In this document: positions 1-64,000 of the stretch, in pieces
Position numbering within the stretch: the stretch's first letter is position 1
Layout: the number at the start of each line of letters is the position of its first letter
NCBI RefSeq assembly: GCF_902810435.1
Contig: NZ_LR778174.1
Coordinates: 1,472,501 to 1,536,500 of the forward strand
DNA: 64,000 bases
Direction of reading: 5' to 3'
Source: Veillonella parvula
GTDB lineage: Bacteria > Bacillota > Negativicutes > Veillonellales > Veillonellaceae
Program-made: the position numbers and the translations under genes
Notes under the pieces: generated by a model
Told to the model about the DNA's origin: nothing
Databases searched by the model: none
The model's input: the letters and a program-made list of their open reading frames with translations, nothing else

Positions 1-11
1 ACCTTAAACAA

Positions 12-1187
12 CTATAGTTCTAAAGGAGTATATCTTTTTACCCATATATGATACAAAGCAAGCGCTATCACCATAACCAATGCAGTGAACATATATAAAT
101 ATTGATAGCCCCACGCACTAGCTAATACTGCAAGTATAACTGATCCAGCGCCAACACTTATATCTAATGCTAAAAAATATGTTGCTGTTGATACACCCGC
201 ACGCTCAATAGGAGCTGATTGTATAGCCAGCGCTTGAAATGCAGGTTGTGCTGCACCATAGCCTAACCCCAACAACGGAGCGGTGAATAGAATAGCTAAT
301 GGGGTTATAGCTAATCCCAATACAAATAAGCCTAGTATAAATAATCCTAATCCTGTATAGATAATAATTTTTGAACCATATCGAGCATATACTTTTCCTA
401 CTATAGGTCGACTAATAATAATCATCAACGCAAAAATAGCAAAGAAAGCACTTCCCCATATTCCTGCCCCCATGCTATTAAGTTCTATGGGTATAAAAAC
501 TAAAACACCAGAATAAGTAAAACCAATAAATAAGCCCATTAAAGCCCAAGGTAAACTTTTATTTTCTATAAACTGGGAAATATGCCAACCTTTATATTTT
601 GATTGTTTAGGTAATGCTAACTCCTTTGATAGGGGAATAATATTACTTAAGACCATAGCCAATCCAGTCATAACCGTTAAAAATATGTACAATGCCATAC
701 TACCGTATGACGATAAAGCATATAGGCCGATAGCAGGTCCTAATACCATTGCTATATTTGAAAAGATAGCAAACATATTAACTCCCTCACCTTTTCGACT
801 AGGAGGTAATACTAATACTGCTAGAGTAGCCATTACAGTTGTTCCAAGGGCAAACACAACACCATGTAACCCACGTAGTACGAAAACAGCCTCTAAGGAT
901 GTAGTAAAATTAAATAATCCCATAATAATGAAAAACAAGGCTGTTGATATTAATAGAACAATACGCTTATTAAAACCATCTATTAATCGTCCTGCAAAAA
1001 TCCTACATAAAATTGTACCAATTTGGAAATATGTCATCGCTAAACCCGCATCAAGATCACTGCCAGCCAGCTCAGACGTTATTACAATTGGCAATGCCGC
1101 TACGAGAACATATTGAGTCATATATAAAATACCACTACTAATACCATAATTAGTAAAAGCAGGGCTCCATAATCTATTTGAATCCAT
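12..1187 (-). CDS. MFS transporter, 12-TM drug/metabolite exporter type
   Basis: This is a 391-residue major facilitator superfamily permease of the inner membrane. About 12 hydrophobic segments run through the whole protein. An R-x-F-x-G-R-L-I-D-G loop (around residues 62-71) after the second segment matches the MFS loop 2-3 signature. The start is supported by AAGGAG seven bases before the ATG. The length is usual for the DHA1/YfcJ/AraJ-like group, which exports drugs, sugars or small metabolites. The substrate cannot be read from the sequence. It is a single gene, separated from the secDF operon by an IS200-type element, and nothing nearby hints at its role. The family call is firm; the function is open. 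Confidence 0.85.
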   Translation of the reverse strand: MDSNRLWSPAFTNYGISSGILYMTQYVLVAALPIVITSELAGSDLDAGLAMTYFQIGTILCRIFAGRLIDGFNKRIVLLISTALFFIIMGLFNFTTSLEAVFVLRGLHGVVFALGTTVMATLAVLVLPPSRKGEGVNMFAIFSNIAMVLGPAIGLYALSSYGSMALYIFLTVMTGLAMVLSNIIPLSKELALPKQSKYKGWHISQFIENKSLPWALMGLFIGFTYSGVLVFIPIELNSMGAGIWGSAFFAIFALMIIISRPIVGKVYARYGSKIIIYTGLGLFILGLFVLGLAITPLAILFTAPLLGLGYGAAQPAFQALAIQSAPIERAGVSTATYFLALDISVGAGSVILAVLASAWGYQYLYMFTALVMVIALALYHIWVKRYTPLEL

Positions 1188-1342
1188 ATTTGTATCTCCT
1201 TTTGTATCGTGTCACCTAGCCATTTTACGCCTCTATCTTATAGAATTCAAGAACAAGCCTTTTTAAATTTTATATAGTTAAAAATGACTGTTATCTGTAA
1301 AATACCTATACCATTTTACATAATAAAAGATAGCAAAATCAT

Positions 1343-1470
1343 AACCACCCGTAGAACGGGTGGTTTGCCCTGACCCTATAAGGGTCTTTCTCTAGTGGTG
1401 GCCCTCTAAAGAGGGCATTGAATGATCTGACAACCACTCTATTACCACTGGCTGCCCCCTACTCGGGGGC
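1343..1470. repeat. Cluster of four GC-rich palindromes at the 3' side of tnpA
   Basis: Four perfect hairpins lie in 128 bases. They are AACCACCCGT/ACGGGTGGTT (1343-1365), GACCCT/AGGGTC (1372-1386), GCCCTC/GAGGGC (1401-1416) and GCCCCC/GGGGGC (1454-1470). A further pair, AGTGGT (1394-1399) and ACCACT (1433-1438), encloses the third. They are far more GC-rich than the surrounding DNA. In the family, TnpA recognises such subterminal hairpins as single strands. Which one is the true right-end hairpin cannot be decided by eye. Confidence 0.7.
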
Positions 1471-1481
1471 TTTTATTTTGC

Positions 1482-1946
1482 CTATTTTACCGGCTCACCC
1501 GTAAACGGGTCGGTATATTCTTTAAAGTTTAATGTATCTTGTGCTATATCTTCTTGTAACTGATTGCGAATATACTCTTTTATCGCTCCTTCATATCTTC
1601 CCACCGTATCCACATAATATCCTCTACACCAAAAATGTCTATTTCCATACTTATATTTTAAATTTGCGTGTTTATCGAATATCATGAGGCTACTTTTGCT
1701 TTTTAAATATCCCATAAAACTTGATACGCTTAAATGTGGTGGAATTGTTACTAGCATATGTATATGATCCGGACAGCATTCTGCCTCGATAATTTCTACA
1801 TTTTTTCTCTTACATAAATCTCTTAGAATTTTACCTACATCAGCTTTTATCCGACCATAAATTATTTGCCTTCTATACTTTGGAGCAAAAACAATATGAT
1901 ATTTACATCTCCATTTACTATGTGATAAGCTTTTTACGTCATTCAT
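1482..1946 (-). CDS. tnpA: IS200-family transposase TnpA (Y1 HUH endonuclease)
   Basis: This is a 154-residue single-strand transposase. It carries the HUH metal motif H-I-H-M (within C-P-D-H-I-H-M-L, about residue 60). The Y-I-R-N-Q helix near residue 125 holds the catalytic tyrosine and the paired glutamine four residues later. The N-terminus (K-W-R-C-K-Y-H-I-V-F-A-P-K-Y-R-R) is typical of IS200. The start at 1946 fits family alignments, and AGGAGG lies 10 bases upstream; an ATG two codons earlier (1952) has only 4-base spacing. A longer in-frame reading from 1997 is unlikely to be used, because it begins inside the loop of the RBS-sequestering stem. The gene looks intact, so the copy may be mobile. 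Confidence 0.9.
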   Translation of the reverse strand: MNDVKSLSHSKWRCKYHIVFAPKYRRQIIYGRIKADVGKILRDLCKRKNVEIIEAECCPDHIHMLVTIPPHLSVSSFMGYLKSKSSLMIFDKHANLKYKYGNRHFWCRGYYVDTVGRYEGAIKEYIRNQLQEDIAQDTLNFKEYTDPFTGEPVK

Positions 1947-1953
1947 TGACATT

Positions 1954-2015
1954 GAACCTCCTATGTTGAAATGTTGTGGTTGCCAGACCAACTCCATTTT
2001 AGCACTAGGAGGTTC
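1954..2015 (-). promoter_or_regulatory. Inverted repeat sequestering the tnpA ribosome-binding site
   Basis: On the minus strand GAACCTCCTA (2015-2006) is perfectly complementary to TAGGAGGTTC (1963-1954), which contains the tnpA Shine-Dalgarno AGGAGG. The 10-bp stem, with a 42-base loop, would hide the ribosome site just before the start codon. In Salmonella IS200 a 5'-UTR stem-loop is known to sequester the tnpA Shine-Dalgarno and keep transposition low. The same logic appears here with a different sequence. Pairing is seen; repression is inferred. Confidence 0.7.
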
Positions 2016-2042
2016 TTTCCTTTTCTCTAAGAAATTTTACTG

Positions 2043-2063
2043 ACCCCCAGTTTAACTGGGGGT
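2043..2063. repeat. Left-end hairpin of the IS200-type element
   Basis: This is a perfect palindrome, ACCCCCAGTT then AACTGGGGGT, on the 5' side of tnpA. In IS200 elements the left-end hairpin serves as the TnpA recognition structure and also as a terminator that blocks read-in transcription. Either role would suit its position between the secF terminator and the tnpA leader. Confidence 0.6.
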
Positions 2064-2091
2064 TTAGTCATGCCTATTCGGCGTACAATAA

Positions 2092-2127
2092 AAGAACCTC
2101 TCTAAAAATAAATCTAGAGAGGTTCTT
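2092..2127 (-). terminator. Terminator of the secDF operon
   Basis: A 13-bp perfect stem AAGAACCTCTCTA/TAGAGAGGTTCTT with a 10-base loop lies about 40 bases after the secF stop. A short T-rich run follows on the minus strand. Confidence 0.8.
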
Positions 2128-2168
2128 ATACTTTAATCATTAACACAATAATAATAATTTATAACTTA

Positions 2169-3062
2169 TTATTGATTACGTACGTCATTTTTATTACGGC
2201 TCTTCCACATAACCCACAAGGATGTAGCTACACAGATAGAGGAGTACGCACCACTAGCAAAACCGATGATCATGCAAAGGGCAAAGTTCTTTGTAGTGTC
2301 CCCACCGAATAGATAAAGGGATACACAAGCAAACATAACGGTAGCCAATGTATAGAAACTGCGGTGAATACTTTGTGTAATAGACGCATTCGCCAAATCT
2401 GCAAATGTATCAGAACGTTTATGTGTATGCGTATTTTCACGAACACGGTCAAAGATAACTACAGATTCATTCATGGAGTAACCTACAACCGTAAGAATGG
2501 CAGCTAAGAAGGATGCATCAATTTCTAGTTGGAAATAAGAGAAAACACCAAGAACCATAATCAAGTCATGGAAAATGGCAACTAACGCAGAAATGGCAAC
2601 CTTATATTCAAAACGATAAGAAATATATAGAGCTAATGCTGCAAATGCTATAACAAGATTCAATAACGCATGTTCTGTAACTTCAGAACCAATTACAGCT
2701 CCTACAGTTTCAATACGTTTAACTGTATTATTACCAATAGATTTAGTCAAAGAATCAACAACAGCGGCACTTTCACTAGACTCGAGATTACGTGTACGAA
2801 TCATTACGTCTTCGCCCGCTGTATCACCAGTAGTATCACCGGAAAGCTGAATTTGTGCATTTTCAAGATTATATTCTTTTAGAACGTCACGAACTTGACT
2901 AACCTCTACAGGTTGATCAAATACAACTTCAACAATCGTACCACCAGTATAATCAATACCAAAGTTAAACCCTTTAGTAAATATGGAAATTAAGCTGATT
3001 ATAACAAGTGTGGAGGAAATAGCAAACCACCAACGATGATGTTTAATTACGTCTAATGTCAT
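2169..3062 (-). CDS. secF: Protein translocase subunit SecF
   Basis: This 297-residue RND-type membrane subunit works with SecD to pull preproteins through SecYEG using the proton motive force. The first membrane segment (about residues 12-30) is followed by the G-x-D-Y-T-G-G-T motif (36-43), a short periplasmic domain, and five more segments. The core contains G-Y-S-M-N-E-S-V-V-I-F-D-R-V-R-E-N, the SecF signature. The ATG overlaps the secD stop by 4 bases, so the two are translationally coupled. It is the last gene of the operon and a strong hairpin follows. Confidence 0.96.
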   Translation of the reverse strand: MTLDVIKHHRWWFAISSTLVIISLISIFTKGFNFGIDYTGGTIVEVVFDQPVEVSQVRDVLKEYNLENAQIQLSGDTTGDTAGEDVMIRTRNLESSESAAVVDSLTKSIGNNTVKRIETVGAVIGSEVTEHALLNLVIAFAALALYISYRFEYKVAISALVAIFHDLIMVLGVFSYFQLEIDASFLAAILTVVGYSMNESVVIFDRVRENTHTHKRSDTFADLANASITQSIHRSFYTLATVMFACVSLYLFGGDTTKNFALCMIIGFASGAYSSICVATSLWVMWKSRNKNDVRNQ

Positions 3063-4333
3063 TTGCGTTTACCTCCTTTCAAAGATTTAGGTGCAAATGC
3101 GTCAGCACTTGTGCTCGGAGAAATATTCGCACCAAACCAGAATGGATGGTTTGTAAAGTTACAATCGATTAATAAGCGCAATAAGAAATGACTCACAGTA
3201 ATCGCAGTGAACATACTCACCACAACACCTACGCCTAAGCTGATAGCGAAGCCTTTTACAGGACCAGAGCCTAAAATAGTTAAGATACCAGCTGTAATGA
3301 TAACGGATACGTTTGCATCAGTAATTGTGGCTAACGCACGGCTAAAGCCTGCTTCCATAGCAACACGCATAGATTTGCCGGAAAATACCTCTTCCTTAAA
3401 ACGTTCAAAGATAAGAATATTTGCATCTACCGCAACACCCATGGATAAGATAATACCAGCAATACCTGGCAATGTCATAGTCGCATTAAAGCCCTTGCCC
3501 AACACGAGTAATAAGAGCATAACATATACAAGTAATGCTATATTAGCTACGATGCCAGAAAAACGATATAAGATAACCAAGAAAATCATGATCATTGCAA
3601 TACCAGCACTGAAGGCTACAACAGATTTATCCTTGGAGTCTTGCCCCAAAGAAGGACCTACTGTACGCACTTCCAATACATTAATTTTAACAGGCAATGC
3701 ACCGGAACGTAATAAAATAGCTAAGTCTTTAGCTTCTTCTAAACTTTGACTACCAGAAATAGTGGCTTTACCACCTGTAATTGCTTGTTGTACTACAGGA
3801 TTAGTCAATTCTTTACCATCCAATGTAATGGCAATACGACGACCAATATTTTTAGATGTTAAATCAGCAAACTTCTTAGCCCCTTCATCACTTAATTCAA
3901 TAGCAACGAGTGGTTGTTTATTTTGACCTAACTCTTCTTTAGCATCTTTTAAGTCATCACCAGTCATAACGGTTTGACCTTGGTCGTTTTTAAATTCCAA
4001 GACCGCTGTTTTACCGATACGTTTAATCGCTTCGTCAGGATCTTTTACACCTGGCAATTCAATGATAATACGACGAGCACCTTCACGTTGTACCAATGGT
4101 TCAGATAAACCCATTTCATTAATACGACGCTCTAAGATTTGCTTCGCCCGTTCCACTGCATCATTGTCAGCTGTACCAGTCGCAGAGTCCTCTGCTTCCA
4201 ATACGATATGCGTACCACCTTGCAAGTCTAGGCCTTGTTTCAAAGAGCCTGCTAATGGTTGAATAAAATACGCAAATAATCCAATGATGGCAGCAATGAC
4301 TACTAAAAACTTGATAATAGCTTTACCGTTCAA
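3059..4333 (-). CDS. secD: Protein translocase subunit SecD
   Basis: This is the 424-residue partner of SecF. It has an N-terminal membrane segment, then G-L-D-L-Q-G-G-T-H-I-V-L (35-46), a periplasmic region and a C-terminal six-segment RND domain with A-V-D-A-N-I-L-I-F-E-R-F-K-E-E. It is the short Firmicutes form, without the long insert of E. coli SecD. The reading starts with TTG at 4333, eight bases after GGGAG; no ATG lies near. yajC lies upstream, separated by a folate gene. Confidence 0.95.
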   Translation of the reverse strand: MNGKAIIKFLVVIAAIIGLFAYFIQPLAGSLKQGLDLQGGTHIVLEAEDSATGTADNDAVERAKQILERRINEMGLSEPLVQREGARRIIIELPGVKDPDEAIKRIGKTAVLEFKNDQGQTVMTGDDLKDAKEELGQNKQPLVAIELSDEGAKKFADLTSKNIGRRIAITLDGKELTNPVVQQAITGGKATISGSQSLEEAKDLAILLRSGALPVKINVLEVRTVGPSLGQDSKDKSVVAFSAGIAMIMIFLVILYRFSGIVANIALLVYVMLLLLVLGKGFNATMTLPGIAGIILSMGVAVDANILIFERFKEEVFSGKSMRVAMEAGFSRALATITDANVSVIITAGILTILGSGPVKGFAISLGVGVVVSMFTAITVSHFLLRLLIDCNFTNHPFWFGANISPSTSADAFAPKSLKGGKRK

Positions 4334-4351
4334 AATAGTTGCTCCCTTCTG

Positions 4352-4918
4352 CTATACACAATGTATAATGCCTTGCTCTGTCACAATTTTACTCATTCGT
4401 TGGTCTAATGCTTCCATTGGGATTGGTGTCTCCCATAATTGTATAGTCCAACATACGCCCATAAATGTACTTGGTGAAAGTTCCTTGAGAAATCGATCAT
4501 AATACCCATTCCCCATTCCCATACGACCACCTTGACGGTCAAAGCCAGCACCAGGCACTAAAATCAAATCCAAGTCACACGGATCAATAATATCGTATGG
4601 CTCAGCGGGAATACGTATATTTAACACACCCCGAGTGATAGATTCTAGAGACTTAAGACGAACTGCAATCATAGTCGTCTTATCAGTACATACTGGAACG
4701 TATACAGATTTACCATGTTCTAAAGCATGACGAATCACATCGTCTAAATTGGCCTCTTTAGGCATCGCCAAATAGGCCATAATGTTTTTTGCCGATATAT
4801 ACTCAGGACTATTAACGATTTGATTCGTCAACATCGGCGTCCACGACCTACAATCAGCAACGGATAAAGCAGCGCGCTGAGACTTACACGCCTGGCGCAC
4901 TGCTTCCTTTGTATTCAT
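4352..4918 (-). CDS. 5-formyltetrahydrofolate cyclo-ligase
   Basis: This 188-residue cytosolic enzyme (MTHFS, the YgfA/YqgN family) converts 5-formyl-THF to 5,10-methenyl-THF with ATP and so salvages folate. Visible family motifs are R-x-x-x-L-S in the N-terminal part, L-V-P-G-A-G-F-D at about 130 and G-R-M-G-M-G-N-G-Y-Y-D-R-F-L (141-154), which forms the ATP/folate site. It lies between yajC and secD and overlaps the yajC stop by one base (TAATG), so it is cotranscribed with the Sec genes without an obvious functional tie. Confidence 0.93.
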   Translation of the reverse strand: MNTKEAVRQACKSQRAALSVADCRSWTPMLTNQIVNSPEYISAKNIMAYLAMPKEANLDDVIRHALEHGKSVYVPVCTDKTTMIAVRLKSLESITRGVLNIRIPAEPYDIIDPCDLDLILVPGAGFDRQGGRMGMGNGYYDRFLKELSPSTFMGVCWTIQLWETPIPMEALDQRMSKIVTEQGIIHCV

Positions 4919-5208
4919 TATTTTTCTTCCTTGTTTTTCTTAGACAGTACATTAGCAACTGCTGTACGAGCAAATGTTAATTCAACTTTTTCAGATACCT
5001 GTACCTTGACTTTTTCATCATCAAGTTCAACAATTTCGCCATAAATACCACCAATAGTAACGATTTTTTGGCCTTTTTTTAAGCTACCTAACAAGCTAGC
5101 ACGCTCTTTTTGTTGTTTCTTTTGTGGACGCCACAATAAAAAGTAAAAAATCACTACCATTAACAAAATAGGCCAGCTAGTTTGCAAGATTTGTTGAATA
5201 TCTCCCAT
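4918..5208 (-). CDS. yajC: Preprotein translocase subunit YajC
   Basis: This is a 96-residue single-pass membrane protein that associates with SecDF. One hydrophobic segment (about 12-27) ends in L-L-W-R-P-Q-K-K-Q, the YajC signature. A basic stretch and a small soluble domain with K-K-G-Q-K-I-V-T-I-G-G-I-Y-G follow. TAGGAGG lies just before the ATG. The order tgt-yajC-(folate gene)-secD-secF is the common bacterial arrangement with one insertion. Confidence 0.95.
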   Translation of the reverse strand: MGDIQQILQTSWPILLMVVIFYFLLWRPQKKQQKERASLLGSLKKGQKIVTIGGIYGEIVELDDEKVKVQVSEKVELTFARTAVANVLSKKNKEEK

Positions 5209-5285
5209 GTTATCCTCCTAGGTTAATAAATATGTATTTCTTTTCTAGTATAGCCACCTAATATAAATTTGACTAGACTTAATTA

Positions 5286-7435
<2,150 letters not shown>

Positions 7436-7446
7436 CGTAATCCTTA

Positions 7447-9237
7447 TTAGTACATTTTCTTCAATGTAATGCCACTATAGTAGTGACGCAAAATAGTTTG
7501 GTAATAATTTATATCTCCAGGATTAGCACGCTTTGCCATTTCCGCAGCGCCCCATTGAGACATACCAAGGCCATGACCCCAACCGTGGCCTTTAATATAA
7601 ACAGTATCATTCTTGCCAGTAAAGCTATGATATGCCTTTCCCGTGCCTTTAGCAGGGTTGTGATTTACATAGAAATCAAATAGTGTAGATTTTAAACCTA
7701 AAATACTACGCAATGCATCGCCATCTACAGTAGTTTTTCCAGAGGTACCTATGAAAGTAGCACTCTTTATACGACCTGATACACCGCGGTCCGATGTTTG
7801 TTGCCCAGGCTTACCAAGAGGAGTCAACTGAATGCTCTTCAATTTACCTACCCCTTTACTTGCCGCATTAAGTTTACTTTCAAGAGCTTGACGAGAGGTA
7901 GTAACAGTCCAATTCGATGTAGATGTACCAGTACTAAAGTCTTTTACCCCTTTCAAGTATGGCACATCACTTCCCCAAACATTTACACTATCCTCTGTAT
8001 AGCCACCGCCATCAGAATGGAATAAGGCATTAATAGGACGTTGATCATAAAGCATAACTACGCCTTTAGTTTTATTTACTGCATTTGTGGTAGCTTGAGA
8101 TTCACCACTCACACCACTATAAACTTGATGATCCGTGGAATTACTCACATCGTAGAATTTACCTTTATTTTGTTCCATCGTATGAAGAGCATAAGTACGA
8201 GCTGCTACGGCTTGTGCCTCTAATGCAGCAGCCGGCCAAGACGGTACTACCTCTTGTGGGACAACACCATACAGGTAATCCTCAAGGGGCACAGAATTAA
8301 TGACCATCATGGTTCCATTATTGGCACGTAATGTTAAACCGCCACGATAACCTTTACCTTCGAACAAGAATGGTGCATCACCATTCGCAGGCTTCAATGT
8401 AACCACACTATCAATAGCCTTTCCATTTACAGCAATCTTGCCGCCGCGAACGCCAATAGATGTACCACGATTAGCACTGATTGTGCTAACTTGACCATTA
8501 CCGCTGTTCAATACAACCATATTAGCTGTAGATGTAACAGTAGCATCGGAGCTACGACTACCTAGTAGAACACGTACATTTGGCATGTTTTCTTTACGTT
8601 CTGTAGCAGGCGTCACTACGGAGCCCACTTTGTTGCGAGTAATAACTGCTGTATTGGCTTGAATGCTATTCACATCCGTTGTTTTTACTACCTTTTTAGT
8701 AGCTGTTTTTTCAGTAGCTCTTTTTTGTGCTACAGGTTTATCACCAGTAACTGCAGGTTTAGTAGCTGGCTTTGCAGTAGCAGAAGCCGCAGGTTTTGTA
8801 GCCGTTGTAGCTTTACCTGTAGCAGCTGATTTCGTAGCTGTTGCATTAGTACTAGATTTCGCAGTACTAGTTGATTTTGTTGCACTAACTGGTTTAGCCA
8901 TCGTTACCGGCTTTGTAGCTGTAGCAGGCTTTGCTACATTAACCGGTTTTGCACTAGGTTTAACCACCGTAGATGTAGCAGTTGACTTAGAAACCGTTTT
9001 AGTTGTTGCGACCGGCTTTGCAACTGGTTTAGTAGCAAGTGGACGAAAACTAGATTTCTTCGTCGTATTTACTTTCGATACAGTTGTATTAGATACTGTT
9101 GATTTTGGCGTTGGCTTTTTCGTTACCACTGCACTTTTATTTTGCAGCGTCGCTCCATGTGCTACAGAAGCACCGCCAATGTTTACACCTAAAAATAAAG
9201 TGGCCATTATCATCAATTGTAATCGTTTAGTTTTCAT
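7447..9237 (-). CDS. Secreted SpoIID/LytB-domain wall protein with a long Lys/Thr/Ala/Pro linker
   Basis: This is a 596-residue exported protein. A signal peptide (about 1-29, cleaved near A-H-G-A) leads into about 170 residues of low-complexity linker built of T-K-P-V-A-T-like units. A small beta-rich part and a SpoIID domain follow. The domain shows [14 protein letters not shown] (the conserved glutamate is in P-Q-E), then A-V-A-A-R-T-Y-A-L, and ends with [15 protein letters not shown]. SpoIID of spore formers is a peptidoglycan glycan-strand hydrolase; LytB enhances amidases. Here a wall-remodelling role is inferred. Firmicutes often place such a gene between ruvB and queA, which supports orthology. 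The linker could cross or bind the wall. Confidence 0.88.
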
Positions 9238-9239
9238 TG

Positions 9240-10244
9240 TTATTTCCCTGTCTGTGAAATACCTAAATGCTCATAGGCCAATTTAGTAGCCACCCTCCCA
9301 CGCGGTGTACGTCCTAAAAATCCTAATTGCATCAAATATGGTTCATACACATCTTCGATGGTATCTCTCTCTTCGCTGATAGCCGCCGCAATGGTATCAA
9401 TCCCTACAGGGCCGCCATCATATTTTTCAATAATACATTCCAACACACGTCGATCAATTCGATCAAGTCCCATTTTGTCTACATATAAACGTTGTAATGC
9501 TTCATCTGCAATTTCTTGAGTGATAACCCCGTCACCAATGACTTGTGCAAAATCGCGTACCCGTTTAAGCAGACGGTTTGCGATACGCGGTGTTCCTCGT
9601 GAACGACGTGCAATTTCGCTTGCCCCAGTCGACACAATACCAATATTAAGTATTTCTGCGGCTCGAGTCACAATAAATTCTAACTCTGGTTGTTTATAAT
9701 ATTCCAACCGATTAATAATACCAAATCGGTCCCGTAACGGTGCCGCCAAAGCACCCGCTCGAGTCGTGGCACCTACCAATGTAAATTTTGGCAAGTCAAT
9801 GCGCACAGTTCGAGCACTTGGACCCTTACCGATGATAATATCAATAGCATAATCTTCCATAGCAGAGTACAACACTTCCTCTACACTACGAGACAAGCGA
9901 TGAATTTCATCAATAAATAATACATCATGGTCGTCCAAATTTGTTAATATTGCAGCTAAGTCACCAGACTTTTCAATAGCAGGACCAGAAGTTATACGAA
10001 AATTAACACCCAATTCATTTGCAATTATCCCTGCTAATGTTGTCTTGCCAAGACCTGGAGGCCCATAAAGTAGCACGTGATCCAATGCTTCCCCACGCTG
10101 TTTTGCAGCTTGAATATACACATTTAGATTGCCTTTAGCCTCTTCTTGACCTACATACTCATTAAAAAGCTTAGGCCGAAGGCTATATTGCCATATATCC
10201 TCTTCGTGCTCGCCATTGCCGACAAGGCGTACTTCTTCATTCAT
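9240..10244 (-). CDS. ruvB: Holliday junction branch migration ATPase RuvB
   Basis: This is the 334-residue AAA+ motor of the RuvAB complex. The Walker A is [10 protein letters not shown] (about 61-70), the Walker B is L-F-I-D-E-I-H-R-L (about 110-118), and G-A-T-T-R-A-G sensor 1 and the C-terminal winged helix ([10 protein letters not shown]) are all present. It follows ruvA with two bases between, giving the order ruvC-ruvA-ruvB. Confidence 0.98.
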
Positions 10245-10246
10245 CC

Positions 10247-10855
10247 TTATCGTCCTTTCCCAAGCTCAATTAAGCTGACTTTTATCAACTCAGATACATC
10301 ACGCTTACCATCATCTAAAGACTCTACAATATCTGCTACATCCCGTTCCAAGTATCCTAAGGATACGAGGGCTTCAATGGCTTCTCCTGCAGCACCGTTT
10401 GCAGCAACACCAACAGGCTGAATAGTCGCAGGTGATTCCGCAGAAATATGTGTCATCTTAGCGATTTTATCCTTTAACTCTAAAACAAGTCGCTCCGCAG
10501 ACTTCTTACCAATACCAGGTAACTTTGTTAATTGCTGTACCTGTCCATTGATAATCGCTAATTTGAAAGCCTCAGGTGTCATGCCTGACAAGATGCCAAG
10601 CCCCACCTTGGGCCCGATACCAGAAACAGAAATGAGGAGTATAAACAACTCATATTCTTCTTCCGTCCAAAAGCCATAAAGTTGCATTGCATCTTCTCGT
10701 ACATTAAGATACGTGAATAGCGTCGCCTCATGGCCCTCTGTCAGCTGTTGACGCGTAGTGGTCGGCACATATACGCGATACCCTACGCCATGTACATCAA
10801 CATAGCACGATTCTTTAAAAAGATGTGTTACGATACCTCGCACATACCCTATCAT
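10247..10855 (-). CDS. ruvA: Holliday junction DNA-binding subunit RuvA
   Basis: This 202-residue protein forms the tetramer that holds the four-way junction for RuvB. The N-terminal OB fold begins M-I-G-Y-V-R-G. Two helix-hairpin-helix motifs are visible ([12 protein letters not shown] and [15 protein letters not shown]). A C-terminal RuvB-binding domain follows a flexible linker. The ATG overlaps the ruvC stop by one base. Confidence 0.97.
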
Positions 10856-11349
10856 TATACCAACCTCTTTAATCGATCATTGTGAGAACTATGAGCCGTA
10901 CAGATAGCAACAGCTAATGCATCTGCCGTATCATCAGGCTTAATTTTCTCACGAATCCCCAAAATATTCATCGTCATATAAATGACCTGATTCTTATCAG
11001 CTTTACCATAACCTGTGACAGCTTGTTTAATTTGTAATGGTGTATATTCATAAATAGGAATCCGTTGTTGTTCAGCAGCCAATAAAATAACACCACGTGC
11101 TTGCCCTACCTTAATGGCTGTTGTTACATTACGGTTAAAAAATAATTCCTCCACACCGAACTTATCAGGCCTATATTCCTCCAATAAATCACTAAGATCA
11201 TTAAATAGAATTTCCAGTCGCTGTGAATCAGTCAATTCCTTAGGAGTTGTAATAGCCCCATAGGCTACTGGTGTTAGTTTGCTACCCTTCACGTCAATAA
11301 TGCCATATCCGCATATAGCCGTGCCTGGGTCAATTCCTATAATGCGCAC
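10855..11349 (-). CDS. ruvC: Crossover junction endodeoxyribonuclease RuvC
   Basis: This 164-residue RNase H-fold resolvase cuts Holliday junctions. The catalytic carboxylates are seen in G-I-D-P-G-T (Asp7), in V-E-E-L-F-F-N (about 66-72) and in P-D-D-T-A-D-A-L-A-V-A near residue 140. The start is GTG at 11349, directly preceded by a G-rich Shine-Dalgarno. It is the first gene of ruvC-ruvA-ruvB and probably of the transcript running into queA-tgt. Confidence 0.96.
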   Translation of the reverse strand: MRIIGIDPGTAICGYGIIDVKGSKLTPVAYGAITTPKELTDSQRLEILFNDLSDLLEEYRPDKFGVEELFFNRNVTTAIKVGQARGVILLAAEQQRIPIYEYTPLQIKQAVTGYGKADKNQVIYMTMNILGIREKIKPDDTADALAVAICTAHSSHNDRLKRLV

Positions 11350-11412
11350 CCCAACCCCCTTAGTTTAAAAATGAGATAAGCTACCGCCTACCTCCATTAC
11401 ATAATCTATTTT

Positions 11413-11421
11413 ATTATAGCA
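11413..11421 (-). promoter_or_regulatory. Extended -10 promoter upstream of ruvC
   Basis: On the minus strand TGCTATAAT lies about 60 bases before the ruvC GTG. It has the TG dinucleotide of an extended -10 element. The -35 region 17 bases upstream is poor (TGAACT). Confidence 0.5.
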
Positions 11422-11520
11422 TAATTTCACATCGAAGTTCATGAATTTCCCTATGAATTATACATGAGACATATTAATTTTCTTAACTTTAATAAATATC
11501 CGAGTTTAATTTCAATAGAA

Positions 11521-11547
11521 AAGGAGCACCCCATAGAGTGCCCCCTT
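11521..11547 (-). terminator. Terminator after the YebC gene
   Basis: The imperfect stem GGGGGCAC/GTGCTCC, followed by TTTTC on the minus strand, lies just after the yebC stop and separates it from ruvC. Confidence 0.55.
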
Positions 11548-11552
11548 TATTA

Positions 11553-12290
11553 TTATTCTTCTTCATCGTCCGGCAAAATACCATTATGATATACGTTTTG
11601 TACATCATCAAGATCATCCAATACGTCAAGCATTTTCTGCATTTTCACAGCATCATCACCAGTCAACTCAATCGTTGTATCTGGAATCATCGTGATTTTA
11701 GCTACTACAGTTTCGATACCCGCATCAGCAAGCGCTGCTTCTACCGCATCAAAATCCTCTGGTGTTGTATAAATTTCAAATACATCATCTTCAGCCTTAA
11801 GGTCTTCTGCTCCAGCTTCAAGAGCTAGCATAGTTACCTCATCTTCATCATGACCTTCTTTATCGATAACAAATACGCCTTTAGATTTGAACATCCAGCC
11901 TACACAGCCGCTTTCACCAAGGTTACCACCTTGTTTAGAGAATGCATGGCGCACGTCTGCAGCAGCACGATTACGATTATCGGTCATCACCTCAACAGTA
12001 ACGGCAACACCGGCAGGACCATAACCTTCGTATACGATTTCTTCATATGCATTCATGTCCGTAGCACCGATACCTTTGTCGATAGCACGTTGAATGTTAT
12101 CCTTAGGGATATTATTTTCACGAGCTTTTTGCAAAGCCAATTTCAAACGCATATTACCAGTTGGATCTGCACCACCCATGCGTGCTGCAACGGTAATTTC
12201 ACGACCGATTTTTGTAGCCAATTTAGCTTTTAATGCATCGGTTTTACCTTTTTTATGTTTAATATTTGCCCATTTAGAATGTCCTGACAT
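11553..12290 (-). CDS. YebC/PmpR family protein
   Basis: This 245-residue protein has the family start M-S-G-H-S-K-W-A-N-I-K-H-K-K, the G-G-A-D-P-x-G-N-M-R-L motif at about 39-50, and an acidic C-terminus. Members act as DNA-binding regulators (PmpR) or, as newer work indicates for YebC/TACO1, help ribosomes through difficult polyproline stretches. Many genomes place yebC just upstream of ruvC, as here. The upstream SPOUT methyltransferase gene is 10 bases away. Confidence 0.95.
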   Translation of the reverse strand: MSGHSKWANIKHKKGKTDALKAKLATKIGREITVAARMGGADPTGNMRLKLALQKARENNIPKDNIQRAIDKGIGATDMNAYEEIVYEGYGPAGVAVTVEVMTDNRNRAAADVRHAFSKQGGNLGESGCVGWMFKSKGVFVIDKEGHDEDEVTMLALEAGAEDLKAEDDVFEIYTTPEDFDAVEAALADAGIETVVAKITMIPDTTIELTGDDAVKMQKMLDVLDDLDDVQNVYHNGILPDDEEE

Positions 12291-12299
12291 AGACGCCTC

Positions 12300-12872
12300 C
12301 TATTTATTCCACCATGCTTCGCCCCGCAGCCGATCTAAGATGATTGATACGGCACTACGCACGGATAAATGATTGTATTCACCATGGCCATATATAGGTT
12401 CTAAAATATAGTCAAAGCTTTCCATCGTTTCTTTTGTCATACCATAACCGGTACCAAATAATACTAACACAGGGCGCCCCTCATTTTCAAGATGTTCACG
12501 CATCCGTGCATAGGAAATCGTATTATCATAGGTGCGAGCATCTGTTGTAGCTACTATAGGTTTTATACCTTCTATGTCTTCAATTGTTCGCACCGCTACC
12601 GCAATTGAGTTTACCAATTCCACGCCGGTGAAAGCATCCTTGCGATCTGGATTGTAAGTAGAGCCAAATCCAGATTTCCAATGTTCCATAATCGTACTTA
12701 CCAACTCACGTTGAGCTGGAATATTATGAATGACAAAATATTTAGACACATCATAGGTAATAGATGCTCGTGCAATATCATGTATATCATAATTTGTAAT
12801 AGCCGTCGTAATGACCTCTTTATGTTTATTCATAATAGGATAATGAACAAGTCCAATATATAAATTAGCCAA
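12300..12872 (-). CDS. Putative SAM-dependent RNA methyltransferase, SPOUT fold (TM1570-like)
   Basis: This 190-residue protein matches the small SPOUT family exemplified by Thermotoga TM1570 (Methyltrn_RNA_2). It begins L-Y-I-G-L-V-H-Y-P-I-M-N-K, has V-A-T-T-D-A-R-T in the middle and L-F-G-T-G-Y-G-M (about 138-145) in the knot region, and ends with Y-N-H-L-S-V-R-S-A-V-S-I-I-L-D-R-L. The target RNA is unknown. The start is TTG at 12872 behind GGAG; no better ATG exists. In other genomes this gene usually follows trmD directly. Here the four-gene cassette at 13-16.4 kb lies between them. Confidence 0.8.
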   Translation of the reverse strand: MANLYIGLVHYPIMNKHKEVITTAITNYDIHDIARASITYDVSKYFVIHNIPAQRELVSTIMEHWKSGFGSTYNPDRKDAFTGVELVNSIAVAVRTIEDIEGIKPIVATTDARTYDNTISYARMREHLENEGRPVLVLFGTGYGMTKETMESFDYILEPIYGHGEYNHLSVRSAVSIILDRLRGEAWWNK

Positions 12873-12987
12873 AGCCTAAAATCTCCAAAAAAATAAATGA
12901 TACTTAACTGATAAGATAATCAGTATAAACGACTAGTAATCTTTCAGATTAAGATACTAAAACTAAAATTAAAATAACAACGTAAAA

Positions 12988-14289
12988 TTATTCCACTAAG
13001 AGTGGCACAAAATAAGCTTCAGTACCGGCAATTTCTTCTGGAGAAAAACGACAACCGACTGCAGAAGCTTGATCTCCAAGCATAAAACAAGATAATGTCA
13101 AACAGCCTTCTTTAGTACCGCTATCTACGGTATGAGTAAAGTGTTTCTGCTTGATGAACTCCTGATACATAACCTTTTGGCTGTCCCGACAAACTATATC
13201 ATCATAGTTATCTACAAATTTCTCCATGTATAGTTCACCTTGATTTCCACGTTTTTGAACAACCTGAATATTTCGCCCTTCACGTCCCCAAATTTCTTTT
13301 TGAATATATAGCCCATCATCAAGGTTTGGGAAATCACTTTCAAAATAAGAAGGCGTCAAATAGCGTTTAATAATATCTCGCTCAGGTCCTGTAAAGAACT
13401 GGTTTGTTAAGTATAAGGCATATACCAAGGACATAAACGATTTATTCTGCAGAATAATCGCCTCTGGTGGATTAAATAGATTAAAGCGGTATTCATTATA
13501 TAAATCTAAAAACATTTCACCTAATGGTTCACCATCTGCTGTAGTTTCATCAATCAATAGTTCCATAGGATGTAAACGATACAGGTTTGCTGCATGACTA
13601 CCATCAGATAACAGAATACCATCATCATCAATGACCATATCATAAAAGGATAAGAATCGAATATCTGCTTCTGGACATGCTGATTTCATAGCATGTAAGA
13701 GAAACTGTGTAGTTCCATAGTCCTCTAAATAATCATGAAAGCACCCGAAAACAAAGGGTTCTATTTCATTATCAGTCATCATATTATGATGTTTATTAGT
13801 CACACTATATTTTTTACGAGACGTTCCTTCATATACGCGTTTCAAAAAACGCTCAAGTTCATTATAAGCATCTATATTAGGATCTACTTTATCGAAATAT
13901 CGTGCCGCTACACCATTAGCATAATAGCTTTCAATCAGAAAGCAGGGTGTATCCGCATTAATCTCTACCATGCGCAATTGCCTTCTATCATCAAGGACAA
14001 AGTCAAATCGAGATAACCATGTAGGTAAGCCCAATGGATTCCCACGATGTAAATAAGGAATCAAATTTTCTGGCATATCCATATTGAGTGCAAACTCATT
14101 AGGTGCCTGTTGAAATACCTTGGCGGCTTTACAAAATATCTGAAACAACATGCGCGACGCATGTCGTATTTCATCATAAAAATCAGCTGAAAAAGATTGT
14201 GCAGAAAGCGCAGGATACCTATCAGCATAGCCCTCATAATCCACAAAAGGCAATATATTCGTATCAAGTTCATCTATATACGATTTCAT
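12988..14289 (-). CDS. Glutathionylspermidine-synthase-like ATP-grasp ligase (YgiC/YjfC type)
   Basis: This 433-residue protein resembles the synthetase half of Gss without the amidase domain, as in E. coli YgiC/YjfC. Shared segments are S-R-F-D with V-E-I-N-A-D-T-P (about 100-125), L-Y-R-L-H-P-M-E, N-K-S-F-M-S-L, and the ATP-grasp core Q-K-E-I-W-G-R-E-G-R-N-I with its lysine, then M-Y-Q-E-F. Such ligases join an amine or amino acid to a carboxylate; the true substrate of the YgiC branch is not known. The start at 14289 has GGAGG eight bases upstream; an earlier ATG overlaps that site. It is the last gene of a four-gene unit. No spermidine or glutathione synthesis gene is in the window. Confidence 0.85.
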   Translation of the reverse strand: MKSYIDELDTNILPFVDYEGYADRYPALSAQSFSADFYDEIRHASRMLFQIFCKAAKVFQQAPNEFALNMDMPENLIPYLHRGNPLGLPTWLSRFDFVLDDRRQLRMVEINADTPCFLIESYYANGVAARYFDKVDPNIDAYNELERFLKRVYEGTSRKKYSVTNKHHNMMTDNEIEPFVFGCFHDYLEDYGTTQFLLHAMKSACPEADIRFLSFYDMVIDDDGILLSDGSHAANLYRLHPMELLIDETTADGEPLGEMFLDLYNEYRFNLFNPPEAIILQNKSFMSLVYALYLTNQFFTGPERDIIKRYLTPSYFESDFPNLDDGLYIQKEIWGREGRNIQVVQKRGNQGELYMEKFVDNYDDIVCRDSQKVMYQEFIKQKHFTHTVDSGTKEGCLTLSCFMLGDQASAVGCRFSPEEIAGTEAYFVPLLVE

Positions 14290-14303
14290 AATATCGGCCT
14301 CCA

Positions 14304-14864
14304 TTAGGAACTACTAGAACGCACTCCAGCACTACCAAATCCAGACTTTTGACCTATGGAGGACGCTTTACTACTTCTACGCTTTTCATAATCTAAATAA
14401 GTCCTTCGGCCCAAAGAACTATGCACATTTGAACCAGATGCCGTATATGGTGTCGTTTCTTCATACGGTTTTAATGGGGCTGCCACACGATATGTCATGG
14501 TTCGTCCATCCATACGCGCTGTAGGTGGATTAAATCCATAAAACATATAGTAGCCTGCTGCAATACTAGGTAAAAGCCCTGCTAAACCAGCATCCCATAC
14601 TAAATTTCCACTGGTATCGCGGTGAAAGGTAACAGACCGATTGTCGTCATATAAAGCCGTCTCTTTACCATCTCCATGGTTTAATAGAGAATAACGATTA
14701 CCTTGATTATCCTTTAATCGGACTTCCCCATCATTTGCTTTGGGATAGATTTTATCACATACAACATAAGCAATGTCATTCCAGTATGAGGACACACCAA
14801 CAAGTCCCGCCACAGCGGCAAAGGCACTCGTTATGTATATAGTTTTCTTACTTGGCTTATACAT
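14304..14864 (-). CDS. Membrane-anchored YgiB/DUF1190-like protein
   Basis: This 186-residue protein has one N-terminal membrane segment (about 8-27), an extracytoplasmic beta-rich stretch, a second hydrophobic run L-L-P-S-I-A-A-G-Y-Y-M-F-Y-G (about 97-110), then G-R-T-M-T, and a Ser/Gly-rich tail containing G-F-G-S-A-G. E. coli YgiB/YjfM (DUF1190) has these elements in the same order: a hydrophobic A-G-Y-M-M segment, G-R-T-M-T and a G-G-F-G plus serine tail. Like ygiB/yjfM, this gene lies directly upstream of the ATP-grasp gene. Homology is inferred from these short elements and position; the N-terminal half differs and lacks a lipoprotein cysteine. GGGAG precedes the ATG. Confidence 0.6.
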   Translation of the reverse strand: MYKPSKKTIYITSAFAAVAGLVGVSSYWNDIAYVVCDKIYPKANDGEVRLKDNQGNRYSLLNHGDGKETALYDDNRSVTFHRDTSGNLVWDAGLAGLLPSIAAGYYMFYGFNPPTARMDGRTMTYRVAAPLKPYEETTPYTASGSNVHSSLGRRTYLDYEKRRSSKASSIGQKSGFGSAGVRSSSS

Positions 14865-14875
14865 AGGACACTCCC

Positions 14876-15307
14876 TTAGTGCACAGCACCACTAACAACG
14901 AGAGCAAGACCTACAAAGATACCAAATACGAGGATACCCGCTGCCGTATTACCACGCATAATCTCTTCAGATAAATTATATTTTCGATGCCATAAATTAA
15001 TAAACATATAGCCGGTTACAAACAATATAATACCTAAAATAGCATATACGATACTGGCCACAACACCGTGCAATAAAGATGTATCAGCTGTAGTCACTAC
15101 AGGAGACATAATAACAGCTCGCAAAATCTCACCAATTCCGATAAATGAACCTGCTGAGAGCCATGCTACAGCACAGTTACCACGTTTAATTTCTTCACTG
15201 AATTTGCCAGGTACAAAGAAATCAATAACAGTATTAGCTGTTAACATTAGGAAAATTCCAAAGCAAGCATAAAAAATCGTCAATAATACATCAGGAATAT
15301 AAATCAT
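14876..15307 (-). CDS. DUF350 (YjfL-like) membrane protein
   Basis: This 143-residue protein is made of four hydrophobic segments arranged as two similar halves. Each half ends in an R-G-N-x-A-x-x-x-x-x-x-G motif (E-I-K-R-G-N-C-A-V-A at about 40-49 and E-I-M-R-G-N-T-A-A-G at about 116-125). This internal repeat is the mark of DUF350/YjfL. Its role is unknown; in many genomes it accompanies YgiB/YgiC-type proteins, as here. A strong AGGAGG precedes the ATG. Confidence 0.85.
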   Translation of the reverse strand: MIYIPDVLLTIFYACFGIFLMLTANTVIDFFVPGKFSEEIKRGNCAVAWLSAGSFIGIGEILRAVIMSPVVTTADTSLLHGVVASIVYAILGIILFVTGYMFINLWHRKYNLSEEIMRGNTAAGILVFGIFVGLALVVSGAVH

Positions 15308-15343
15308 GATAAACCTCCTAAGATTGTTCCTTTATTTTCATAG

Positions 15344-16408
15344 TTAACGGTTATATGGACTAGCCGCATTATGATTATATCCGTTATAGAATTTATCGCG
15401 TCCCCCACTATCCTTTTGGCGAACCATATAGGCATAGGAATCAAGTACATGGGACTTTCGCATTGTGCCATTAATAATATCTAGATCCTCTTGTGTCAAC
15501 TTTCCTGGCTCACACACCTTAACTCGGGTTTGACCGTCCGTATTTGTAATAATATAGGCGGACTTAGCATCATAGAATACAATGACTTCACGACCCTCTT
15601 GTAGGTCATCACCTTCATTTCTAATCTCTCCGTCTAAAGATTCGATTAAATCTAAGGCTGTACTTACAGGATCTAAACTGGAAGTATATATATATTCATT
15701 CTCCGAATCCGTCTTAGTATAATACACGGATGTATCGTGCATATGCTCCTTTGCAGTGTATGGGAATCCGAATGTAGCACGTACGTCATGCCAAGACATA
15801 TCGCCCTCCCAGCTAATAAGGCACATAAAAAATAATGCACCGACCCCTATAGCACTAGCAACTCCTTCAAAGCGTTTTTTCAAACGTTGATTCCGTTTCT
15901 TTTTACTAATAGCGTTAGCTGCCGTATCATTACAGAGACGAATATTCCTCAAAGGAACACGTGCCCCTTCGGCGAACATCTTCTCACCTTTAAACCAGTT
16001 TTCTTCAAAGAATACACTAGCACCGCCTTCACAAGGCAATTGATATTCCTTATAGCCAGCCCTGTCACCTACGGAAGCACCACTATCACCATCTACAGCC
16101 ACAACCTTTTCTAAGCCAATTTGATGTAACGTAAAGCCCTTCGGTGCTCGTTTGCGATAGGATGTTCTAGATACAGTGCACCATTCATTATCATTGTATT
16201 CAATGGTGACCCATATATTATCAGACCCCTCAACATCCTCGAGGCCATATTCATGCCAATAATCACCAGGCGACTTTTGCATTGACGGCTTAGCTTTATA
16301 GGCCTGTTCTTGATCTGCTTTTGGAATAATCTCGTTATATTTAATTTTTTCAGTTATTACATAACGACTGCCCTGAACCTCAAGGACATCATAACAATTA
16401 AACTCCAT
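15344..16408 (-). CDS. DUF4178-like membrane protein, first gene of the ATP-grasp cassette
   Basis: This 354-residue protein has a soluble N-terminal part (Y-D-V-L-E-V-Q-G-S-R-Y-V near the start, then W-V-T-I-E-Y-N-D-N-E-W, and a beta-rich run with Y-K-E-Y-Q-L-P-C-E-G-G) resembling DUF4178. A very basic stretch (K-K-K-R-N-Q-R-L-K-K-R) and one membrane segment (about 186-202) follow, then a C-terminal domain I do not recognise that ends Y-N-G-Y-N-H-N-A-A-S-P-Y-N-R. The start at 16408 has GCGAGG six bases upstream; a possible ATG at 16438 has no good site. In E. coli the equivalent slot is taken by YjfK. The DUF4178 assignment is from memory of the family and only moderately sure. Confidence 0.6.
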   Translation of the reverse strand: MEFNCYDVLEVQGSRYVITEKIKYNEIIPKADQEQAYKAKPSMQKSPGDYWHEYGLEDVEGSDNIWVTIEYNDNEWCTVSRTSYRKRAPKGFTLHQIGLEKVVAVDGDSGASVGDRAGYKEYQLPCEGGASVFFEENWFKGEKMFAEGARVPLRNIRLCNDTAANAISKKKRNQRLKKRFEGVASAIGVGALFFMCLISWEGDMSWHDVRATFGFPYTAKEHMHDTSVYYTKTDSENEYIYTSSLDPVSTALDLIESLDGEIRNEGDDLQEGREVIVFYDAKSAYIITNTDGQTRVKVCEPGKLTQEDLDIINGTMRKSHVLDSYAYMVRQKDSGGRDKFYNGYNHNAASPYNR

Positions 16409-16519
16409 AAATAACCTCGCTCGAATAGGCAAAATCATACGTGTCTTGCTCTATTCCCTCTCAAAAACGGAATTTAATGAAATTAAGCTTTAAAGTAACC
16501 TATCCGTTCATGAATAGTT

Positions 16520-17350
16520 TCATTCTTCACCTTTATGTCTTACAGACTCTTCCTCAACTATCTCTTTTAAAAGCTTAATTTCTTCTTTTGTTAATGGACG
16601 CTCTAATAAATCTGGACGTAACAACCGAGTTCTTTTAAGTGCTTCTTTTTGACGCCAAGTGGCAATGTTTTTATGATGACCACTGCGCAATACATCCGGT
16701 ACAGACCAGCCTCTAAATTCAGGGGGCTTTGTATATTGAGGGCATTCTAACAGAGGTTCATAAAAAGAATCCTCTTGTGCTCCACTAGCCGCGCCTAATA
16801 CACCAGGTATCATGCGAGCCACTGCATCAGTAACTACCATGGCTGGCAACTCACCACCGGTTAATACATAATCACCAATAGAAATCGTTTCATCTACAAG
16901 ATGTTTCTCTACGCGATAATCTACACCTTCATAGTGACCACAAATAAGAACCACTTGATCATAGCTAGCCAATTCACGAGCCTTCTCCTGAGTGAAAGGC
17001 TGTCCTGTAGGTCCCATAAAGATAATACGACGTCGTATACTTTCATTAGGATTACCAATAAGACTCATTTCATCACACATCTCATCTGTGGTATAAGTTT
17101 CATTAATATCACTATCATATTGAGCAATAATAGATTCTACGGCTTCAAAAATAGGAGGTGCCATCATGAGCATACCAGCCCCACCACCATATGGTGTATC
17201 ATCTACTTGACCATGCTTATTATGGCTAAAATCCCGAGGATTCGTTACACCTACAGATAGACGTTCTGTCTCGATAGCTCGTTTTATGATGGAATGATTA
17301 AAAAACGCATCAAAAAAATCTGGAAATAAAGATACAATATCAATACGCAT
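16520..17350 (-). CDS. trmD: tRNA (guanine-N1-)-methyltransferase
   Basis: This 276-residue trefoil-knot enzyme methylates G37 of tRNAs with SAM. It begins [12 protein letters not shown]. Further signatures are [10 protein letters not shown] (about 54-63), [12 protein letters not shown] (about 136-147), and [16 protein letters not shown] in the knot. It is the last of the ylxM-ffh-rpsP-khpA-ylqD-rimM-trmD series. rplS, which usually follows trmD, is absent. Confidence 0.97.
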
Positions 17351-17470
17351 AAACCGTCCCCTGTACTTATTAACTCACATTAACTCATTAGTATTATCTA
17401 TATATAGCTATATTATATACCTTTTACGATAATATACCTATATGTAGATAAAACAAAACCGCCCAAAGGA

Positions 17471-17968
17471 TTATATCCATTCAGGCGGATCTACGATCAT
17501 CAATTTATTTTCCACATCGATGTCTTTAACGACCTCTTCAATGGCTGCAAATAATTGATCTGGTTCCCCATCTTTAGAGACCACATAGACATCATTAGCA
17601 CCTGGTTGTAATACATCAGTAACTGTGCCAAGCACATTACCCATAGTATCTTGTACCTCAAGGCCAATGATATCAAAGATATAATAGCGACCTTCTGGCA
17701 ATTCCACTAAATCTTCACGGCGCACTTGAATTTCTTTCTTACTCAATAATTCAGCCGTATTACGATCAGGAATTTCCTTAAAGGATGCTAATACAAATTG
17801 TTTGTGAAATCGTGCGGATGCAACGTGGTATTCTTTACCATCGATGTAACAGGCATCCATATGCATAAACCGTTCTGGAAAATCGGTTTGAGGCATAATA
17901 CGAAGATCACCCCGCACGCCGTGCGGGGCGATGATAACACCTATTGTGATGAAATCGTTATGTTTCAT
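17471..17968 (-). CDS. rimM: Ribosome maturation factor RimM
   Basis: This 165-residue two-domain protein helps assemble the 30S head by binding S19. I-G-V-I-I-A-P-H-G-V-R-G-D-L-R-I (8-23) is the family start. The PRC-barrel half contains Y-I-F-D-I-I-G-L-E-V and L-Q-P-G-A-N-D-V-Y-V-V. Its start touches the ylqD stop. A 120-base AT-rich gap without a clear signal separates it from trmD. Confidence 0.95.
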   Translation of the reverse strand: MKHNDFITIGVIIAPHGVRGDLRIMPQTDFPERFMHMDACYIDGKEYHVASARFHKQFVLASFKEIPDRNTAELLSKKEIQVRREDLVELPEGRYYIFDIIGLEVQDTMGNVLGTVTDVLQPGANDVYVVSKDGEPDQLFAAIEEVVKDIDVENKLMIVDPPEWI

Positions 17969-18375
17969 TATTGACGAAACGCAACGATCTTACCGTCTTC
18001 TAATAGGATTTCAGCGCCCATCAAGGCATCCAAATTATCCCCGATTTTAACGGTAACTGTTTGCTCTAATGTACCTTGAGGAATTTCAGTTCCTAAAGAC
18101 AACTCCTTAGCATCCTTCAATTTAGCTGTTACTTCTTCTTTGAAAGCCAAGCGTTTATTTTTTTCTTCGTCGATTTGTTGACGAATAGCAGTGAGACTTG
18201 TAGCATCAACTTTAGCTGCATCAGCCAAAATACGTTGAGCTTGGAACTCAATTGCTTCCAAATCTTTATTCACCATATCAAGACGAGTTTCAAGATCGGA
18301 AACAATTTTCGCTTTCAAGTCATCTGTTACTTTTGCTTTTACTGCTACAGGGACACGTAATGTCATTTCTTCCAT
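17968..18375 (-). CDS. YlqD family protein
   Basis: This 135-residue, charged, largely helical protein has a predicted coiled coil at about 25-95 and a short beta-rich tail (V-T-V-K-I-G-D-N-L-D-A-L-M-G-A-E-I-L-L-E-D-G-K-I). Position between the KH protein gene and rimM is exactly that of Bacillus ylqD, whose function is unknown. The tail repeats the pattern of that family. Confidence 0.75.
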   Translation of the reverse strand: MEEMTLRVPVAVKAKVTDDLKAKIVSDLETRLDMVNKDLEAIEFQAQRILADAAKVDATSLTAIRQQIDEEKNKRLAFKEEVTAKLKDAKELSLGTEIPQGTLEQTVTVKIGDNLDALMGAEILLEDGKIVAFRQ

Positions 18376-18389
18376 TGGAATACTCCCTT

Positions 18390-18620
18390 TTAAACAATAT
18401 CAACAGATATCTTTTTGTTCTCTTTAATAGCCGCCGCTTTCACCACAGAGCGAATCGCTTTAGCAATTCTACCTTGCTTTCCGATGACTTTACCCATATC
18501 CTCTGGGGCTACATGAAGTTCATAAACTTCCACATTCCCCTTTTGGACCATGGTAACAGAAACGGCATCAGGCTGCTTCACTAATGATTTCGCAATTAAT
18601 GAAATTAATTCTATCATCAC
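18390..18620 (-). CDS. khpA: KH-domain RNA-binding protein KhpA (YlqC)
   Basis: This 76-residue single KH domain shows the R-N-A-binding G-x-x-G loop as V-I-G-K-Q-G-R-I-A-K-A-I-R (about 44-56). KhpA pairs with KhpB/Jag in other Firmicutes to bind many mRNAs and affect cell elongation. The place between rpsP and ylqD is standard. Confidence 0.93.
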   Translation of the reverse strand: MMIELISLIAKSLVKQPDAVSVTMVQKGNVEVYELHVAPEDMGKVIGKQGRIAKAIRSVVKAAAIKENKKISVDIV

Positions 18621-18638
18621 AGTATGCCTCTCTATTAA

Positions 18639-18902
18639 TTACTTTTTAGCGTCTGCAAATTTTTGCATAACGCCTTGTTTTTTGAACAAGGAGCGAACAG
18701 TGTCAGTAGGCTGAGCACCTTTAGCTAACCAAGCCAAAGCTTTTTCTTCGTCTACATTAACGATAGCTGGTTGTTTAGTAGCATCATATTGACCAATTGT
18801 GTCAACAGGACGACCTTCACGTGGAGCACGTGCGTCAGCAACTACGATACGGTAGAAAGGAGCTTTTTTAGCACCTAAACGAGTCAAACGAATTTTTAAC
18901 AT
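18639..18902 (-). CDS. rpsP: 30S ribosomal protein S16
   Basis: This is an 87-residue ribosomal protein beginning [23 protein letters not shown]. The start at 18902 is fixed by AAGGAGG nine bases upstream and by the family N-terminus; the reading can be extended upstream to 18959, but that stretch overlaps the Shine-Dalgarno. Confidence 0.97.
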
Positions 18903-18962
18903 TGTGAAATTCACCTCCTTATACTGATGTGGATGGACAAGTTCAGCGCCCCTGCCCATGTA

Positions 18963-20315
18963 TTACATAAACGGTAATTTAGGCATTCCAGGGAAGCCGC
19001 CCTTACCGCCACGTAAACCTTGCATGCGCTTCATCATCTTCCGCGCTTCTTCAAATTGTTTCAACAAGCGATTTACATCTTGGACCTGTGTACCAGAACC
19101 TAATGCAATACGCTTACGGCGAGAACCATTAAGAATACTTGGATTTTCTCGCTCTGCCGCCGTCATGGATGTAATGATAGCCTCAATACGACGCACCTCT
19201 TTACTATTCAAATCAAGGTCCTTTAATTGATCCTTAATTTGTCCCATGCCTGGCAACATGCCAATAATATTTTGTAATGGCCCTAACTTTCGCACCTGGT
19301 TCATCTGTTTTAAGAAGTCATCCAAGGTGAAATTGTTTTTCGCCATTTTCTTTGCCATTTCACGAGCTTCTTCTTCATCAATGGCGCCTTGTACATTTTC
19401 AATCAATGTTTTAAAGTCGCCCAAATCGAGAATACGAGAAGCCATGCGGTCTGGATAGAATACATCAAAGCCATCCATTTTTTCGCTCACACCAGTGAAC
19501 TTAATTGGCAAGCCTGTTACAGCTTTGATGGATAATGCGGCACCACCGCGCGCATCACCATCGAGTTTAGTAAGGATAACACCATCAACACCTAGTTTTT
19601 CATTAAAGGTTTGCGCTGTTGTCACTGCATCTTGACCGATCATGGAATCTACAACGAGCAGAATTTCATGAGGTCGAACAGCAGCTTTGATGTTTGACAA
19701 CTCATCCATGAGGACTTCGTCTATAGCCAAACGTCCTGCGGTATCGATGATAACAACATCTTTCAGCATATGCGTGCTTTGCTCTACAGCGCGACGCGCA
19801 ATATCTACTGGATTCGCACCAGGTGTTTCATCCGCAAATACAGGAATATCAATTTGCTTACCTACAACTTGCAACTGAGTAATCGCAGCTGGACGATATA
19901 CGTCGGCAGCGACAAGCATTGGACGTTTACCTTGTTTACGTAGGTATACAGCTAGTTTACCAGCTGTTGTAGTCTTACCAGCACCTTGTAAACCAACGAG
20001 CATAATAATCGTTGGAGGCTTGCTAGAAATCATGATACGACTTTGCGTACCACCTAAGAGAGCCGTCAACTCATCATTTACGATTTTAATAACCGTTTGA
20101 GCTGGGTTTAAGGAACCGAACACCTCTTCACCAAGGGCCTTTTCCTTAATGGACTTAACAAAGTCCTTTGCTACCATAAAGTTAACGTCAGCTTCTAATA
20201 AAGCTGTACGTACTTGACGCAACGCAAGATTGACATCATCTTCTGTAATTTTGCCCTTCCCTTTTAAGGATTGAAAGGCTTCTTGCAGTTTTTCTGACAA
20301 GCTATCAAATGCCAT
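18963..20315 (-). CDS. ffh: Signal recognition particle GTPase Ffh (SRP54)
   Basis: This 450-residue protein targets nascent membrane proteins with 4.5S RNA. It has the helical N domain, then the G domain with G-L-Q-G-A-G-K-T-T (G1, about 107-115), D-T-A-G-R-L (about 189-194) and T-K-L-D-G-D-A-R-G-G. The methionine-rich M domain ends M-M-K-R-M-Q-G-L-R-G-G-K-G-G-F-P-G. It overlaps ylxM by 11 bases. ftsY is not in the window. Confidence 0.98.
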   Translation of the reverse strand: MAFDSLSEKLQEAFQSLKGKGKITEDDVNLALRQVRTALLEADVNFMVAKDFVKSIKEKALGEEVFGSLNPAQTVIKIVNDELTALLGGTQSRIMISSKPPTIIMLVGLQGAGKTTTAGKLAVYLRKQGKRPMLVAADVYRPAAITQLQVVGKQIDIPVFADETPGANPVDIARRAVEQSTHMLKDVVIIDTAGRLAIDEVLMDELSNIKAAVRPHEILLVVDSMIGQDAVTTAQTFNEKLGVDGVILTKLDGDARGGAALSIKAVTGLPIKFTGVSEKMDGFDVFYPDRMASRILDLGDFKTLIENVQGAIDEEEAREMAKKMAKNNFTLDDFLKQMNQVRKLGPLQNIIGMLPGMGQIKDQLKDLDLNSKEVRRIEAIITSMTAAERENPSILNGSRRKRIALGSGTQVQDVNRLLKQFEEARKMMKRMQGLRGGKGGFPGMPKLPFM

Positions 20316-20640
20316 AATATCCCTCCATTTGCGCCAATACTTGCTGCACCTTGGTTTCGGCTAACACCTCTTTAGGCAATGTTGCTTTCAACTGTGAAAG
20401 CAAGCCTTCCCGTTGTTCATATTGTGCCACCAAGTGCAATTTAGATTCGTAATCATTTAAAATGTGTCGAGCACGCTGTAAGTTATCGTGTACAGCCTGT
20501 CGTGATACGCCTAATTCCTCAGCAATCTCTCCAAGGGACATATCATCTTCGTGGTGAAGTTGTAAGGACATTCGTTGCTTGTCCGTTAACAATGGCCCAT
20601 AGAAATCTAAGAGCAAACTTATAAGTACTCGTTCTTCCAT
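20305..20640 (-). CDS. ylxM: YlxM-type helix-turn-helix SRP accessory protein
   Basis: This 111-residue DNA-binding-like protein has a sigma-region-4-type HTH (L-H-H-E-D-D-M-S-L-G-E-I-A-E-E-L-G-V-S-R-Q-A-V-H-D at about 28-52). YlxM is typically cotranscribed with ffh in Firmicutes and modulates SRP in streptococci and mycoplasmas. GGAGG lies seven bases before the ATG. It is the first gene after the operon promoter. Confidence 0.92.
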   Translation of the reverse strand: MEERVLISLLLDFYGPLLTDKQRMSLQLHHEDDMSLGEIAEELGVSRQAVHDNLQRARHILNDYESKLHLVAQYEQREGLLSQLKATLPKEVLAETKVQQVLAQMEGYYGI

Positions 20641-20680
20641 TTCGCCACCTCCATCACTGTCAAGTCATATTACTTTACAT

Positions 20681-20709
20681 ATACTACCGTACATAAAGAA
20701 ATGTGTCAA
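20681..20709 (-). promoter_or_regulatory. Promoter of the ylxM-ffh-rpsP-rimM-trmD operon
   Basis: On the minus strand TTGACA (20709-20704), a 17-base spacer and TAGTAT (20686-20681) match the housekeeping consensus in 10 of 12 positions. It lies about 40 bases before the ylxM ATG. Confidence 0.85.
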
Positions 20710-20894
20710 GTAGAAATACTTAACACACTTAATTTATTGCTATAATACATATAAATCACAGATATACAAGCTATCTCATCCCCTTGAACCAAAACCATAA
20801 ACTAATTGACTACCTTAACATAATCATTCTAGACAAATTTAATTCATAATCAATGATAATTAATTCTAATTTCTACTTTTATATCTATAATAAT

Positions 20895-20904
20895 ATGCTA
20901 TAAT
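20895..20904 (+). promoter_or_regulatory. Extended -10 promoter of the flavoprotein reductase
   Basis: TGCTATAAT gives an extended -10 about 42 bases before the ATG. No good -35 is present. An AT-rich imperfect dyad near 20845-20870 (ATCAATGATAATTAATT) could be an operator of the Fur/PerR kind, but this is only suggestive. Confidence 0.5.
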
Positions 20905-20946
20905 ATCAATATCTAATATTTTCAATATAAAAATAGGAGGTATTAT

Positions 20947-22272
20947 ATGAATACCAAACAATATGACATTATCGTCTTAGGTTTCGGCAAGGCTGGTAAA
21001 ACATTAGCCGCAAAATTTGGCTCTATGGGCAAATCCGTAGCCATGATTGAAGAAAATCCACTAATGTACGGTGGTACATGTATTAATATCGCATGTATCC
21101 CTACTAAGACGATGATCATTGCCGCGTCAAAAGGCTTATCATACGATCAAGTATTAAACCAACGTGAAGTTGTTACATCTCGCTTAAGAAATAAAAACTT
21201 TACTATGTTAGATTCTAATGATCATGTCGATGTCTATACTGGACATGGTGCATTTATTAGCAATAAAGAAATCGCCGTTACCGCTGGCGAGGATAAGATT
21301 ATATTATCTGCTGACACTATCGTTATAAACACCGGTGCTATAGCGATTAAACCTAATATTTCTGGCATCGATACAGCTACAGGTTTCTATAATAGTACAG
21401 AAATTCAACAATTACCTACTCAACCTAGTACATTAGGCGTTATCGGTGCTGGTCCTATTGGCCTTGAATTTGCCAGCCTACACGCTAAACTTGGTGCAAA
21501 GGTTACAGTATTTAATATTGAATCTAGTATCTTAAAACGTGAGGAACCAATTGTACAAGAATTAGCTAACGAGTACTTAGCTGAGCAAGGTATTACTATT
21601 CTTAATAATGTAACATTAAACTCTGTATCTAATGATGGCGACAAACCAGTTATCACCACTAACAATCAAAGCTATACATTTGATGCTGTTCTATACGCTA
21701 CAGGGCGCAAAGCCAATACAGCTAATATCGGTTTAGAACATACGGACATCGTTACTAACGAACGCGGTGCCATTGTAGTTAATGATACTTGTGAAAGCTC
21801 CGTTCCTGGTGTATACGCAGTCGGCGATGTAAACGGTGGACCTCAATTCACATATGTATCTCTTGATGACTTCCGTATCGTATTTGGCGCACTTACAGGT
21901 AACAGCCAATATACATTAAAAGATCGTAAAAATATTCCTTATACTACCTTCTTAACACCTCCACTTTCTCGTGTAGGTCTTACAGAAGAAGATGCAATCA
22001 ACCAAGGATATACTGTTAAAACAAAAGAAATGCTCGTAGCTACTATGCCAAGAGCACATGTAAACGACTATTTAAAAGGTGCTTTTAAAATCGTTGTAGA
22101 TGCAGAAAACGATTTAATCCTCGGTGCTACACTCTATTCCCAAGGCGCTGAAGAATTGATTAACTTAATTAAAATGGCTATGGATAATAACATTCCATAT
22201 ACATATTTCAAAAATCAAATCTTCACACACCCTACAATGGCAGAAAACCTAAATGACTTGTGTAATTTCTAA
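20947..22272 (+). CDS. NAD(P)H:FAD disulfide reductase, RclA / hypothiocyanous-acid-reductase-like
   Basis: This 441-residue pyridine-nucleotide disulfide oxidoreductase has the FAD loop G-F-G-K-A-G-K-T-L-A (12-21) and the redox motif G-G-T-C-I-N-I-A-C-I-P-T-K (two cysteines four apart, about 41-53). The NAD(P) loop is G-V-I-G-A-G-P-I-G-L-E-F-A. The second FAD motif is Y-A-V-G-D-V-N-G. The interface ends H-P-T-M-A-E-N-L-N-D-L. No lipoamide- or glutathione-specific histidine-glutamate pattern (H-x-H-P-T-x-x-E) is seen. The C-I-N-I-x-C-I-P-T-K form and the ending are those of RclA and of streptococcal/staphylococcal HOSCN reductases, which defend against host peroxidase products. It stands alone on the plus strand between divergent operons. 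The exact substrate is inferred; a mercuric-reductase-like or dihydrolipoamide-type role is less likely. Confidence 0.75.
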   Translation: MNTKQYDIIVLGFGKAGKTLAAKFGSMGKSVAMIEENPLMYGGTCINIACIPTKTMIIAASKGLSYDQVLNQREVVTSRLRNKNFTMLDSNDHVDVYTGHGAFISNKEIAVTAGEDKIILSADTIVINTGAIAIKPNISGIDTATGFYNSTEIQQLPTQPSTLGVIGAGPIGLEFASLHAKLGAKVTVFNIESSILKREEPIVQELANEYLAEQGITILNNVTLNSVSNDGDKPVITTNNQSYTFDAVLYATGRKANTANIGLEHTDIVTNERGAIVVNDTCESSVPGVYAVGDVNGGPQFTYVSLDDFRIVFGALTGNSQYTLKDRKNIPYTTFLTPPLSRVGLTEEDAINQGYTVKTKEMLVATMPRAHVNDYLKGAFKIVVDAENDLILGATLYSQGAEELINLIKMAMDNNIPYTYFKNQIFTHPTMAENLNDLCNF

Positions 22273-22320
22273 TAGCTTAATAGCTAATACAATCACTAAT
22301 TATAAAATAATAACCTAACA

Positions 22321-22367
22321 AAAAAGCCTTTAGACGCTAAACTAATTTTGCAACTAAAGGCTTTTGT
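22321..22367 (+). terminator. Terminator after the flavoprotein reductase
   Basis: The stem AGCCTTTAG/CTAAAGGCT with a loop of about 20 bases is followed by TTTGT on the plus strand, with A-runs in front that would serve the minus strand too. Confidence 0.75.
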
Positions 22368-22460
22368 ATTTATCGATATGATAGTTTATTTATCAATGTA
22401 TCAGATTATTATAGCTTTTTTAGCAGTGCCTAACTAAAACATGCTAAGACATTGTAGCAA

Positions 22461-22988
22461 TTAATTTTTAGTAAACAATCTGCGTACTATCGTTTGTAAT
22501 TTAGGTGTTAATATAATTGCTACTACAATGCCTGCAGCACTTGTAATCAAGGAGTATTGAATTTTGCTAGCCGCAACGACCGCACTTTCAAGAACAAACC
22601 ACCACGCAAGGAAATAGCCAAAAGCGGTCCAAATAGCACCAATAATAAGGGATACTAAAATACGACCAAAGGATGCAGTTGGTTTTGTTATAGAGGGTGG
22701 CAAATAGCCTGCAGTCATACCACCTACGATAAGTCCTGCAATGCCTTTAATAAAGAAAGAGAATACGATGTACTGTGTATGACCACCAAAGAGATCAAAT
22801 AGTGCAGATCCAATTGCCGCACCTAAGCCTCCATATAATCCACCAAAGAGGATAGATGTTGTAAAGAGTGCAGCAGATCCTAAATGAACCATAGCGCCAC
22901 CTGGTATTTCAATGCGAATTGTAGTAGCCACTGCACATAACGCGGCAATAAAACCAATATAGACAATGTCTCGAGTACTTAATTTCAT
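22461..22988 (-). CDS. ECF transporter S component
   Basis: This 175-residue membrane protein has about six hydrophobic segments and the N-terminal pattern R-D-I-V-Y-I-G-F-I-A-A-L-C-A-V-A-T-T-I-R. Other group features are G-G-A-M-V-H-L-G-S-A, L-F-G-G-L-Y-G-G-L-G-A-A-I-G-S-A-L-F-D and a long K-G-I-A-G-L-I-V-G segment. These match substrate-binding S components of the DUF1393/ECF-ribofla_trS group, which use a shared EcfAAT module. The ligand cannot be told. The ATG at 22988 has AGAGAGG nine bases upstream; an earlier ATG has only three. I saw no known vitamin riboswitch in front of it. The energy-coupling genes are not in the window. Confidence 0.8.
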   Translation of the reverse strand: MKLSTRDIVYIGFIAALCAVATTIRIEIPGGAMVHLGSAALFTTSILFGGLYGGLGAAIGSALFDLFGGHTQYIVFSFFIKGIAGLIVGGMTAGYLPPSITKPTASFGRILVSLIIGAIWTAFGYFLAWWFVLESAVVAASKIQYSLITSAAGIVVAIILTPKLQTIVRRLFTKN

Positions 22989-23138
22989 AATCATGAACCT
23001 CTCTTTTAAATCAATTACCATATTCAGTATAACAAATCATAAGCCGTCTAAAAACACCATTATCGTAGGAATTAAATATCCATTTCACGTCTCAATATAA
23101 GATATAAATATATACTTAACTATATGTCTGTAGATATA

Positions 23139-23173
23139 ATAAAGCACCTATACCTCTGTATAGGTGCTTTATA
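23139..23173 (-). terminator. Terminator after copA
   Basis: The perfect stem AAAGCACCTATAC/GTATAGGTGCTTT with a 4-base loop and a T-rich tail on the minus strand lies 25-60 bases after the copA stop. It separates copA from the ECF gene. Confidence 0.85.
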
Positions 23174-23195
23174 GTATTCAATTATATGTATAATC

Positions 23196-25370
23196 TTAAA
23201 TTTTAGCTCGTTTCAAACGAAGCGAGTTACCTACGACTGTTACAGAGCTAAATGCCATTGCTGTACCCGCAATCATTGGATTTAATGCACCTATTGCGGC
23301 CAACGGAATACCGATACAGTTAAAGATCAATGCCCAGAATAGGTTTTGTTTAATATTAGTCATTGTCTTACGGCTGAGTCGTACTGCTTGTACCAAGGTA
23401 TGTAAATCATTTCGTACAAGGACGATGTCGGCTGCTTCTACCGCAATATCTGTACCACTGCCAATAGCAAAACCAATATCTGCCGTAACGAGAGCAGGAG
23501 CATCATTGATACCGTCACCAACCATCCCCACTACAAGACCTTTATCTTGCAATTCTTTTACCTTGCTAGCCTTATCTTGAGGCAATACTTCAGCTATAAC
23601 ATGGGAGATACCCGCCTGTTTAGCAATATATTGAGCAGTTCGACGATTATCACCAGTAAGCATCCATACATCAATACCTTGAGCATGTAACTCTTTTACA
23701 ACCTCGATAGTTTCTGGACGTAATTCGTCTTCTACGGCCCACAAAGCACTAACAATGCCATCTACAGCTAGAACAGATACGGAAGCACCTTGTTCTTCAA
23801 ATTGTAAAATATCTTCTTGAACCGCCGTTAAATCATAACCTAGTTCATTCATCCAACGACTGTGCCCAAGTTGTACGGATACGCCTTGGTATGCACCTTG
23901 TAACCCTTTACCTGGTACATCAGCAAAACTTTCAAGTTCAACAGCTTTACCTTTATAGCCATAATCTTCACCATAGTAAACCATGGCCTTTGCAATCGGA
24001 TGAGATGTACCACTTTCAAGAGCCAACATAATAGACATATTAGTACTTTCATCACCATTATAATTTTTAAAAGCCGTCACATCCAATACACCCTGTGTAA
24101 GGGTACCGGTTTTATCCATAACAATGGCATCGAGTTTACCCGCTTTTTCAAGATATTCTGCACTCTTGATGAGCACACCGTGTTCCGCACCAAGGCCAGA
24201 CCCAACCATGATAGATGTTGGTGTAGCAAGGCCAAGCGCACAAGGACATGCGATAACCAGTACCGCTGTTGCATTAATGAGAGCAACGTTAATAGAATCT
24301 CCCATAATGAAGTACCACACAAGACCTGTCAAAACAGCAAGGCCAATAACGGTCGGTACAAAATATTGAGCCACGATATCTGCAATACGTTGAATACTAG
24401 CCTTGGAGGTTTGTGCCTCTTCTACAACCTTGATAATTTGAGACAACATCGTATCGGAACCGATACGCTTGGCTTCCATGGTAAAAGCACCACTTAGGTT
24501 TATAGTAGCACCAATAACTTCAGAACCAACTTGTTTTTCTACCGGTAAGCTTTCACCGGTCAGCATAGCCTCATCTACTGTGGAATATCCCTCAGTAATC
24601 GTGCCATCAACAGGGATCTTTTCACCTGCACGAACTTGTAAAATATCACCGGCTACCACCTTAGATGTAGGGATATCAATAAATTCTCCATCACGCAACA
24701 CATGAGCCGTTGCAGGTTGTAAGGCAATCAATTTTTGAAGTGCTTCGGAGGTACGCCCTTTTGCAATCTCTTCTAAGAGTTTACCAAGAAGGATAAAGGT
24801 AATGAGCCACGCAGAGGTTTCAAAATATATTCCATGAGGGCCTAATTCAGGGTGAAATTGCCAGTTATAGATACTGAATAGATAAGCTACCGTCGTGCCC
24901 ATTACAACGAGTACATCCATCGTAAGCGCCCCATTTTTCACTGCACTCCAGGCGCTCTTATAGAACATGAGACCAGGACCAAACTGAGCAATAGTAGCAA
25001 GAACAAACTCTACCCATACAGGCAATGCCTGAATACCAAATCGATGTAAGGTCATATTAATCATCATCGGTACTGCCATACAAGCAGCAATAATAAGTCG
25101 TATAATATGAGGTTTTAAGTTAACCTTTTCTATTTCTTGCTTTGTTTCGTCTGCTTCTGTAGCACCAAAGCCGATATTCGTAATGGCATCAATAATCTGT
25201 TGTGAATCTACAGCAGCCCCGTCTTTATATTCAACGCTCCCCTTTCGAGTTAAGAGGTTAACCTTAACAGATTCTACGCCATCAAGTTTAGAAACAACGT
25301 TTTCAACACGTTTTACACAGGCTGCACAGTGCATACCTGTAATATCAAATTCTTGTTTTTTTACGCTCAT
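23196..25370 (-). CDS. copA: Copper-exporting P1B-type ATPase CopA
   Basis: This 724-residue inner-membrane pump exports Cu(I). One N-terminal heavy-metal domain carries G-M-H-C-A-A-C (about 11-17). The actuator motif is T-G-E-S-L-P-V. The transmembrane metal site is [11 protein letters not shown]. The phosphorylation motif is [10 protein letters not shown], and [12 protein letters not shown] closes the hinge. The final segments carry N and [15 protein letters not shown], as in Cu(I) pumps. The ATG at 25370 is preferred, with AAAGG upstream, over a GTG two codons earlier. No copZ, copY or csoR gene adjoins, and no clear copper operator was found. Confidence 0.95.
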
Positions 25371-25778
25371 ATTCACAGGCCTTTCTACTCTGTAGATATA
25401 TCTTATCTTACAACTTACTATATTATTACAAATTCGTACTATATTTTGTATTTATGTACTTAAATATACGTCTAAACATCTATCTATAAAAAGCTATATA
25501 TCCTATTTTAAATAAAATAGCAATAAACACGTTCACTAAGAATGTTTCAATATATTCTAAAACTTCAATATATGAACATATTACATGACTAACTACTCAT
25601 ATATCTATATTTAATGATAACATAAATTCTCATTACGTCAATATCCTACCAAATATAGAGGGTTATTTCTTTTTTATAAGGGAATTAACCGCTTTTACCT
25701 ATACATAGCCTTCATAAATAGATTATAATAAAGTGATGATGAATAAACATAAGCTTTGATTCCAAAGGAGGTGAATAT
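25371..25778. other. 408-base AT-rich gap between divergent copA and yigZ
   Basis: No ORF, hairpin or repeat stands out. TATAAT at 25724-25729 could be a -10 for yigZ, but it has no matching -35. A promoter for copA must lie here too; I cannot point to it. Confidence 0.5.
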
Positions 25779-26441
25779 ATGTCTGAATCAGTAAGCCCTA
25801 CGGTGGAATTTATTTCTCTAGCAAAAGAATTTCGCCATGAATATGTTGTTGAAAAATCACGGTTTATAACAACTGTATATCCTTGCAAGACTGAAGAGGA
25901 AGCCCAAACCTTTATAAGCCGCATCAATAAAGAATTCTGGGATGCACGTCATAACTGCACAGCCTATGCATTAGGACCACAGCAAGAACAACAACGATCT
26001 TCCGATAATGGAGAACCATCAGGTACAGCAGGTAAACCAATGCTAGAAGTACTCAAAAAGACTGGCATTACCAATGTAGCCGTCGTCGTAACGCGTTATT
26101 TTGGAGGTATTAAATTGGGCGCTGGTGGCTTGATTCGGGCCTATTCACACTCTGTTGCGGAAACCTTACGTCTTGCGCCTAAAGAACTACATACAACACG
26201 AACCCGACTACAAGCAAAGATTGACTATTCGCTGTATGGAGCAGTAGAAAGATATGTCCAGGACGAAAAATTACATTATGAAGCAAGCTTTGGTGAATAT
26301 GTAGACATTACAATTCTAATACCACCTACTGATGTAGAGCACATACAAAAAGAGCTCCAAGACATAAGCCATGGAGCTGCTACTTGTACTGTATTAGATT
26401 CTATTGAGGTGGTACTACCACTAGATAAATCATCTAGTTAG
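25779..26441 (+). CDS. yigZ: YigZ / IMPACT family protein
   Basis: This 220-residue protein has the N-terminal UPF0029 domain. Its typical segments are E-K-S-R-F-I-T-T (about 25-32), D-A-R-H-N-C-T-A-Y (about 55-63), S-S-D-N-G-E-P-S-G-T-A-G-K-P-M-L (about 74-89) and V-V-V-T-R-Y-F-G-G-I-K-L-G-A-G-G-L. A C-terminal ferredoxin-like domain follows. The family is related to eukaryotic IMPACT, which modulates Gcn2; the bacterial role is not settled. A very strong AAAGGAGGTGAATAT precedes the ATG. Confidence 0.93.
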   Translation: MSESVSPTVEFISLAKEFRHEYVVEKSRFITTVYPCKTEEEAQTFISRINKEFWDARHNCTAYALGPQQEQQRSSDNGEPSGTAGKPMLEVLKKTGITNVAVVVTRYFGGIKLGAGGLIRAYSHSVAETLRLAPKELHTTRTRLQAKIDYSLYGAVERYVQDEKLHYEASFGEYVDITILIPPTDVEHIQKELQDISHGAATCTVLDSIEVVLPLDKSSS

Positions 26442-26455
26442 TAGATTCCAAACTT

Positions 26456-26641
26456 TTAATTGCCGTTATTAACTAAACCGGCTATGCCTTGACCGAGTTC
26501 ACGACGTTTTTCCTTAGTCATAGGATAAGGCCATACTCGTTCTAATTGTTTTTTCCGGCTAATTTTATTACGAGCCGTCATTAATCTACGTGCTTCCCAA
26601 TTACGAATTGCTTGACCTAAGGTTCTTTTTACCACGCCCAT
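26456..26641 (-). CDS. Small basic hypothetical protein (61 residues)
   Basis: The reading encodes a strongly basic peptide (many Lys and Arg, M-T-A-R-N-K-I-S-R-K-K-Q in the centre) with no membrane segment or known motif. A weak CAGG lies eight bases before the ATG. It occupies the only free space between the convergent yigZ end and the LysR gene, and no gene overlaps it on the other strand, which argues mildly that it is real. Confidence 0.45.
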   Translation of the reverse strand: MGVVKRTLGQAIRNWEARRLMTARNKISRKKQLERVWPYPMTKEKRRELGQGIAGLVNNGN

Positions 26642-26836
26642 AGTAGTACCTGCTTTCTTAACTCTTGTTGTATATCAAAATTTGTGATAAGTATAGAAAG
26701 ATAATTTAAAACTCAATTTACTTTCTATTACTTTGTTGAATTTAGTATATATAGCATTTTATTAAATGTGAAATGACCGTTACTTAGTTCGTTATAATTT
26801 TTATTTATCATATTATGTGTATAATAGGGAGATTCT

Positions 26837-27727
26837 ATGGATACATCTTACTACCACAATTTTATTACCCTTGTTCAAACGGGCAATATGACACAGGCCG
26901 CAGAGATTCTTCATATTACACAACCAGCGTTAAGTAAGCAGTTGAAATATTTAGAGGCTGAATTTGGGGCTCAATTAATCAACATTAAACGCGGCCAACG
27001 AGGATCAAACTTACAATTAACAGATGCTGGTAAAATCTTCTACGAAAAAGCGCAACAACTCTGCTCTATTGAAGAATCTACATATAATGCTGTACAACAA
27101 TTGAATTCACGCATTGAAGGTACTTTACGTATTGCGACGTCTGCATCTCGTTCAACGCCAATCGTACAGCAATATTTACCAGCTTTTTCCATGAAATATC
27201 CATCTGTCCATTTTGAAATTTATGAAGGACTTATGACAAATGTAGTGACCCAACTCATCAATGGTAGCGCCGAATTAGGTATCGCCAATATTCAAATGGT
27301 AGATGTCGATAAATTCGATATCCTGCTTACCCAAGAAGAGCATTTATACGCTATTTTCCGTCGTGATGTATTCTGGACAGATCGTGAGCATGATACCATC
27401 ACGTGGGAAGACATAAAAAAATGTCCTCTATCCCTTTCTGGTGGCTCTGTTCGAATGATTATGCAGTCTAGCTTAACAGATATGGAGCAACTTAATGCAG
27501 TAGCTATAACTACAACAAAAAGCTCAGCTATTGAGTGGGCCTCTTCTGGTCGTACAGTTTCTTTAGTCCCAATGGACGCTAAGGAACTTATTAATCATCG
27601 CAAAATGGCTCGCATCAAATTGCCAGAATTCTCGGGAGATTTCAAAAAAGCTTTTATCACACTTAAAGGCCATGCACTTTCCCCAGTAGCACAGCAATTT
27701 ATTGACTTTTACAAAGCCTATGTATAA
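26837..27727 (+). CDS. LysR-family transcriptional regulator
   Basis: This 296-residue regulator has an N-terminal winged HTH (L-V-Q-T-G-N-M-T-Q-A-A-E-I-L-H-I-T-Q-P-A-L-S-K-Q at about 12-35) and a periplasmic-binding-like effector domain (G-T-L-R-I-A-T-S-A-S at about 94-103). LysR members usually control a divergent neighbour; here the divergent neighbour is only the 61-residue reading. The effector and targets are unknown. GGGAG precedes the ATG. Confidence 0.92.
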   Translation: MDTSYYHNFITLVQTGNMTQAAEILHITQPALSKQLKYLEAEFGAQLINIKRGQRGSNLQLTDAGKIFYEKAQQLCSIEESTYNAVQQLNSRIEGTLRIATSASRSTPIVQQYLPAFSMKYPSVHFEIYEGLMTNVVTQLINGSAELGIANIQMVDVDKFDILLTQEEHLYAIFRRDVFWTDREHDTITWEDIKKCPLSLSGGSVRMIMQSSLTDMEQLNAVAITTTKSSAIEWASSGRTVSLVPMDAKELINHRKMARIKLPEFSGDFKKAFITLKGHALSPVAQQFIDFYKAYV

Positions 27728-27818
27728 TCATATTTGTACATACTATTACCATAATATGACATTAACAGCTCATATGATTGGTACCTATTTGATTATAGAT
27801 GCCAATACAATACATAAG

Positions 27819-27851
27819 AAAAGACCTAGTACAATTTGTACTAGGTCTTTT
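27819..27851. terminator. Bidirectional terminator between lysR and pyrD
   Basis: The nearly perfect stem AAAGACCTAGTACA/TGTACTAGGTCTTT has A-runs on one side and T-runs on the other, so it can end both convergent transcripts. Confidence 0.85.
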
Positions 27852-27915
27852 TGTATCAGATTTTACATTACGGCAAAGCTTATGGTTGCTTAAGTTCACC
27901 GTAGATAAGATTGTG

Positions 27916-28866
27916 TTAAGCTTGATGAACAGCACCTACAATATCAGTGATGCTGTTAAGATTATGTTGTTCTACATATTCGCTCATTTCACGGGCAATA
28001 CGTGAAATTGCTGTTGGATCTACCATCGTAGCTGTACCAACTTGAACAGCTTGCGCCCCTGCCATCATAAATTCGATAGCATCTGTGCCAGTCATGATAC
28101 CACCAAGACCAATAATAGGAATAGTTACCCCTTTATAAACTTGATGAACCATGCGAAGAGCCACGGGCTTTACGGCTGGGCCAGATAATCCACCATAAAT
28201 ATTCCCCAATACAGGTTTACGACGGTGAATATCTATAGCCATGCCCAACAAGGTATTAATGAGACTTACTCCATTGCCACCACCGGCCTCAACAGCCTTT
28301 GCGATTTCTACAATGTCTGTTACATTTGGTGAAAGTTTTACAATAACGGGCTTATCTGTTACTTTACGAACCGCTTTTGTTACCTGTTCTACTACCTTTG
28401 GATCTATACCAAATGCCATGCCTTCGCATTCTACATTTGGGCAAGATACGTTGACTTCTAAGCCTGCAATGCCATCTACAGACAATGTCTCTGCCATCCA
28501 TGCAAATTCATCTATCGTACCAGCAGACATATTCGCCAGCAATGGTACATCATATTTCTTAAGTTCTGGTAGAATTTCTCTAACAAAATGTTCAGCCCCA
28601 GGATTTTCAAGGCCAATACAGTTCAATACGCCAGATGGAGTTTCTGCAATACGTGTTCCAGGATTACCATGACGGCCTTTTGGCGTTAAGCCTTTTACAG
28701 AAATAGCCCCCACTTCGTTACTTAAATCTAAGTAACCTGCATATTCAGGACCATTACCAAAGGTACCAGACGCAGCGATAATAGGATTTTTCATCTTAAT
28801 ACCGCAATAGTTGATGGCTAACTTTGGATTTGGCGTAACGGTGTTATTTAAATCGCGTTCACTCAT
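27916..28866 (-). CDS. pyrD: Dihydroorotate dehydrogenase B, catalytic subunit
   Basis: This 316-residue FMN subunit oxidises dihydroorotate to orotate. Visible are A-A-S-G-T-F-G-N-G (about 31-39), G-L-E-N-P-G, N-V-S-C-P-N-V-E (about 140-147, with the catalytic cysteine that marks class 1B) and G-L-G-G-I-M-T-G near the FMN phosphate. It is the last gene of the operon. pyrF and pyrE, often next, are absent. The start overlaps the pyrK stop by one base. Confidence 0.96.
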   Translation of the reverse strand: MSERDLNNTVTPNPKLAINYCGIKMKNPIIAASGTFGNGPEYAGYLDLSNEVGAISVKGLTPKGRHGNPGTRIAETPSGVLNCIGLENPGAEHFVREILPELKKYDVPLLANMSAGTIDEFAWMAETLSVDGIAGLEVNVSCPNVECEGMAFGIDPKVVEQVTKAVRKVTDKPVIVKLSPNVTDIVEIAKAVEAGGGNGVSLINTLLGMAIDIHRRKPVLGNIYGGLSGPAVKPVALRMVHQVYKGVTIPIIGLGGIMTGTDAIEFMMAGAQAVQVGTATMVDPTAISRIAREMSEYVEQHNLNSITDIVGAVHQA

Positions 28867-29633
28867 TAAAAGAACACCTCCTCAGCTGGGAATACCGGAC
28901 CATCCTTACAAACCTTATAGCGTTTACCTTCTGCACCATCACAAGCACAGCCTAAACAACCTCCAGTACCACAGCCCATACGCTCCTCAAGAGAAACTTG
29001 GCAAGGCACATTCAGTTCTTTAGCCACTTGAGCTACGCCTTTCATCATCGGCGTAGGACCACAAGTCATGACAGAAGTAAAGGAATTAGCATTAATTAGG
29101 TCAGGCATAATAGCCGTAGGGAAACCTTTTGTGCCCACACTACCATCATCAGTAGTGATGTGGACTTGAACAGGTGTATCTTTAAATAAATCTGCCCAGA
29201 AGGTTTCGCTTTCATTTCTAAAGCCCAAAATAACTTGTGCTTCTTCACCTTCTTTCAAATGAGATGCGATACATAGCATCGGTGCAATACCAACGCCACC
29301 GCCAATGAGAAGCATATTATTAGATGTTACAAACGGTTCGCCCAAAGGGCCTAAACAATCTAATGTATCGCCAGGTACGAGATGTGTCATAATCTCAGTC
29401 CCCTTACCTACGACGCGATACAAAAGGGTAATCGTACCCTTTCGGGCATCAAATCCAGCATAGCTAATAGGGCGGCGCAATAATGGCGCCGTAGAGTCCG
29501 CTACGCGAACATTACAAAACTGTCCTACCTTTGCTTCTACTGCTTGTTTTGGTGCGTGAATATCCATAATCCACACATCAGAGCCTATTTGCTCATTGCG
29601 AACGACTTCGCCCTGTTCTACATAGCCACTCAT
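28866..29633 (-). CDS. pyrK: Dihydroorotate dehydrogenase B, electron-transfer subunit
   Basis: This 255-residue partner of PyrD passes electrons to NAD+. It has an FAD domain (P-L-L-R-R-P-I-S-Y-A at about 50-59), an NAD part (L-L-I-G-G-G-V-G-I-A-P-M) and a C-terminal [2Fe-2S] cluster with E-R-M-G-C-G-T-G-G-C-L-G-C-A-C and a later K-V-C. All four cluster cysteines can be placed. Confidence 0.96.
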   Translation of the reverse strand: MSGYVEQGEVVRNEQIGSDVWIMDIHAPKQAVEAKVGQFCNVRVADSTAPLLRRPISYAGFDARKGTITLLYRVVGKGTEIMTHLVPGDTLDCLGPLGEPFVTSNNMLLIGGGVGIAPMLCIASHLKEGEEAQVILGFRNESETFWADLFKDTPVQVHITTDDGSVGTKGFPTAIMPDLINANSFTSVMTCGPTPMMKGVAQVAKELNVPCQVSLEERMGCGTGGCLGCACDGAEGKRYKVCKDGPVFPAEEVFF

Positions 29634-29638
29634 GGTTA

Positions 29639-32600
29639 TTACTCCAATTCAAAATCTTGTAACGCTTCTACAGAGTAGTTAGCATCATCTTTACGATTCG
29701 CCACAACACGCAATACTTCCCGTGCTGTATCAAGACTTGTTAAGCAAGGTGTACCCATTTCTACAGCGAGACGACGTAATTGGAAGCCTTCGCGTTCAGG
29801 ACGTTTACCTGCAGTCAATGTATTAAGTACAAGATCGACCTTGTCTTGACGAATGTGGTCAGCACAGTTGTCATCCCCTTCAGAGATTTTATTAACCACC
29901 TTACAATCAACACCGTGTTCGATAAAGTATTTACCTGTACCACCAGTTGCTTCAATATGATAACCAAGATCGATGAACCCTTTTGCAAGTTCACAAGCTT
30001 CTGCTTTATCACGGTCTGCTACTGTCATGAGAATTGTACCATCCTCTGGAATACGCATGTTTGCACCATTGATAGCTTTGAATAAAGCTTCAGAATATGT
30101 ACGACCAATCCCCATAACTTCGCCAGTAGATTTCATTTCAGGTCCAAGGGCGATTTCCACAAGCCCCATTTTGGAGAAGGAGAATACAGGTGCTTTTACA
30201 GCTACATAAGGTTTATTAGGTACAAGACCAAGTGGCAAGCCCAAATCTATTAAGCTTTCACCAAGCGCAATGCGTGTTGCACATTCCACCATGTTAATAC
30301 CTGTTACCTTAGAAATGAATGGCACGGTACGGCTAGAACGAGGGTTAACTTCGATTACATTAAGTTCACCATCAGCCACGATGTATTGAATGTTAAGCAC
30401 ACCTTTAACATTAAGACCTACTGCAATACGACGTGTATAGTCAACAATTTGATCAATCAATTCTTGACTCAAGTGTTGAGCTGGGTAAACGGCCATGGAG
30501 TCACCAGAGTGAACACCGGCACGTTCGATTTGTTCCATAATACCAGGGATACATACATCAGTACCGTCGGAAATAGCATCAACCTCTACCTCCATACCAA
30601 CCATGTAACGGTCGATAAGAACAGGATGCTCCTTAGATGCTACTACGGCTTCCTTCATGTATACATCAAGCTCTTTATCATTGTATACGATTTCCATCGC
30701 ACGCCCCCCCAATACATAGGAAGGACGAACGATTAATGGGTATTTTAACTTTTTAGCTGCTTCTTGTGCTTCTTCATCAGAGGTTACCAGAGCACCTACT
30801 GGACGAGGAATGCCAAGTTTCGCCAACAATTCATCAAAGCGTTCACGGTCTTCTGCCATATCGATGCTATCCACGGATGTACCAAGAATTTTTACACCGC
30901 GCTTAGCCAATGGGCCTGCCAAGTTAATCGCTGTTTGTCCACCGAATTGAGCGATAACGCCAACTGGCTGTTCTTTATCAATGATTTCCATAACATCGTC
31001 CACAGTCAATGGCTCAAAGTATAAAGAATCAGAAATATCAAAGTCTGTAGAAACTGTTTCTGGGTTGTTATTAATCATAATGGATTGGTAACCCGCTTTA
31101 CGGAGTGCCCAAGATGAGTGTACGGAACAATAGTCAAACTCTACGCCTTGACCAATGCGAATTGGCCCAGAACCAAGTACTACTACAGATTTTTCACCTA
31201 GTGGTTTAACTTCATCTTCTTGCGCATAGGCACTATAATAGTACGGCGTTTTAGATTCAAATTCTGCCGCACATGTATCTACGTATTTATATGTTGGTAG
31301 AATGTTCCATTCTTTACGTTTTGCGCGAACTTCTTCTACAGTTGTATTAGCATAGCGAGCAATAACAGAATCGGTGAAGGAATAGCGTTTTGCTTTGCGC
31401 AATACATCTTCTGTTAAGCCCTGTTCAGCCAATGCTTTTTCTACATTAACAATGTTTTTGATTTTTTCAATAAAGAATGTATCAATTTTTGTAATATAGT
31501 GGATTTTTTCTACACTAATCCCCTTGCGAAGAGCTTCTGCCACAACATAGATACGTTCATCATCTACTAAGTGTAAACGTTCGATAAGCTGTTCCATGGA
31601 TTCATGGGCGATTTTCTTAAGCTCAATATGGTCTAAACCGATCTCCAAGGAACGAATTGCTTTTAACAAAGACCCTTCTAAAGAGCGGTCGATAGCCATA
31701 ACTTCGCCAGTAGCCTTCATTTGAGTGCCCAATGTGCGGTCCGCCAAATTGAATTTTTCAAATGGCCAACGTGGGAACTTCGTTACTACATAGTCGAGTG
31801 TAGGCTCGAAGCATGCTTTTGTTTCGCCTGTTACAGCATTTGTAATTTGATCCAATGTCATGCCTACTGCAATTTTTGCGGCTACCTTCGCAATTGGATA
31901 ACCTGTTGCTTTAGATGCCAATGCAGAGGAACGAGATACGCGAGGGTTTACTTCGATAACAATATATTCGTTGCTATTTGGATTCAAAGCGTATTGTACG
32001 TTACAACCACCTTCGATTTTTAAATAACGGATAATCTCAACGGATGCGGTACGCAGCATTTGGTATTGAATATCATTCAAGGTTTGGCTTGGTGCCACAA
32101 CGATAGAGTCCCCAGTATGCACACCAACAGGGTCAATATTCTCCATGTTACATACGATGATGCAATTATCTGCACTATCGCGCATTACTTCGTATTCAAT
32201 TTCTTTCCAGCCTGCAACGGAACGTTCTGCTAGAATTTGGTGAATTGGTGAAAGTTTCAAACCACGACGTGTGATTTCATACATTTCATCTTCGTTATGG
32301 GCAATACCGCCACCTGTACCGCCTAACGTGTATGCAGGGCGGATGATAATAGGATACCCAATGCGATTAGCAAAGGTTACTGCTTCTTCAAGATCGTTAA
32401 AGATATCGGATTCAGGAACTGGTTGATTAATTTCCTTCATCGCTTCTTTGAAGAGTTCACGGTCTTCGGCTTGTTTAATAGCTTCAAGAGTTGTACCAAG
32501 AAGTTTTACACCATATTCTTCTAATACGCCAGCTTCAGACAATTGTACGGCCATATTAAGGCCTACTTGACCACCTAATGTAGCCAACAAGCCCCAAGGG

Positions 32601-32839
32601 CGTTCTTTTTTAATTACTTCTGTTACGAATTCAAGACTAATCGGTTCTACATATACGCGGTCTGCAATATCTGTATCAGTCATAATAGTAGCAGGGTTAG
32701 AGTTAACCAATACTACTTTATAACCCTCTTCTCGAAGGGAACGGCATGCTTGTGTGCCAGCATAGTCAAACTCTGCAGCTTGGCCGATAATAATTGGACC
32801 AGAACCAATTACAAGTACTTTTTTTGCTTCTGAGGTCAT
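29639..32839 (-). CDS. carB: Carbamoyl-phosphate synthase large chain
   Basis: This 1066-residue enzyme makes carbamoyl phosphate from ammonia, bicarbonate and two ATP. Two homologous halves are visible. Each has a G-S-G-P-I-x-I-G-Q-x-x-E-F-D-Y motif (about 12 and 555), an ATP-grasp core with [11 protein letters not shown] (first half) or [11 protein letters not shown] (second half), and E-V-N-P-R-x-S-R. The C-terminal regulatory domain follows. The length is normal. Confidence 0.98.
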
Positions 32840-32840
32840 A

Positions 32841-33908
32841 TTATTTTCCCTTTCTCATTAAGTCTTCAAATTCGTCAAATAAATATAGGTTATCAGTAGG
32901 TCCTGGGGATGCTTCTGGATGGTATTGTACGGAGAAGATTGGCAATTCTTTATGACGCATACCTTCTACGGTTCCATCATTTACACTACGATGTGTAATT
33001 TCTACAAAAGCTGGCAAAGAAGTATCATCTACCGCATAGCCATGATTTTGAGATGTAATATATACCCGACCAGTACGTAAATCTTGTACAGGATGGTTAG
33101 AACCACGGTGACCAAATTTCAATTTGAATGTAGTCCCACCATAGGCTTGTGCCAATACTTGATGCCCCATACAGATGCCAAAGATTGGTTTCTTACCAAA
33201 CATCTTCTTTACTTCTTCTACTGCATAGCCAAGATCTTGAGGGTCTCCAGGGCCATTAGATAAAAAGATACCATCTGGATTTGCTGCCAACACATCTTCG
33301 GCCTTAGCATCTGCAGGAAATACAGTAAGACGACAGCCTGCAGCTTCTAGAGAGCGAAGGATATTTTCCTTTACACCATAATCCATTACCGCTACGTGGA
33401 ATTCAGCATTTTTATCTCCACGCATACCTTGCCATTTTGTAGTTACACGCATAACTTGATCTGTTGGCAAGTCTTGTTTAAACAATTTTTGAATATCCTC
33501 CATAGGGTAATCAGAGCGTACTAGTACGCCCTTCATTACACCATGGTTACGAAGAACACGTGTAATTGCACGTGTATCTACATCATAAAGGCAAGGGATG
33601 CCGTGCAAACGAAGATACTCACTAAATAGGCCTTCATTTTGCCAGTTAGATGGAAAGTCACACAGTTCACCTACAATAAAACCTTTACAATATGGTTTAG
33701 GACCTTGAGTAATAGAATTTAAAGTACCATAATTACCAATTAAAGGATAGGTTAATGTAATAATTTGATCCGCATAGGATGGATCAGTCAAGATTTCTTG
33801 ATACCCTGTCATACCTGTGTTAAATACAACTTCGCCTACCGTTGGGGCGCCACCTAATAAGGAACCTTCAAACACGGAACCATCTTCAAGAACTAACTTG
33901 CCTTTCAT
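32841..33908 (-). CDS. carA: Carbamoyl-phosphate synthase small chain
   Basis: This 355-residue glutaminase subunit feeds ammonia to CarB. The class I amidotransferase triad is visible in G-I-C-M-G-H-Q-V-L (cysteine) and [11 protein letters not shown] (histidine and glutamate). It lies one base from carB and abuts pyrC. Confidence 0.97.
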
Positions 33909-35194
33909 TATAAGACTACGCCCTCCTTCATAACAATTTTGCCATCAACTACTGTGAGTTTAGCTTTACCTGTAACAGTCATACCATCAAATGGGCTAAC
34001 TTTACCTTTTGTATAGAATTTATTTCGATCTACTGTCCATTCTTCAGTCGTGGAGAATACGGTAATATCTGCTGGCTTGCCAACTTCAAGAACACCTGCA
34101 TCAAGGTGCATCAACTCAGCTGGTCGAGTACTCATATAGTACACAACTTGATCGATGCTTAGTTTATCAGGACCATATGCATTAGTAATAACCGCCGCCA
34201 AAGATGTTTCGAGGCCACTGAAACCATTTGGTGCACAGCAGAATTCATGGTCTTTTTCTTCATATGCATGTGGTGCATGGTCTGTAATAATCGCATCGAT
34301 TGTACCATCTTTCAAGCCTTCTAATAATGCTTGACGATGATCTTCAGAGCGAATTGGAGGAGCCATTTTGAATGCTGGGTTATATTCGCGTAGGTATTCA
34401 TCTGTGAAAGATAAATGTTGGCTTGTAACTTCACATGTTACATTAAGGCCTTTAGCCTTCGCACGGCGCACCATATCTACAGTATTTTTACTACTTACGT
34501 GGGCGATATGGATATGACCACCTGTCATTTCAGATAACAAGATATCACGAGCAACAGCCAAATCTTCAGCTACTGCAGGACGACCAATAACACCTAATTC
34601 ATAAGAAACAATACCTTCATGCATATGGCCATTTTTAGTCAATGTAATATCTTCTGCATGGTCGATAACCATTTTATTAAACATGGAGGAGTATTCTAAG
34701 GCACGACGCATAAATGCAGCATTTTCTACATAGTGACCATCATCGGAGAATGCTACTACACCAGCTTCTGCCATATCGCCCATTTCAGCAAGTTCCTTAC
34801 CTTCTAGGCCTTTTGATACAGCGCCAATAAATTCTACTTTCACAACGCCAGTGAGTTCAGCCTGTTTTTGTAAACCTCTTACAAGTGCAGCATTATCTAC
34901 AACTGGGTTAGTATTAGCCATAGTGACAACACGTGTGAAACCACCTGCAGCAGCCGCTTGTGTACCAGAGTGGAAATCTTCTTTAGCTTCTTGGCCTGGT
35001 TCGCGCAAATGTGTGTGAATATCGATAAGACCAGGTGCTACGATAAGCCCTGTTGCATCATAAACTTCAGCACCTTCAGCACTCAAGTTTTGACCGATGG
35101 CTGCAATTTTACCATCTTTTACGAGAACATCTGCTACTTCGTTTTGTTTTTTTGCCGGATTAACTACCGTACCATTTTTAATAAGCAAGCTCAC
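33908..35194 (-). CDS. pyrC: Dihydroorotase
   Basis: This 428-residue class I zinc amidohydrolase closes carbamoyl aspartate to dihydroorotate. D-I-H-T-H-L-R-E-P-G (about 59-68) gives two metal histidines and the substrate arginine; I-T-D-H-A-P-H gives the catalytic aspartate. A GTG at 35194, eight bases after GGAGG, is the best start; an earlier GTG at 35203 overlaps that site. It overlaps the end of pyrB by 17 bases. Confidence 0.95.
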   Translation of the reverse strand: MSLLIKNGTVVNPAKKQNEVADVLVKDGKIAAIGQNLSAEGAEVYDATGLIVAPGLIDIHTHLREPGQEAKEDFHSGTQAAAAGGFTRVVTMANTNPVVDNAALVRGLQKQAELTGVVKVEFIGAVSKGLEGKELAEMGDMAEAGVVAFSDDGHYVENAAFMRRALEYSSMFNKMVIDHAEDITLTKNGHMHEGIVSYELGVIGRPAVAEDLAVARDILLSEMTGGHIHIAHVSSKNTVDMVRRAKAKGLNVTCEVTSQHLSFTDEYLREYNPAFKMAPPIRSEDHRQALLEGLKDGTIDAIITDHAPHAYEEKDHEFCCAPNGFSGLETSLAAVITNAYGPDKLSIDQVVYYMSTRPAELMHLDAGVLEVGKPADITVFSTTEEWTVDRNKFYTKGKVSPFDGMTVTGKAKLTVVDGKIVMKEGVVL

Positions 35195-36128
35195 TACCGT
35201 CACCTCCGATAATAGTTAAGTACAATACAGCCATACGTACAGCTACGCCATTACGTACCTGTTCTTGAATTACGGATTGATCAGAATATGCTACATCTGG
35301 TGCAATTTCAAGGCCGCGGTTCATAGGACCTGGATGCATTACCATTACATCATCTTTAGCTAATTTTAATACATCATTGTTAATACCAAAGATACGAGCA
35401 TATTCTCTATTTGTAGGATACAATGCAGAATGAATGCGTTCTAATTGAATGCGAAGTACGTTAACTACATCTGCATCAGCCACTGCTTCACGAATATCAT
35501 GGTGTACGGTAACACCTAATTTTTCAAATTCTGGATATACCATTGTACGAGGACCAGCTAGATGTACATCAGCCCCCATTTTTGTAAGGCCATAAATGTT
35601 GGAGCGTGCTACGCGACTATGCATTATATCCCCAAGGATAACCACCTTTAGGCCTTCAATAGATTTCTTTTTCTCTAAGATAGAATACATATCTAGTAAT
35701 GCTTGTGTTGGATGCTCATGAGCGCCATCGCCTGCGTTAATGATAATAGGATCTACGGCTTTCGTAGCATATAAAGGTGCACCTTCTGCGCTGTGTCGCA
35801 TTACGATAGCATCTGTGCCCATGTAGGACATAGTTAACAATGTATCGCGGAAGCTTTCACCTTTACCCATGGAAGATCCACTAGGAGAAAGATTGATCAC
35901 GTCAGCCCCTAAGTATTTGCCGGCTAACTCAAAGGAACTACGGGTACGAGTACTTGGCTCCATAAAAAGGTTAATAATGGATTTCCCCTTTAAAAGTGGA
36001 ACCTTCTTGTCATCAGAAAGAACAATCTTCTTCATTTTCTTTGCCACATCTAAAATCAATTTGATTTCTTCAGGTGACACATTTTGCAAACCCAATAAAT
36101 CTTTGCCTTTTAGGCTAACTTGTCCCAT
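35178..36128 (-). CDS. pyrB: Aspartate carbamoyltransferase catalytic chain
   Basis: This 316-residue enzyme joins carbamoyl phosphate and aspartate. The signature F-M-E-P-S-T-R-T-R-S-S-F (about 55-66) binds carbamoyl phosphate, and H-P-T-Q-A-L-L-D appears at about 140. No pyrI regulatory chain follows, as in Bacillus. It is the first gene behind the PyrR attenuator, with AGGAGG before the ATG. Confidence 0.97.
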   Translation of the reverse strand: MGQVSLKGKDLLGLQNVSPEEIKLILDVAKKMKKIVLSDDKKVPLLKGKSIINLFMEPSTRTRSSFELAGKYLGADVINLSPSGSSMGKGESFRDTLLTMSYMGTDAIVMRHSAEGAPLYATKAVDPIIINAGDGAHEHPTQALLDMYSILEKKKSIEGLKVVILGDIMHSRVARSNIYGLTKMGADVHLAGPRTMVYPEFEKLGVTVHHDIREAVADADVVNVLRIQLERIHSALYPTNREYARIFGINNDVLKLAKDDVMVMHPGPMNRGLEIAPDVAYSDQSVIQEQVRNGVAVRMAVLYLTIIGGDGSELAY

Positions 36129-36157
36129 GATTTCCTCCTAACTCACGTAACAAAAAA

Positions 36158-36182
36158 GACCTTTTGCCCAGGGCAAAAGGTC
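36158..36182 (-). terminator. Attenuator terminator of the pyr operon
   Basis: The strong stem GACCTTTTGCCC/GGGCAAAAGGTC is followed by TTTTTT on the minus strand, 30 bases before pyrB. It lies in the leader, not at an operon end, and so is the regulated terminator. Confidence 0.9.
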
Positions 36183-36227
36183 AAATAGTTTGCACAAAGA
36201 AGCCCCTATGGGCACTTCAACTATATT

Positions 36228-36249
36228 CCTTTCTCAGCCTCTCTGGACT
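36228..36249 (-). promoter_or_regulatory. PyrR-binding loop of the pyr leader
   Basis: The minus strand reads AGTCCAGAGAGGCT and then GAGAAAGG. This is the conserved PyrR recognition element (A-R-U-C-C-N-G-N-G-A-G-G-Y-U) of Firmicutes pyr leaders. UMP/UTP-bound PyrR holds this anti-antiterminator, so the downstream hairpin forms and transcription stops. pyrR itself is not in the window. Confidence 0.9.
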
Positions 36250-36310
36250 AAATTAAAAGGTATTGTATTATGCAATGGTCTCTCGTACCATATATGCATT
36301 TTCTTTATTT

Positions 36311-36339
36311 ATTGTACTGAATCCACCTTTGAAAGTCAA
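36311..36339 (-). promoter_or_regulatory. Promoter of the pyrBCAA(B)KD operon
   Basis: On the minus strand TTGACT (36339-36334), a 17-base spacer and TACAAT (36316-36311) match the consensus in 10 of 12 positions. The predicted start near 36304 leaves a leader of about 175 bases that holds the PyrR loop and the terminator. Confidence 0.88.
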
Positions 36340-36372
36340 TGTAAAACACAAAATTCATATGGATTTTAAAAA

Positions 36373-36404
36373 GAGGACAAGCATATAAAATTGCTTGTCC
36401 TCTC
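36373..36404 (-). terminator. Terminator after the large helical protein gene
   Basis: The stem GAGGACAAGC/GCTTGTCCTC with a loop of about 10 bases lies about 80 bases after the stop. It insulates the whiA operon from the pyr promoter. Confidence 0.75.
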
Positions 36405-36480
36405 TATATGTAAACAGCTATTAAGACACTACTATATCTTAAATTTTAATCTTAAATTTCTTTTTTAGAAATTAAGGGCC

Positions 36481-39400
36481 TTAACCTAGTGGATATAATC
36501 TTGGTGGATTTTCTTCATCATTTTGCTGTTCATTTTGTGTAGTATACGGCATTTGGTCTCGTTGCGGCTCATTCGCTACAGGATCTATCTGCACATTTTG
36601 CTGATTTGGCGACAATTGAGGTTGACGTTGCTCACGACGACGTGTATTTTGAGATGCAGTCGGTCTAGGTTTTGTCAACTCATCAATGGATACAGCATTT
36701 GGAATAGTTACATTTGATGTATCCCCATGAATATCATCAAGTTCACTGAAGGAAGGAGTCCTCTTAGATGCTTGAGCAGCCTTACGTTCGGCTTCAAGTT
36801 GTTGACGTGCAAGTTCTGCACGACGACGAGCACTCTCTTGTTGATCTCGGACACGTTGAATAGCTTCAGCACGCTCTTTTGCTTTACGCTCGATTTCAGC
36901 TTGAGCCAACGCTTGTTGACGAGCAGCTTCAGCTTTACGCTCTGCTTCTAGTTGTGCTTTATATCGTTCCTCAGCAATACGTCGTGCCTCTGCGGCTTGA
37001 CGTTCTGCTTCAGCTCGTTCTGCAGCAAGTCGCTCTTGCTCTGCCTTACGAGCTTCCGCCACTATACGAGCCGCCTCTGCTTTACGAGCCTCTTCGGCAC
37101 GTCTTGCTTCTTCTATGCGGCGAGCTTCTTCGGCTCTAAGCGCTTCTTCAGCACGTTTAGCCTCTGCAACAATTCGAGCTTCTTCTGCACGGCGCGCAGC
37201 TTCAAGACGTTCCTGTTCAGCTCTACGTTGTGCCTCAAGTCTAGCTGCTTCTGCTTTCCGAGCTTCTTCTGCTCTACGTGCTTCTGCTGCTAAACGAGCT
37301 TGTTCAGCTTTACGCGCTGCTTCAATTCGAGCTGCTTCAGCTTTGCGTGCGTCCTCTGCTCGTTTTGCTTCTGCTGCTACGCGAGCGGCCTCAGCTTTAC
37401 GTTCCGCTTCAATTCGATCTTCTTCTGCTCTACGCGCTTCCTCCGCACGACGAGCCTCTTCTGCTTTTCTTGCTGCTTCCATTTGTTGTGCTTCCAAAGC
37501 AGCCTTAGCCTCTGCCGCTCTACGAGCATCTTCTTGACGCTTCGCTTCAAGAGCGGCTTGCTCAGCAACACGTTGTGCTTCTAAAGCAGCTTTCGCTTCT
37601 GCTGCTTTACGAGCTTCTTCGGCACGTCTTGCTTCCAATGCTTCCTGCTCGGCTTTACGTTGTGCTTCTAAACGAGCTCTAGCCTCAGCAGCCAAGCGTT
37701 CCTCTTCGGCCTTTTTGGCCTCTAAAGCAGCTTTTTCTGCTGCTCTTTGCGCTTCAAAGCGTGCCTTAGCTTCGGCCGCTTTTCTTTCTTCCTCCGCTTT
37801 GCGTGCGGCCTCAATACGAGCAGCTTCAATTCTACGTTCTTCTTCAAGACGTTTTGCTTCCGCTGCTAGTCGAGCTTCTTCTGCTTTACGAGCCGCCTCT
37901 AGCCGATCTGCTTCCGCTTTTCTCGCTGCCTCGATACGTGCCATTTCAGCTTTACGAGCCGCTTCCGCCTTGCGAGCTTCCTCTGCTTTACGCTCTGCTT
38001 CGGCTTTATCAGCCATCTTGCGCTCAATTTCAGCATGCTTGGCTTCTGCAGCCTTTCGCAACATTTCGGCTTTTTCTGCAGCTAGTCGAGCCTCTTCAGC
38101 TTTTTTACGAGCTAATGCTTCTTTCTCATCTTTTGCCTTTTTAAGTTGTGCTTCTTTTTTTACATCTGCTACAGCTTTATCGCTCAACTTTTTAGTTTCT
38201 TCATGAGCAATTGTTTCTGCCCGCTTAGCTGGACTTTCAATAGTAGATTTTTTAGTATCTACTGCTCCTTTATCTCCATCTTTACCACCTACAGGGCCTA
38301 CAGGTATTTGTGTGCCCCCTTGAGTTGGATGCCCTAAAATATCTTTAACATCTTTCGGCACATTAACAGCAATAGTTTGATGTTTTTGTGGATTTGCAAG
38401 AGATTCAGGAATTAACAAGAAACGAATTGGCAAATTCGATGCACCGGCTGGCATAAAGTTTAATGTTAATAAATCGCCCGCATTATAATTCCCTAATAGA
38501 CGACTATCTAATATAGTACCTTCCCCTAATGCGGAAATACCATCTTCACCACCAATGTGATAAGTTCGTGTATCAGTCTGTCCCCTTCTAGCACCTTGTT
38601 GATGCAATGCTTTTACCATAAAGGAACCAGAATAAGGTCCCCCAAGAGGGTTAAAATACAGCCTAAACGGTTCATTCCCCTTTGTAGGAATTTTTAACGT
38701 ATACGATACGCCGTAGTTACCACGGTCACGAACAAATGCTTTATTTTGCATTTCGTCTACACCATTGATAAACGTATCCTCTCGGTCATTACCAATTTCT
38801 ACAAAGGCACCACCTAAAGAGGTATCGAATGGTGTAGTAACCTCCATATTACGCTTAGCACCAGTATAAGTACCGCGTAATTGTATTTCATCAATAGGAA
38901 GGTTTTTCACCCAATGTGATGCATCTACAGGGTCCATCCCCATAGGCAACATCATGACACGCGCAAATATAGGCCCTTCTGTTTTAATATCTACAATACC
39001 CGTAAATAATGCATCTCGATTTACCGGTGTATTTTCTAAGTCACTAAAGATTAATTGGCGCCCTTGTGGTGGGATGCTAAGAGTATATAATGGTCTTGCA
39101 TCTGGGCTTTCATTAAGAGGTTGCTCCAAATCCTTTCGAGACAAATCACGACCTGCTGCAAAATAATCAGGTGTAGCTACAGATTTTAATTGTCTCATGA
39201 CATGTACTGAAGTTGGATAAGCCGTTTGGTTTTCTAAGACGATAGCAATCTTGTGAGGTAAATCCATTTCATTTACATGATAGAAATAGATACGACCATT
39301 GCCATTAATTGTACCTGCACTTAACGTACCTCCTACAGGTCCTACATATTCAGGACTATCCGATAGGAGCAATGTATCCGTTTGAGACACCAACGATGGT

Positions 39401-39528
39401 GGCAACGGAGAAAACTGAAAATATCCAATTGATTGTAAATCTATATCACGAGCTTCTACATGGCCTGTAAGGGCAGCCATGGCAGCCATAGCCGCAGCTA
39501 CACAATATCTTGATTTATAGGAAAACAT
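36481..39528 (-). CDS. Large secreted protein with a beta-rich head and an about 485-residue Ala/Glu/Lys/Arg helix
   Basis: I do not recognise this 1015-residue protein. It has a signal peptide (about 1-26, ending H-V-E-A-R). A beta-rich head (about 27-400) contains several G-G-x-x-x-x-G turns and L-Y-T-L-S-I-P-P-Q-G-R. Residues about 433-918 are almost only A, E, K, R with some L, I, Q and D, in units such as A-R-K-A-E-E-A-R. This is the pattern of a long single helix or coiled coil as in TolA domain II, but about twice as long. The tail is rich in Pro, Gln and Asn. The gene starts 12 bases after whiA, behind AGAGG, so it is read from the whiA transcript. An envelope-spanning role is inferred. 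The DNA of the helix is a 1.4-kb degenerate repeat. Confidence 0.75.
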   Translation of the reverse strand: MFSYKSRYCVAAAMAAMAALTGHVEARDIDLQSIGYFQFSPLPPSLVSQTDTLLLSDSPEYVGPVGGTLSAGTINGNGRIYFYHVNEMDLPHKIAIVLENQTAYPTSVHVMRQLKSVATPDYFAAGRDLSRKDLEQPLNESPDARPLYTLSIPPQGRQLIFSDLENTPVNRDALFTGIVDIKTEGPIFARVMMLPMGMDPVDASHWVKNLPIDEIQLRGTYTGAKRNMEVTTPFDTSLGGAFVEIGNDREDTFINGVDEMQNKAFVRDRGNYGVSYTLKIPTKGNEPFRLYFNPLGGPYSGSFMVKALHQQGARRGQTDTRTYHIGGEDGISALGEGTILDSRLLGNYNAGDLLTLNFMPAGASNLPIRFLLIPESLANPQKHQTIAVNVPKDVKDILGHPTQGGTQIPVGPVGGKDGDKGAVDTKKSTIESPAKRAETIAHEETKKLSDKAVADVKKEAQLKKAKDEKEALARKKAEEARLAAEKAEMLRKAAEAKHAEIERKMADKAEAERKAEEARKAEAARKAEMARIEAARKAEADRLEAARKAEEARLAAEAKRLEEERRIEAARIEAARKAEEERKAAEAKARFEAQRAAEKAALEAKKAEEERLAAEARARLEAQRKAEQEALEARRAEEARKAAEAKAALEAQRVAEQAALEAKRQEDARRAAEAKAALEAQQMEAARKAEEARRAEEARRAEEDRIEAERKAEAARVAAEAKRAEDARKAEAARIEAARKAEQARLAAEARRAEEARKAEAARLEAQRRAEQERLEAARRAEEARIVAEAKRAEEALRAEEARRIEEARRAEEARKAEAARIVAEARKAEQERLAAERAEAERQAAEARRIAEERYKAQLEAERKAEAARQQALAQAEIERKAKERAEAIQRVRDQQESARRRAELARQQLEAERKAAQASKRTPSFSELDDIHGDTSNVTIPNAVSIDELTKPRPTASQNTRRREQRQPQLSPNQQNVQIDPVANEPQRDQMPYTTQNEQQNDEENPPRLYPLG
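36775..38230. repeat. 1.45-kb degenerate coding repeat (Ala/Glu/Lys/Arg helix)
   Basis: The DNA repeats short units such as GCTTCTTCTGC and TTTACGAGC in varying order, one reading of which gives the helix of the large protein. The units are not identical and are not separated by unique spacers. Recombination between them could change the helix length. Confidence 0.8.
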
Positions 39529-39540
39529 ATATTATTACCT

Positions 39541-40488
39541 CTATACTTCTTCGAGCCCCAACGGGTCATACGTAAGTGCTAATGCTTCAATCTTCTTTAG
39601 TCGATGGCCAATTCCAGATTTAGATAGTTCCCCCTCCATCAACTCTTCAAGCTCTTTTAAACTCGCTTCAGGATTCTCCCACCGAAGTCTTGCAACGACG
39701 CGCAACTTTTCAGGTAATTCTTCAATACCGATTTCTCTATCAATAATACGGATTGCTTTTACCTGACGAACTGCTGCATCCACAACCTTCTGTAAATTTG
39801 CCGTCTCACAGTTGACTTGACGATTAATTTGATTCCGTACGGTTTTCATAATCCGCACATTTTCAAATTCCATAAGCGCCGATTGAGCACCCATGATTTG
39901 CAAACAATTTGTTACTGCATCCCCTTCTTTAAGATATACTACATACTCGTCCTTCCGCTCCGTTAGACCAGCGTGAATGTGAAAGAGCCGTAATACATGA
40001 ATAATTTCCCTCGCAAAAGTCTCATTCCCCGTCATAAACTCAAGATGGTAATCACTTTGTGGTTTATTAACAGAGCCTCCCCCTAAAAAAGCTCCCCTTA
40101 AAAAGGCACGTCGCGCTTCCATTGATTTGAGCCAACTACGAGGGATTTGTTCGCTCACAGGCCATAAAGCAAGATCCTCTAGAGCCTGTCTCCCCTCTAC
40201 AGAGGGTTCTACAGATAGCGTATACATATTTTTTTTACGCAGGTTTAAACCTTGTCGTACTAAAACATTTGTAGGTAATTCGTATTGCTTTTTCAAAATA
40301 CCAAGCAAACGACGAGCTACTGCATTATTAGCCGTAGCCAAACGAATGCCAACGGCACCTTTCATCCCCAAAATGATGGATCCGCCCATACGCAATAAGC
40401 AAGACGCTTCAATTTTCATGGCCACATCCGCATCACTAGAGGCTTCATATTGGCATAATTCATTTTTTACATCTTCTGCAAATGACAT
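39541..40488 (-). CDS. whiA: WhiA sporulation-regulator/homing-endonuclease-fold protein
   Basis: This 315-residue DNA-binding protein has a LAGLIDADG-like N-terminal domain (R-R-A-F-L-R-G-A-F-L-G-G-G-S-V-N at about 128-143) and a C-terminal HTH (S-L-K-E-L-E-E-L-M-E-G-E-L-S-K-S-G-I-G-H-R at about 280-300). In non-sporulating Firmicutes WhiA affects chromosome segregation and division. The start at 40488 has AAGGG six bases upstream; the ATG two codons earlier has no spacing. The rapZ-yvcK-whiA order is standard. Confidence 0.95.
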   Translation of the reverse strand: MSFAEDVKNELCQYEASSDADVAMKIEASCLLRMGGSIILGMKGAVGIRLATANNAVARRLLGILKKQYELPTNVLVRQGLNLRKKNMYTLSVEPSVEGRQALEDLALWPVSEQIPRSWLKSMEARRAFLRGAFLGGGSVNKPQSDYHLEFMTGNETFAREIIHVLRLFHIHAGLTERKDEYVVYLKEGDAVTNCLQIMGAQSALMEFENVRIMKTVRNQINRQVNCETANLQKVVDAAVRQVKAIRIIDREIGIEELPEKLRVVARLRWENPEASLKELEELMEGELSKSGIGHRLKKIEALALTYDPLGLEEV

Positions 40489-40503
40489 GGGCATCCCTTC
40501 TCA

Positions 40504-41853
40504 TTAATGATCATCTCGTTGAAGATAATATTCTAAGATATGCGGTTCAGTGTTAGATTGCATAGCATGAATGATATCCATAATAACTTTACCTAACCGT
40601 TCAGGATCGTGAACAGCTGGTTTTTGAGGGTTAATTAAGGTAGCTCGTATAGTGCGGATTCCTTTGGCTTGTAACTTTTTAGTATCTAATACCAATGGTT
40701 CAGATCCTACAGCACTATATTGTTCAACCATTTGAATTGGCAACGGCCCATCATTGGCAAGAACAGTATCTATAATTCCTTCTCCGCCATGAGCAATTAA
40801 AGCCTCTACATGGTCATTTAATGTGTAGCCTGTGGTTTCACCCGGTTGTGTCATAACATTAGCAATATAGATTTTATTAGCCTTACTGGCACGTACATGA
40901 GAGGCCAATTTATCAGTTAGTAAATTTGGGATAATGCTTGTATATAAACTACCAGGACCTAAAATAATCACATCGGCTTCATCAATGGCACGTAATGCAG
41001 CCCCCTCTGGCTTAGGCAATGCTGGATCACTATAGATATGACAAATCCGTTTACCCGAGTGTGGTATATTACTTTCACCTTCTACAATAGTGCCATCTGT
41101 CATCTCTGCACGCAATTTAATGAACTCTGTAGAGGAAGGAATTACACGACCACGGACACGCAACAATTTACTAGCCGCTTCAAGAGCTTCTTCAATATCT
41201 CCATCGTAAACTTGAGCAAGCGCAGTGATAAAGAGATTACCAAAGCTGTGTCCAGAAAGCTCATTTTCCCCTTCGAAGCGGTAACGGAATAAGTTCTCCA
41301 TTACCCCTTCTTGTTCAGCTAGTGATACTAAACAGTTTCTTAAATCACCAGGTGCTATCATTTGAAAATCTTCTCGCAAGCGGCCAGAAGAACCTCCATC
41401 ATCAGCAACTGTTACAATCGCAGATAGGTTTGATGTATGTGATTTCAAACCACGCAATAAATTTGATAAGCCTGTACCCCCACCGATTACTACAATTTTA
41501 GGGCCCTTATCGAGTCGGATATTTTGAAAGATAATATCCGATACCTTGCTGTCAGGATTAGGTAGTACCGCACGAATAATCGTTTTTATAACTTTACTTG
41601 TACCGATGAGCATTAATACAGCGCCAATCGATAGTACTACAGCCCCTACAGCAATGAGTACATTATAATTGTAAAAGCCCGTCATATTATAAGAAAAGGC
41701 AAGTACAATATCTTCAAGAACCGCAAGCCATTGATAGTTAAACATCAAGGAAATGCCAATAATTAAAAGACCTACACCACAACTAAATAGGGCAAGCCAA
41801 CGTTTTATATTTAGACCCGGAATTAGCCACCGGAACCATCCTTTTCGCAACAT
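40504..41853 (-). CDS. yvcK: YvcK/CofD-like gluconeogenesis and wall-morphology factor
   Basis: This 449-residue protein has two membrane segments at the N-terminus (about 17-37 and 66-84), then the CofD-like domain with V-I-G-G-G-T-G-L-S-N-L-L-R-G-L-K (about 124-139), D-D-G-G-S-S-G-R-L-R and G-P-G-S-L-Y-T-S-I-I-P-N-L-L. YvcK binds UDP-sugars and supports wall synthesis on gluconeogenic carbon. The N-terminal membrane anchor is longer than in Bacillus YvcK but common in Clostridia and Negativicutes. Confidence 0.93.
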   Translation of the reverse strand: MLRKGWFRWLIPGLNIKRWLALFSCGVGLLIIGISLMFNYQWLAVLEDIVLAFSYNMTGFYNYNVLIAVGAVVLSIGAVLMLIGTSKVIKTIIRAVLPNPDSKVSDIIFQNIRLDKGPKIVVIGGGTGLSNLLRGLKSHTSNLSAIVTVADDGGSSGRLREDFQMIAPGDLRNCLVSLAEQEGVMENLFRYRFEGENELSGHSFGNLFITALAQVYDGDIEEALEAASKLLRVRGRVIPSSTEFIKLRAEMTDGTIVEGESNIPHSGKRICHIYSDPALPKPEGAALRAIDEADVIILGPGSLYTSIIPNLLTDKLASHVRASKANKIYIANVMTQPGETTGYTLNDHVEALIAHGGEGIIDTVLANDGPLPIQMVEQYSAVGSEPLVLDTKKLQAKGIRTIRATLINPQKPAVHDPERLGKVIMDIIHAMQSNTEPHILEYYLQRDDH

Positions 41854-41865
41854 AATCCCCCCTAT

Positions 41866-42780
41866 CTAGTTATCAAGTGTTATAATTTCATGAGGATTAT
41901 AATCTTCTTCTACATTATTTTTCATCATATCTCTGTGTTCAACAGTGACACGATATCCTTTTTCTAACAAGTGGGAATATAGAGCCTCTGCCATAGCTAC
42001 AGATCTATGCATACCACCTGTACAGCCTACTGCCACAATAAATTGAGATTTTCCTTCTTGTTCATAATTTGGCACAAGAAAATCCATAGTATCAAAGTAA
42101 CGTCTTTTAAATTCCTCTGTTACTTCAAAGGAATGAATATATTCATTTACTGCTTTTACACGACCTGTTTTATGACGAAACTCGGGAATATAAAATGGAT
42201 TTGGTAGAAAACGAACATCCCATACCATATCTGCATCGAGAGGAATACCATATTTAAAACCAAAGCTCACTACAGTAATAGCCATACCATGAGCTTCATC
42301 AACTTGAGCAAAGCGCGTTTTTAAATACTCTTTCAAGCTGGCTGTTTTCATATTAGTGGTATCAATAATAAAATCTGCTTTATGGCGCACAGAGTTAAGA
42401 ATTTGGCGTTCCTTCTTTAGCCCTGTTGTAATCAGCCCATTAGGAGCCAATGGATGACTTCGTCGGCTTTCCTTATATCGACGAATCAAAGTCGCATCTG
42501 TAGCATCCATAAATACAATTTCAAAATCTACCTTCATATCTTTTAATGTATCTAACGATGAAGAAAGAGCTTCAAAAAATTCGCCCCCCCGAATATCTAC
42601 AACAAGAGCAACGCGATTAGTCCGTTCTCCACCTTGTCGGCAAATTTCACTTAATTTAGGAATCAACACAGGGGGAATATTATCAATACATAAATACCCC
42701 ATATCTTCTAAAGCTTGTAATACTTGAGTTTTGCCGGCACCTGACATACCTGTAACTATTAACAAACGAAATGCTTCCAT
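41866..42780 (-). CDS. rapZ: RapZ (YvcJ) nucleotide-binding RNase adapter
   Basis: This 304-residue P-loop protein has the Walker A V-T-G-M-S-G-A-G-K-T-Q-V (about 9-20) and D-N-I-P-P near 34. Its C-terminal domain has F-G-F-K-Y-G, D-V-R-F-L-P-N-P and G-C-T-G-G-M-H-R-S-V, which in E. coli RapZ binds sRNA and glucosamine-6-phosphate. In Firmicutes the family (YvcJ) hydrolyses nucleotides; the RNA role there is less clear. Confidence 0.95.
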   Translation of the reverse strand: MEAFRLLIVTGMSGAGKTQVLQALEDMGYLCIDNIPPVLIPKLSEICRQGGERTNRVALVVDIRGGEFFEALSSSLDTLKDMKVDFEIVFMDATDATLIRRYKESRRSHPLAPNGLITTGLKKERQILNSVRHKADFIIDTTNMKTASLKEYLKTRFAQVDEAHGMAITVVSFGFKYGIPLDADMVWDVRFLPNPFYIPEFRHKTGRVKAVNEYIHSFEVTEEFKRRYFDTMDFLVPNYEQEGKSQFIVAVGCTGGMHRSVAMAEALYSHLLEKGYRVTVEHRDMMKNNVEEDYNPHEIITLDN

Positions 42781-42792
42781 AGTTTTACTCCA

Positions 42793-43605
42793 TTATAAAA
42801 GATTATCTTCAATCCAATGGGCTACTCCATCGTCATTATGATGTCCACAAATTGTATGAGCCACAGATTTTACATGATCTGTAGCGTTTTCAACAGCTAC
42901 AGAGTAACCTGTTTTACGTAGCATAGAAATATCATTTTCTGCATTACCAAAAGAAATGATATGTTCTAAACTAATATGATTATCTAAAGCTAGTTGTGTC
43001 AAAGCATGCCCCTTTGACACATTAGGGGCAATGATTTCTAAAAAATCTTTTTGGCTACGAACTAGAGTCACCAAATCACCAACTCTAGGAGTTAAAATAT
43101 CAATAATTCGGTCAATTCCTTCTACTGTATCTATGGCAATTAGCTTATTCGGTTCAGAGTTTAAACTATATAACGTATCACCTAAAAATTCTGCCGTAGC
43201 ACCAGTCTGTTTTTCATAGAGAGCGGACTGCCACGTCTTATGATGGCATAATAAATGATCATCCACATACGATTGTATATGCCAATCATATTGTTTTGCT
43301 AATTCATAGATACGACGTACGGCTACAATAGGAACAGTCTGTTCAAATAGTTTATATCCTGTTTCTAATTCTTGAATGAGCCCACCAGAAAATAAAATCA
43401 GCGGCACATTACCAAGCTTTAACGCCTGACCAATGGGCTTAGCCGTTTGGTACATACGCCCCGTAGCAATCGTAATAACAACACCCTTTTGCTGCAACCG
43501 ATGTAATACATCTACTGTATAGTCAGATATAGAATTATCGCTACGCACCAAAGTTTCATCACAATCGATGGCAACCATTTTGATATGAGAAAAAGAAGAA
43601 TTCAT
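42793..43605 (-). CDS. Cof-type HAD-IIB hydrolase
   Basis: This 270-residue phosphatase shows the HAD motif I sequence A-I-D-C-D-E-T-L-V (about 13-21), I-T-I-A-T-G-R (motif II region, about 44-50), a cap domain, and F-G-N-A-E-N-D-I-S-M-L (motif IV). Members dephosphorylate sugar phosphates or FMN; the substrate here is unknown. It lies 12 bases upstream of rapZ and is probably the first gene of that operon. Confidence 0.9.
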   Translation of the reverse strand: MNSSFSHIKMVAIDCDETLVRSDNSISDYTVDVLHRLQQKGVVITIATGRMYQTAKPIGQALKLGNVPLILFSGGLIQELETGYKLFEQTVPIVAVRRIYELAKQYDWHIQSYVDDHLLCHHKTWQSALYEKQTGATAEFLGDTLYSLNSEPNKLIAIDTVEGIDRIIDILTPRVGDLVTLVRSQKDFLEIIAPNVSKGHALTQLALDNHISLEHIISFGNAENDISMLRKTGYSVAVENATDHVKSVAHTICGHHNDDGVAHWIEDNLL

Positions 43606-43640
43606 GTTTGTCGCCTTTATAGAAATTTTAAATACTCTTT

Positions 43641-43649
43641 ATTATACCA
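43641..43649 (-). promoter_or_regulatory. Extended -10 promoter of the HAD-rapZ-yvcK-whiA operon
   Basis: On the minus strand TGGTATAAT lies about 40 bases before the HAD-gene ATG. It has a perfect -10 with the TG extension; the -35 is poor. Confidence 0.5.
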
Positions 43650-43833
43650 TTAATAGTGGCACTATAGATAGAAATAAGCAGTAATAACCCTAATAATGAT
43701 AAGAAAGTTTACTCATGAAATTTTCATTAAATGCAAAATCCTCTATTATCGACAAATCATTCTATATTAATTGAGTAGACAGCATTAATGAAACACTATA
43801 ATAAAAAGCCTCATATAATTTTATATTAAACAC

Positions 43834-43861
43834 AAAAAGAGACTCCCGAAGGAGTCTCTTT
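43834..43861 (-). terminator. Terminator of porin gene 1
   Basis: The perfect stem AAAGAGACTCC/GGAGTCTCTTT with loop CGAA and a T-run on the minus strand lies 20 bases after the stop. The same hairpin ends porin gene 2. Confidence 0.92.
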
Positions 43862-43880
43862 CGTATGAGTAACTATCAAA

Positions 43881-45086
43881 TTAGAATTTGTAGTTAAGGT
43901 CTGCACGGTAGAAGTCAGCTTTATCATTACCGTTTTGATCTTTCCAATCAAAACCGTAGTTAGCTGTTAAGCCTACGTTGTTTTGCAATGCATAGTCAAC
44001 AGTAGCCATCCAACCTTTAGCATCTGTAGTGTAGATGTGGTTGTAAGTAGTATCAATGATAGGAGCATTTTCTTTTGCGTTGAAGTATTGACCTTTTACG
44101 CCCCAAGTACCTTGTTTTTTGATGTCGTAGTTACCATAACCTACGCCTGCAGTCCAAGCTTGAGATTCTTCAAGGCTAGAAGCTTTCAACCATTCGCCAC
44201 CAACCCAAATTTTATCGAAGTTAACGTCAGTATTGAAACCATATACGTTTCTAACATCGTCATCTTGGTTAATACGGTCATAGAAACCACCAACCATAGC
44301 ATGTTTACCAACTTTACCATTAACATTTACGATAAGATCAGTAACATTTTCCTCTTTAGTCAAGCCAGCTGCATCGCCAGATACCATGTAACCATAAGCT
44401 ACTTGTGCCTTAACTTTGTCATTACCAGCATTGAATTGAGCACCATCAAAAGTACCATCAAATGCTAAGCCACCACCAACAACTTGACCGAAACGGCCAG
44501 CTTTCAAGGATACGCGTTCACCGAATTTATGGTTAACATATGCGCGATCGATTGTAGCATTTGCTTTACCTTCAGTTCTGGAGTCACCTAATTCGAAGTT
44601 ACCAGATGTCAAACGAACAACTGCATCAGTGCGATCGTTTACTTTTGCGTTGAATTGTACACGTGCACGAGCGTCGAATTTGGATTTAGCATGTTCAGCA
44701 TCTTTATAACGAAGACGAGCATCACCAGTAACTTTTACGTTACCAACGCGGTCTTCCAAACGAGCTACACGAACGCCCAAGTTGTTCAATTCGTTAGAGA
44801 ATTCATCAGCTAAACGGTTGATCATAGCTTGTTGTTCTGCGTTAGCGCGGTCTTGGTTAGCCATAGCTTTAGCTACCATTTGAGCCATTTCGTAACGAGT
44901 GATGTTGTTTTGGCCTTTGAAAGTACCATCAGGATAACCGTTAACGATACCAGCGTTTGCCAATTGAGAAACTGCTTGGTATGCCCAAGAATCTGGAGTT
45001 ACATCGGAGAATGGGTTAGCTGCGAAAGCTGTAGTTACACCCAAAACTGCTGTTGCTGCAAAGATTGCTGCCAATTGTTTTTTCAT
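43881..45086 (-). CDS. OmpM-type SLH-domain porin, copy 1
   Basis: This 401-residue major outer-membrane protein has a signal peptide (about 1-22, A-F-A|A). One SLH domain follows (F-S-D-V-T-P-D-S-W-A-Y-Q-A-V to I-T-R-Y-E-M-A-Q-M-V, about 26-75), then a coiled coil (about 80-115) and a 16-strand-type beta-barrel ending in aromatic Y-K-F. In Veillonella the SLH domain binds polyamine-modified peptidoglycan and ties the outer membrane to the wall, while the barrel conducts solutes. The gene has its own promoter, leader and terminator. The first 125 residues are nearly identical in the three copies; the barrel loops differ. Confidence 0.92.
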   Translation of the reverse strand: MKKQLAAIFAATAVLGVTTAFAANPFSDVTPDSWAYQAVSQLANAGIVNGYPDGTFKGQNNITRYEMAQMVAKAMANQDRANAEQQAMINRLADEFSNELNNLGVRVARLEDRVGNVKVTGDARLRYKDAEHAKSKFDARARVQFNAKVNDRTDAVVRLTSGNFELGDSRTEGKANATIDRAYVNHKFGERVSLKAGRFGQVVGGGLAFDGTFDGAQFNAGNDKVKAQVAYGYMVSGDAAGLTKEENVTDLIVNVNGKVGKHAMVGGFYDRINQDDDVRNVYGFNTDVNFDKIWVGGEWLKASSLEESQAWTAGVGYGNYDIKKQGTWGVKGQYFNAKENAPIIDTTYNHIYTTDAKGWMATVDYALQNNVGLTANYGFDWKDQNGNDKADFYRADLNYKF

Positions 45087-45166
45087 AGTTGAATTCCTTC
45101 TTTCTGAAAAAAATAGAAAATAAAATGTTACAAGTCATAACATTCACATTCTACTCGTTCTTCAGA

Positions 45167-45190
45167 TTAATAATGTATAGGAGTGTCCAC
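45167..45190 (-). CDS. Putative upstream ORF in the copy-1 leader (7 residues)
   Basis: GAGG, four bases, then GTG opens M-D-T-P-I-H-Y and stops. The same Shine-Dalgarno plus the first four codons are present in the leaders of the other two copies, where the start is ATG. The change to GTG keeps a usable start codon. Translation is not proven. Confidence 0.35.
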   Translation of the reverse strand: MDTPIHY

Positions 45191-45198
45191 GTTTCCTC
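45179..45198 (-). promoter_or_regulatory. Conserved 20-nt leader element, copy 1
   Basis: The minus strand reads GAGGAAACGTGGACACTCCT, 93 bases before the porin start. It is identical in all three copies except for one base. Confidence 0.7.
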
Positions 45199-45251
45199 AC
45201 CATACTCTACATCGAAGATCTTCGTTTCATGTATGTATCATGACCTGTACG

Positions 45252-45283
45252 GTGATAGTATCACAACCTTTTTTCTATGTAAA
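45252..45283 (-). promoter_or_regulatory. Promoter of porin gene 1 with GTG-N7-CAC dyad on the -10
   Basis: TTTACA (45283-45278), a 17-base spacer and TACTAT (45260-45255) form the promoter. GTG-ATACTAT-CAC (45252-45264) overlaps the -10. The predicted transcript has a leader of about 160 bases. Confidence 0.8.
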
Positions 45284-45597
45284 GCCTTAATACCTATGTT
45301 CAGCCTTATCAATAAATATTTTCTATTTTAAAAGTTTCATGAATTCAGTAACAACCTAACTTCATGAATATCTTTTCATTTTAAGGTTTTATACAAAAAT
45401 TTTTTTTATTAGACTTAAAATCCCAACATTACATTAATATTACTAATTAATTAAATATTTATTCATTAATTTAAAGAATAAGTCTAAAGCTATATTATCA
45501 TTATATTTATTTGCTAAAAAAGAATATCCTACTTACGCTCTATGTTAAATTGATAATACTCTAGGATGTTCACCGTGTATATTAATCTTCAAACTAC
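45284..45597. other. AT-rich spacer between porin genes 1 and 2
   Basis: The region between the copy-1 promoter and the copy-2 terminator is strongly AT-rich. I see no ORF, RNA gene or repeat in it. Confidence 0.6.
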
Positions 45598-45627
45598 AAA
45601 AAAGAGACTCCCGAAGGAGTCTCTTTC
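45598..45627 (-). terminator. Terminator of porin gene 2
   Basis: The stem AAAGAGACTCC/GGAGTCTCTTT with loop CGAA is identical to that of copy 1, so the duplicated unit included the terminator. Confidence 0.92.
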
Positions 45628-45645
45628 ATATAATTAACTATCAAA

Positions 45646-46851
45646 TTAGAATTTGTAGTTAAGTTCTGCACGGTAGAAATCGCTAAGATCGGAACCGCTT
45701 TGAGTTTTCCAGTCGAAACCGTAGTTAGCGGACAAACCAACGTTGTTTTGCAATGCATAGTTAACAGTTGCCATCCAACCTTTAGCATCTTGAGTGTAAA
45801 GATGATTATAAGTAGTATCTACGATAGGTGCATTTTCTTTTTGGTTAAAGTATTGACCTTTCACATCCCAAGTACCTTGTTTTTTGATGTCATAGTTACC
45901 ATAACCTACGCCAGCAGTCCAAGCTTGAGATTTTTCAAGGTTGGAAGCTTTCAACCATTCACCACCAACCCAAACTTTATCGAAGTTAGCATCAGCATTG
46001 AAACCATAGATGTTTTTAACATCATCGGATTGGTTTACGCGATCATAGAAACCGCCTACCATAGTGTTTTTACCAACTTTACCAGTTAAGCCAAGGTAAG
46101 TATCAGTTACGTTTTCTTCTTTAGTCAAACCAGCTGCTTCACCGGATACCATATAACCGTAAGCTGCTTGAGCTTGGATTTTGTCGTTGCCAACGTTCAA
46201 TTGAGCACCGTCGAATGTGCCGTCGAACATCAAGCCGCCACCGATAACTTGACCGAAACGACCAGCTTTCAAGGATACGCGTTCGCCGAATTTGTGGTTA
46301 ACATATGCGCGATCGATTGTAGCATTTGCATTACCTTCAGTAGTGGAGTTACCCAATTCGAAGTTACCAGAAGTCAAACGAACTACTGCGTCAGTGCGAT
46401 CATTTACTTTTGCGTTGAATTGTACACGTGCACGAGCGTCAAATTTGGATTTAGCATGTTCAGCATCACGGTAACGAAGACGAGCATCACCAGTAACTTT
46501 TACATTACCAACGCGGTCTTCCAAGCGAGCTACACGAACGCCCAAGTTGTTCAATTCGTTGGAGAATTCATCAGCCAAGCGGTTGATCATTGCTTGTTGT
46601 TCAGCGTTAGCGCGGTCTTGGTTAGCCATAGCTTTAGCTACCATTTGAGCCATTTCGTAACGAGTGATGTTATTTTGGCCTTTGAAAGTACCATCTGGGT
46701 AACCATTGATAACACCAGCGTTAGCCAATTGAGAAACTGCTTGGTATGCCCAAGAATCTGGAGTTACATCGGAAAATGGGTTAGCCGCGAATGCAGTAGT
46801 TACACCCAAAACTGCTGTTGCTGCAAAGATTGCTGCGAATTGTTTTTTCAT
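45646..46851 (-). CDS. OmpM-type SLH-domain porin, copy 2
   Basis: This 401-residue porin has the same layout as copy 1: signal peptide, SLH domain, coiled coil and barrel ending in Y-K-F. The two differ little up to about residue 230; differences cluster in loop regions (for example T-Y-L-G-L-T-G-K-V where copy 1 has L-I-V-N-V-N-G-K-V). The leader is almost identical to that of copy 1 for about 160 bases, so the duplication is recent or kept alike by gene conversion. Confidence 0.92.
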   Translation of the reverse strand: MKKQFAAIFAATAVLGVTTAFAANPFSDVTPDSWAYQAVSQLANAGVINGYPDGTFKGQNNITRYEMAQMVAKAMANQDRANAEQQAMINRLADEFSNELNNLGVRVARLEDRVGNVKVTGDARLRYRDAEHAKSKFDARARVQFNAKVNDRTDAVVRLTSGNFELGNSTTEGNANATIDRAYVNHKFGERVSLKAGRFGQVIGGGLMFDGTFDGAQLNVGNDKIQAQAAYGYMVSGEAAGLTKEENVTDTYLGLTGKVGKNTMVGGFYDRVNQSDDVKNIYGFNADANFDKVWVGGEWLKASNLEKSQAWTAGVGYGNYDIKKQGTWDVKGQYFNQKENAPIVDTTYNHLYTQDAKGWMATVNYALQNNVGLSANYGFDWKTQSGSDLSDFYRAELNYKF

Positions 46852-46919
46852 AGTTGAATTCCTTCTTTCTGAAAAAAATAGAAAATAAAATGTTACAAGT
46901 CATAACATTCATATTCTAC

Positions 46920-46955
46920 TCAGTTCTTCAGATTAAGAATTTCAGGAGTGTCCAT
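46920..46955 (-). CDS. Putative upstream ORF in the copy-2 leader (11 residues)
   Basis: GAGG, four bases and ATG open M-D-T-P-E-I-L-N-L-K-N, ending in TGA 68 bases before the porin start. Only M-D-T-P is shared with the other two leaders. Translation is not proven. Confidence 0.4.
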   Translation of the reverse strand: MDTPEILNLKN

Positions 46956-46963
46956 GTTTCCTC
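46944..46963 (-). promoter_or_regulatory. Conserved 20-nt leader element, copy 2
   Basis: GAGGAAACATGGACACTCCT stands 93 bases before the porin start. Closer to the gene, ATGTTA/TAACAT forms a small hairpin followed by a T-rich run; copy 1 has the same. Confidence 0.7.
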
Positions 46964-47016
46964 GCTATATTCTACATCGAAGTTCTTCGTTTCATATGTT
47001 TGCTACTTCTTGTACG

Positions 47017-47048
47017 GTGATATTAGCACAACCATTTTTTCATGTAAA
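47017..47048 (-). promoter_or_regulatory. Promoter of porin gene 2 with GTG-N7-CAC dyad on the -10
   Basis: TTTACA (47048-47043), 17 bases and TAATAT (47025-47020) form the promoter. GTG-CTAATAT-CAC overlaps the -10. The leader is about 160 bases. Confidence 0.8.
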
Positions 47049-47416
47049 CCCTTTTTTCTCAATTGTATTCTCAATATCTTATTTTTATAACTTAAAATAT
47101 CTTCAAGATTAGATTATATCTAGTTTTATAGGGTATAACTTTTTTCATAAAAAAATTTAATTTTATATCCCTTTCTATTAATTGAGAATTTTTATTATAT
47201 TTTTCATTAAGTTAAACTTATTAATATATATATAATTAATAAGAAATTTATCTTTCTATACAGAAAGATTTTATAAATATATCCTACAATATAAGGGATA
47301 TAATTCTTGATAACCACTAAATTATTCGATTACTATTAATATTATGTATTTATAAAACATTTTACTATATATATACTATTATGTATAAAATAATTCATAA
47401 TACTTTTATGCAACAA
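47049..47416. other. AT-rich spacer between porin genes 2 and 3
   Basis: About 370 bases of very AT-rich DNA with runs of TA steps. I see no ORF or structured element before the copy-3 terminator. Confidence 0.6.
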
Positions 47417-47446
47417 AAAAAAAGACTTCCAAAGAAGTCTTTTTTT
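47417..47446 (-). terminator. Terminator of porin gene 3
   Basis: The stem AAAAAAAGACTTC/GAAGTCTTTTTTT with a T-run lies 14 bases after the stop. It differs in sequence from the hairpin of copies 1 and 2. Confidence 0.9.
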
Positions 47447-47459
47447 GTTTGTGAGGGAA

Positions 47460-48722
47460 TTAGAATTTGTAATTTAATTCTGCACGGTAGAAATCGGAAA
47501 GATCATTACCGCTTTGGTCTTTAGAGTTGAAACCATAACCTGCGGATAAACCTACGTTATCTTGTACTGCGTAGTCTACGCTAGCCATGTAACCTTTGTA
47601 ACCATTAGATGTATTTGTTAAATCATATGCTTGATCCCAAGTGGAACTTACGATTGGTGCATTAGCTTTTTGATTGAAGTATTGACCTTTCACATCCCAT
47701 GTACCTTTTTTAGCGATGTCGTAGTTACCATAGCCAAGACCTGCTGTCCAAGCTTGAGAATTATCTACGTTGGAAGCTTTCAACCATTCACCGCCAGCCC
47801 ACAATTTATTTTTACGGAAGTCCGCATTGAAACCGTAAACATCTTGTTTATCGGAATTAACTGTTACACCATTGTGGTTCAAGTTGCCGCTAGATAATCT
47901 GGAGTAGAAACCACCAACGGAGGATTCTTTACCAACTTTACCTTTTAAGCCTACATAGGATACAGATGGGTTATCAGATTTGGAGTTGCCATCAGCAGCA
48001 CCATCAATCATATAACCATACGCGCCTTGTACTTGAACTTTATCATTACCTACATTCAATTGTGCACCGTCAAATGTATCATCGTACATCAAACCGCCAC
48101 CAATTGTTTGTTGGAAACGACCAGCTTTAGCAGATACGTTGCTACCAAATTTGTGATCTACGTATGCACGATCGATTGTTGCTTGAGAACCTTTAGTAGA
48201 GTCACCAAATTCGTAATTACCTTTTACACGAACAACTGCTTGTGTTTTATCATTTACATTAGCATTGAATTGTACACGTGCACGGCCGTCAGTTAAGGAT
48301 TTACTATTAGCTTTGTAAACACCTTTGTCTTCAGAACCTTGGTAACGGATACGAGCATCGCCAGTTACCTTTACATTACCTACACGGTCTTCCAAGCGAG
48401 ATACTCGAACGCCGAGGTTGTTCAACTCGTTAGAGAACTCATCTGCCAAGCGGTTAATCATAGCTTGTTGTTCAGCGTTAGCACGGTCTTGGTTAGCCAT
48501 AGCTTTAGCTACCATTTGAGCCATTTCATAACGAGTGATGTTGTTTTGGCCTTTGAAAGTGCCATCTGGATAACCATTAACGATACCAGCTTGTGCCAAT
48601 TGGGATACTGCTTGGTATGCCCAGCTGTCTGGAGTTACATCGGAGAATGGATTTGCAGCAAATGCTGTTGTTACACCTAACACTGCTGTTGCTGCTAACA
48701 TTGTTGCGAATTGTTTTTTCAT
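47460..48722 (-). CDS. OmpM-type SLH-domain porin, copy 3
   Basis: This 420-residue porin is the most divergent of the three. The signal peptide, SLH domain and coiled coil are nearly the same as in copies 1 and 2, but the barrel carries insertions (for example the stretch with S-E-D-K-G-V-Y-K-A-N-S near 140 and the loop with L-N-H-N-G-V-T-V). It ends Y-K-F like the others. The start at 48722 matches the M-K-K-Q start of the paralogs and has AAGGA upstream; a GTG at 48776 in the same frame would put 18 residues before the signal peptide and is not credible. Confidence 0.92.
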   Translation of the reverse strand: MKKQFATMLAATAVLGVTTAFAANPFSDVTPDSWAYQAVSQLAQAGIVNGYPDGTFKGQNNITRYEMAQMVAKAMANQDRANAEQQAMINRLADEFSNELNNLGVRVSRLEDRVGNVKVTGDARIRYQGSEDKGVYKANSKSLTDGRARVQFNANVNDKTQAVVRVKGNYEFGDSTKGSQATIDRAYVDHKFGSNVSAKAGRFQQTIGGGLMYDDTFDGAQLNVGNDKVQVQGAYGYMIDGAADGNSKSDNPSVSYVGLKGKVGKESSVGGFYSRLSSGNLNHNGVTVNSDKQDVYGFNADFRKNKLWAGGEWLKASNVDNSQAWTAGLGYGNYDIAKKGTWDVKGQYFNQKANAPIVSSTWDQAYDLTNTSNGYKGYMASVDYAVQDNVGLSAGYGFNSKDQSGNDLSDFYRAELNYKF

Positions 48723-48775
48723 AATGAATTCCTTCTTTCTTATAAATAAGAATTTATATTTGCAGAAGACGTTCA

Positions 48776-48820
48776 CTACATAAGTAGTATCACTATGAAA
48801 GATGTGTTAGGAGTGTCCAT
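48776..48820 (-). CDS. Putative upstream ORF in the copy-3 leader (14 residues)
   Basis: GAGG, four bases and ATG open M-D-T-P-N-T-S-F-I-V-I-L-L-M, ending in TAG. Beyond M-D-T-P the peptide differs from those of copies 1 and 2. Translation is not proven. Confidence 0.4.
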   Translation of the reverse strand: MDTPNTSFIVILLM

Positions 48821-48828
48821 GTTTCCTC
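48809..48828 (-). promoter_or_regulatory. Conserved 20-nt leader element, copy 3
   Basis: GAGGAAACATGGACACTCCT is identical to copy 2, 87 bases before the porin start, although most of the rest of this leader has diverged. Confidence 0.75.
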
Positions 48829-48882
48829 AACTAAATTATCTATCTTAGCTCCACTTCTTTGTAGCGTAGCCTTTCTGTTGAT

Positions 48883-48914
48883 GTGAATATACCACCACCC
48901 CAAAACTTTGTAAA
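48883..48914 (-). promoter_or_regulatory. Promoter of porin gene 3 with GTG-N7-CAC dyad on the -10
   Basis: TTTACA (48914-48909), 17 bases and TATATT (48891-48886) form the promoter. GTG-GTATATT-CAC overlaps the -10. The leader is about 157 bases. Confidence 0.78.
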
Positions 48915-49254
48915 GCATTTTACACAACTAAATCTTATGAAATTTCTTTCATGAATAAATATTATCCTAAAAACATAGATTTTTACTGTATTTTTGAAAA
49001 TTTAATTTTACAAAATTTCATTTTATAGACTAAAAAAATAGATAATTTTATTATCTACATCCATAAATTTAATAATTTTTACTTATTAAATATAAATAAT
49101 ATAATAATTATAGGTAATTTATATATTTGAATTGTTTATTTTTTATAAAATTACTAAGTGATATATTTAGATTCAACCTAGCCGTCTCGGTATATTTTAT
49201 TTAGTATACATTTCACAAGATACAACGTAACTTAATCCTTCTTAACTTATAAAA
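48915..49254. other. AT-rich spacer between porin gene 3 and lepB
   Basis: About 340 bases of AT-rich DNA. Nothing coding or structured was seen before the lepB terminator. Confidence 0.6.
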
Positions 49255-49292
49255 AAGCCTATCTACGATGAAAAACATCATAGATAGGCTTT
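49255..49292 (-). terminator. Terminator after lepB
   Basis: The stem AAGCCTATCTA/TAGATAGGCTT, extended by ATG/CAT around an A-rich loop, stands directly after the lepB stop. Confidence 0.88.
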
Positions 49293-49300
49293 CACGATTA

Positions 49301-49885
49301 TTAAATTGCATAAGAAACAAATCCTAAAATATGATCAACAGGAACTGGGCCGATAAACCGACTATCACTAGAATGATTTCGATTATCCCCCATCACAAAT
49401 ACATGACCTTCAGGAACTGTTACAGGTGTAGAACGAGTATAATTCATTTTTGTATCTTTTGTATATGGCTCTTGTAATTTCTCTCCGTTACGCCATACAT
49501 ACCCATCTTTAAACTCTAGTACATCACCAGGTCTACCTATTACACGTTTTACCCATACATCATTTGTTTGAGCTGATTTATTGAAAACAGATGCATAATT
49601 CATCAATGGTTCTTTTACATCATCCACCCATGTACGAACACGATTAACACGACTATCAATAATAACGATTTGTCCATATTCGGGCATATCATTCATAATA
49701 TGATGCCATTTAGTAACAATCAAATATTGTCCATTGTGTAATGTATCATCCATTGATTCCCCAGACACTCTAGTAGGTTGAATCAAGAAAATATGAATTA
49801 CCATAGCAATGATTAATGCCAATGCAATAGCATAAATCCAATCTAATATTTCTTTTACTATTGTATTACCTAACTTATTACTCAT
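49301..49885 (-). CDS. lepB: Signal peptidase I
   Basis: This 194-residue membrane protease cuts signal peptides from exported proteins. One N-terminal membrane segment (about 14-32) is followed by the catalytic serine in S-G-E-S-M-D-D-T-L (about 37-45), the general-base lysine in V-K-R-V-I-G-R-P-G-D and the box E motif G-D-N-R-N-H-S-S-D-S-R. It is the short Firmicutes type with a single segment. It is the last gene of the YqgF-YitT-LepB unit. Confidence 0.95.
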   Translation of the reverse strand: MSNKLGNTIVKEILDWIYAIALALIIAMVIHIFLIQPTRVSGESMDDTLHNGQYLIVTKWHHIMNDMPEYGQIVIIDSRVNRVRTWVDDVKEPLMNYASVFNKSAQTNDVWVKRVIGRPGDVLEFKDGYVWRNGEKLQEPYTKDTKMNYTRSTPVTVPEGHVFVMGDNRNHSSDSRFIGPVPVDHILGFVSYAI

Positions 49886-49894
49886 AGTTTCCTC

Positions 49895-50764
49895 TTAATG
49901 ACCACCTTTCGTAAATCTCCCACCAAAGACATCATGTACGTCTTGGATCGTAATAAATGCTGTAGGATCTACTTCATAAACGGTATCCTTTAATCTTGTA
50001 ATTTCTAGCCGCGTTACTACAGAATACAATACATGTTTTGGTTGTTTTAAATACCCGCCTTCGCCGTACATAATAGTAACACCACGATTAAGATTAGCAT
50101 TTAAGGCATCGGCAATATCTTTAGAGTTATCCGCATCAGTAATAATCATAACGCCTTTAGATTCTTCAAGACCTGTAATTGTTACGTCAATCATCTTATA
50201 AGCAATGAAATAAGCAATTAATGAATACATTGCACTATTCCAACTATAGACAAAGCCTGCCGCCCCAAGAATGACCAAGTTCATAGCCATTACGATTTCA
50301 CCTACGGAGAAGGTAGACTTCTTATCCCAAATAATAGCTACAATTTCAGAACCGTCTAATGAACCGCCATTACGAATGATAAGACCTACCCCAATACCTA
50401 AGATTATACCACCAAAGATAGATCCTAAGAATGGATCTGTCGTAATCGGTGTAAAATCATGAGCAAAGTTAGAAAATATAGCCATCCAGACAATGGAGAA
50501 CAATGTAGATAAGGTAAAGCCTTTACCGATTGCTCTATAGCCTAAATACAAGAATGGTAAATTGATAAGTACTACGAAAATACTAAAAGATATACCAGAT
50601 AGTTCCGCAGCCATCAAAGATATACCAACTACCCCACCGTCAATGATACTATTAGGTACTAAAAATAAATCTAACCCTACCGTATATATTAAGGCACCTA
50701 GAATCATCATTACACAACGCATAATAAGGTTTGACCAGTTACGCATTGAAGTTTCATTCGTCAT
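49895..50764 (-). CDS. YitT family membrane protein (DUF161/DUF2179)
   Basis: This 289-residue protein has about five membrane segments (DUF161; G-G-V-V-G-I-S and G-S-L-D-G-S-E-I-V are typical) and a cytosolic C-terminal DUF2179 domain with G-V-T-I-M-Y-G-E-G-G-Y and V-V-T-R-L-E. The function is unknown. The ATG at 50764 has AAGGAG six bases upstream and overlaps the end of the upstream gene by 11 bases; a longer start is possible but has no site. Confidence 0.9.
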   Translation of the reverse strand: MTNETSMRNWSNLIMRCVMMILGALIYTVGLDLFLVPNSIIDGGVVGISLMAAELSGISFSIFVVLINLPFLYLGYRAIGKGFTLSTLFSIVWMAIFSNFAHDFTPITTDPFLGSIFGGIILGIGVGLIIRNGGSLDGSEIVAIIWDKKSTFSVGEIVMAMNLVILGAAGFVYSWNSAMYSLIAYFIAYKMIDVTITGLEESKGVMIITDADNSKDIADALNANLNRGVTIMYGEGGYLKQPKHVLYSVVTRLEITRLKDTVYEVDPTAFITIQDVHDVFGGRFTKGGH

Positions 50765-51281
50765 GATTATCTCCTTTTCCGTATAACTGCTCCATAGCAT
50801 GCAATCTTTTCTCTTCTAACTCACTTGAACTCATAGTTTCTTCTTTGACTGCCGCTTCGTTCTGAGCTAATTGCTTCGTATAGCGTAAGCCAATAACGAG
50901 AGCCGTCAAATCATCTACAGGTTCTGGTGGAAATTGCATAGATGTAGGAATAATCTTACGCCACCCTGTAGGAGGATTATATTGCCAATATAATTTACGG
51001 GCTTCCTCTGTACTGTGAGATTCATCGATTAAACTAGTTGTAATCTTGTGATTGCGTCCAATTTGTTGAAGAGAAGGATACAAATGTTTATGATTTGTAC
51101 CATTTCCACAAACGATATGAACGATACCATAATATTCAGTTAAAACACGCTCAATATCTTCATTGAAGGTATTTGAAGAAATAATTTTACGGCATATCAT
51201 CTCACCGGAAGGTGAGACTATAGCTATACCAGTTTTCTCATTTCCTGGATCTACTGCTAAAATATATGTATTTTCAGTCAT
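50754..51281 (-). CDS. RNase H-fold YqgF/RuvC-like protein
   Basis: This 175-residue protein begins T-Y-I-L-A-V-D-P-G-N-E-K-T-G-I-A, the first strand and acidic residue of the YqgF/RuvC fold. It has I-V-C-G-N-G-T-N in the middle and L-I-D-E-S-H-S-T-E-E-A-R (about 86-97), the second acidic motif of YqgF. P-V-D-D-L-T-A-L-V-I-G could provide the third acid. It is not the canonical pre-16S nuclease, and the tail is charged and extended. Function is open. AAGGGG precedes the ATG. Confidence 0.7.
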   Translation of the reverse strand: MTENTYILAVDPGNEKTGIAIVSPSGEMICRKIISSNTFNEDIERVLTEYYGIVHIVCGNGTNHKHLYPSLQQIGRNHKITTSLIDESHSTEEARKLYWQYNPPTGWRKIIPTSMQFPPEPVDDLTALVIGLRYTKQLAQNEAAVKEETMSSSELEEKRLHAMEQLYGKGDNHDE

Positions 51282-51324
51282 TTGATTATCCCCTTTATAA
51301 GTACAGTAGTTATATTTTAACATA

Positions 51325-51366
51325 AAAAGAAGGTCTTATGTTAAAAATTACATAAGACCTTCTTTT
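51325..51366 (-). terminator. Terminator of the LPS/Lpt operon
   Basis: The 16-bp perfect stem AAAAGAAGGTCTTATG/CATAAGACCTTCTTTT has a 10-base loop and T-tracts. It separates the DUF3084 gene from the YqgF-like gene, so the latter needs its own promoter in the 40 bases before it. Confidence 0.92.
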
Positions 51367-51398
51367 GTAATGTATGAAACCAACATACCTTCATCATA

Positions 51399-52613
51399 TT
51401 AATTAGTTTGTATTTTTGCCTTATCATTAAAATCTGGCATTTGAGTAATACGCAACTTGAGATGAACAGGACCAGATGAATATGTATCGCCATCACTATA
51501 AGCTTCCACATGAACCTTACCACGCATAGTGCTTATTCTCTTAATGGCTGTAAACAAATCGTCACCAGGTATCGTTCCAATATCACCTGATAAGGAATCA
51601 GGAATAATCCCCTTTGCCTTAGCACGCTCATTAACTTGTTTCAAGAATTGAAGCATAGAAGATTGAGCATTAGTGCCTCCATCAATTACTGTAGAGTGAA
51701 TTACCTCTCCATTTTTATAGATAAATTGTTGTGGATATACTTGAATAACGGCAACTGCAGGTTCACCTGAAATAATATTTCCTGCTGCCACAACTTGAAC
51801 CACCATAGGTGTCTTGGAATTGATTAGTTTTTGAGTAGCTACCTCAACATTTTGTCGATCTACATACACAACGGATTGACCATTATCCTCTATGCCTAAT
51901 CGGCGCAAAACAAGTTTATTTGTATCATCGATAATATGTTTAATAGCATTATTACTATCTTCTTCACTTAAACCAGGTCGTACAACAGCTTGTGCTAATA
52001 GCTGATCTACTTGGAAAAGAATGGTTCCTTCCCGTAAATGAATGATGCCATTTTGCAATTGTTCTTGTGTATTTTGTAGATTTTTAATATGGGCTTCCAT
52101 CTTAGCACGTGTTGCTTCAAGCTCAGCTACCTTTTGAGATACCTCTGCATAAGAGGCTTGTAAAGATGCCAGTTCGGCTTCTGTTGCATCTTTAGCAGCT
52201 TGTGCACTCGCCAATTCAGCTTTTGTAGCCTCTACTTCACGGCGAATTTGTTCGATCTCAGCCATCCGTTCTTCAAGCTCTTGTTTATTCTGTTCTAACA
52301 AAGCCTGTCCACGAATCAGTTCTTGCGTCTTTGCAGCGACCTCATTATTCAACTGCTTCATATCAGCTCGCAACTGATCCATACCGAACAATGCGGTTCG
52401 TACACTTTGAGACGTAAAGGTTAATACCCCAACTGTAGCTGCTGCAACTAAAAGGCCTGTCACAATAGTAACTATAATAGATGTGTGCTTAGGTCGTAAT
52501 CCAAAGAGGGACATACGACGTTTACCAATTTTAGTGCCTAGCTTATCCCCCATGTAAGCAATGAGACCACCCATAAGAGCGATAATTATTAAGATTTTAA
52601 CACCTACTAACAT
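51399..52613 (-). CDS. DUF3084 coiled-coil inner-membrane protein
   Basis: This 404-residue protein has two membrane segments at the N-terminus (about 6-22 and 46-66) separated by G-K-R-R-M-S-L-F-G-L-R-P-K-H-T, the DUF3084 signature. A long coiled coil follows (about 80-185, rich in E, A, Q and L), then a globular C-terminal domain. Its function is unknown. It closes the Lpt operon next to the LptF/G permease, which suggests an envelope role. The second of two adjacent ATGs is chosen because AGGAGG then has six-base spacing. Confidence 0.85.
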   Translation of the reverse strand: MLVGVKILIIIALMGGLIAYMGDKLGTKIGKRRMSLFGLRPKHTSIIVTIVTGLLVAAATVGVLTFTSQSVRTALFGMDQLRADMKQLNNEVAAKTQELIRGQALLEQNKQELEERMAEIEQIRREVEATKAELASAQAAKDATEAELASLQASYAEVSQKVAELEATRAKMEAHIKNLQNTQEQLQNGIIHLREGTILFQVDQLLAQAVVRPGLSEEDSNNAIKHIIDDTNKLVLRRLGIEDNGQSVVYVDRQNVEVATQKLINSKTPMVVQVVAAGNIISGEPAVAVIQVYPQQFIYKNGEVIHSTVIDGGTNAQSSMLQFLKQVNERAKAKGIIPDSLSGDIGTIPGDDLFTAIKRISTMRGKVHVEAYSDGDTYSSGPVHLKLRITQMPDFNDKAKIQTN

Positions 52614-52646
52614 CATGTCCCTCCTTTCTTCTAAGAATACAATCTG

Positions 52647-53738
52647 TTATTTCGATACACGCCAATTCAAATACAGCCCTGCAATAATACCTAATGTATC
52701 CGGTATTAATGCAGCCAATACAGTTGGCAATGCTCCACCTTTCCCTAAAGCACCAGCAAAGGTCATCACCCCATAATAAATAAAGATGATGAGAATACTA
52801 ATACCAAAACCGATAGATGAGCTAGAGCGTTGCTTTTGAAGGCCTAAAGGTGCACCTACGAGAGCAAATACAAAACTTGCCAACGGAATTGTGAAGCGTT
52901 GGTACATTTCCATTTCAAGTTTATTAGCATTAGTATAAGCAGCCTTATAAGCTCTGATTTGGTGACGTAACTCCTTAATCGTCAATTCCTCAGGCTTACG
53001 TTGATCTTGTTGAATATCTTTTGGAGCAGACTTAATCGGCAAGGATTGCTCCTTAAATTTCATGGTACGTTCAACACCATTACCAGCTGATAAATCATAG
53101 ATGATACCATTCTGCATCACCCAATATTGACCATTCCAAATAGCCGTATCTGCATTTTCAACTTGTTGTAACTTGCCACCCTCCCCAAATTGTTGAACCG
53201 TAATCATGGACAACTGTTTGGTTTCAGCATCATAGCTCTTAGCATACATCAATGTGCCTAGCTCATCACCATTCATCGTTTTTAACACGATATGATTTTG
53301 TGTTTGAGGTGATGCATTTTTCATGATTTGTTCGCGCACAATCGTTTGATACATATGATTTGTACGAGGCACAACAAATTCATTAAATGCTACAGCCCCA
53401 ATGGAAATGATGAGTGCAATAATATATACGGGCATGGCCAAGCGTAAAAAGCTTAGTCCACCAGCACGCATAACAACGATTTCACTAGTGCTACTCAAAC
53501 GACTAAAGGTCATAAGAGAAGCCAATAAAACCGACATTGGGAATGTTAAGATAACAATACTTGGTAAAGCCAAGACAAATGCTTGCATGACAAGCAACAA
53601 TGGCGCTCCATATTCAGTAATATATTGAGCAATCCTAAACAATGTGCCTGTACCAATAAAAATACTAGTAAAAGCAAAAACCCCAAATAGGAATGGGCCT
53701 ACAAAGGCTTTTAAAATATATTTATCTAATAATCTCAT
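52647..53738 (-). CDS. LptF/LptG-family LPS transport permease
   Basis: This 363-residue protein has six membrane segments, three before and three after a periplasmic beta-jellyroll (about 110-255). It begins L-D-K-Y-I-L-K-A-F-V-G-P-F-L-F-G and has L-P-M-S-V-L-L-A-like coupling elements (T-F-P-M-S-V-L-L-A-S-L). With LptB it extracts LPS from the inner membrane. E. coli needs two different permeases, LptF and LptG; only one is present here. Confidence 0.92.
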   Translation of the reverse strand: MRLLDKYILKAFVGPFLFGVFAFTSIFIGTGTLFRIAQYITEYGAPLLLVMQAFVLALPSIVILTFPMSVLLASLMTFSRLSSTSEIVVMRAGGLSFLRLAMPVYIIALIISIGAVAFNEFVVPRTNHMYQTIVREQIMKNASPQTQNHIVLKTMNGDELGTLMYAKSYDAETKQLSMITVQQFGEGGKLQQVENADTAIWNGQYWVMQNGIIYDLSAGNGVERTMKFKEQSLPIKSAPKDIQQDQRKPEELTIKELRHQIRAYKAAYTNANKLEMEMYQRFTIPLASFVFALVGAPLGLQKQRSSSSIGFGISILIIFIYYGVMTFAGALGKGGALPTVLAALIPDTLGIIAGLYLNWRVSK

Positions 53739-53746
53739 AGCCCCTC

Positions 53747-54466
53747 CTATAATTTAAAGTTATCCCCTAAATAATGTTCACGAGCGATTGGATCATTCGC
53801 AATTTCATCAGGGGTACCCTCTAGGAGGATTTTACCACTACTCAAAATATAAGCCTTATCTACAATCCCCAATGTTTCACGAACATTATGGTCTGTAATC
53901 AAGATACCAATACCTCGATTCTTGACGTACAAGATAATTTGTTGAATGTCAGCAACCGCAATTGGATCGACACCTGCAAAAGGTTCATCAAGAAGGATAA
54001 AATTAGGCTCTAAGGCGAGGCAACGCGCAATTTCTACTCGACGTCGTTCACCACCAGATAATTGCATCCCCATACGGTCACGGACATGTCCAATATGAAA
54101 TTCTTCAATCAATGATTCCACGATAGCTTCAATCTCATCAGGCTTTTTTGCCGTAATCTGTAGCATGGCACGAATGTTATCTTCTACAGACATGGAACGA
54201 AAGATTGATGCCTCTTGTGGTAGGTATCCTATCCCTTCAGCAGCCCGTTTATACATAGGAATATTTGTAATATCCTTGCCATCAACGGTAATGATGCCAG
54301 AGCTCGGTCTTTCAATGCCTACAATCATATAAAATGACGTAGTTTTACCAGCCCCATTAGGACCCAATAGACCTACAACTTGGCCTTTATCAACGCGTAG
54401 ACTCACCCCATCTACTACATTGCGTCCGCTAAAGGTTTTAACTAAGTTTTTGGTTTCAATATACAT
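53747..54466 (-). CDS. lptB: LPS export ABC ATPase LptB
   Basis: This 239-residue ATPase has the Walker [13 protein letters not shown] (about 32-43), the Q-loop [10 protein letters not shown], the signature [13 protein letters not shown] (about 139-151), and [13 protein letters not shown]. The G-Y-L-P-Q-E and E-P-F-A-G-V-D-P strings are typical of LptB among ABC ATPases. Confidence 0.97.
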
Positions 54467-54475
54467 ATATTATCC

Positions 54476-55198
54476 TTATTTATTCGGAACAATGACAAGT
54501 GTGCTACGTCCACCTAATGTTTCAGCAGAATCATCAGCTAAACGAATTTTCAGTTCCGGTGCATTCAGTACATTACCATTTTGAACGGCATGCGCAGAAC
54601 CAGATAAGAGTACAACCCCATCATTTTGGTTTGGTGTTTGCGTATATGTAGCTCGGTCAGCAGAACCAGATACGTTTCGTTCAGGATTAGAGAAAGTAAC
54701 ATTACCTTGCGCTACAGCACGAACTTCCTTCATCCAGCCTTCTACCTTATCACCTGTCAAGGTTGTCCCTTCAGCAATCAAACGGGCATTACCTGTTACA
54801 AGACCGTATTCAGAATCAGTACTATACTCAACACTGTCACCAAAGATTTGGCGATCAGCACGTTGTAAATGAACGCTACCATTAGCAGTGAATTTATTAT
54901 TATTGTAACTGTGAACCGTTTGAGCAGACATGGCCATATCAGAACCAATCATAGATACACCACCATCAAGATTTGCTTCTTGAGTTTTTGTATTGTACCA
55001 ACCCTTGGCACCAGTCATAGTTTTATCCGCTTGGGTAATAACAACATTACCTGTTGCATCTGCACGACCTGAATTGCCATCATAAGACAATGTATCAGCG
55101 CTGATAGTCAACGGATCATTTGCTGCCCAAACTGTAACAGATGCGGTCATGAGTACAGCTAATATAGCCATACCAATCTGTTTTTTCTTATTCATCAT
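54476..55198 (-). CDS. lptA: LptA/OstA-like periplasmic LPS-bridge protein
   Basis: This 240-residue exported protein has a signal peptide (about 1-27, ending V-W-A) and an OstA-type jellyroll with repeating D-x-L-x-Y-D, A-T-G-N-V-V-I-T and A-x-G-N-V-T motifs. In E. coli LptA oligomers bridge LptC to LptD. It is about 50 residues longer than E. coli LptA, so it may contain more strands. The start at 55198 has GAGAGG upstream. Confidence 0.88.
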   Translation of the reverse strand: MMNKKKQIGMAILAVLMTASVTVWAANDPLTISADTLSYDGNSGRADATGNVVITQADKTMTGAKGWYNTKTQEANLDGGVSMIGSDMAMSAQTVHSYNNNKFTANGSVHLQRADRQIFGDSVEYSTDSEYGLVTGNARLIAEGTTLTGDKVEGWMKEVRAVAQGNVTFSNPERNVSGSADRATYTQTPNQNDGVVLLSGSAHAVQNGNVLNAPELKIRLADDSAETLGGRSTLVIVPNK

Positions 55199-55210
55199 AT
55201 TTCCTCTCAA

Positions 55211-55747
55211 TTACTTCTTTGTTAATTTCGCATGTCCAATGGCTTTAATAATTTTTAAGGACATATTGCCTTCAAGTTTGTCACCTGTGAGGGTTACATC
55301 CTTGCTGTTATAAGTGAAAGCCGTTTTAGATGTCAATGTTTTCGTTTTGTTATCAAAATGAAGGGCCTCAGTTTTAAATTCTGCACCCTCCGTATTAGTA
55401 GCAGTAACGCCTTGATCAATATCAAGAGAGTTTCGATCACCCGTCAGTACAGCATGAGGAGCTGTAATCGTAGTAGTCACATCATCTTGATAGAACAGAC
55501 CTTTCAAATTGGTCAGAACGATAGCTTTTGTACGCGGGTCATATTCAATCTTCTCAGCCGATAATGCCCATACTAGCTTGCCATCCTTTTCCTCTTGCAA
55601 GTCCGCACCTTGGAAATTAACGAGTTGTCCACTTTGATTTTGAGTGGAAGTAGCCTCATTAGAGTCTTTCATAATAAATACAATAAGACCGATTAGAGCT
55701 AATACTATAGCGACCACAATGGCAATTAACTTTTTATTGTTTTTCAT
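55211..55747 (-). CDS. lptC: LptC-like LPS transport protein
   Basis: This 178-residue protein has one N-terminal membrane anchor (about 7-25) and a periplasmic LptC/OstA-type fold (W-A-L-S-A-E-K-I-E-Y-D near 62, then G-D-R-N-S-L-D and L-T-G-D-K-L-E-G). It is the inner-membrane dock of the bridge. It overlaps lpxL upstream by 14 bases, and GGGAGAGAG precedes the ATG. Confidence 0.9.
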   Translation of the reverse strand: MKNNKKLIAIVVAIVLALIGLIVFIMKDSNEATSTQNQSGQLVNFQGADLQEEKDGKLVWALSAEKIEYDPRTKAIVLTNLKGLFYQDDVTTTITAPHAVLTGDRNSLDIDQGVTATNTEGAEFKTEALHFDNKTKTLTSKTAFTYNSKDVTLTGDKLEGNMSLKIIKAIGHAKLTKK

Positions 55748-56666
55748 GTGCTCTCTCCCGTATAGCTATCTTCTTATCGTAATCAATAATTTGATCCATC
55801 TTAGTCATCCAACGATGCTGGAACCAAAGCCACTCATCTGGATGTTCACGAATAAAGTCTTCTGTAACACGTACACAGGCTTCAGTTAGACGATACATAT
55901 CAACATCTTCATCACCAGTTTCCTCATAATGTAATGCCGGCAAGATATGAACGATATGTCCTCCTTCAGGCTTACGAGATGCAAAAATAGGTACTACAGG
56001 GGAGCCAAATTTCTTTGCAAATGTGGCTGGTCCCATAACAGCTGATGAATCTTGTCCCAAAAACGGAACTGGTAAACCATTTATATATCCATCTTGGTCA
56101 GCTAAGAATCCAAGAAGTTTTTTCTTTTTTAAAGCCTTAGCAGCAGAAACGATTTCGTTACCACCACTAGCAAATACGTCAAGCCCCACCATCTCACGAT
56201 ATTCATTCATAAGGCGTGTGAATTGAGCATTAGGTTGTTTCTTAACAATTGTAGTGGAAGGGTATCCATGAGCCGCCATAGCAGCCCCCATCCATTCCCA
56301 GTTGCCTACATGACCTGTAAGAACGATAACCCCCTTATCTTCAGCAATGGCCTTTTCTAAATGTTCAACACCACGCATCTCTATATGTTTATTGATAAAG
56401 GATTTCGTCAGGTTTGGCATGTACAATACTTCCATAACACTGCGACCGAGATTCTTGAACAACTTATTAATTAATTGTTCCGCCTCTTGATCATTCATGT
56501 TCATGCCAATTTTAATATTATTTATGCCTCTAAGCTTTTGCTTCTTCGCTATTAGCCCATATACAGGACCTAAACAAGCGCCTATGAGCAAAATGAGCTT
56601 GTATGGTAGTCGACAAACAAGCCAACTAATGCCTTTAACTAAATGGTATTGCCATTCGTTATTCAT
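55734..56666 (-). CDS. Lipid A late acyltransferase, LpxL/HtrB family
   Basis: This 310-residue inner-membrane enzyme adds a secondary acyl chain to Kdo-lipid A. A single N-terminal hydrophobic segment (about 12-45) precedes the catalytic H-x4-E as L-T-G-H-V-G-N-W-E (about 113-121); A-D-Q-D-G-Y and W-F-Q-H-R-W follow. The start at 56666 has AAAGGAGG; a longer in-frame start would run into kdsC. Whether it acts like LpxL or LpxM cannot be read. Confidence 0.92.
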   Translation of the reverse strand: MNNEWQYHLVKGISWLVCRLPYKLILLIGACLGPVYGLIAKKQKLRGINNIKIGMNMNDQEAEQLINKLFKNLGRSVMEVLYMPNLTKSFINKHIEMRGVEHLEKAIAEDKGVIVLTGHVGNWEWMGAAMAAHGYPSTTIVKKQPNAQFTRLMNEYREMVGLDVFASGGNEIVSAAKALKKKKLLGFLADQDGYINGLPVPFLGQDSSAVMGPATFAKKFGSPVVPIFASRKPEGGHIVHILPALHYEETGDEDVDMYRLTEACVRVTEDFIREHPDEWLWFQHRWMTKMDQIIDYDKKIAIRERAHEKQ

Positions 56667-56680
56667 TCTGCCCACCTCCT

Positions 56681-57202
56681 TTATTGTCCATGAGCATGGG
56701 CCTCTCGCGCATAATCTGCAACAACAGAATCCCATAAACCTTGATTCTTCAAGATATATTCTACAGCCTCTCTAACGGCACCATGACCACCATTTGCGTT
56801 AGAAATAAATTTAGCTAATGATTTAACCTCTAATACCGCATTGTTTGGTGCCATCGGCAAACCTACGAGTTGAAGAGCTCCTAAATCATTAAGATCATCC
56901 CCCATGTAAGCAACCGAAGCTAAGTCGATTTGATGTTTTTTACAAAGAGCTCTTAATGCTTCAGTTTTATTAGCATGCCCCATAAGAAGTTCATCAAAGT
57001 GCAATTCCTTTGCACGACGCTCTACCATCGGAGATACGCGAGCCGTAATAATTGCTAACTTTATCCCTGATTTACGAGCCGCAGTCAAGCCTAAACCATC
57101 TTTTACAGAAAAGGCTTTGAGCTCTTCTCCAGTCGATGTATAAATTAGAGTGCCATCTGATAAAACTCCATCAACATCGAGAACAATCCATTGAATATTC
57201 AT
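56681..57202 (-). CDS. kdsC: 3-deoxy-D-manno-octulosonate 8-phosphate phosphatase
   Basis: This 173-residue cap-less HAD enzyme removes phosphate from Kdo-8-phosphate. Motif I is L-D-V-D-G-V-L-S-D-G (about 7-16), I-I-T-A-R is at about 52-56 and Y-M-G-D-D-L-N-D-L at about 99-107. It forms tetramers in the family. It is coupled to the SIS-domain isomerase gene by a one-base overlap. Confidence 0.95.
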   Translation of the reverse strand: MNIQWIVLDVDGVLSDGTLIYTSTGEELKAFSVKDGLGLTAARKSGIKLAIITARVSPMVERRAKELHFDELLMGHANKTEALRALCKKHQIDLASVAYMGDDLNDLGALQLVGLPMAPNNAVLEVKSLAKFISNANGGHGAVREAVEYILKNQGLWDSVVADYAREAHAHGQ

Positions 57203-58173
57203 TATACAATGCCTCTACGCAATAAATCGGTAATGTGAACAATGCCAAGACATACATTATTAGTATCAACCACTGGTAATACGGTGATAGGGCGAGGTTG
57301 ATTTTTCTCCATTAAATGAAGCGCTTCTGCGGCCAATTTATCCTTGGTAATCGTACGCGGCATAGACGTCATCATATCCTCTACGGGCCATTCTAAAAAA
57401 TTGCTACCAGAATCAAGTCCACGTCGAACATCACCATCAGTCACTAGACCTAACAAATGTCCTTCTTCATCAATTACATTTGTAGCACCTAACCCTTTTT
57501 CTGTCATTACAAAGAGTGCATCACGAACGGTAGCCCCTTTAAATACTGTTGGATTATCCTCGCCACCATGCATGATATTTTCTACAGTCAACAATAATTT
57601 GCGACCTAAGGAACCACCTGGATGGAATACAGCAAAGTTTTCTGGAGTAAAATGATGGCGTTCCAATAAACATACTGCTAACGCATCACCTAGTGCTAGG
57701 GCAACAGTAGTACTTGTAGTAGGTGCTAAACCTAATGGGCAAGCTTCTCGTTCTACCTCTGCCAACAATACAATATCAGAATTTTTTGCTAATGTAGACT
57801 CTGGTTTCCCTACAACACAGATTAATTTAGCCCCTATGCGGCGCAGAGACGGCAAAATACTTATAATTTCTCCTGTTTCACCACTATTAGAAAAGGCTAA
57901 CACTACATCATCTTCAGTAATCATACCAAGATCACCATGCACGCCTTCACCAGGATGCATAAAAAGTGCCGGTGTCCCTGTACTAGCCAAGGTAGCCGCA
58001 ATTTTACGACCAATATGACCAGATTTTCCCATTCCTGTACATACTACACGGCCCTTACAAGCCAAAATCATATTTACAGCATTTACAAAATTGTGATCCA
58101 AACGAGAACTTAATTCTTCAATAGCACGAGCTTCCTCATGAAGCACCTGTGCCGCTTGTTCTAAAATAGTCAC
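57202..58173 (-). CDS. kdsD: Arabinose-5-phosphate isomerase
   Basis: This 323-residue enzyme converts ribulose-5-P to arabinose-5-P, the first precursor of Kdo. The N-terminal SIS domain shows C-T-G-M-G-K-S-G-H-I-G-R-K-I-A (about 47-61) and H-P-G-E-G-V-H-G-D-L-G. Two CBS domains follow from about residue 210 to the end. Confidence 0.95.
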   Translation of the reverse strand: MTILEQAAQVLHEEARAIEELSSRLDHNFVNAVNMILACKGRVVCTGMGKSGHIGRKIAATLASTGTPALFMHPGEGVHGDLGMITEDDVVLAFSNSGETGEIISILPSLRRIGAKLICVVGKPESTLAKNSDIVLLAEVEREACPLGLAPTTSTTVALALGDALAVCLLERHHFTPENFAVFHPGGSLGRKLLLTVENIMHGGEDNPTVFKGATVRDALFVMTEKGLGATNVIDEEGHLLGLVTDGDVRRGLDSGSNFLEWPVEDMMTSMPRTITKDKLAAEALHLMEKNQPRPITVLPVVDTNNVCLGIVHITDLLRRGIV

Positions 58174-58184
58174 AAATACCGCCC

Positions 58185-59003
58185 CTAACCTTTTACGATT
58201 TTATCAATAGCTACTAAATCACGAAGCACATCTTCGAATTGGTCTAAATACAACATATTAGGACCATCAGACAATGCTTCCTCAGGATTATCATGCACTT
58301 CAAAGAATAGTCCATCTACACCACTAGCCACAGCCGCACGTGCCAAATTTGGTACAAATTCACGGTTACCACTAGATTTAGTCCCTGCACCACCTGGTAA
58401 TTGAACGCTATGAGTAGCATCAAAGATTACTGGATAGTCGAAAGAACGCATAATTGGGAACGATCTCATGTCAACTACGAGGTTGTTATAACCAAAACTA
58501 AAACCACGTTCGGTAAGCATAAGATTTTCATTACCTGTTTCTTTCATTTTATTAAGAACATTTTCCATGTCCTTAGGAGCCATGAATTGACCTTTTTTAA
58601 CATTTACGCATTTACCAGTTTTAGCAGCGCCGTAAACAAGATCAGTTTGACGGCATAAAAAAGCTGGAATTTGTAGAATATCTAATACTTCAGCTGCAGG
58701 TTCAATTTGCTCGATAGAGTGAATGTCACTGACAACAGGTACATTGAGTTCCTTCTTAATAGAAGCAAGCATTTTTAATCCTTCCTCAAGACCTGGTCCA
58801 CGGAAGGAGTTAAAGCTAGAGCGATTAGCTTTATCAAAGGAAGCTTTAAAGATATAAGGAACACCTAAACGTTCGCATATCTCTTTTGCTCGTTTACCGA
58901 TAGCTAATGTGCGGTCATAGTCCTCAATAACACATGGACCTGCAAGGACAAATAAACCCTTGCCGCCACCCACAGTAATATTTTTAATTTGAACTGTTTT
59001 CAT
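58185..59003 (-). CDS. kdsA: 2-dehydro-3-deoxyphosphooctonate aldolase (Kdo-8-P synthase)
   Basis: This 272-residue TIM-barrel enzyme condenses PEP with arabinose-5-P. Visible motifs are L-A-G-P-C-V-I-E (about 20-27), F-K-A-S-F-D-K-A-N-R-S-S (about 53-64), Q-I-P-A-F-L-C-R-Q-T-D and F-D-A-T-H-S-V-Q-L-P-G. The N-terminal C-V-I-E cysteine may mark the metal-dependent form. Confidence 0.97.
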   Translation of the reverse strand: MKTVQIKNITVGGGKGLFVLAGPCVIEDYDRTLAIGKRAKEICERLGVPYIFKASFDKANRSSFNSFRGPGLEEGLKMLASIKKELNVPVVSDIHSIEQIEPAAEVLDILQIPAFLCRQTDLVYGAAKTGKCVNVKKGQFMAPKDMENVLNKMKETGNENLMLTERGFSFGYNNLVVDMRSFPIMRSFDYPVIFDATHSVQLPGGAGTKSSGNREFVPNLARAAVASGVDGLFFEVHDNPEEALSDGPNMLYLDQFEDVLRDLVAIDKIVKG

Positions 59004-59735
59004 TTATTTCTCCTCTTGCTCGTAAATTGCATTAACACGAGCTAAGTCTTCAGGTGTATCAACACCGATAAATCGTTTATTTGTCAAAATAACACGAATT
59101 GTATAACCGTTCTCTAGAGCACGTAATTGTTCTAGAGATTCTGTTTGCTCCGCCGGAGTTGGCTCCATCTTAGCGTAGTTTAATAAAAACTCTCTACGAT
59201 ATGCATAGATGCCAATATGTTTTAGTGGCGGACGCACAAAATCATGGCGAGGATATGGGATTAAAGATCTAGAAAAATACATCGCATCATTACGATTATT
59301 TAAAATGACCTTTACCGCTGATGGCTCCTCGTACTCTTCCTCTAATAAAGGAGTAGCTACTGTGGCCATCTGCAAGTTTGGATCTTCCTCAAATAGACGT
59401 GCCAAGTCATCAATAAGATTTGGATCAATCATCGGTTCATCACCTTGGACATTGATAACAACATCCAAGTCTGTATAATGACTCGCAACCTCTGCTAATC
59501 GATCCGTCCCTGTAGGATGATTAGGATCTGTCATCATAACAGTTCCCCCAAACTGTTGTACTGCAGAATATACGCGGTTATCATCAGTGGCTACAATTGT
59601 ACATACTGTCTTTGTAGCTTGTGATACCCTTGCATAAACCCGTTCAATCATAGGTTTACCTGCAATATCAGCTAATGGTTTGCCCGGTAATCTTGTAGAA
59701 CCATAACGCGCAGGAATAACACATCCAAACTTCAC
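59004..59735 (-). CDS. kdsB: CMP-Kdo synthetase
   Basis: This 243-residue cytidylyltransferase activates Kdo. Motifs are P-A-R-Y-G-S-T-R-L-P-G-K-P-L (about 8-21), V-Q-G-D-E-P (about 96-101) and F-S-R-S-L-I-P-Y. It abuts kdsA, so the four Kdo genes kdsB-kdsA-kdsD-kdsC form one block. Confidence 0.97.
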   Translation of the reverse strand: MKFGCVIPARYGSTRLPGKPLADIAGKPMIERVYARVSQATKTVCTIVATDDNRVYSAVQQFGGTVMMTDPNHPTGTDRLAEVASHYTDLDVVINVQGDEPMIDPNLIDDLARLFEEDPNLQMATVATPLLEEEYEEPSAVKVILNNRNDAMYFSRSLIPYPRHDFVRPPLKHIGIYAYRREFLLNYAKMEPTPAEQTESLEQLRALENGYTIRVILTNKRFIGVDTPEDLARVNAIYEQEEK

Positions 59736-59779
59736 GATAAAACCCCATTTCTGTTATTCGTGTATCTTATTATTATACA

Positions 59780-60892
59780 CTAAATCTCTAAATTTTCTAT
59801 GAATTCTTGTTTTCCAGAAACAAATTCAATTCCTATAGATAGCACCAGAATCGGTATTTTCAAGTCTTCAATTGCATGCAACTGACTTAACTTAACTGCA
59901 TCCTTTTCTGTAATGCAAATAGCATCAGCTTGATGAGCAAATGCTTGTTTCCAAATCTCAACTACATCATCATTTGAAAAGTCATGATGATCTCCAAATG
60001 GCAAGGTATGAACAACGTTATACCCTACATCAGTTAACGTTTGTGTAAAGGATTGAGGGTTTCCAATTCCACTCACAGCCATAATGCGTTGTTCCTTGTA
60101 AGCATCTACAGAAGCCCCAACAGAACCATTAGCCCACTCATCTAAGGTGTACATAAATTGCGGCTTATGTGTTGTTTCATAGACAGGTATATTGGGAATC
60201 ATCTGAGTTAATCGCTTTCGAATGCCGGATACAATACCTGGTGCTACTTGATCAACCTTAGTAAGAACGATAATATCCGCACGCTGTAAACCACTAAGGG
60301 GTTCACGTAATAGTCCCCGTGGCAATACATGTTCATAGCCAAACGGATTGGATGCATCGATTAGTACAATATCAATATCTCTTGCTAGTGCACGATGTTG
60401 AAAGCCATCATCCATAATAAGACAATCGGCACCTAGCTCATTAATAGCGATTTCTGCAGATTTGGAACGTTCACGTCCAATGATTACATTAGATTTTTGT
60501 AAAACCTTAGCCAGTAACCAAGCCTCATCACCACTGATAGATGGCTCTACAAGCATTGTTCCGTCTTTAGAAATAATAATATTTTTGTTATTATCTTCTG
60601 CACGGTATCCACGACTAAGAACAGTAGGATGAAGGCCCTTCTGAGTAAGCACATCACAAATAAATCGCACCATCGGTGTTTTTCCAGTACCACCAGCCGT
60701 AATGTTGCCAACGCTGATTACAGGCACTGTAACTTTCGTAACGCCTTTACCCTCATCAAATCGAGCATTGCGTATTGATACAGCTTTCTCATAACCTTTA
60801 CTCAAAAGGCCTAAACTGGAGCGAGCTATATCACCTAATACGGATTGATCTTCACCACTAACGATGGATTTGAATAATGCTTCCCCACTCAT
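59780..60892 (-). CDS. lpxK: Tetraacyldisaccharide 4'-kinase
   Basis: This 370-residue membrane-associated P-loop kinase phosphorylates the 4' position of the lipid A precursor. The Walker A is G-G-T-G-K-T-P (about 68-74), and M-D-D-G-F-Q-H (about 156-162) is family-specific. The order msbA-kdtA-lpxK fits lipid A assembly. Confidence 0.95.
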   Translation of the reverse strand: MSGEALFKSIVSGEDQSVLGDIARSSLGLLSKGYEKAVSIRNARFDEGKGVTKVTVPVISVGNITAGGTGKTPMVRFICDVLTQKGLHPTVLSRGYRAEDNNKNIIISKDGTMLVEPSISGDEAWLLAKVLQKSNVIIGRERSKSAEIAINELGADCLIMDDGFQHRALARDIDIVLIDASNPFGYEHVLPRGLLREPLSGLQRADIIVLTKVDQVAPGIVSGIRKRLTQMIPNIPVYETTHKPQFMYTLDEWANGSVGASVDAYKEQRIMAVSGIGNPQSFTQTLTDVGYNVVHTLPFGDHHDFSNDDVVEIWKQAFAHQADAICITEKDAVKLSQLHAIEDLKIPILVLSIGIEFVSGKQEFIENLEI

Positions 60893-60946
60893 AGGTGACG
60901 CCTCCTATTATGTAATACAGTAAACTAATCTACAAATTTAGTCTTA

Positions 60947-62251
60947 CTACGGAATAATTTGATGTTTCTCAAATAGCAAACGTAACTCTTGTGTATTACG
61001 CCGCGTAGCACCACGATTTTCTTTAATGATATCCAGGCAGTTTTGCCCCATCTTTTTAGCCAAGTCTCTATCCTTACATAAACGCAAGACCATAGCGGTT
61101 AACTCTTTTCCATTCTTCACTTGCTCACAAGCATTTCGAGAGTTTAATAAGGCGAAAATTTCTTTAAAGTTAAACATATGAGGCCCAACCAAAATTGGCT
61201 TACCATGTGCAGCTGGTTCCAAAATATTATGGCCTCCAGTTTTAACAAGGGAACCACCAACAAAGATAATATCGCCTAAGCTATACAGTCGGCCAAGTTC
61301 ACCAATGGTATCTAAAACGACAACGGGAATACCTTCATGAACAGGCTCCTTCATATCGCTACGACAAATAGCACTCAATTCATAACGCTTTGCAATATTT
61401 TGCACATCATGACCGCGATAAATTTCACGAGGCGCAATCAATAAACGAGCTTGTGGATACTCTTTCAATACTTGCTTGAAGGTTTCAAAAATAGCCTCTT
61501 CTTCACCTTTGTGAGTACTACCTGCAATAATGATAGGATGATTATTTCCAAAGCCAAATTCATCGAGCAGAGCTTGTTTTTCTTCATATGATACGGTGGC
61601 ATATGTTTGATCGTATTTCATATTACCTGTTACGGTAATATCAGGTGTATGAGCACCTAAACTTTCAATATACGCCGCATCAAATTTGGACTGCATGCAG
61701 AAACGCTCAATAGAACGTAACATTTCACGCGTAAAAGCACTGATATACTTATAACGTTTCATACTGCGATCTGAAATGCGTCCATTAACCATCATAACTG
61801 GAATATTTTCCGATTCGGCGATACGCAAGAAGTTTGGCCAGATTTCAGTTTCTACAAGTAAAATAGTAATCGGCTTAATAATATGTAAAATTTTACGAGT
61901 TAAATATGGTAAATCAAGGGGAAAGAAAATAATTCCTTCTGCTTCAGGAATGATACGATGAGCCATAGCATGACCAGTAGCAGTAACTACAGACACAACT
62001 ACAACAGCTTCTGGAAACTCCTTTTTGACTTCTTTTACCAATGGACTGGTAGCCACAATTTCCCCTACAGAAGCGGCGTGAATCCAAATAGCACGACGCC
62101 CTTCAATTTTCTTTAATAGTGAAGCTGGCATATAGCCTGCACTCTGTTTGATACGCTCATAAAATCCATCTTCAAAGGCAAGTCGGTATAAAATAACCGG
62201 AATCAAGCCAATCCAATAGAATATGAGCAATACGTTATATATCCAGTACAT
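60947..62251 (-). CDS. kdtA: 3-deoxy-D-manno-octulosonic acid transferase
   Basis: This 434-residue GT30 enzyme (WaaA) adds Kdo to lipid IVA. One N-terminal membrane segment is followed by I-W-I-H-A-A-S-V-G-E (about 54-63), with the family glutamate. The C-terminal domain has G-S-T-H-K-G-E-E and G-G-H-N-I-L-E-P-A-A-H-G-K-P. How many Kdo units it adds cannot be told. Confidence 0.96.
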   Translation of the reverse strand: MYWIYNVLLIFYWIGLIPVILYRLAFEDGFYERIKQSAGYMPASLLKKIEGRRAIWIHAASVGEIVATSPLVKEVKKEFPEAVVVVSVVTATGHAMAHRIIPEAEGIIFFPLDLPYLTRKILHIIKPITILLVETEIWPNFLRIAESENIPVMMVNGRISDRSMKRYKYISAFTREMLRSIERFCMQSKFDAAYIESLGAHTPDITVTGNMKYDQTYATVSYEEKQALLDEFGFGNNHPIIIAGSTHKGEEEAIFETFKQVLKEYPQARLLIAPREIYRGHDVQNIAKRYELSAICRSDMKEPVHEGIPVVVLDTIGELGRLYSLGDIIFVGGSLVKTGGHNILEPAAHGKPILVGPHMFNFKEIFALLNSRNACEQVKNGKELTAMVLRLCKDRDLAKKMGQNCLDIIKENRGATRRNTQELRLLFEKHQIIP

Positions 62252-62253
62252 GG

Positions 62254-63984
62254 TTATCCTTTATTGGAGAATTGAACGGAATAAAGATGGTTGTACAATC
62301 CGCCGTCAATAGCTAATAGCTCTTGGTGAGTCCCCTGCTCTACCAAGCGGCCTTGATTGAGTACAACAATTTGATGAGCATTTTGAACAGTGCTCAATCG
62401 ATGGGCAATAACAAATGCCGTACGCCCTTTCATAAGGCGATCTAACGCCTCTTGTACAAGTTTTTCACTCTCCGTATCTAAAGCAGATGTAGCTTCATCT
62501 AGAATTAAAATACGAGGGTCTTTTAAAATAGCGCGTGCGATGGCAACGCGTTGACGTTGTCCACCAGATAATGAACTGCCTCGTTCGCCTACAATTGTAT
62601 CGAGACCATCAGGCATCTTCTCAACGAACTCAAGTACGTTAGCCGCTTTAGCCGCTTCATACACGTCTTCATCAGTAGCATCTAAACGGCCATACAAGAT
62701 ATTCTCTTTAATTGTAGCATTGAATAATACGGTTTCCTGTGGTACAAGACCAATTTGTTCACGCAAGGATTTAAAAGTAACATCTTTTATATCGTAACCA
62801 TCAATTGTAATAGAACCACCTGTTACATCATAGAAACGTGGTAATAAGTTAGCGAGAGTTGTCTTACCTGCACCAGATGGACCAACGAGGGCCACACTTT
62901 CACCAGCCTTAACAGACAAGGTAAAATGTTCTAAGGCAGCCTTTTCTCCATCATAGGAGAAAGAAACATCATTAAACTCCACATTGCCGGTAATAGCAGG
63001 CAATGTAATAGCATCAGGTTTCTCCACAACATCTGTTTTAGTATCTAAAATTTCAAATACACGATCAGCAGCAGCCAACGCCTTTTGAATATTACCATAT
63101 ACTTGACTCAAACGTTTTACAGGATTTGACAAGTTAATAGCATAAATCAAGAAGGCAATCAAAGAACCTGCAGTAATAGCACCTGTTACTACGGAGTAAC
63201 CACCGTACCAAAGGATGACCGCTACAGCGATTGCCGCAGAAAACTCAACCATTGGGCTTAACAAACTAGTCAATTTAGTAGCTTTGATAACTGCTTTAAA
63301 ATTGCGATCATTTTCATCTTCAAAGCGCTTACGCTCAAAATCTTCACGAGCAAAGGATTTTACAACGCGAACTGCACTAATTACCTCTTGTAAAAGTGCC
63401 GTAATATCAGCTACACGCCCTTGGACATCATGCCCCGCCACGCGAAGCTTCTTACCAAAAACATTGATAATCACTAAAACTACGGGAACCGTAATAAAAG
63501 TAACTAACGTCAATTTCCAGTCAATGAGAAGCATGGACACCAAGGAACCGATAAGTGTTACAGATTCAGTGATAAAAGAAATCAAGTTATCTACCACCGC
63601 CGTTTGCAATGCAGCTACGTCATTTGTAAGATTACTCATGATAACGCCCGTCTTACGACGATCGAAATAGGATAAGCTTAATTTTTGTAGATGATTAAAA
63701 ATAGCCTCACGTACATCGATAATCACGCGCTGTCCGATGTAGGACATGTTATAAGTTTGACCATAGGTAGCAAAGCCACGAATTAGGAAAATGAGTATAA
63801 TAGCACCTACAATAAGGTTCAACATAAACATATTCTTTTCATCTAATACTTGGTCTACTACATTCTTAATTAGCCAAGGTACTACCAAATAGGCAGCAGC
63901 AGCGACAATCATGCAGAATACTGCAAAAAGCATTCGCTTATAATAAGGCTTTACAAAGTATAAGAGCCTAGAATAACTATTCAT
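62254..63984 (-). CDS. msbA: Lipid A flippase MsbA-type ABC transporter
   Basis: This 576-residue half-transporter has six membrane segments (about 1-300) and an ATPase domain with G-P-S-G-A-G-K-T-T, L-S-G-G-Q-R-Q-R-V-A-I-A-R and I-L-I-L-D-E-A-T-S-A-L-D. Multidrug exporters look alike, but its place next to kdtA-lpxK makes core-lipid A the likely substrate. AAGGAG precedes the ATG at the window edge; the operon may extend further upstream outside the window. Confidence 0.92.
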   Translation of the reverse strand: MNSYSRLLYFVKPYYKRMLFAVFCMIVAAAAYLVVPWLIKNVVDQVLDEKNMFMLNLIVGAIILIFLIRGFATYGQTYNMSYIGQRVIIDVREAIFNHLQKLSLSYFDRRKTGVIMSNLTNDVAALQTAVVDNLISFITESVTLIGSLVSMLLIDWKLTLVTFITVPVVLVIINVFGKKLRVAGHDVQGRVADITALLQEVISAVRVVKSFAREDFERKRFEDENDRNFKAVIKATKLTSLLSPMVEFSAAIAVAVILWYGGYSVVTGAITAGSLIAFLIYAINLSNPVKRLSQVYGNIQKALAAADRVFEILDTKTDVVEKPDAITLPAITGNVEFNDVSFSYDGEKAALEHFTLSVKAGESVALVGPSGAGKTTLANLLPRFYDVTGGSITIDGYDIKDVTFKSLREQIGLVPQETVLFNATIKENILYGRLDATDEDVYEAAKAANVLEFVEKMPDGLDTIVGERGSSLSGGQRQRVAIARAILKDPRILILDEATSALDTESEKLVQEALDRLMKGRTAFVIAHRLSTVQNAHQIVVLNQGRLVEQGTHQELLAIDGGLYNHLYSVQFSNKG

Positions 63985-64000
63985 TACATTTCTCCTTACC

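Follow-up and report, generated by a model that had tools for sequence, protein, structure and literature searches.

How bacteria keep or lose an outer membrane is studied in diderm Firmicutes as the model, in which OmpM is the known tether. In Veillonella parvula, just beyond the OmpM genes, the operon that contains whiA ends in a gene for an exported protein with a very long, highly charged helical region, and the question raised by this locus is what such a protein does in the cell envelope. The window analysed here is a stretch of 64,000 nucleotides (NZ_LR778174.1, positions 1,472,501 to 1,536,500). A first-pass annotation of it, made from the letters alone, had proposed a secreted envelope protein of 1015 residues with a helix of about 485 residues, acting as a TolA-like or wall-to-outer-membrane spacer.

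The gene, its operon and its published counterpart

The gene is present as a single copy in its genome and encodes 1015 residues from an ATG start (Table 1), which confirms the protein and helix described earlier and adds the strand, minus, which had not been given. A signal peptide is followed by a head, a linker, a run free of glycine and proline, and a 91-residue tail. By inspection, signal peptide cleavage falls between MFSYKSRYCVAAAMAAMAALTGHVEA and RD; in relatives the signal peptide ends in AHA, followed by S or G. Five motifs are invariant in the head (SDSPEYV, YFYHVNE, GNYGVSY, NPLGG.YSGSF and PAGASNLP). The last 91 residues are rich in P, Q, N, R and E, and a motif within them, SF.ELDD...NAVSID.LT, is conserved and adjoins the helix. 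The low complexity of the sequence also produces long antisense open frames on the plus strand (for example 37115-37537), which are artefacts of it.

Table 1. Features of the locus, in positions of the window
Feature	Position	Strand	Description
Whole gene	36481..39528	-	Exported head-helix-tail protein, 1015 aa; orthologue of V. parvula Vpar_0562
Signal peptide, residues 1-26	39451..39528	-	Type I, GHVEA/RD; by inspection, AxA-like site kept in relatives
β-rich head, about residues 27-400	38331..39450	-	Alignment, structure prediction, fold searches
A/E/K/R helix, residues 434-924	36757..38229	-	Composition, 29-residue (87-bp) tandem repeats, AlphaFold2, dN/dS
P/Q/N/R-rich tail, residues 925-1015	36484..36756	-	Composition; conserved motif adjoining helix
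whiA	39541-40494	-	Upstream operon
yvcK	40504-41853	-	Upstream operon
rapZ	41866-42780	-	Upstream operon
HAD hydrolase	42793-43605	-	Upstream operon
Terminator-like stem	43862-43835		Between ompM genes and HAD-rapZ-yvcK-whiA-head operon
Three tandem ompM genes	43881-48776	-	End just upstream of HAD-rapZ-yvcK-whiA-head operon
PyrR-binding attenuator	36149..36264	-	Rfam RF00515, 69.8 bits (gathering 54); upstream of pyrB
Terminator-like stem within attenuator	36182-36158	-	

The gene begins only 12 bases after the whiA stop, at the end of a HAD-rapZ-yvcK-whiA series with small gaps, which supports its earlier placement in the whiA operon. The PyrR attenuator starts the pyr operon (pyrB onward) and thus bounds the whiA-head operon downstream. 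A promoter scan gave 27 sites against 20.7 ± 4.3 in shuffles, no clear excess. Nearly every named Veillonella locus shows the series HAD-rapZ-yvcK-whiA-head, and elsewhere in the order, outside this family, whiA is likewise followed directly by the head (L045-L047, L100 and L117-L119). Outside Veillonellaceae, 15 of the 17 Negativicutes regions contain whiA together with the head, and in nine of the 17 a gene with a polysaccharide-deacetylase-like start (YHxV/I) adjoins whiA, in most cases separating it from the head; the order whiA, deacetylase-like gene, head recurs, often with a SPASM radical-SAM gene close by, at L103, L105, L106, L107, L110, L112, L113, L114 and L115. Pfam PF01522 was confirmed on both of the two such genes tested. 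A SPASM radical-SAM gene follows the head in several Negativicutes regions (by Pfam in one), and a TonB-ExbB-ExbD set takes the place of pyrB behind the head in the V. ratti/seminalis/intestinalis group (L040:7411-10510; also L039, L041, L042 and L043). Veillonellales are without a neighbouring deacetylase, and monoderm head loci have other neighbours. In two Omp85-negative genomes of 6.5-6.8 Mb, the head protein (L120:6674-8902, minus strand, and L121) is followed by an apparent Fur-family regulator and yidD.

The protein is real and has already been catalogued as unknown. In V. parvula DSM 2008, whose genome is 2,132,142 bp (PMC3035260), three OmpM genes, HAD, rapZ, yvcK and whiA precede an orthologue (genome G015, 681978-685025) that equals our protein in length, is 98% identical to it from end to end and lies in the same gene order. 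Since OmpM corresponds to Vpar_0555-0557, this order identifies the orthologue as Vpar_0562, a locus tag assigned by counting genes and by coordinates, with an exact fit. Vpar_0562 is listed among 78 outer membrane proteins of V. parvula, in the whole-cell, outer membrane and surface-label (PEG-biotin) fractions, and is annotated in Table 1 of that study as 'Unknown protein containing DUF1421 domain', its head and helix being left without analysis there (PMC5491611). By those authors' own account the outer membrane fraction (990 proteins) and the surface-label fraction (849, cytoplasmic proteins included) hold many contaminants. Together with the signal peptide, this listing supports the description as a secreted envelope protein. 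Domain profile searches did not reproduce DUF1421 on our protein, and the label is probably a composition match. We found no other paper naming Vpar_0562 in a literature search, and no mutant in this gene in the V. parvula biofilm literature.

The head and its distribution

The β-rich character given to the head by the first-pass annotation stands as a prediction (mean pLDDT 71, from a 14-sequence alignment), and searches of Pfam, NCBIfam and PDB sequences with head and helix as queries placed neither in a family above cut-off. Foldseek matches reached a TM of only ∼0.2, and VIA returned many unrelated β-sandwiches, with Z up to 8.4 and none confident. The VIA matches include the clostridial enterotoxin C-terminal domain, botulinum HA70, Cry domains, a collagen-binding domain and SIDT1; these rows are tied, and we take them to reflect a common fold only and not to point to a toxin. 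DUF3370 (PF11850) gives a weak match of ∼25 residues around GNYGVSY, with a best score of 17.7 bits (E 0.0018) against a curated cut-off of 25, so that it was set aside as a parent family, the relationship being unproven; a search with the head of our own protein gave no match to it.

The head is present in all 28 Veillonellaceae genomes, in 187 of 200 Negativicutes (74 of 81 genera) and in 53 of 398 genomes sampled across the phylum Bacillota. When Omp85 (PF01103) was scored as a diderm proxy in the same 398 genomes, the head was found in 13 of the 14 Negativicutes, in one of the 88 other Omp85-positive genomes and in 39 of the 296 that are Omp85-negative. Outside the Negativicutes it is therefore commoner in Omp85-negative than in Omp85-positive genomes, and is not a diderm marker. 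Homologues equally frequent in monoderm Firmicutes, which the first-pass annotation took as telling against its proposal, are largely what is seen for the head outside the Negativicutes; the overall distribution is nevertheless unequal, given its frequency within that class.

In the best Omp85-negative genomes the head profile matches with E values of 1e-23 to 1e-28 for one segment and 1e-32 to 1e-43 for the whole head. In the monoderm members that were read, the head forms the C-terminal part, after Cu_amine_oxidN1 and PKD domains. Deinococcus is another diderm lineage, with SLH-based outer membrane attachment, and megaplasmids of five of its species carry the head (tblastn E 6e-9; NZ_CP083456.1, NC_012527.1, NZ_CP097152.1, NZ_AP026562.1 and NZ_CP021082.1). 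These secreted proteins of monoderm Bacillota and Deinococcus resemble the Veillonella protein in their homologous C-terminal head, but differ from it in lacking a long helix and in starting with Cu_amine_oxidN1 and PKD domains, which were tested for in the Bacillota proteins. The head family is old, widespread and uncharacterised. Its near-universal presence in Negativicutes, shared with monoderm Bacillota and Deinococcus, indicates a link to the wall or the envelope in general and not to the outer membrane as such.

The helix: structure, constraint and origin

The longest run without a single glycine or proline comprises 491 residues (434-924), of which A makes up 33%, E 22%, R 17% and K 10%, with a net charge of +13. 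As one helix it would be 73.6 nm long, at 0.15 nm per residue. AlphaFold2, given the full protein, predicts one uninterrupted helix over residues 433-920 with modest confidence (pLDDT ∼49-84), in a full-length model that is poor overall (mean pLDDT 57, pTM 0.27); some of the dips in helix pLDDT coincide with alignment gaps. The continuity that had earlier been left conditional is thus predicted by the model.

Autocorrelation of charge and hydrophobicity along the helix peaks at lags of 29, 18, 11 and 6 residues, and the repeat unit is 29 residues (11+18); Tandem Repeats Finder recovers it as 87-bp units that are ∼75% alike. As 29 residues make eight turns at 3.63 residues per turn, duplications of this unit keep the helical phase. 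No 3.5-residue period, as expected of heptad spacing, was found in the helix, and large hydrophobic residues make up only ∼10% of it, both of which speak against a long coiled coil of the canonical kind. In the protein's own species only, a weak hydrophobic period of 3.69 barely exceeds that of shuffles. Pairs among E, K and R at i+3 and i+4 mostly occur at about twice expectation, with E to K/R at i+4 only ∼1.2-fold. A single or weakly associating helix would fit this sequence better than a canonical coiled coil.

Simple Nei-Gojobori counting between relatives close enough to measure gives dN/dS values of 0.05-0.12 for the helix, near those of the head (0.03-0.05) and below those of the tail (0.14-0.39), although the repeats may disturb dS; for distant pairs the helix dS exceeds 1, which is saturated, and these values were disregarded. 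From these ratios we conclude that the helix is under purifying selection and is not an accident of composition. Its length varies between species from 421 to 573 residues.

Open frames longer than 900 residues (906-1096) occur in only 11 of the 28 Veillonellaceae genomes, all of them Veillonella (our own genome, V. parvula, T11011-6, infantium, rogosae, denticariosi, atypica, tobetsuensis and near relatives), and all other listed Negativicutes head frames have at most 603. The long helix is kept in all 11 genomes of this parvula/atypica/denticariosi group, which are species of the human mouth. V. caviae (426 aa), V. ratti (∼483 aa) and V. seminalis are without it, V. agrestimuris has ∼110 charged residues after the head, and the head of most Negativicutes has no long helix attached. 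On a tree of heads the long helix needs one or two origins. It was gained recently, within one section of a single genus, and is not a diderm trait at all. Shorter charged helices are found elsewhere, inside the head in G014 (L016:583-2175) and before it in G345 (L104:5805-7412, plus strand), and it seems that the head has acquired charged helices more than once. An A/E/R-rich helix also precedes the head at L049:607-2214, as in L104, in another Negativicutes family.

Possible roles in the envelope

Domain II of TolA is a long A/E/K-rich envelope helix; TolA is also anchored in the inner membrane at its N-terminus, carries its TolA domain at the C-terminus and acts together with TolB and Pal. 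The Veillonella protein shares the helix with TolA, by composition and AlphaFold2 prediction, but not the other properties. In place of the anchor it has a cleavable type I signal peptide, by inspection, no TolA C-terminal domain or full-length TolA model matched it in Pfam or NCBIfam, and TolB_N (PF04052) is absent from all 28 Veillonellaceae genomes, with the E. coli control positive; the TolA-like assignment was accordingly dropped. Omp-α (OmpA1) of Thermotoga maritima is likewise a protein of the envelope, and its helix forms a very long rod of 316 residues and ∼50 nm (PMC3387000, PMC5082667), but its N-terminal SLH domain, C-terminal hydrophobic anchor, coiled-coil sequence and match of helix length to inter-membrane distance are not found here: the full protein gave no match to SLH or any other recognised wall-binding domain, and no hydrophobic anchor was seen at either end after signal cleavage. 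The measured width of the periplasm is 24.2 ± 1.8 nm (PMC10665443), about one third of the predicted length of the helix, so that the claim of a helix longer than the periplasm holds as a prediction while a straight radial rod from wall to outer membrane fails. A radial spacer between wall and outer membrane, or between the two membranes, as first proposed, therefore seems very improbable, despite a folded domain with a long charged helix next to it, the adjoining OmpM genes and the outer membrane fraction; the helix would have to be folded about three-fold, and most Negativicutes have the head without it. A working resemblance to TolA or Omp-α, as a long helical spacer, is possible.

Streptococcal surface proteins carry long helices, and the Veillonella helix might similarly cross the outer membrane and project outward as a stiff stalk for oral-biofilm contacts. 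Its excess over the periplasm width, its confinement to the parvula/atypica/denticariosi group and the PEG-biotin label on Vpar_0562 are consistent with such a fibre, but the plain signal peptide is accompanied by no barrel, autotransporter or other export element and the labelled fraction includes cytoplasmic proteins, and we consider it unlikely. It is also rather improbable that the helix is a tolerated low-complexity expansion with no function of its own, only the head being of importance. Tandem 87-bp repeats, variable length and the sufficiency of the head alone in most relatives all suit that reading; low dN/dS over 491 codons without glycine or proline, retention throughout the group and a conserved motif beyond the helix do not.

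The explanation that we favour, tentatively and at somewhat less than even confidence, is that a head associated with the outer membrane or wall carries a long charged helical arm in the periplasm, which spaces or cross-bridges wall and outer membrane with the tail peptide as a docking site. The protein would be exported by Sec, and its ancestral β-sandwich head, inherited with the whiA operon, would bind an envelope ligand, most likely a wall or envelope glycan, as the deacetylase-like genes adjoining whiA, usually next to the head, in other Negativicutes indirectly suggest. In one Veillonella group the helix would then have grown by duplication of its 29-residue repeats into a salt-bridge-rich, nearly straight structure, single or in a weak coiled coil, and the conserved peptide at its end probably binds a partner. 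This proposal draws on the three published fractions, through orthology by synteny, and on the predicted uninterrupted helix, its repeats, E/K/R pairing and constraint, and the narrow periplasm. Against it stand the many contaminants of those fractions, the lack of a recognised wall-binding domain or confident fold match for the head, the modest confidence of the helix and the Veillonellales loci, which have no neighbouring deacetylase.

The helix gained by one group of human oral species is longer than an upright position in the periplasm would allow, and as it can be removed while the head stays, V. parvula, being genetically tractable, allows a direct test of what it does. In a more specific version, which we regard as doubtful, the helix of oral Veillonella would form a stiff charged rod, 60-85 nm long, lying tangentially in the periplasm and cross-linking or ordering wall and outer membrane parallel to the surface. 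If true, diderm Firmicutes would have a type of envelope element so far undescribed in them, which arose in a single genus when repeats were duplicated behind an ancient head associated with the wall. In the favoured explanation, given a helix about three times the periplasm width, the arm would run along the wall between peptidoglycan and outer membrane, or be folded back, and would not form a radial pillar. Three passes of the 491 residues would measure ∼24.5 nm each, a coincidence with the periplasm width and no more.
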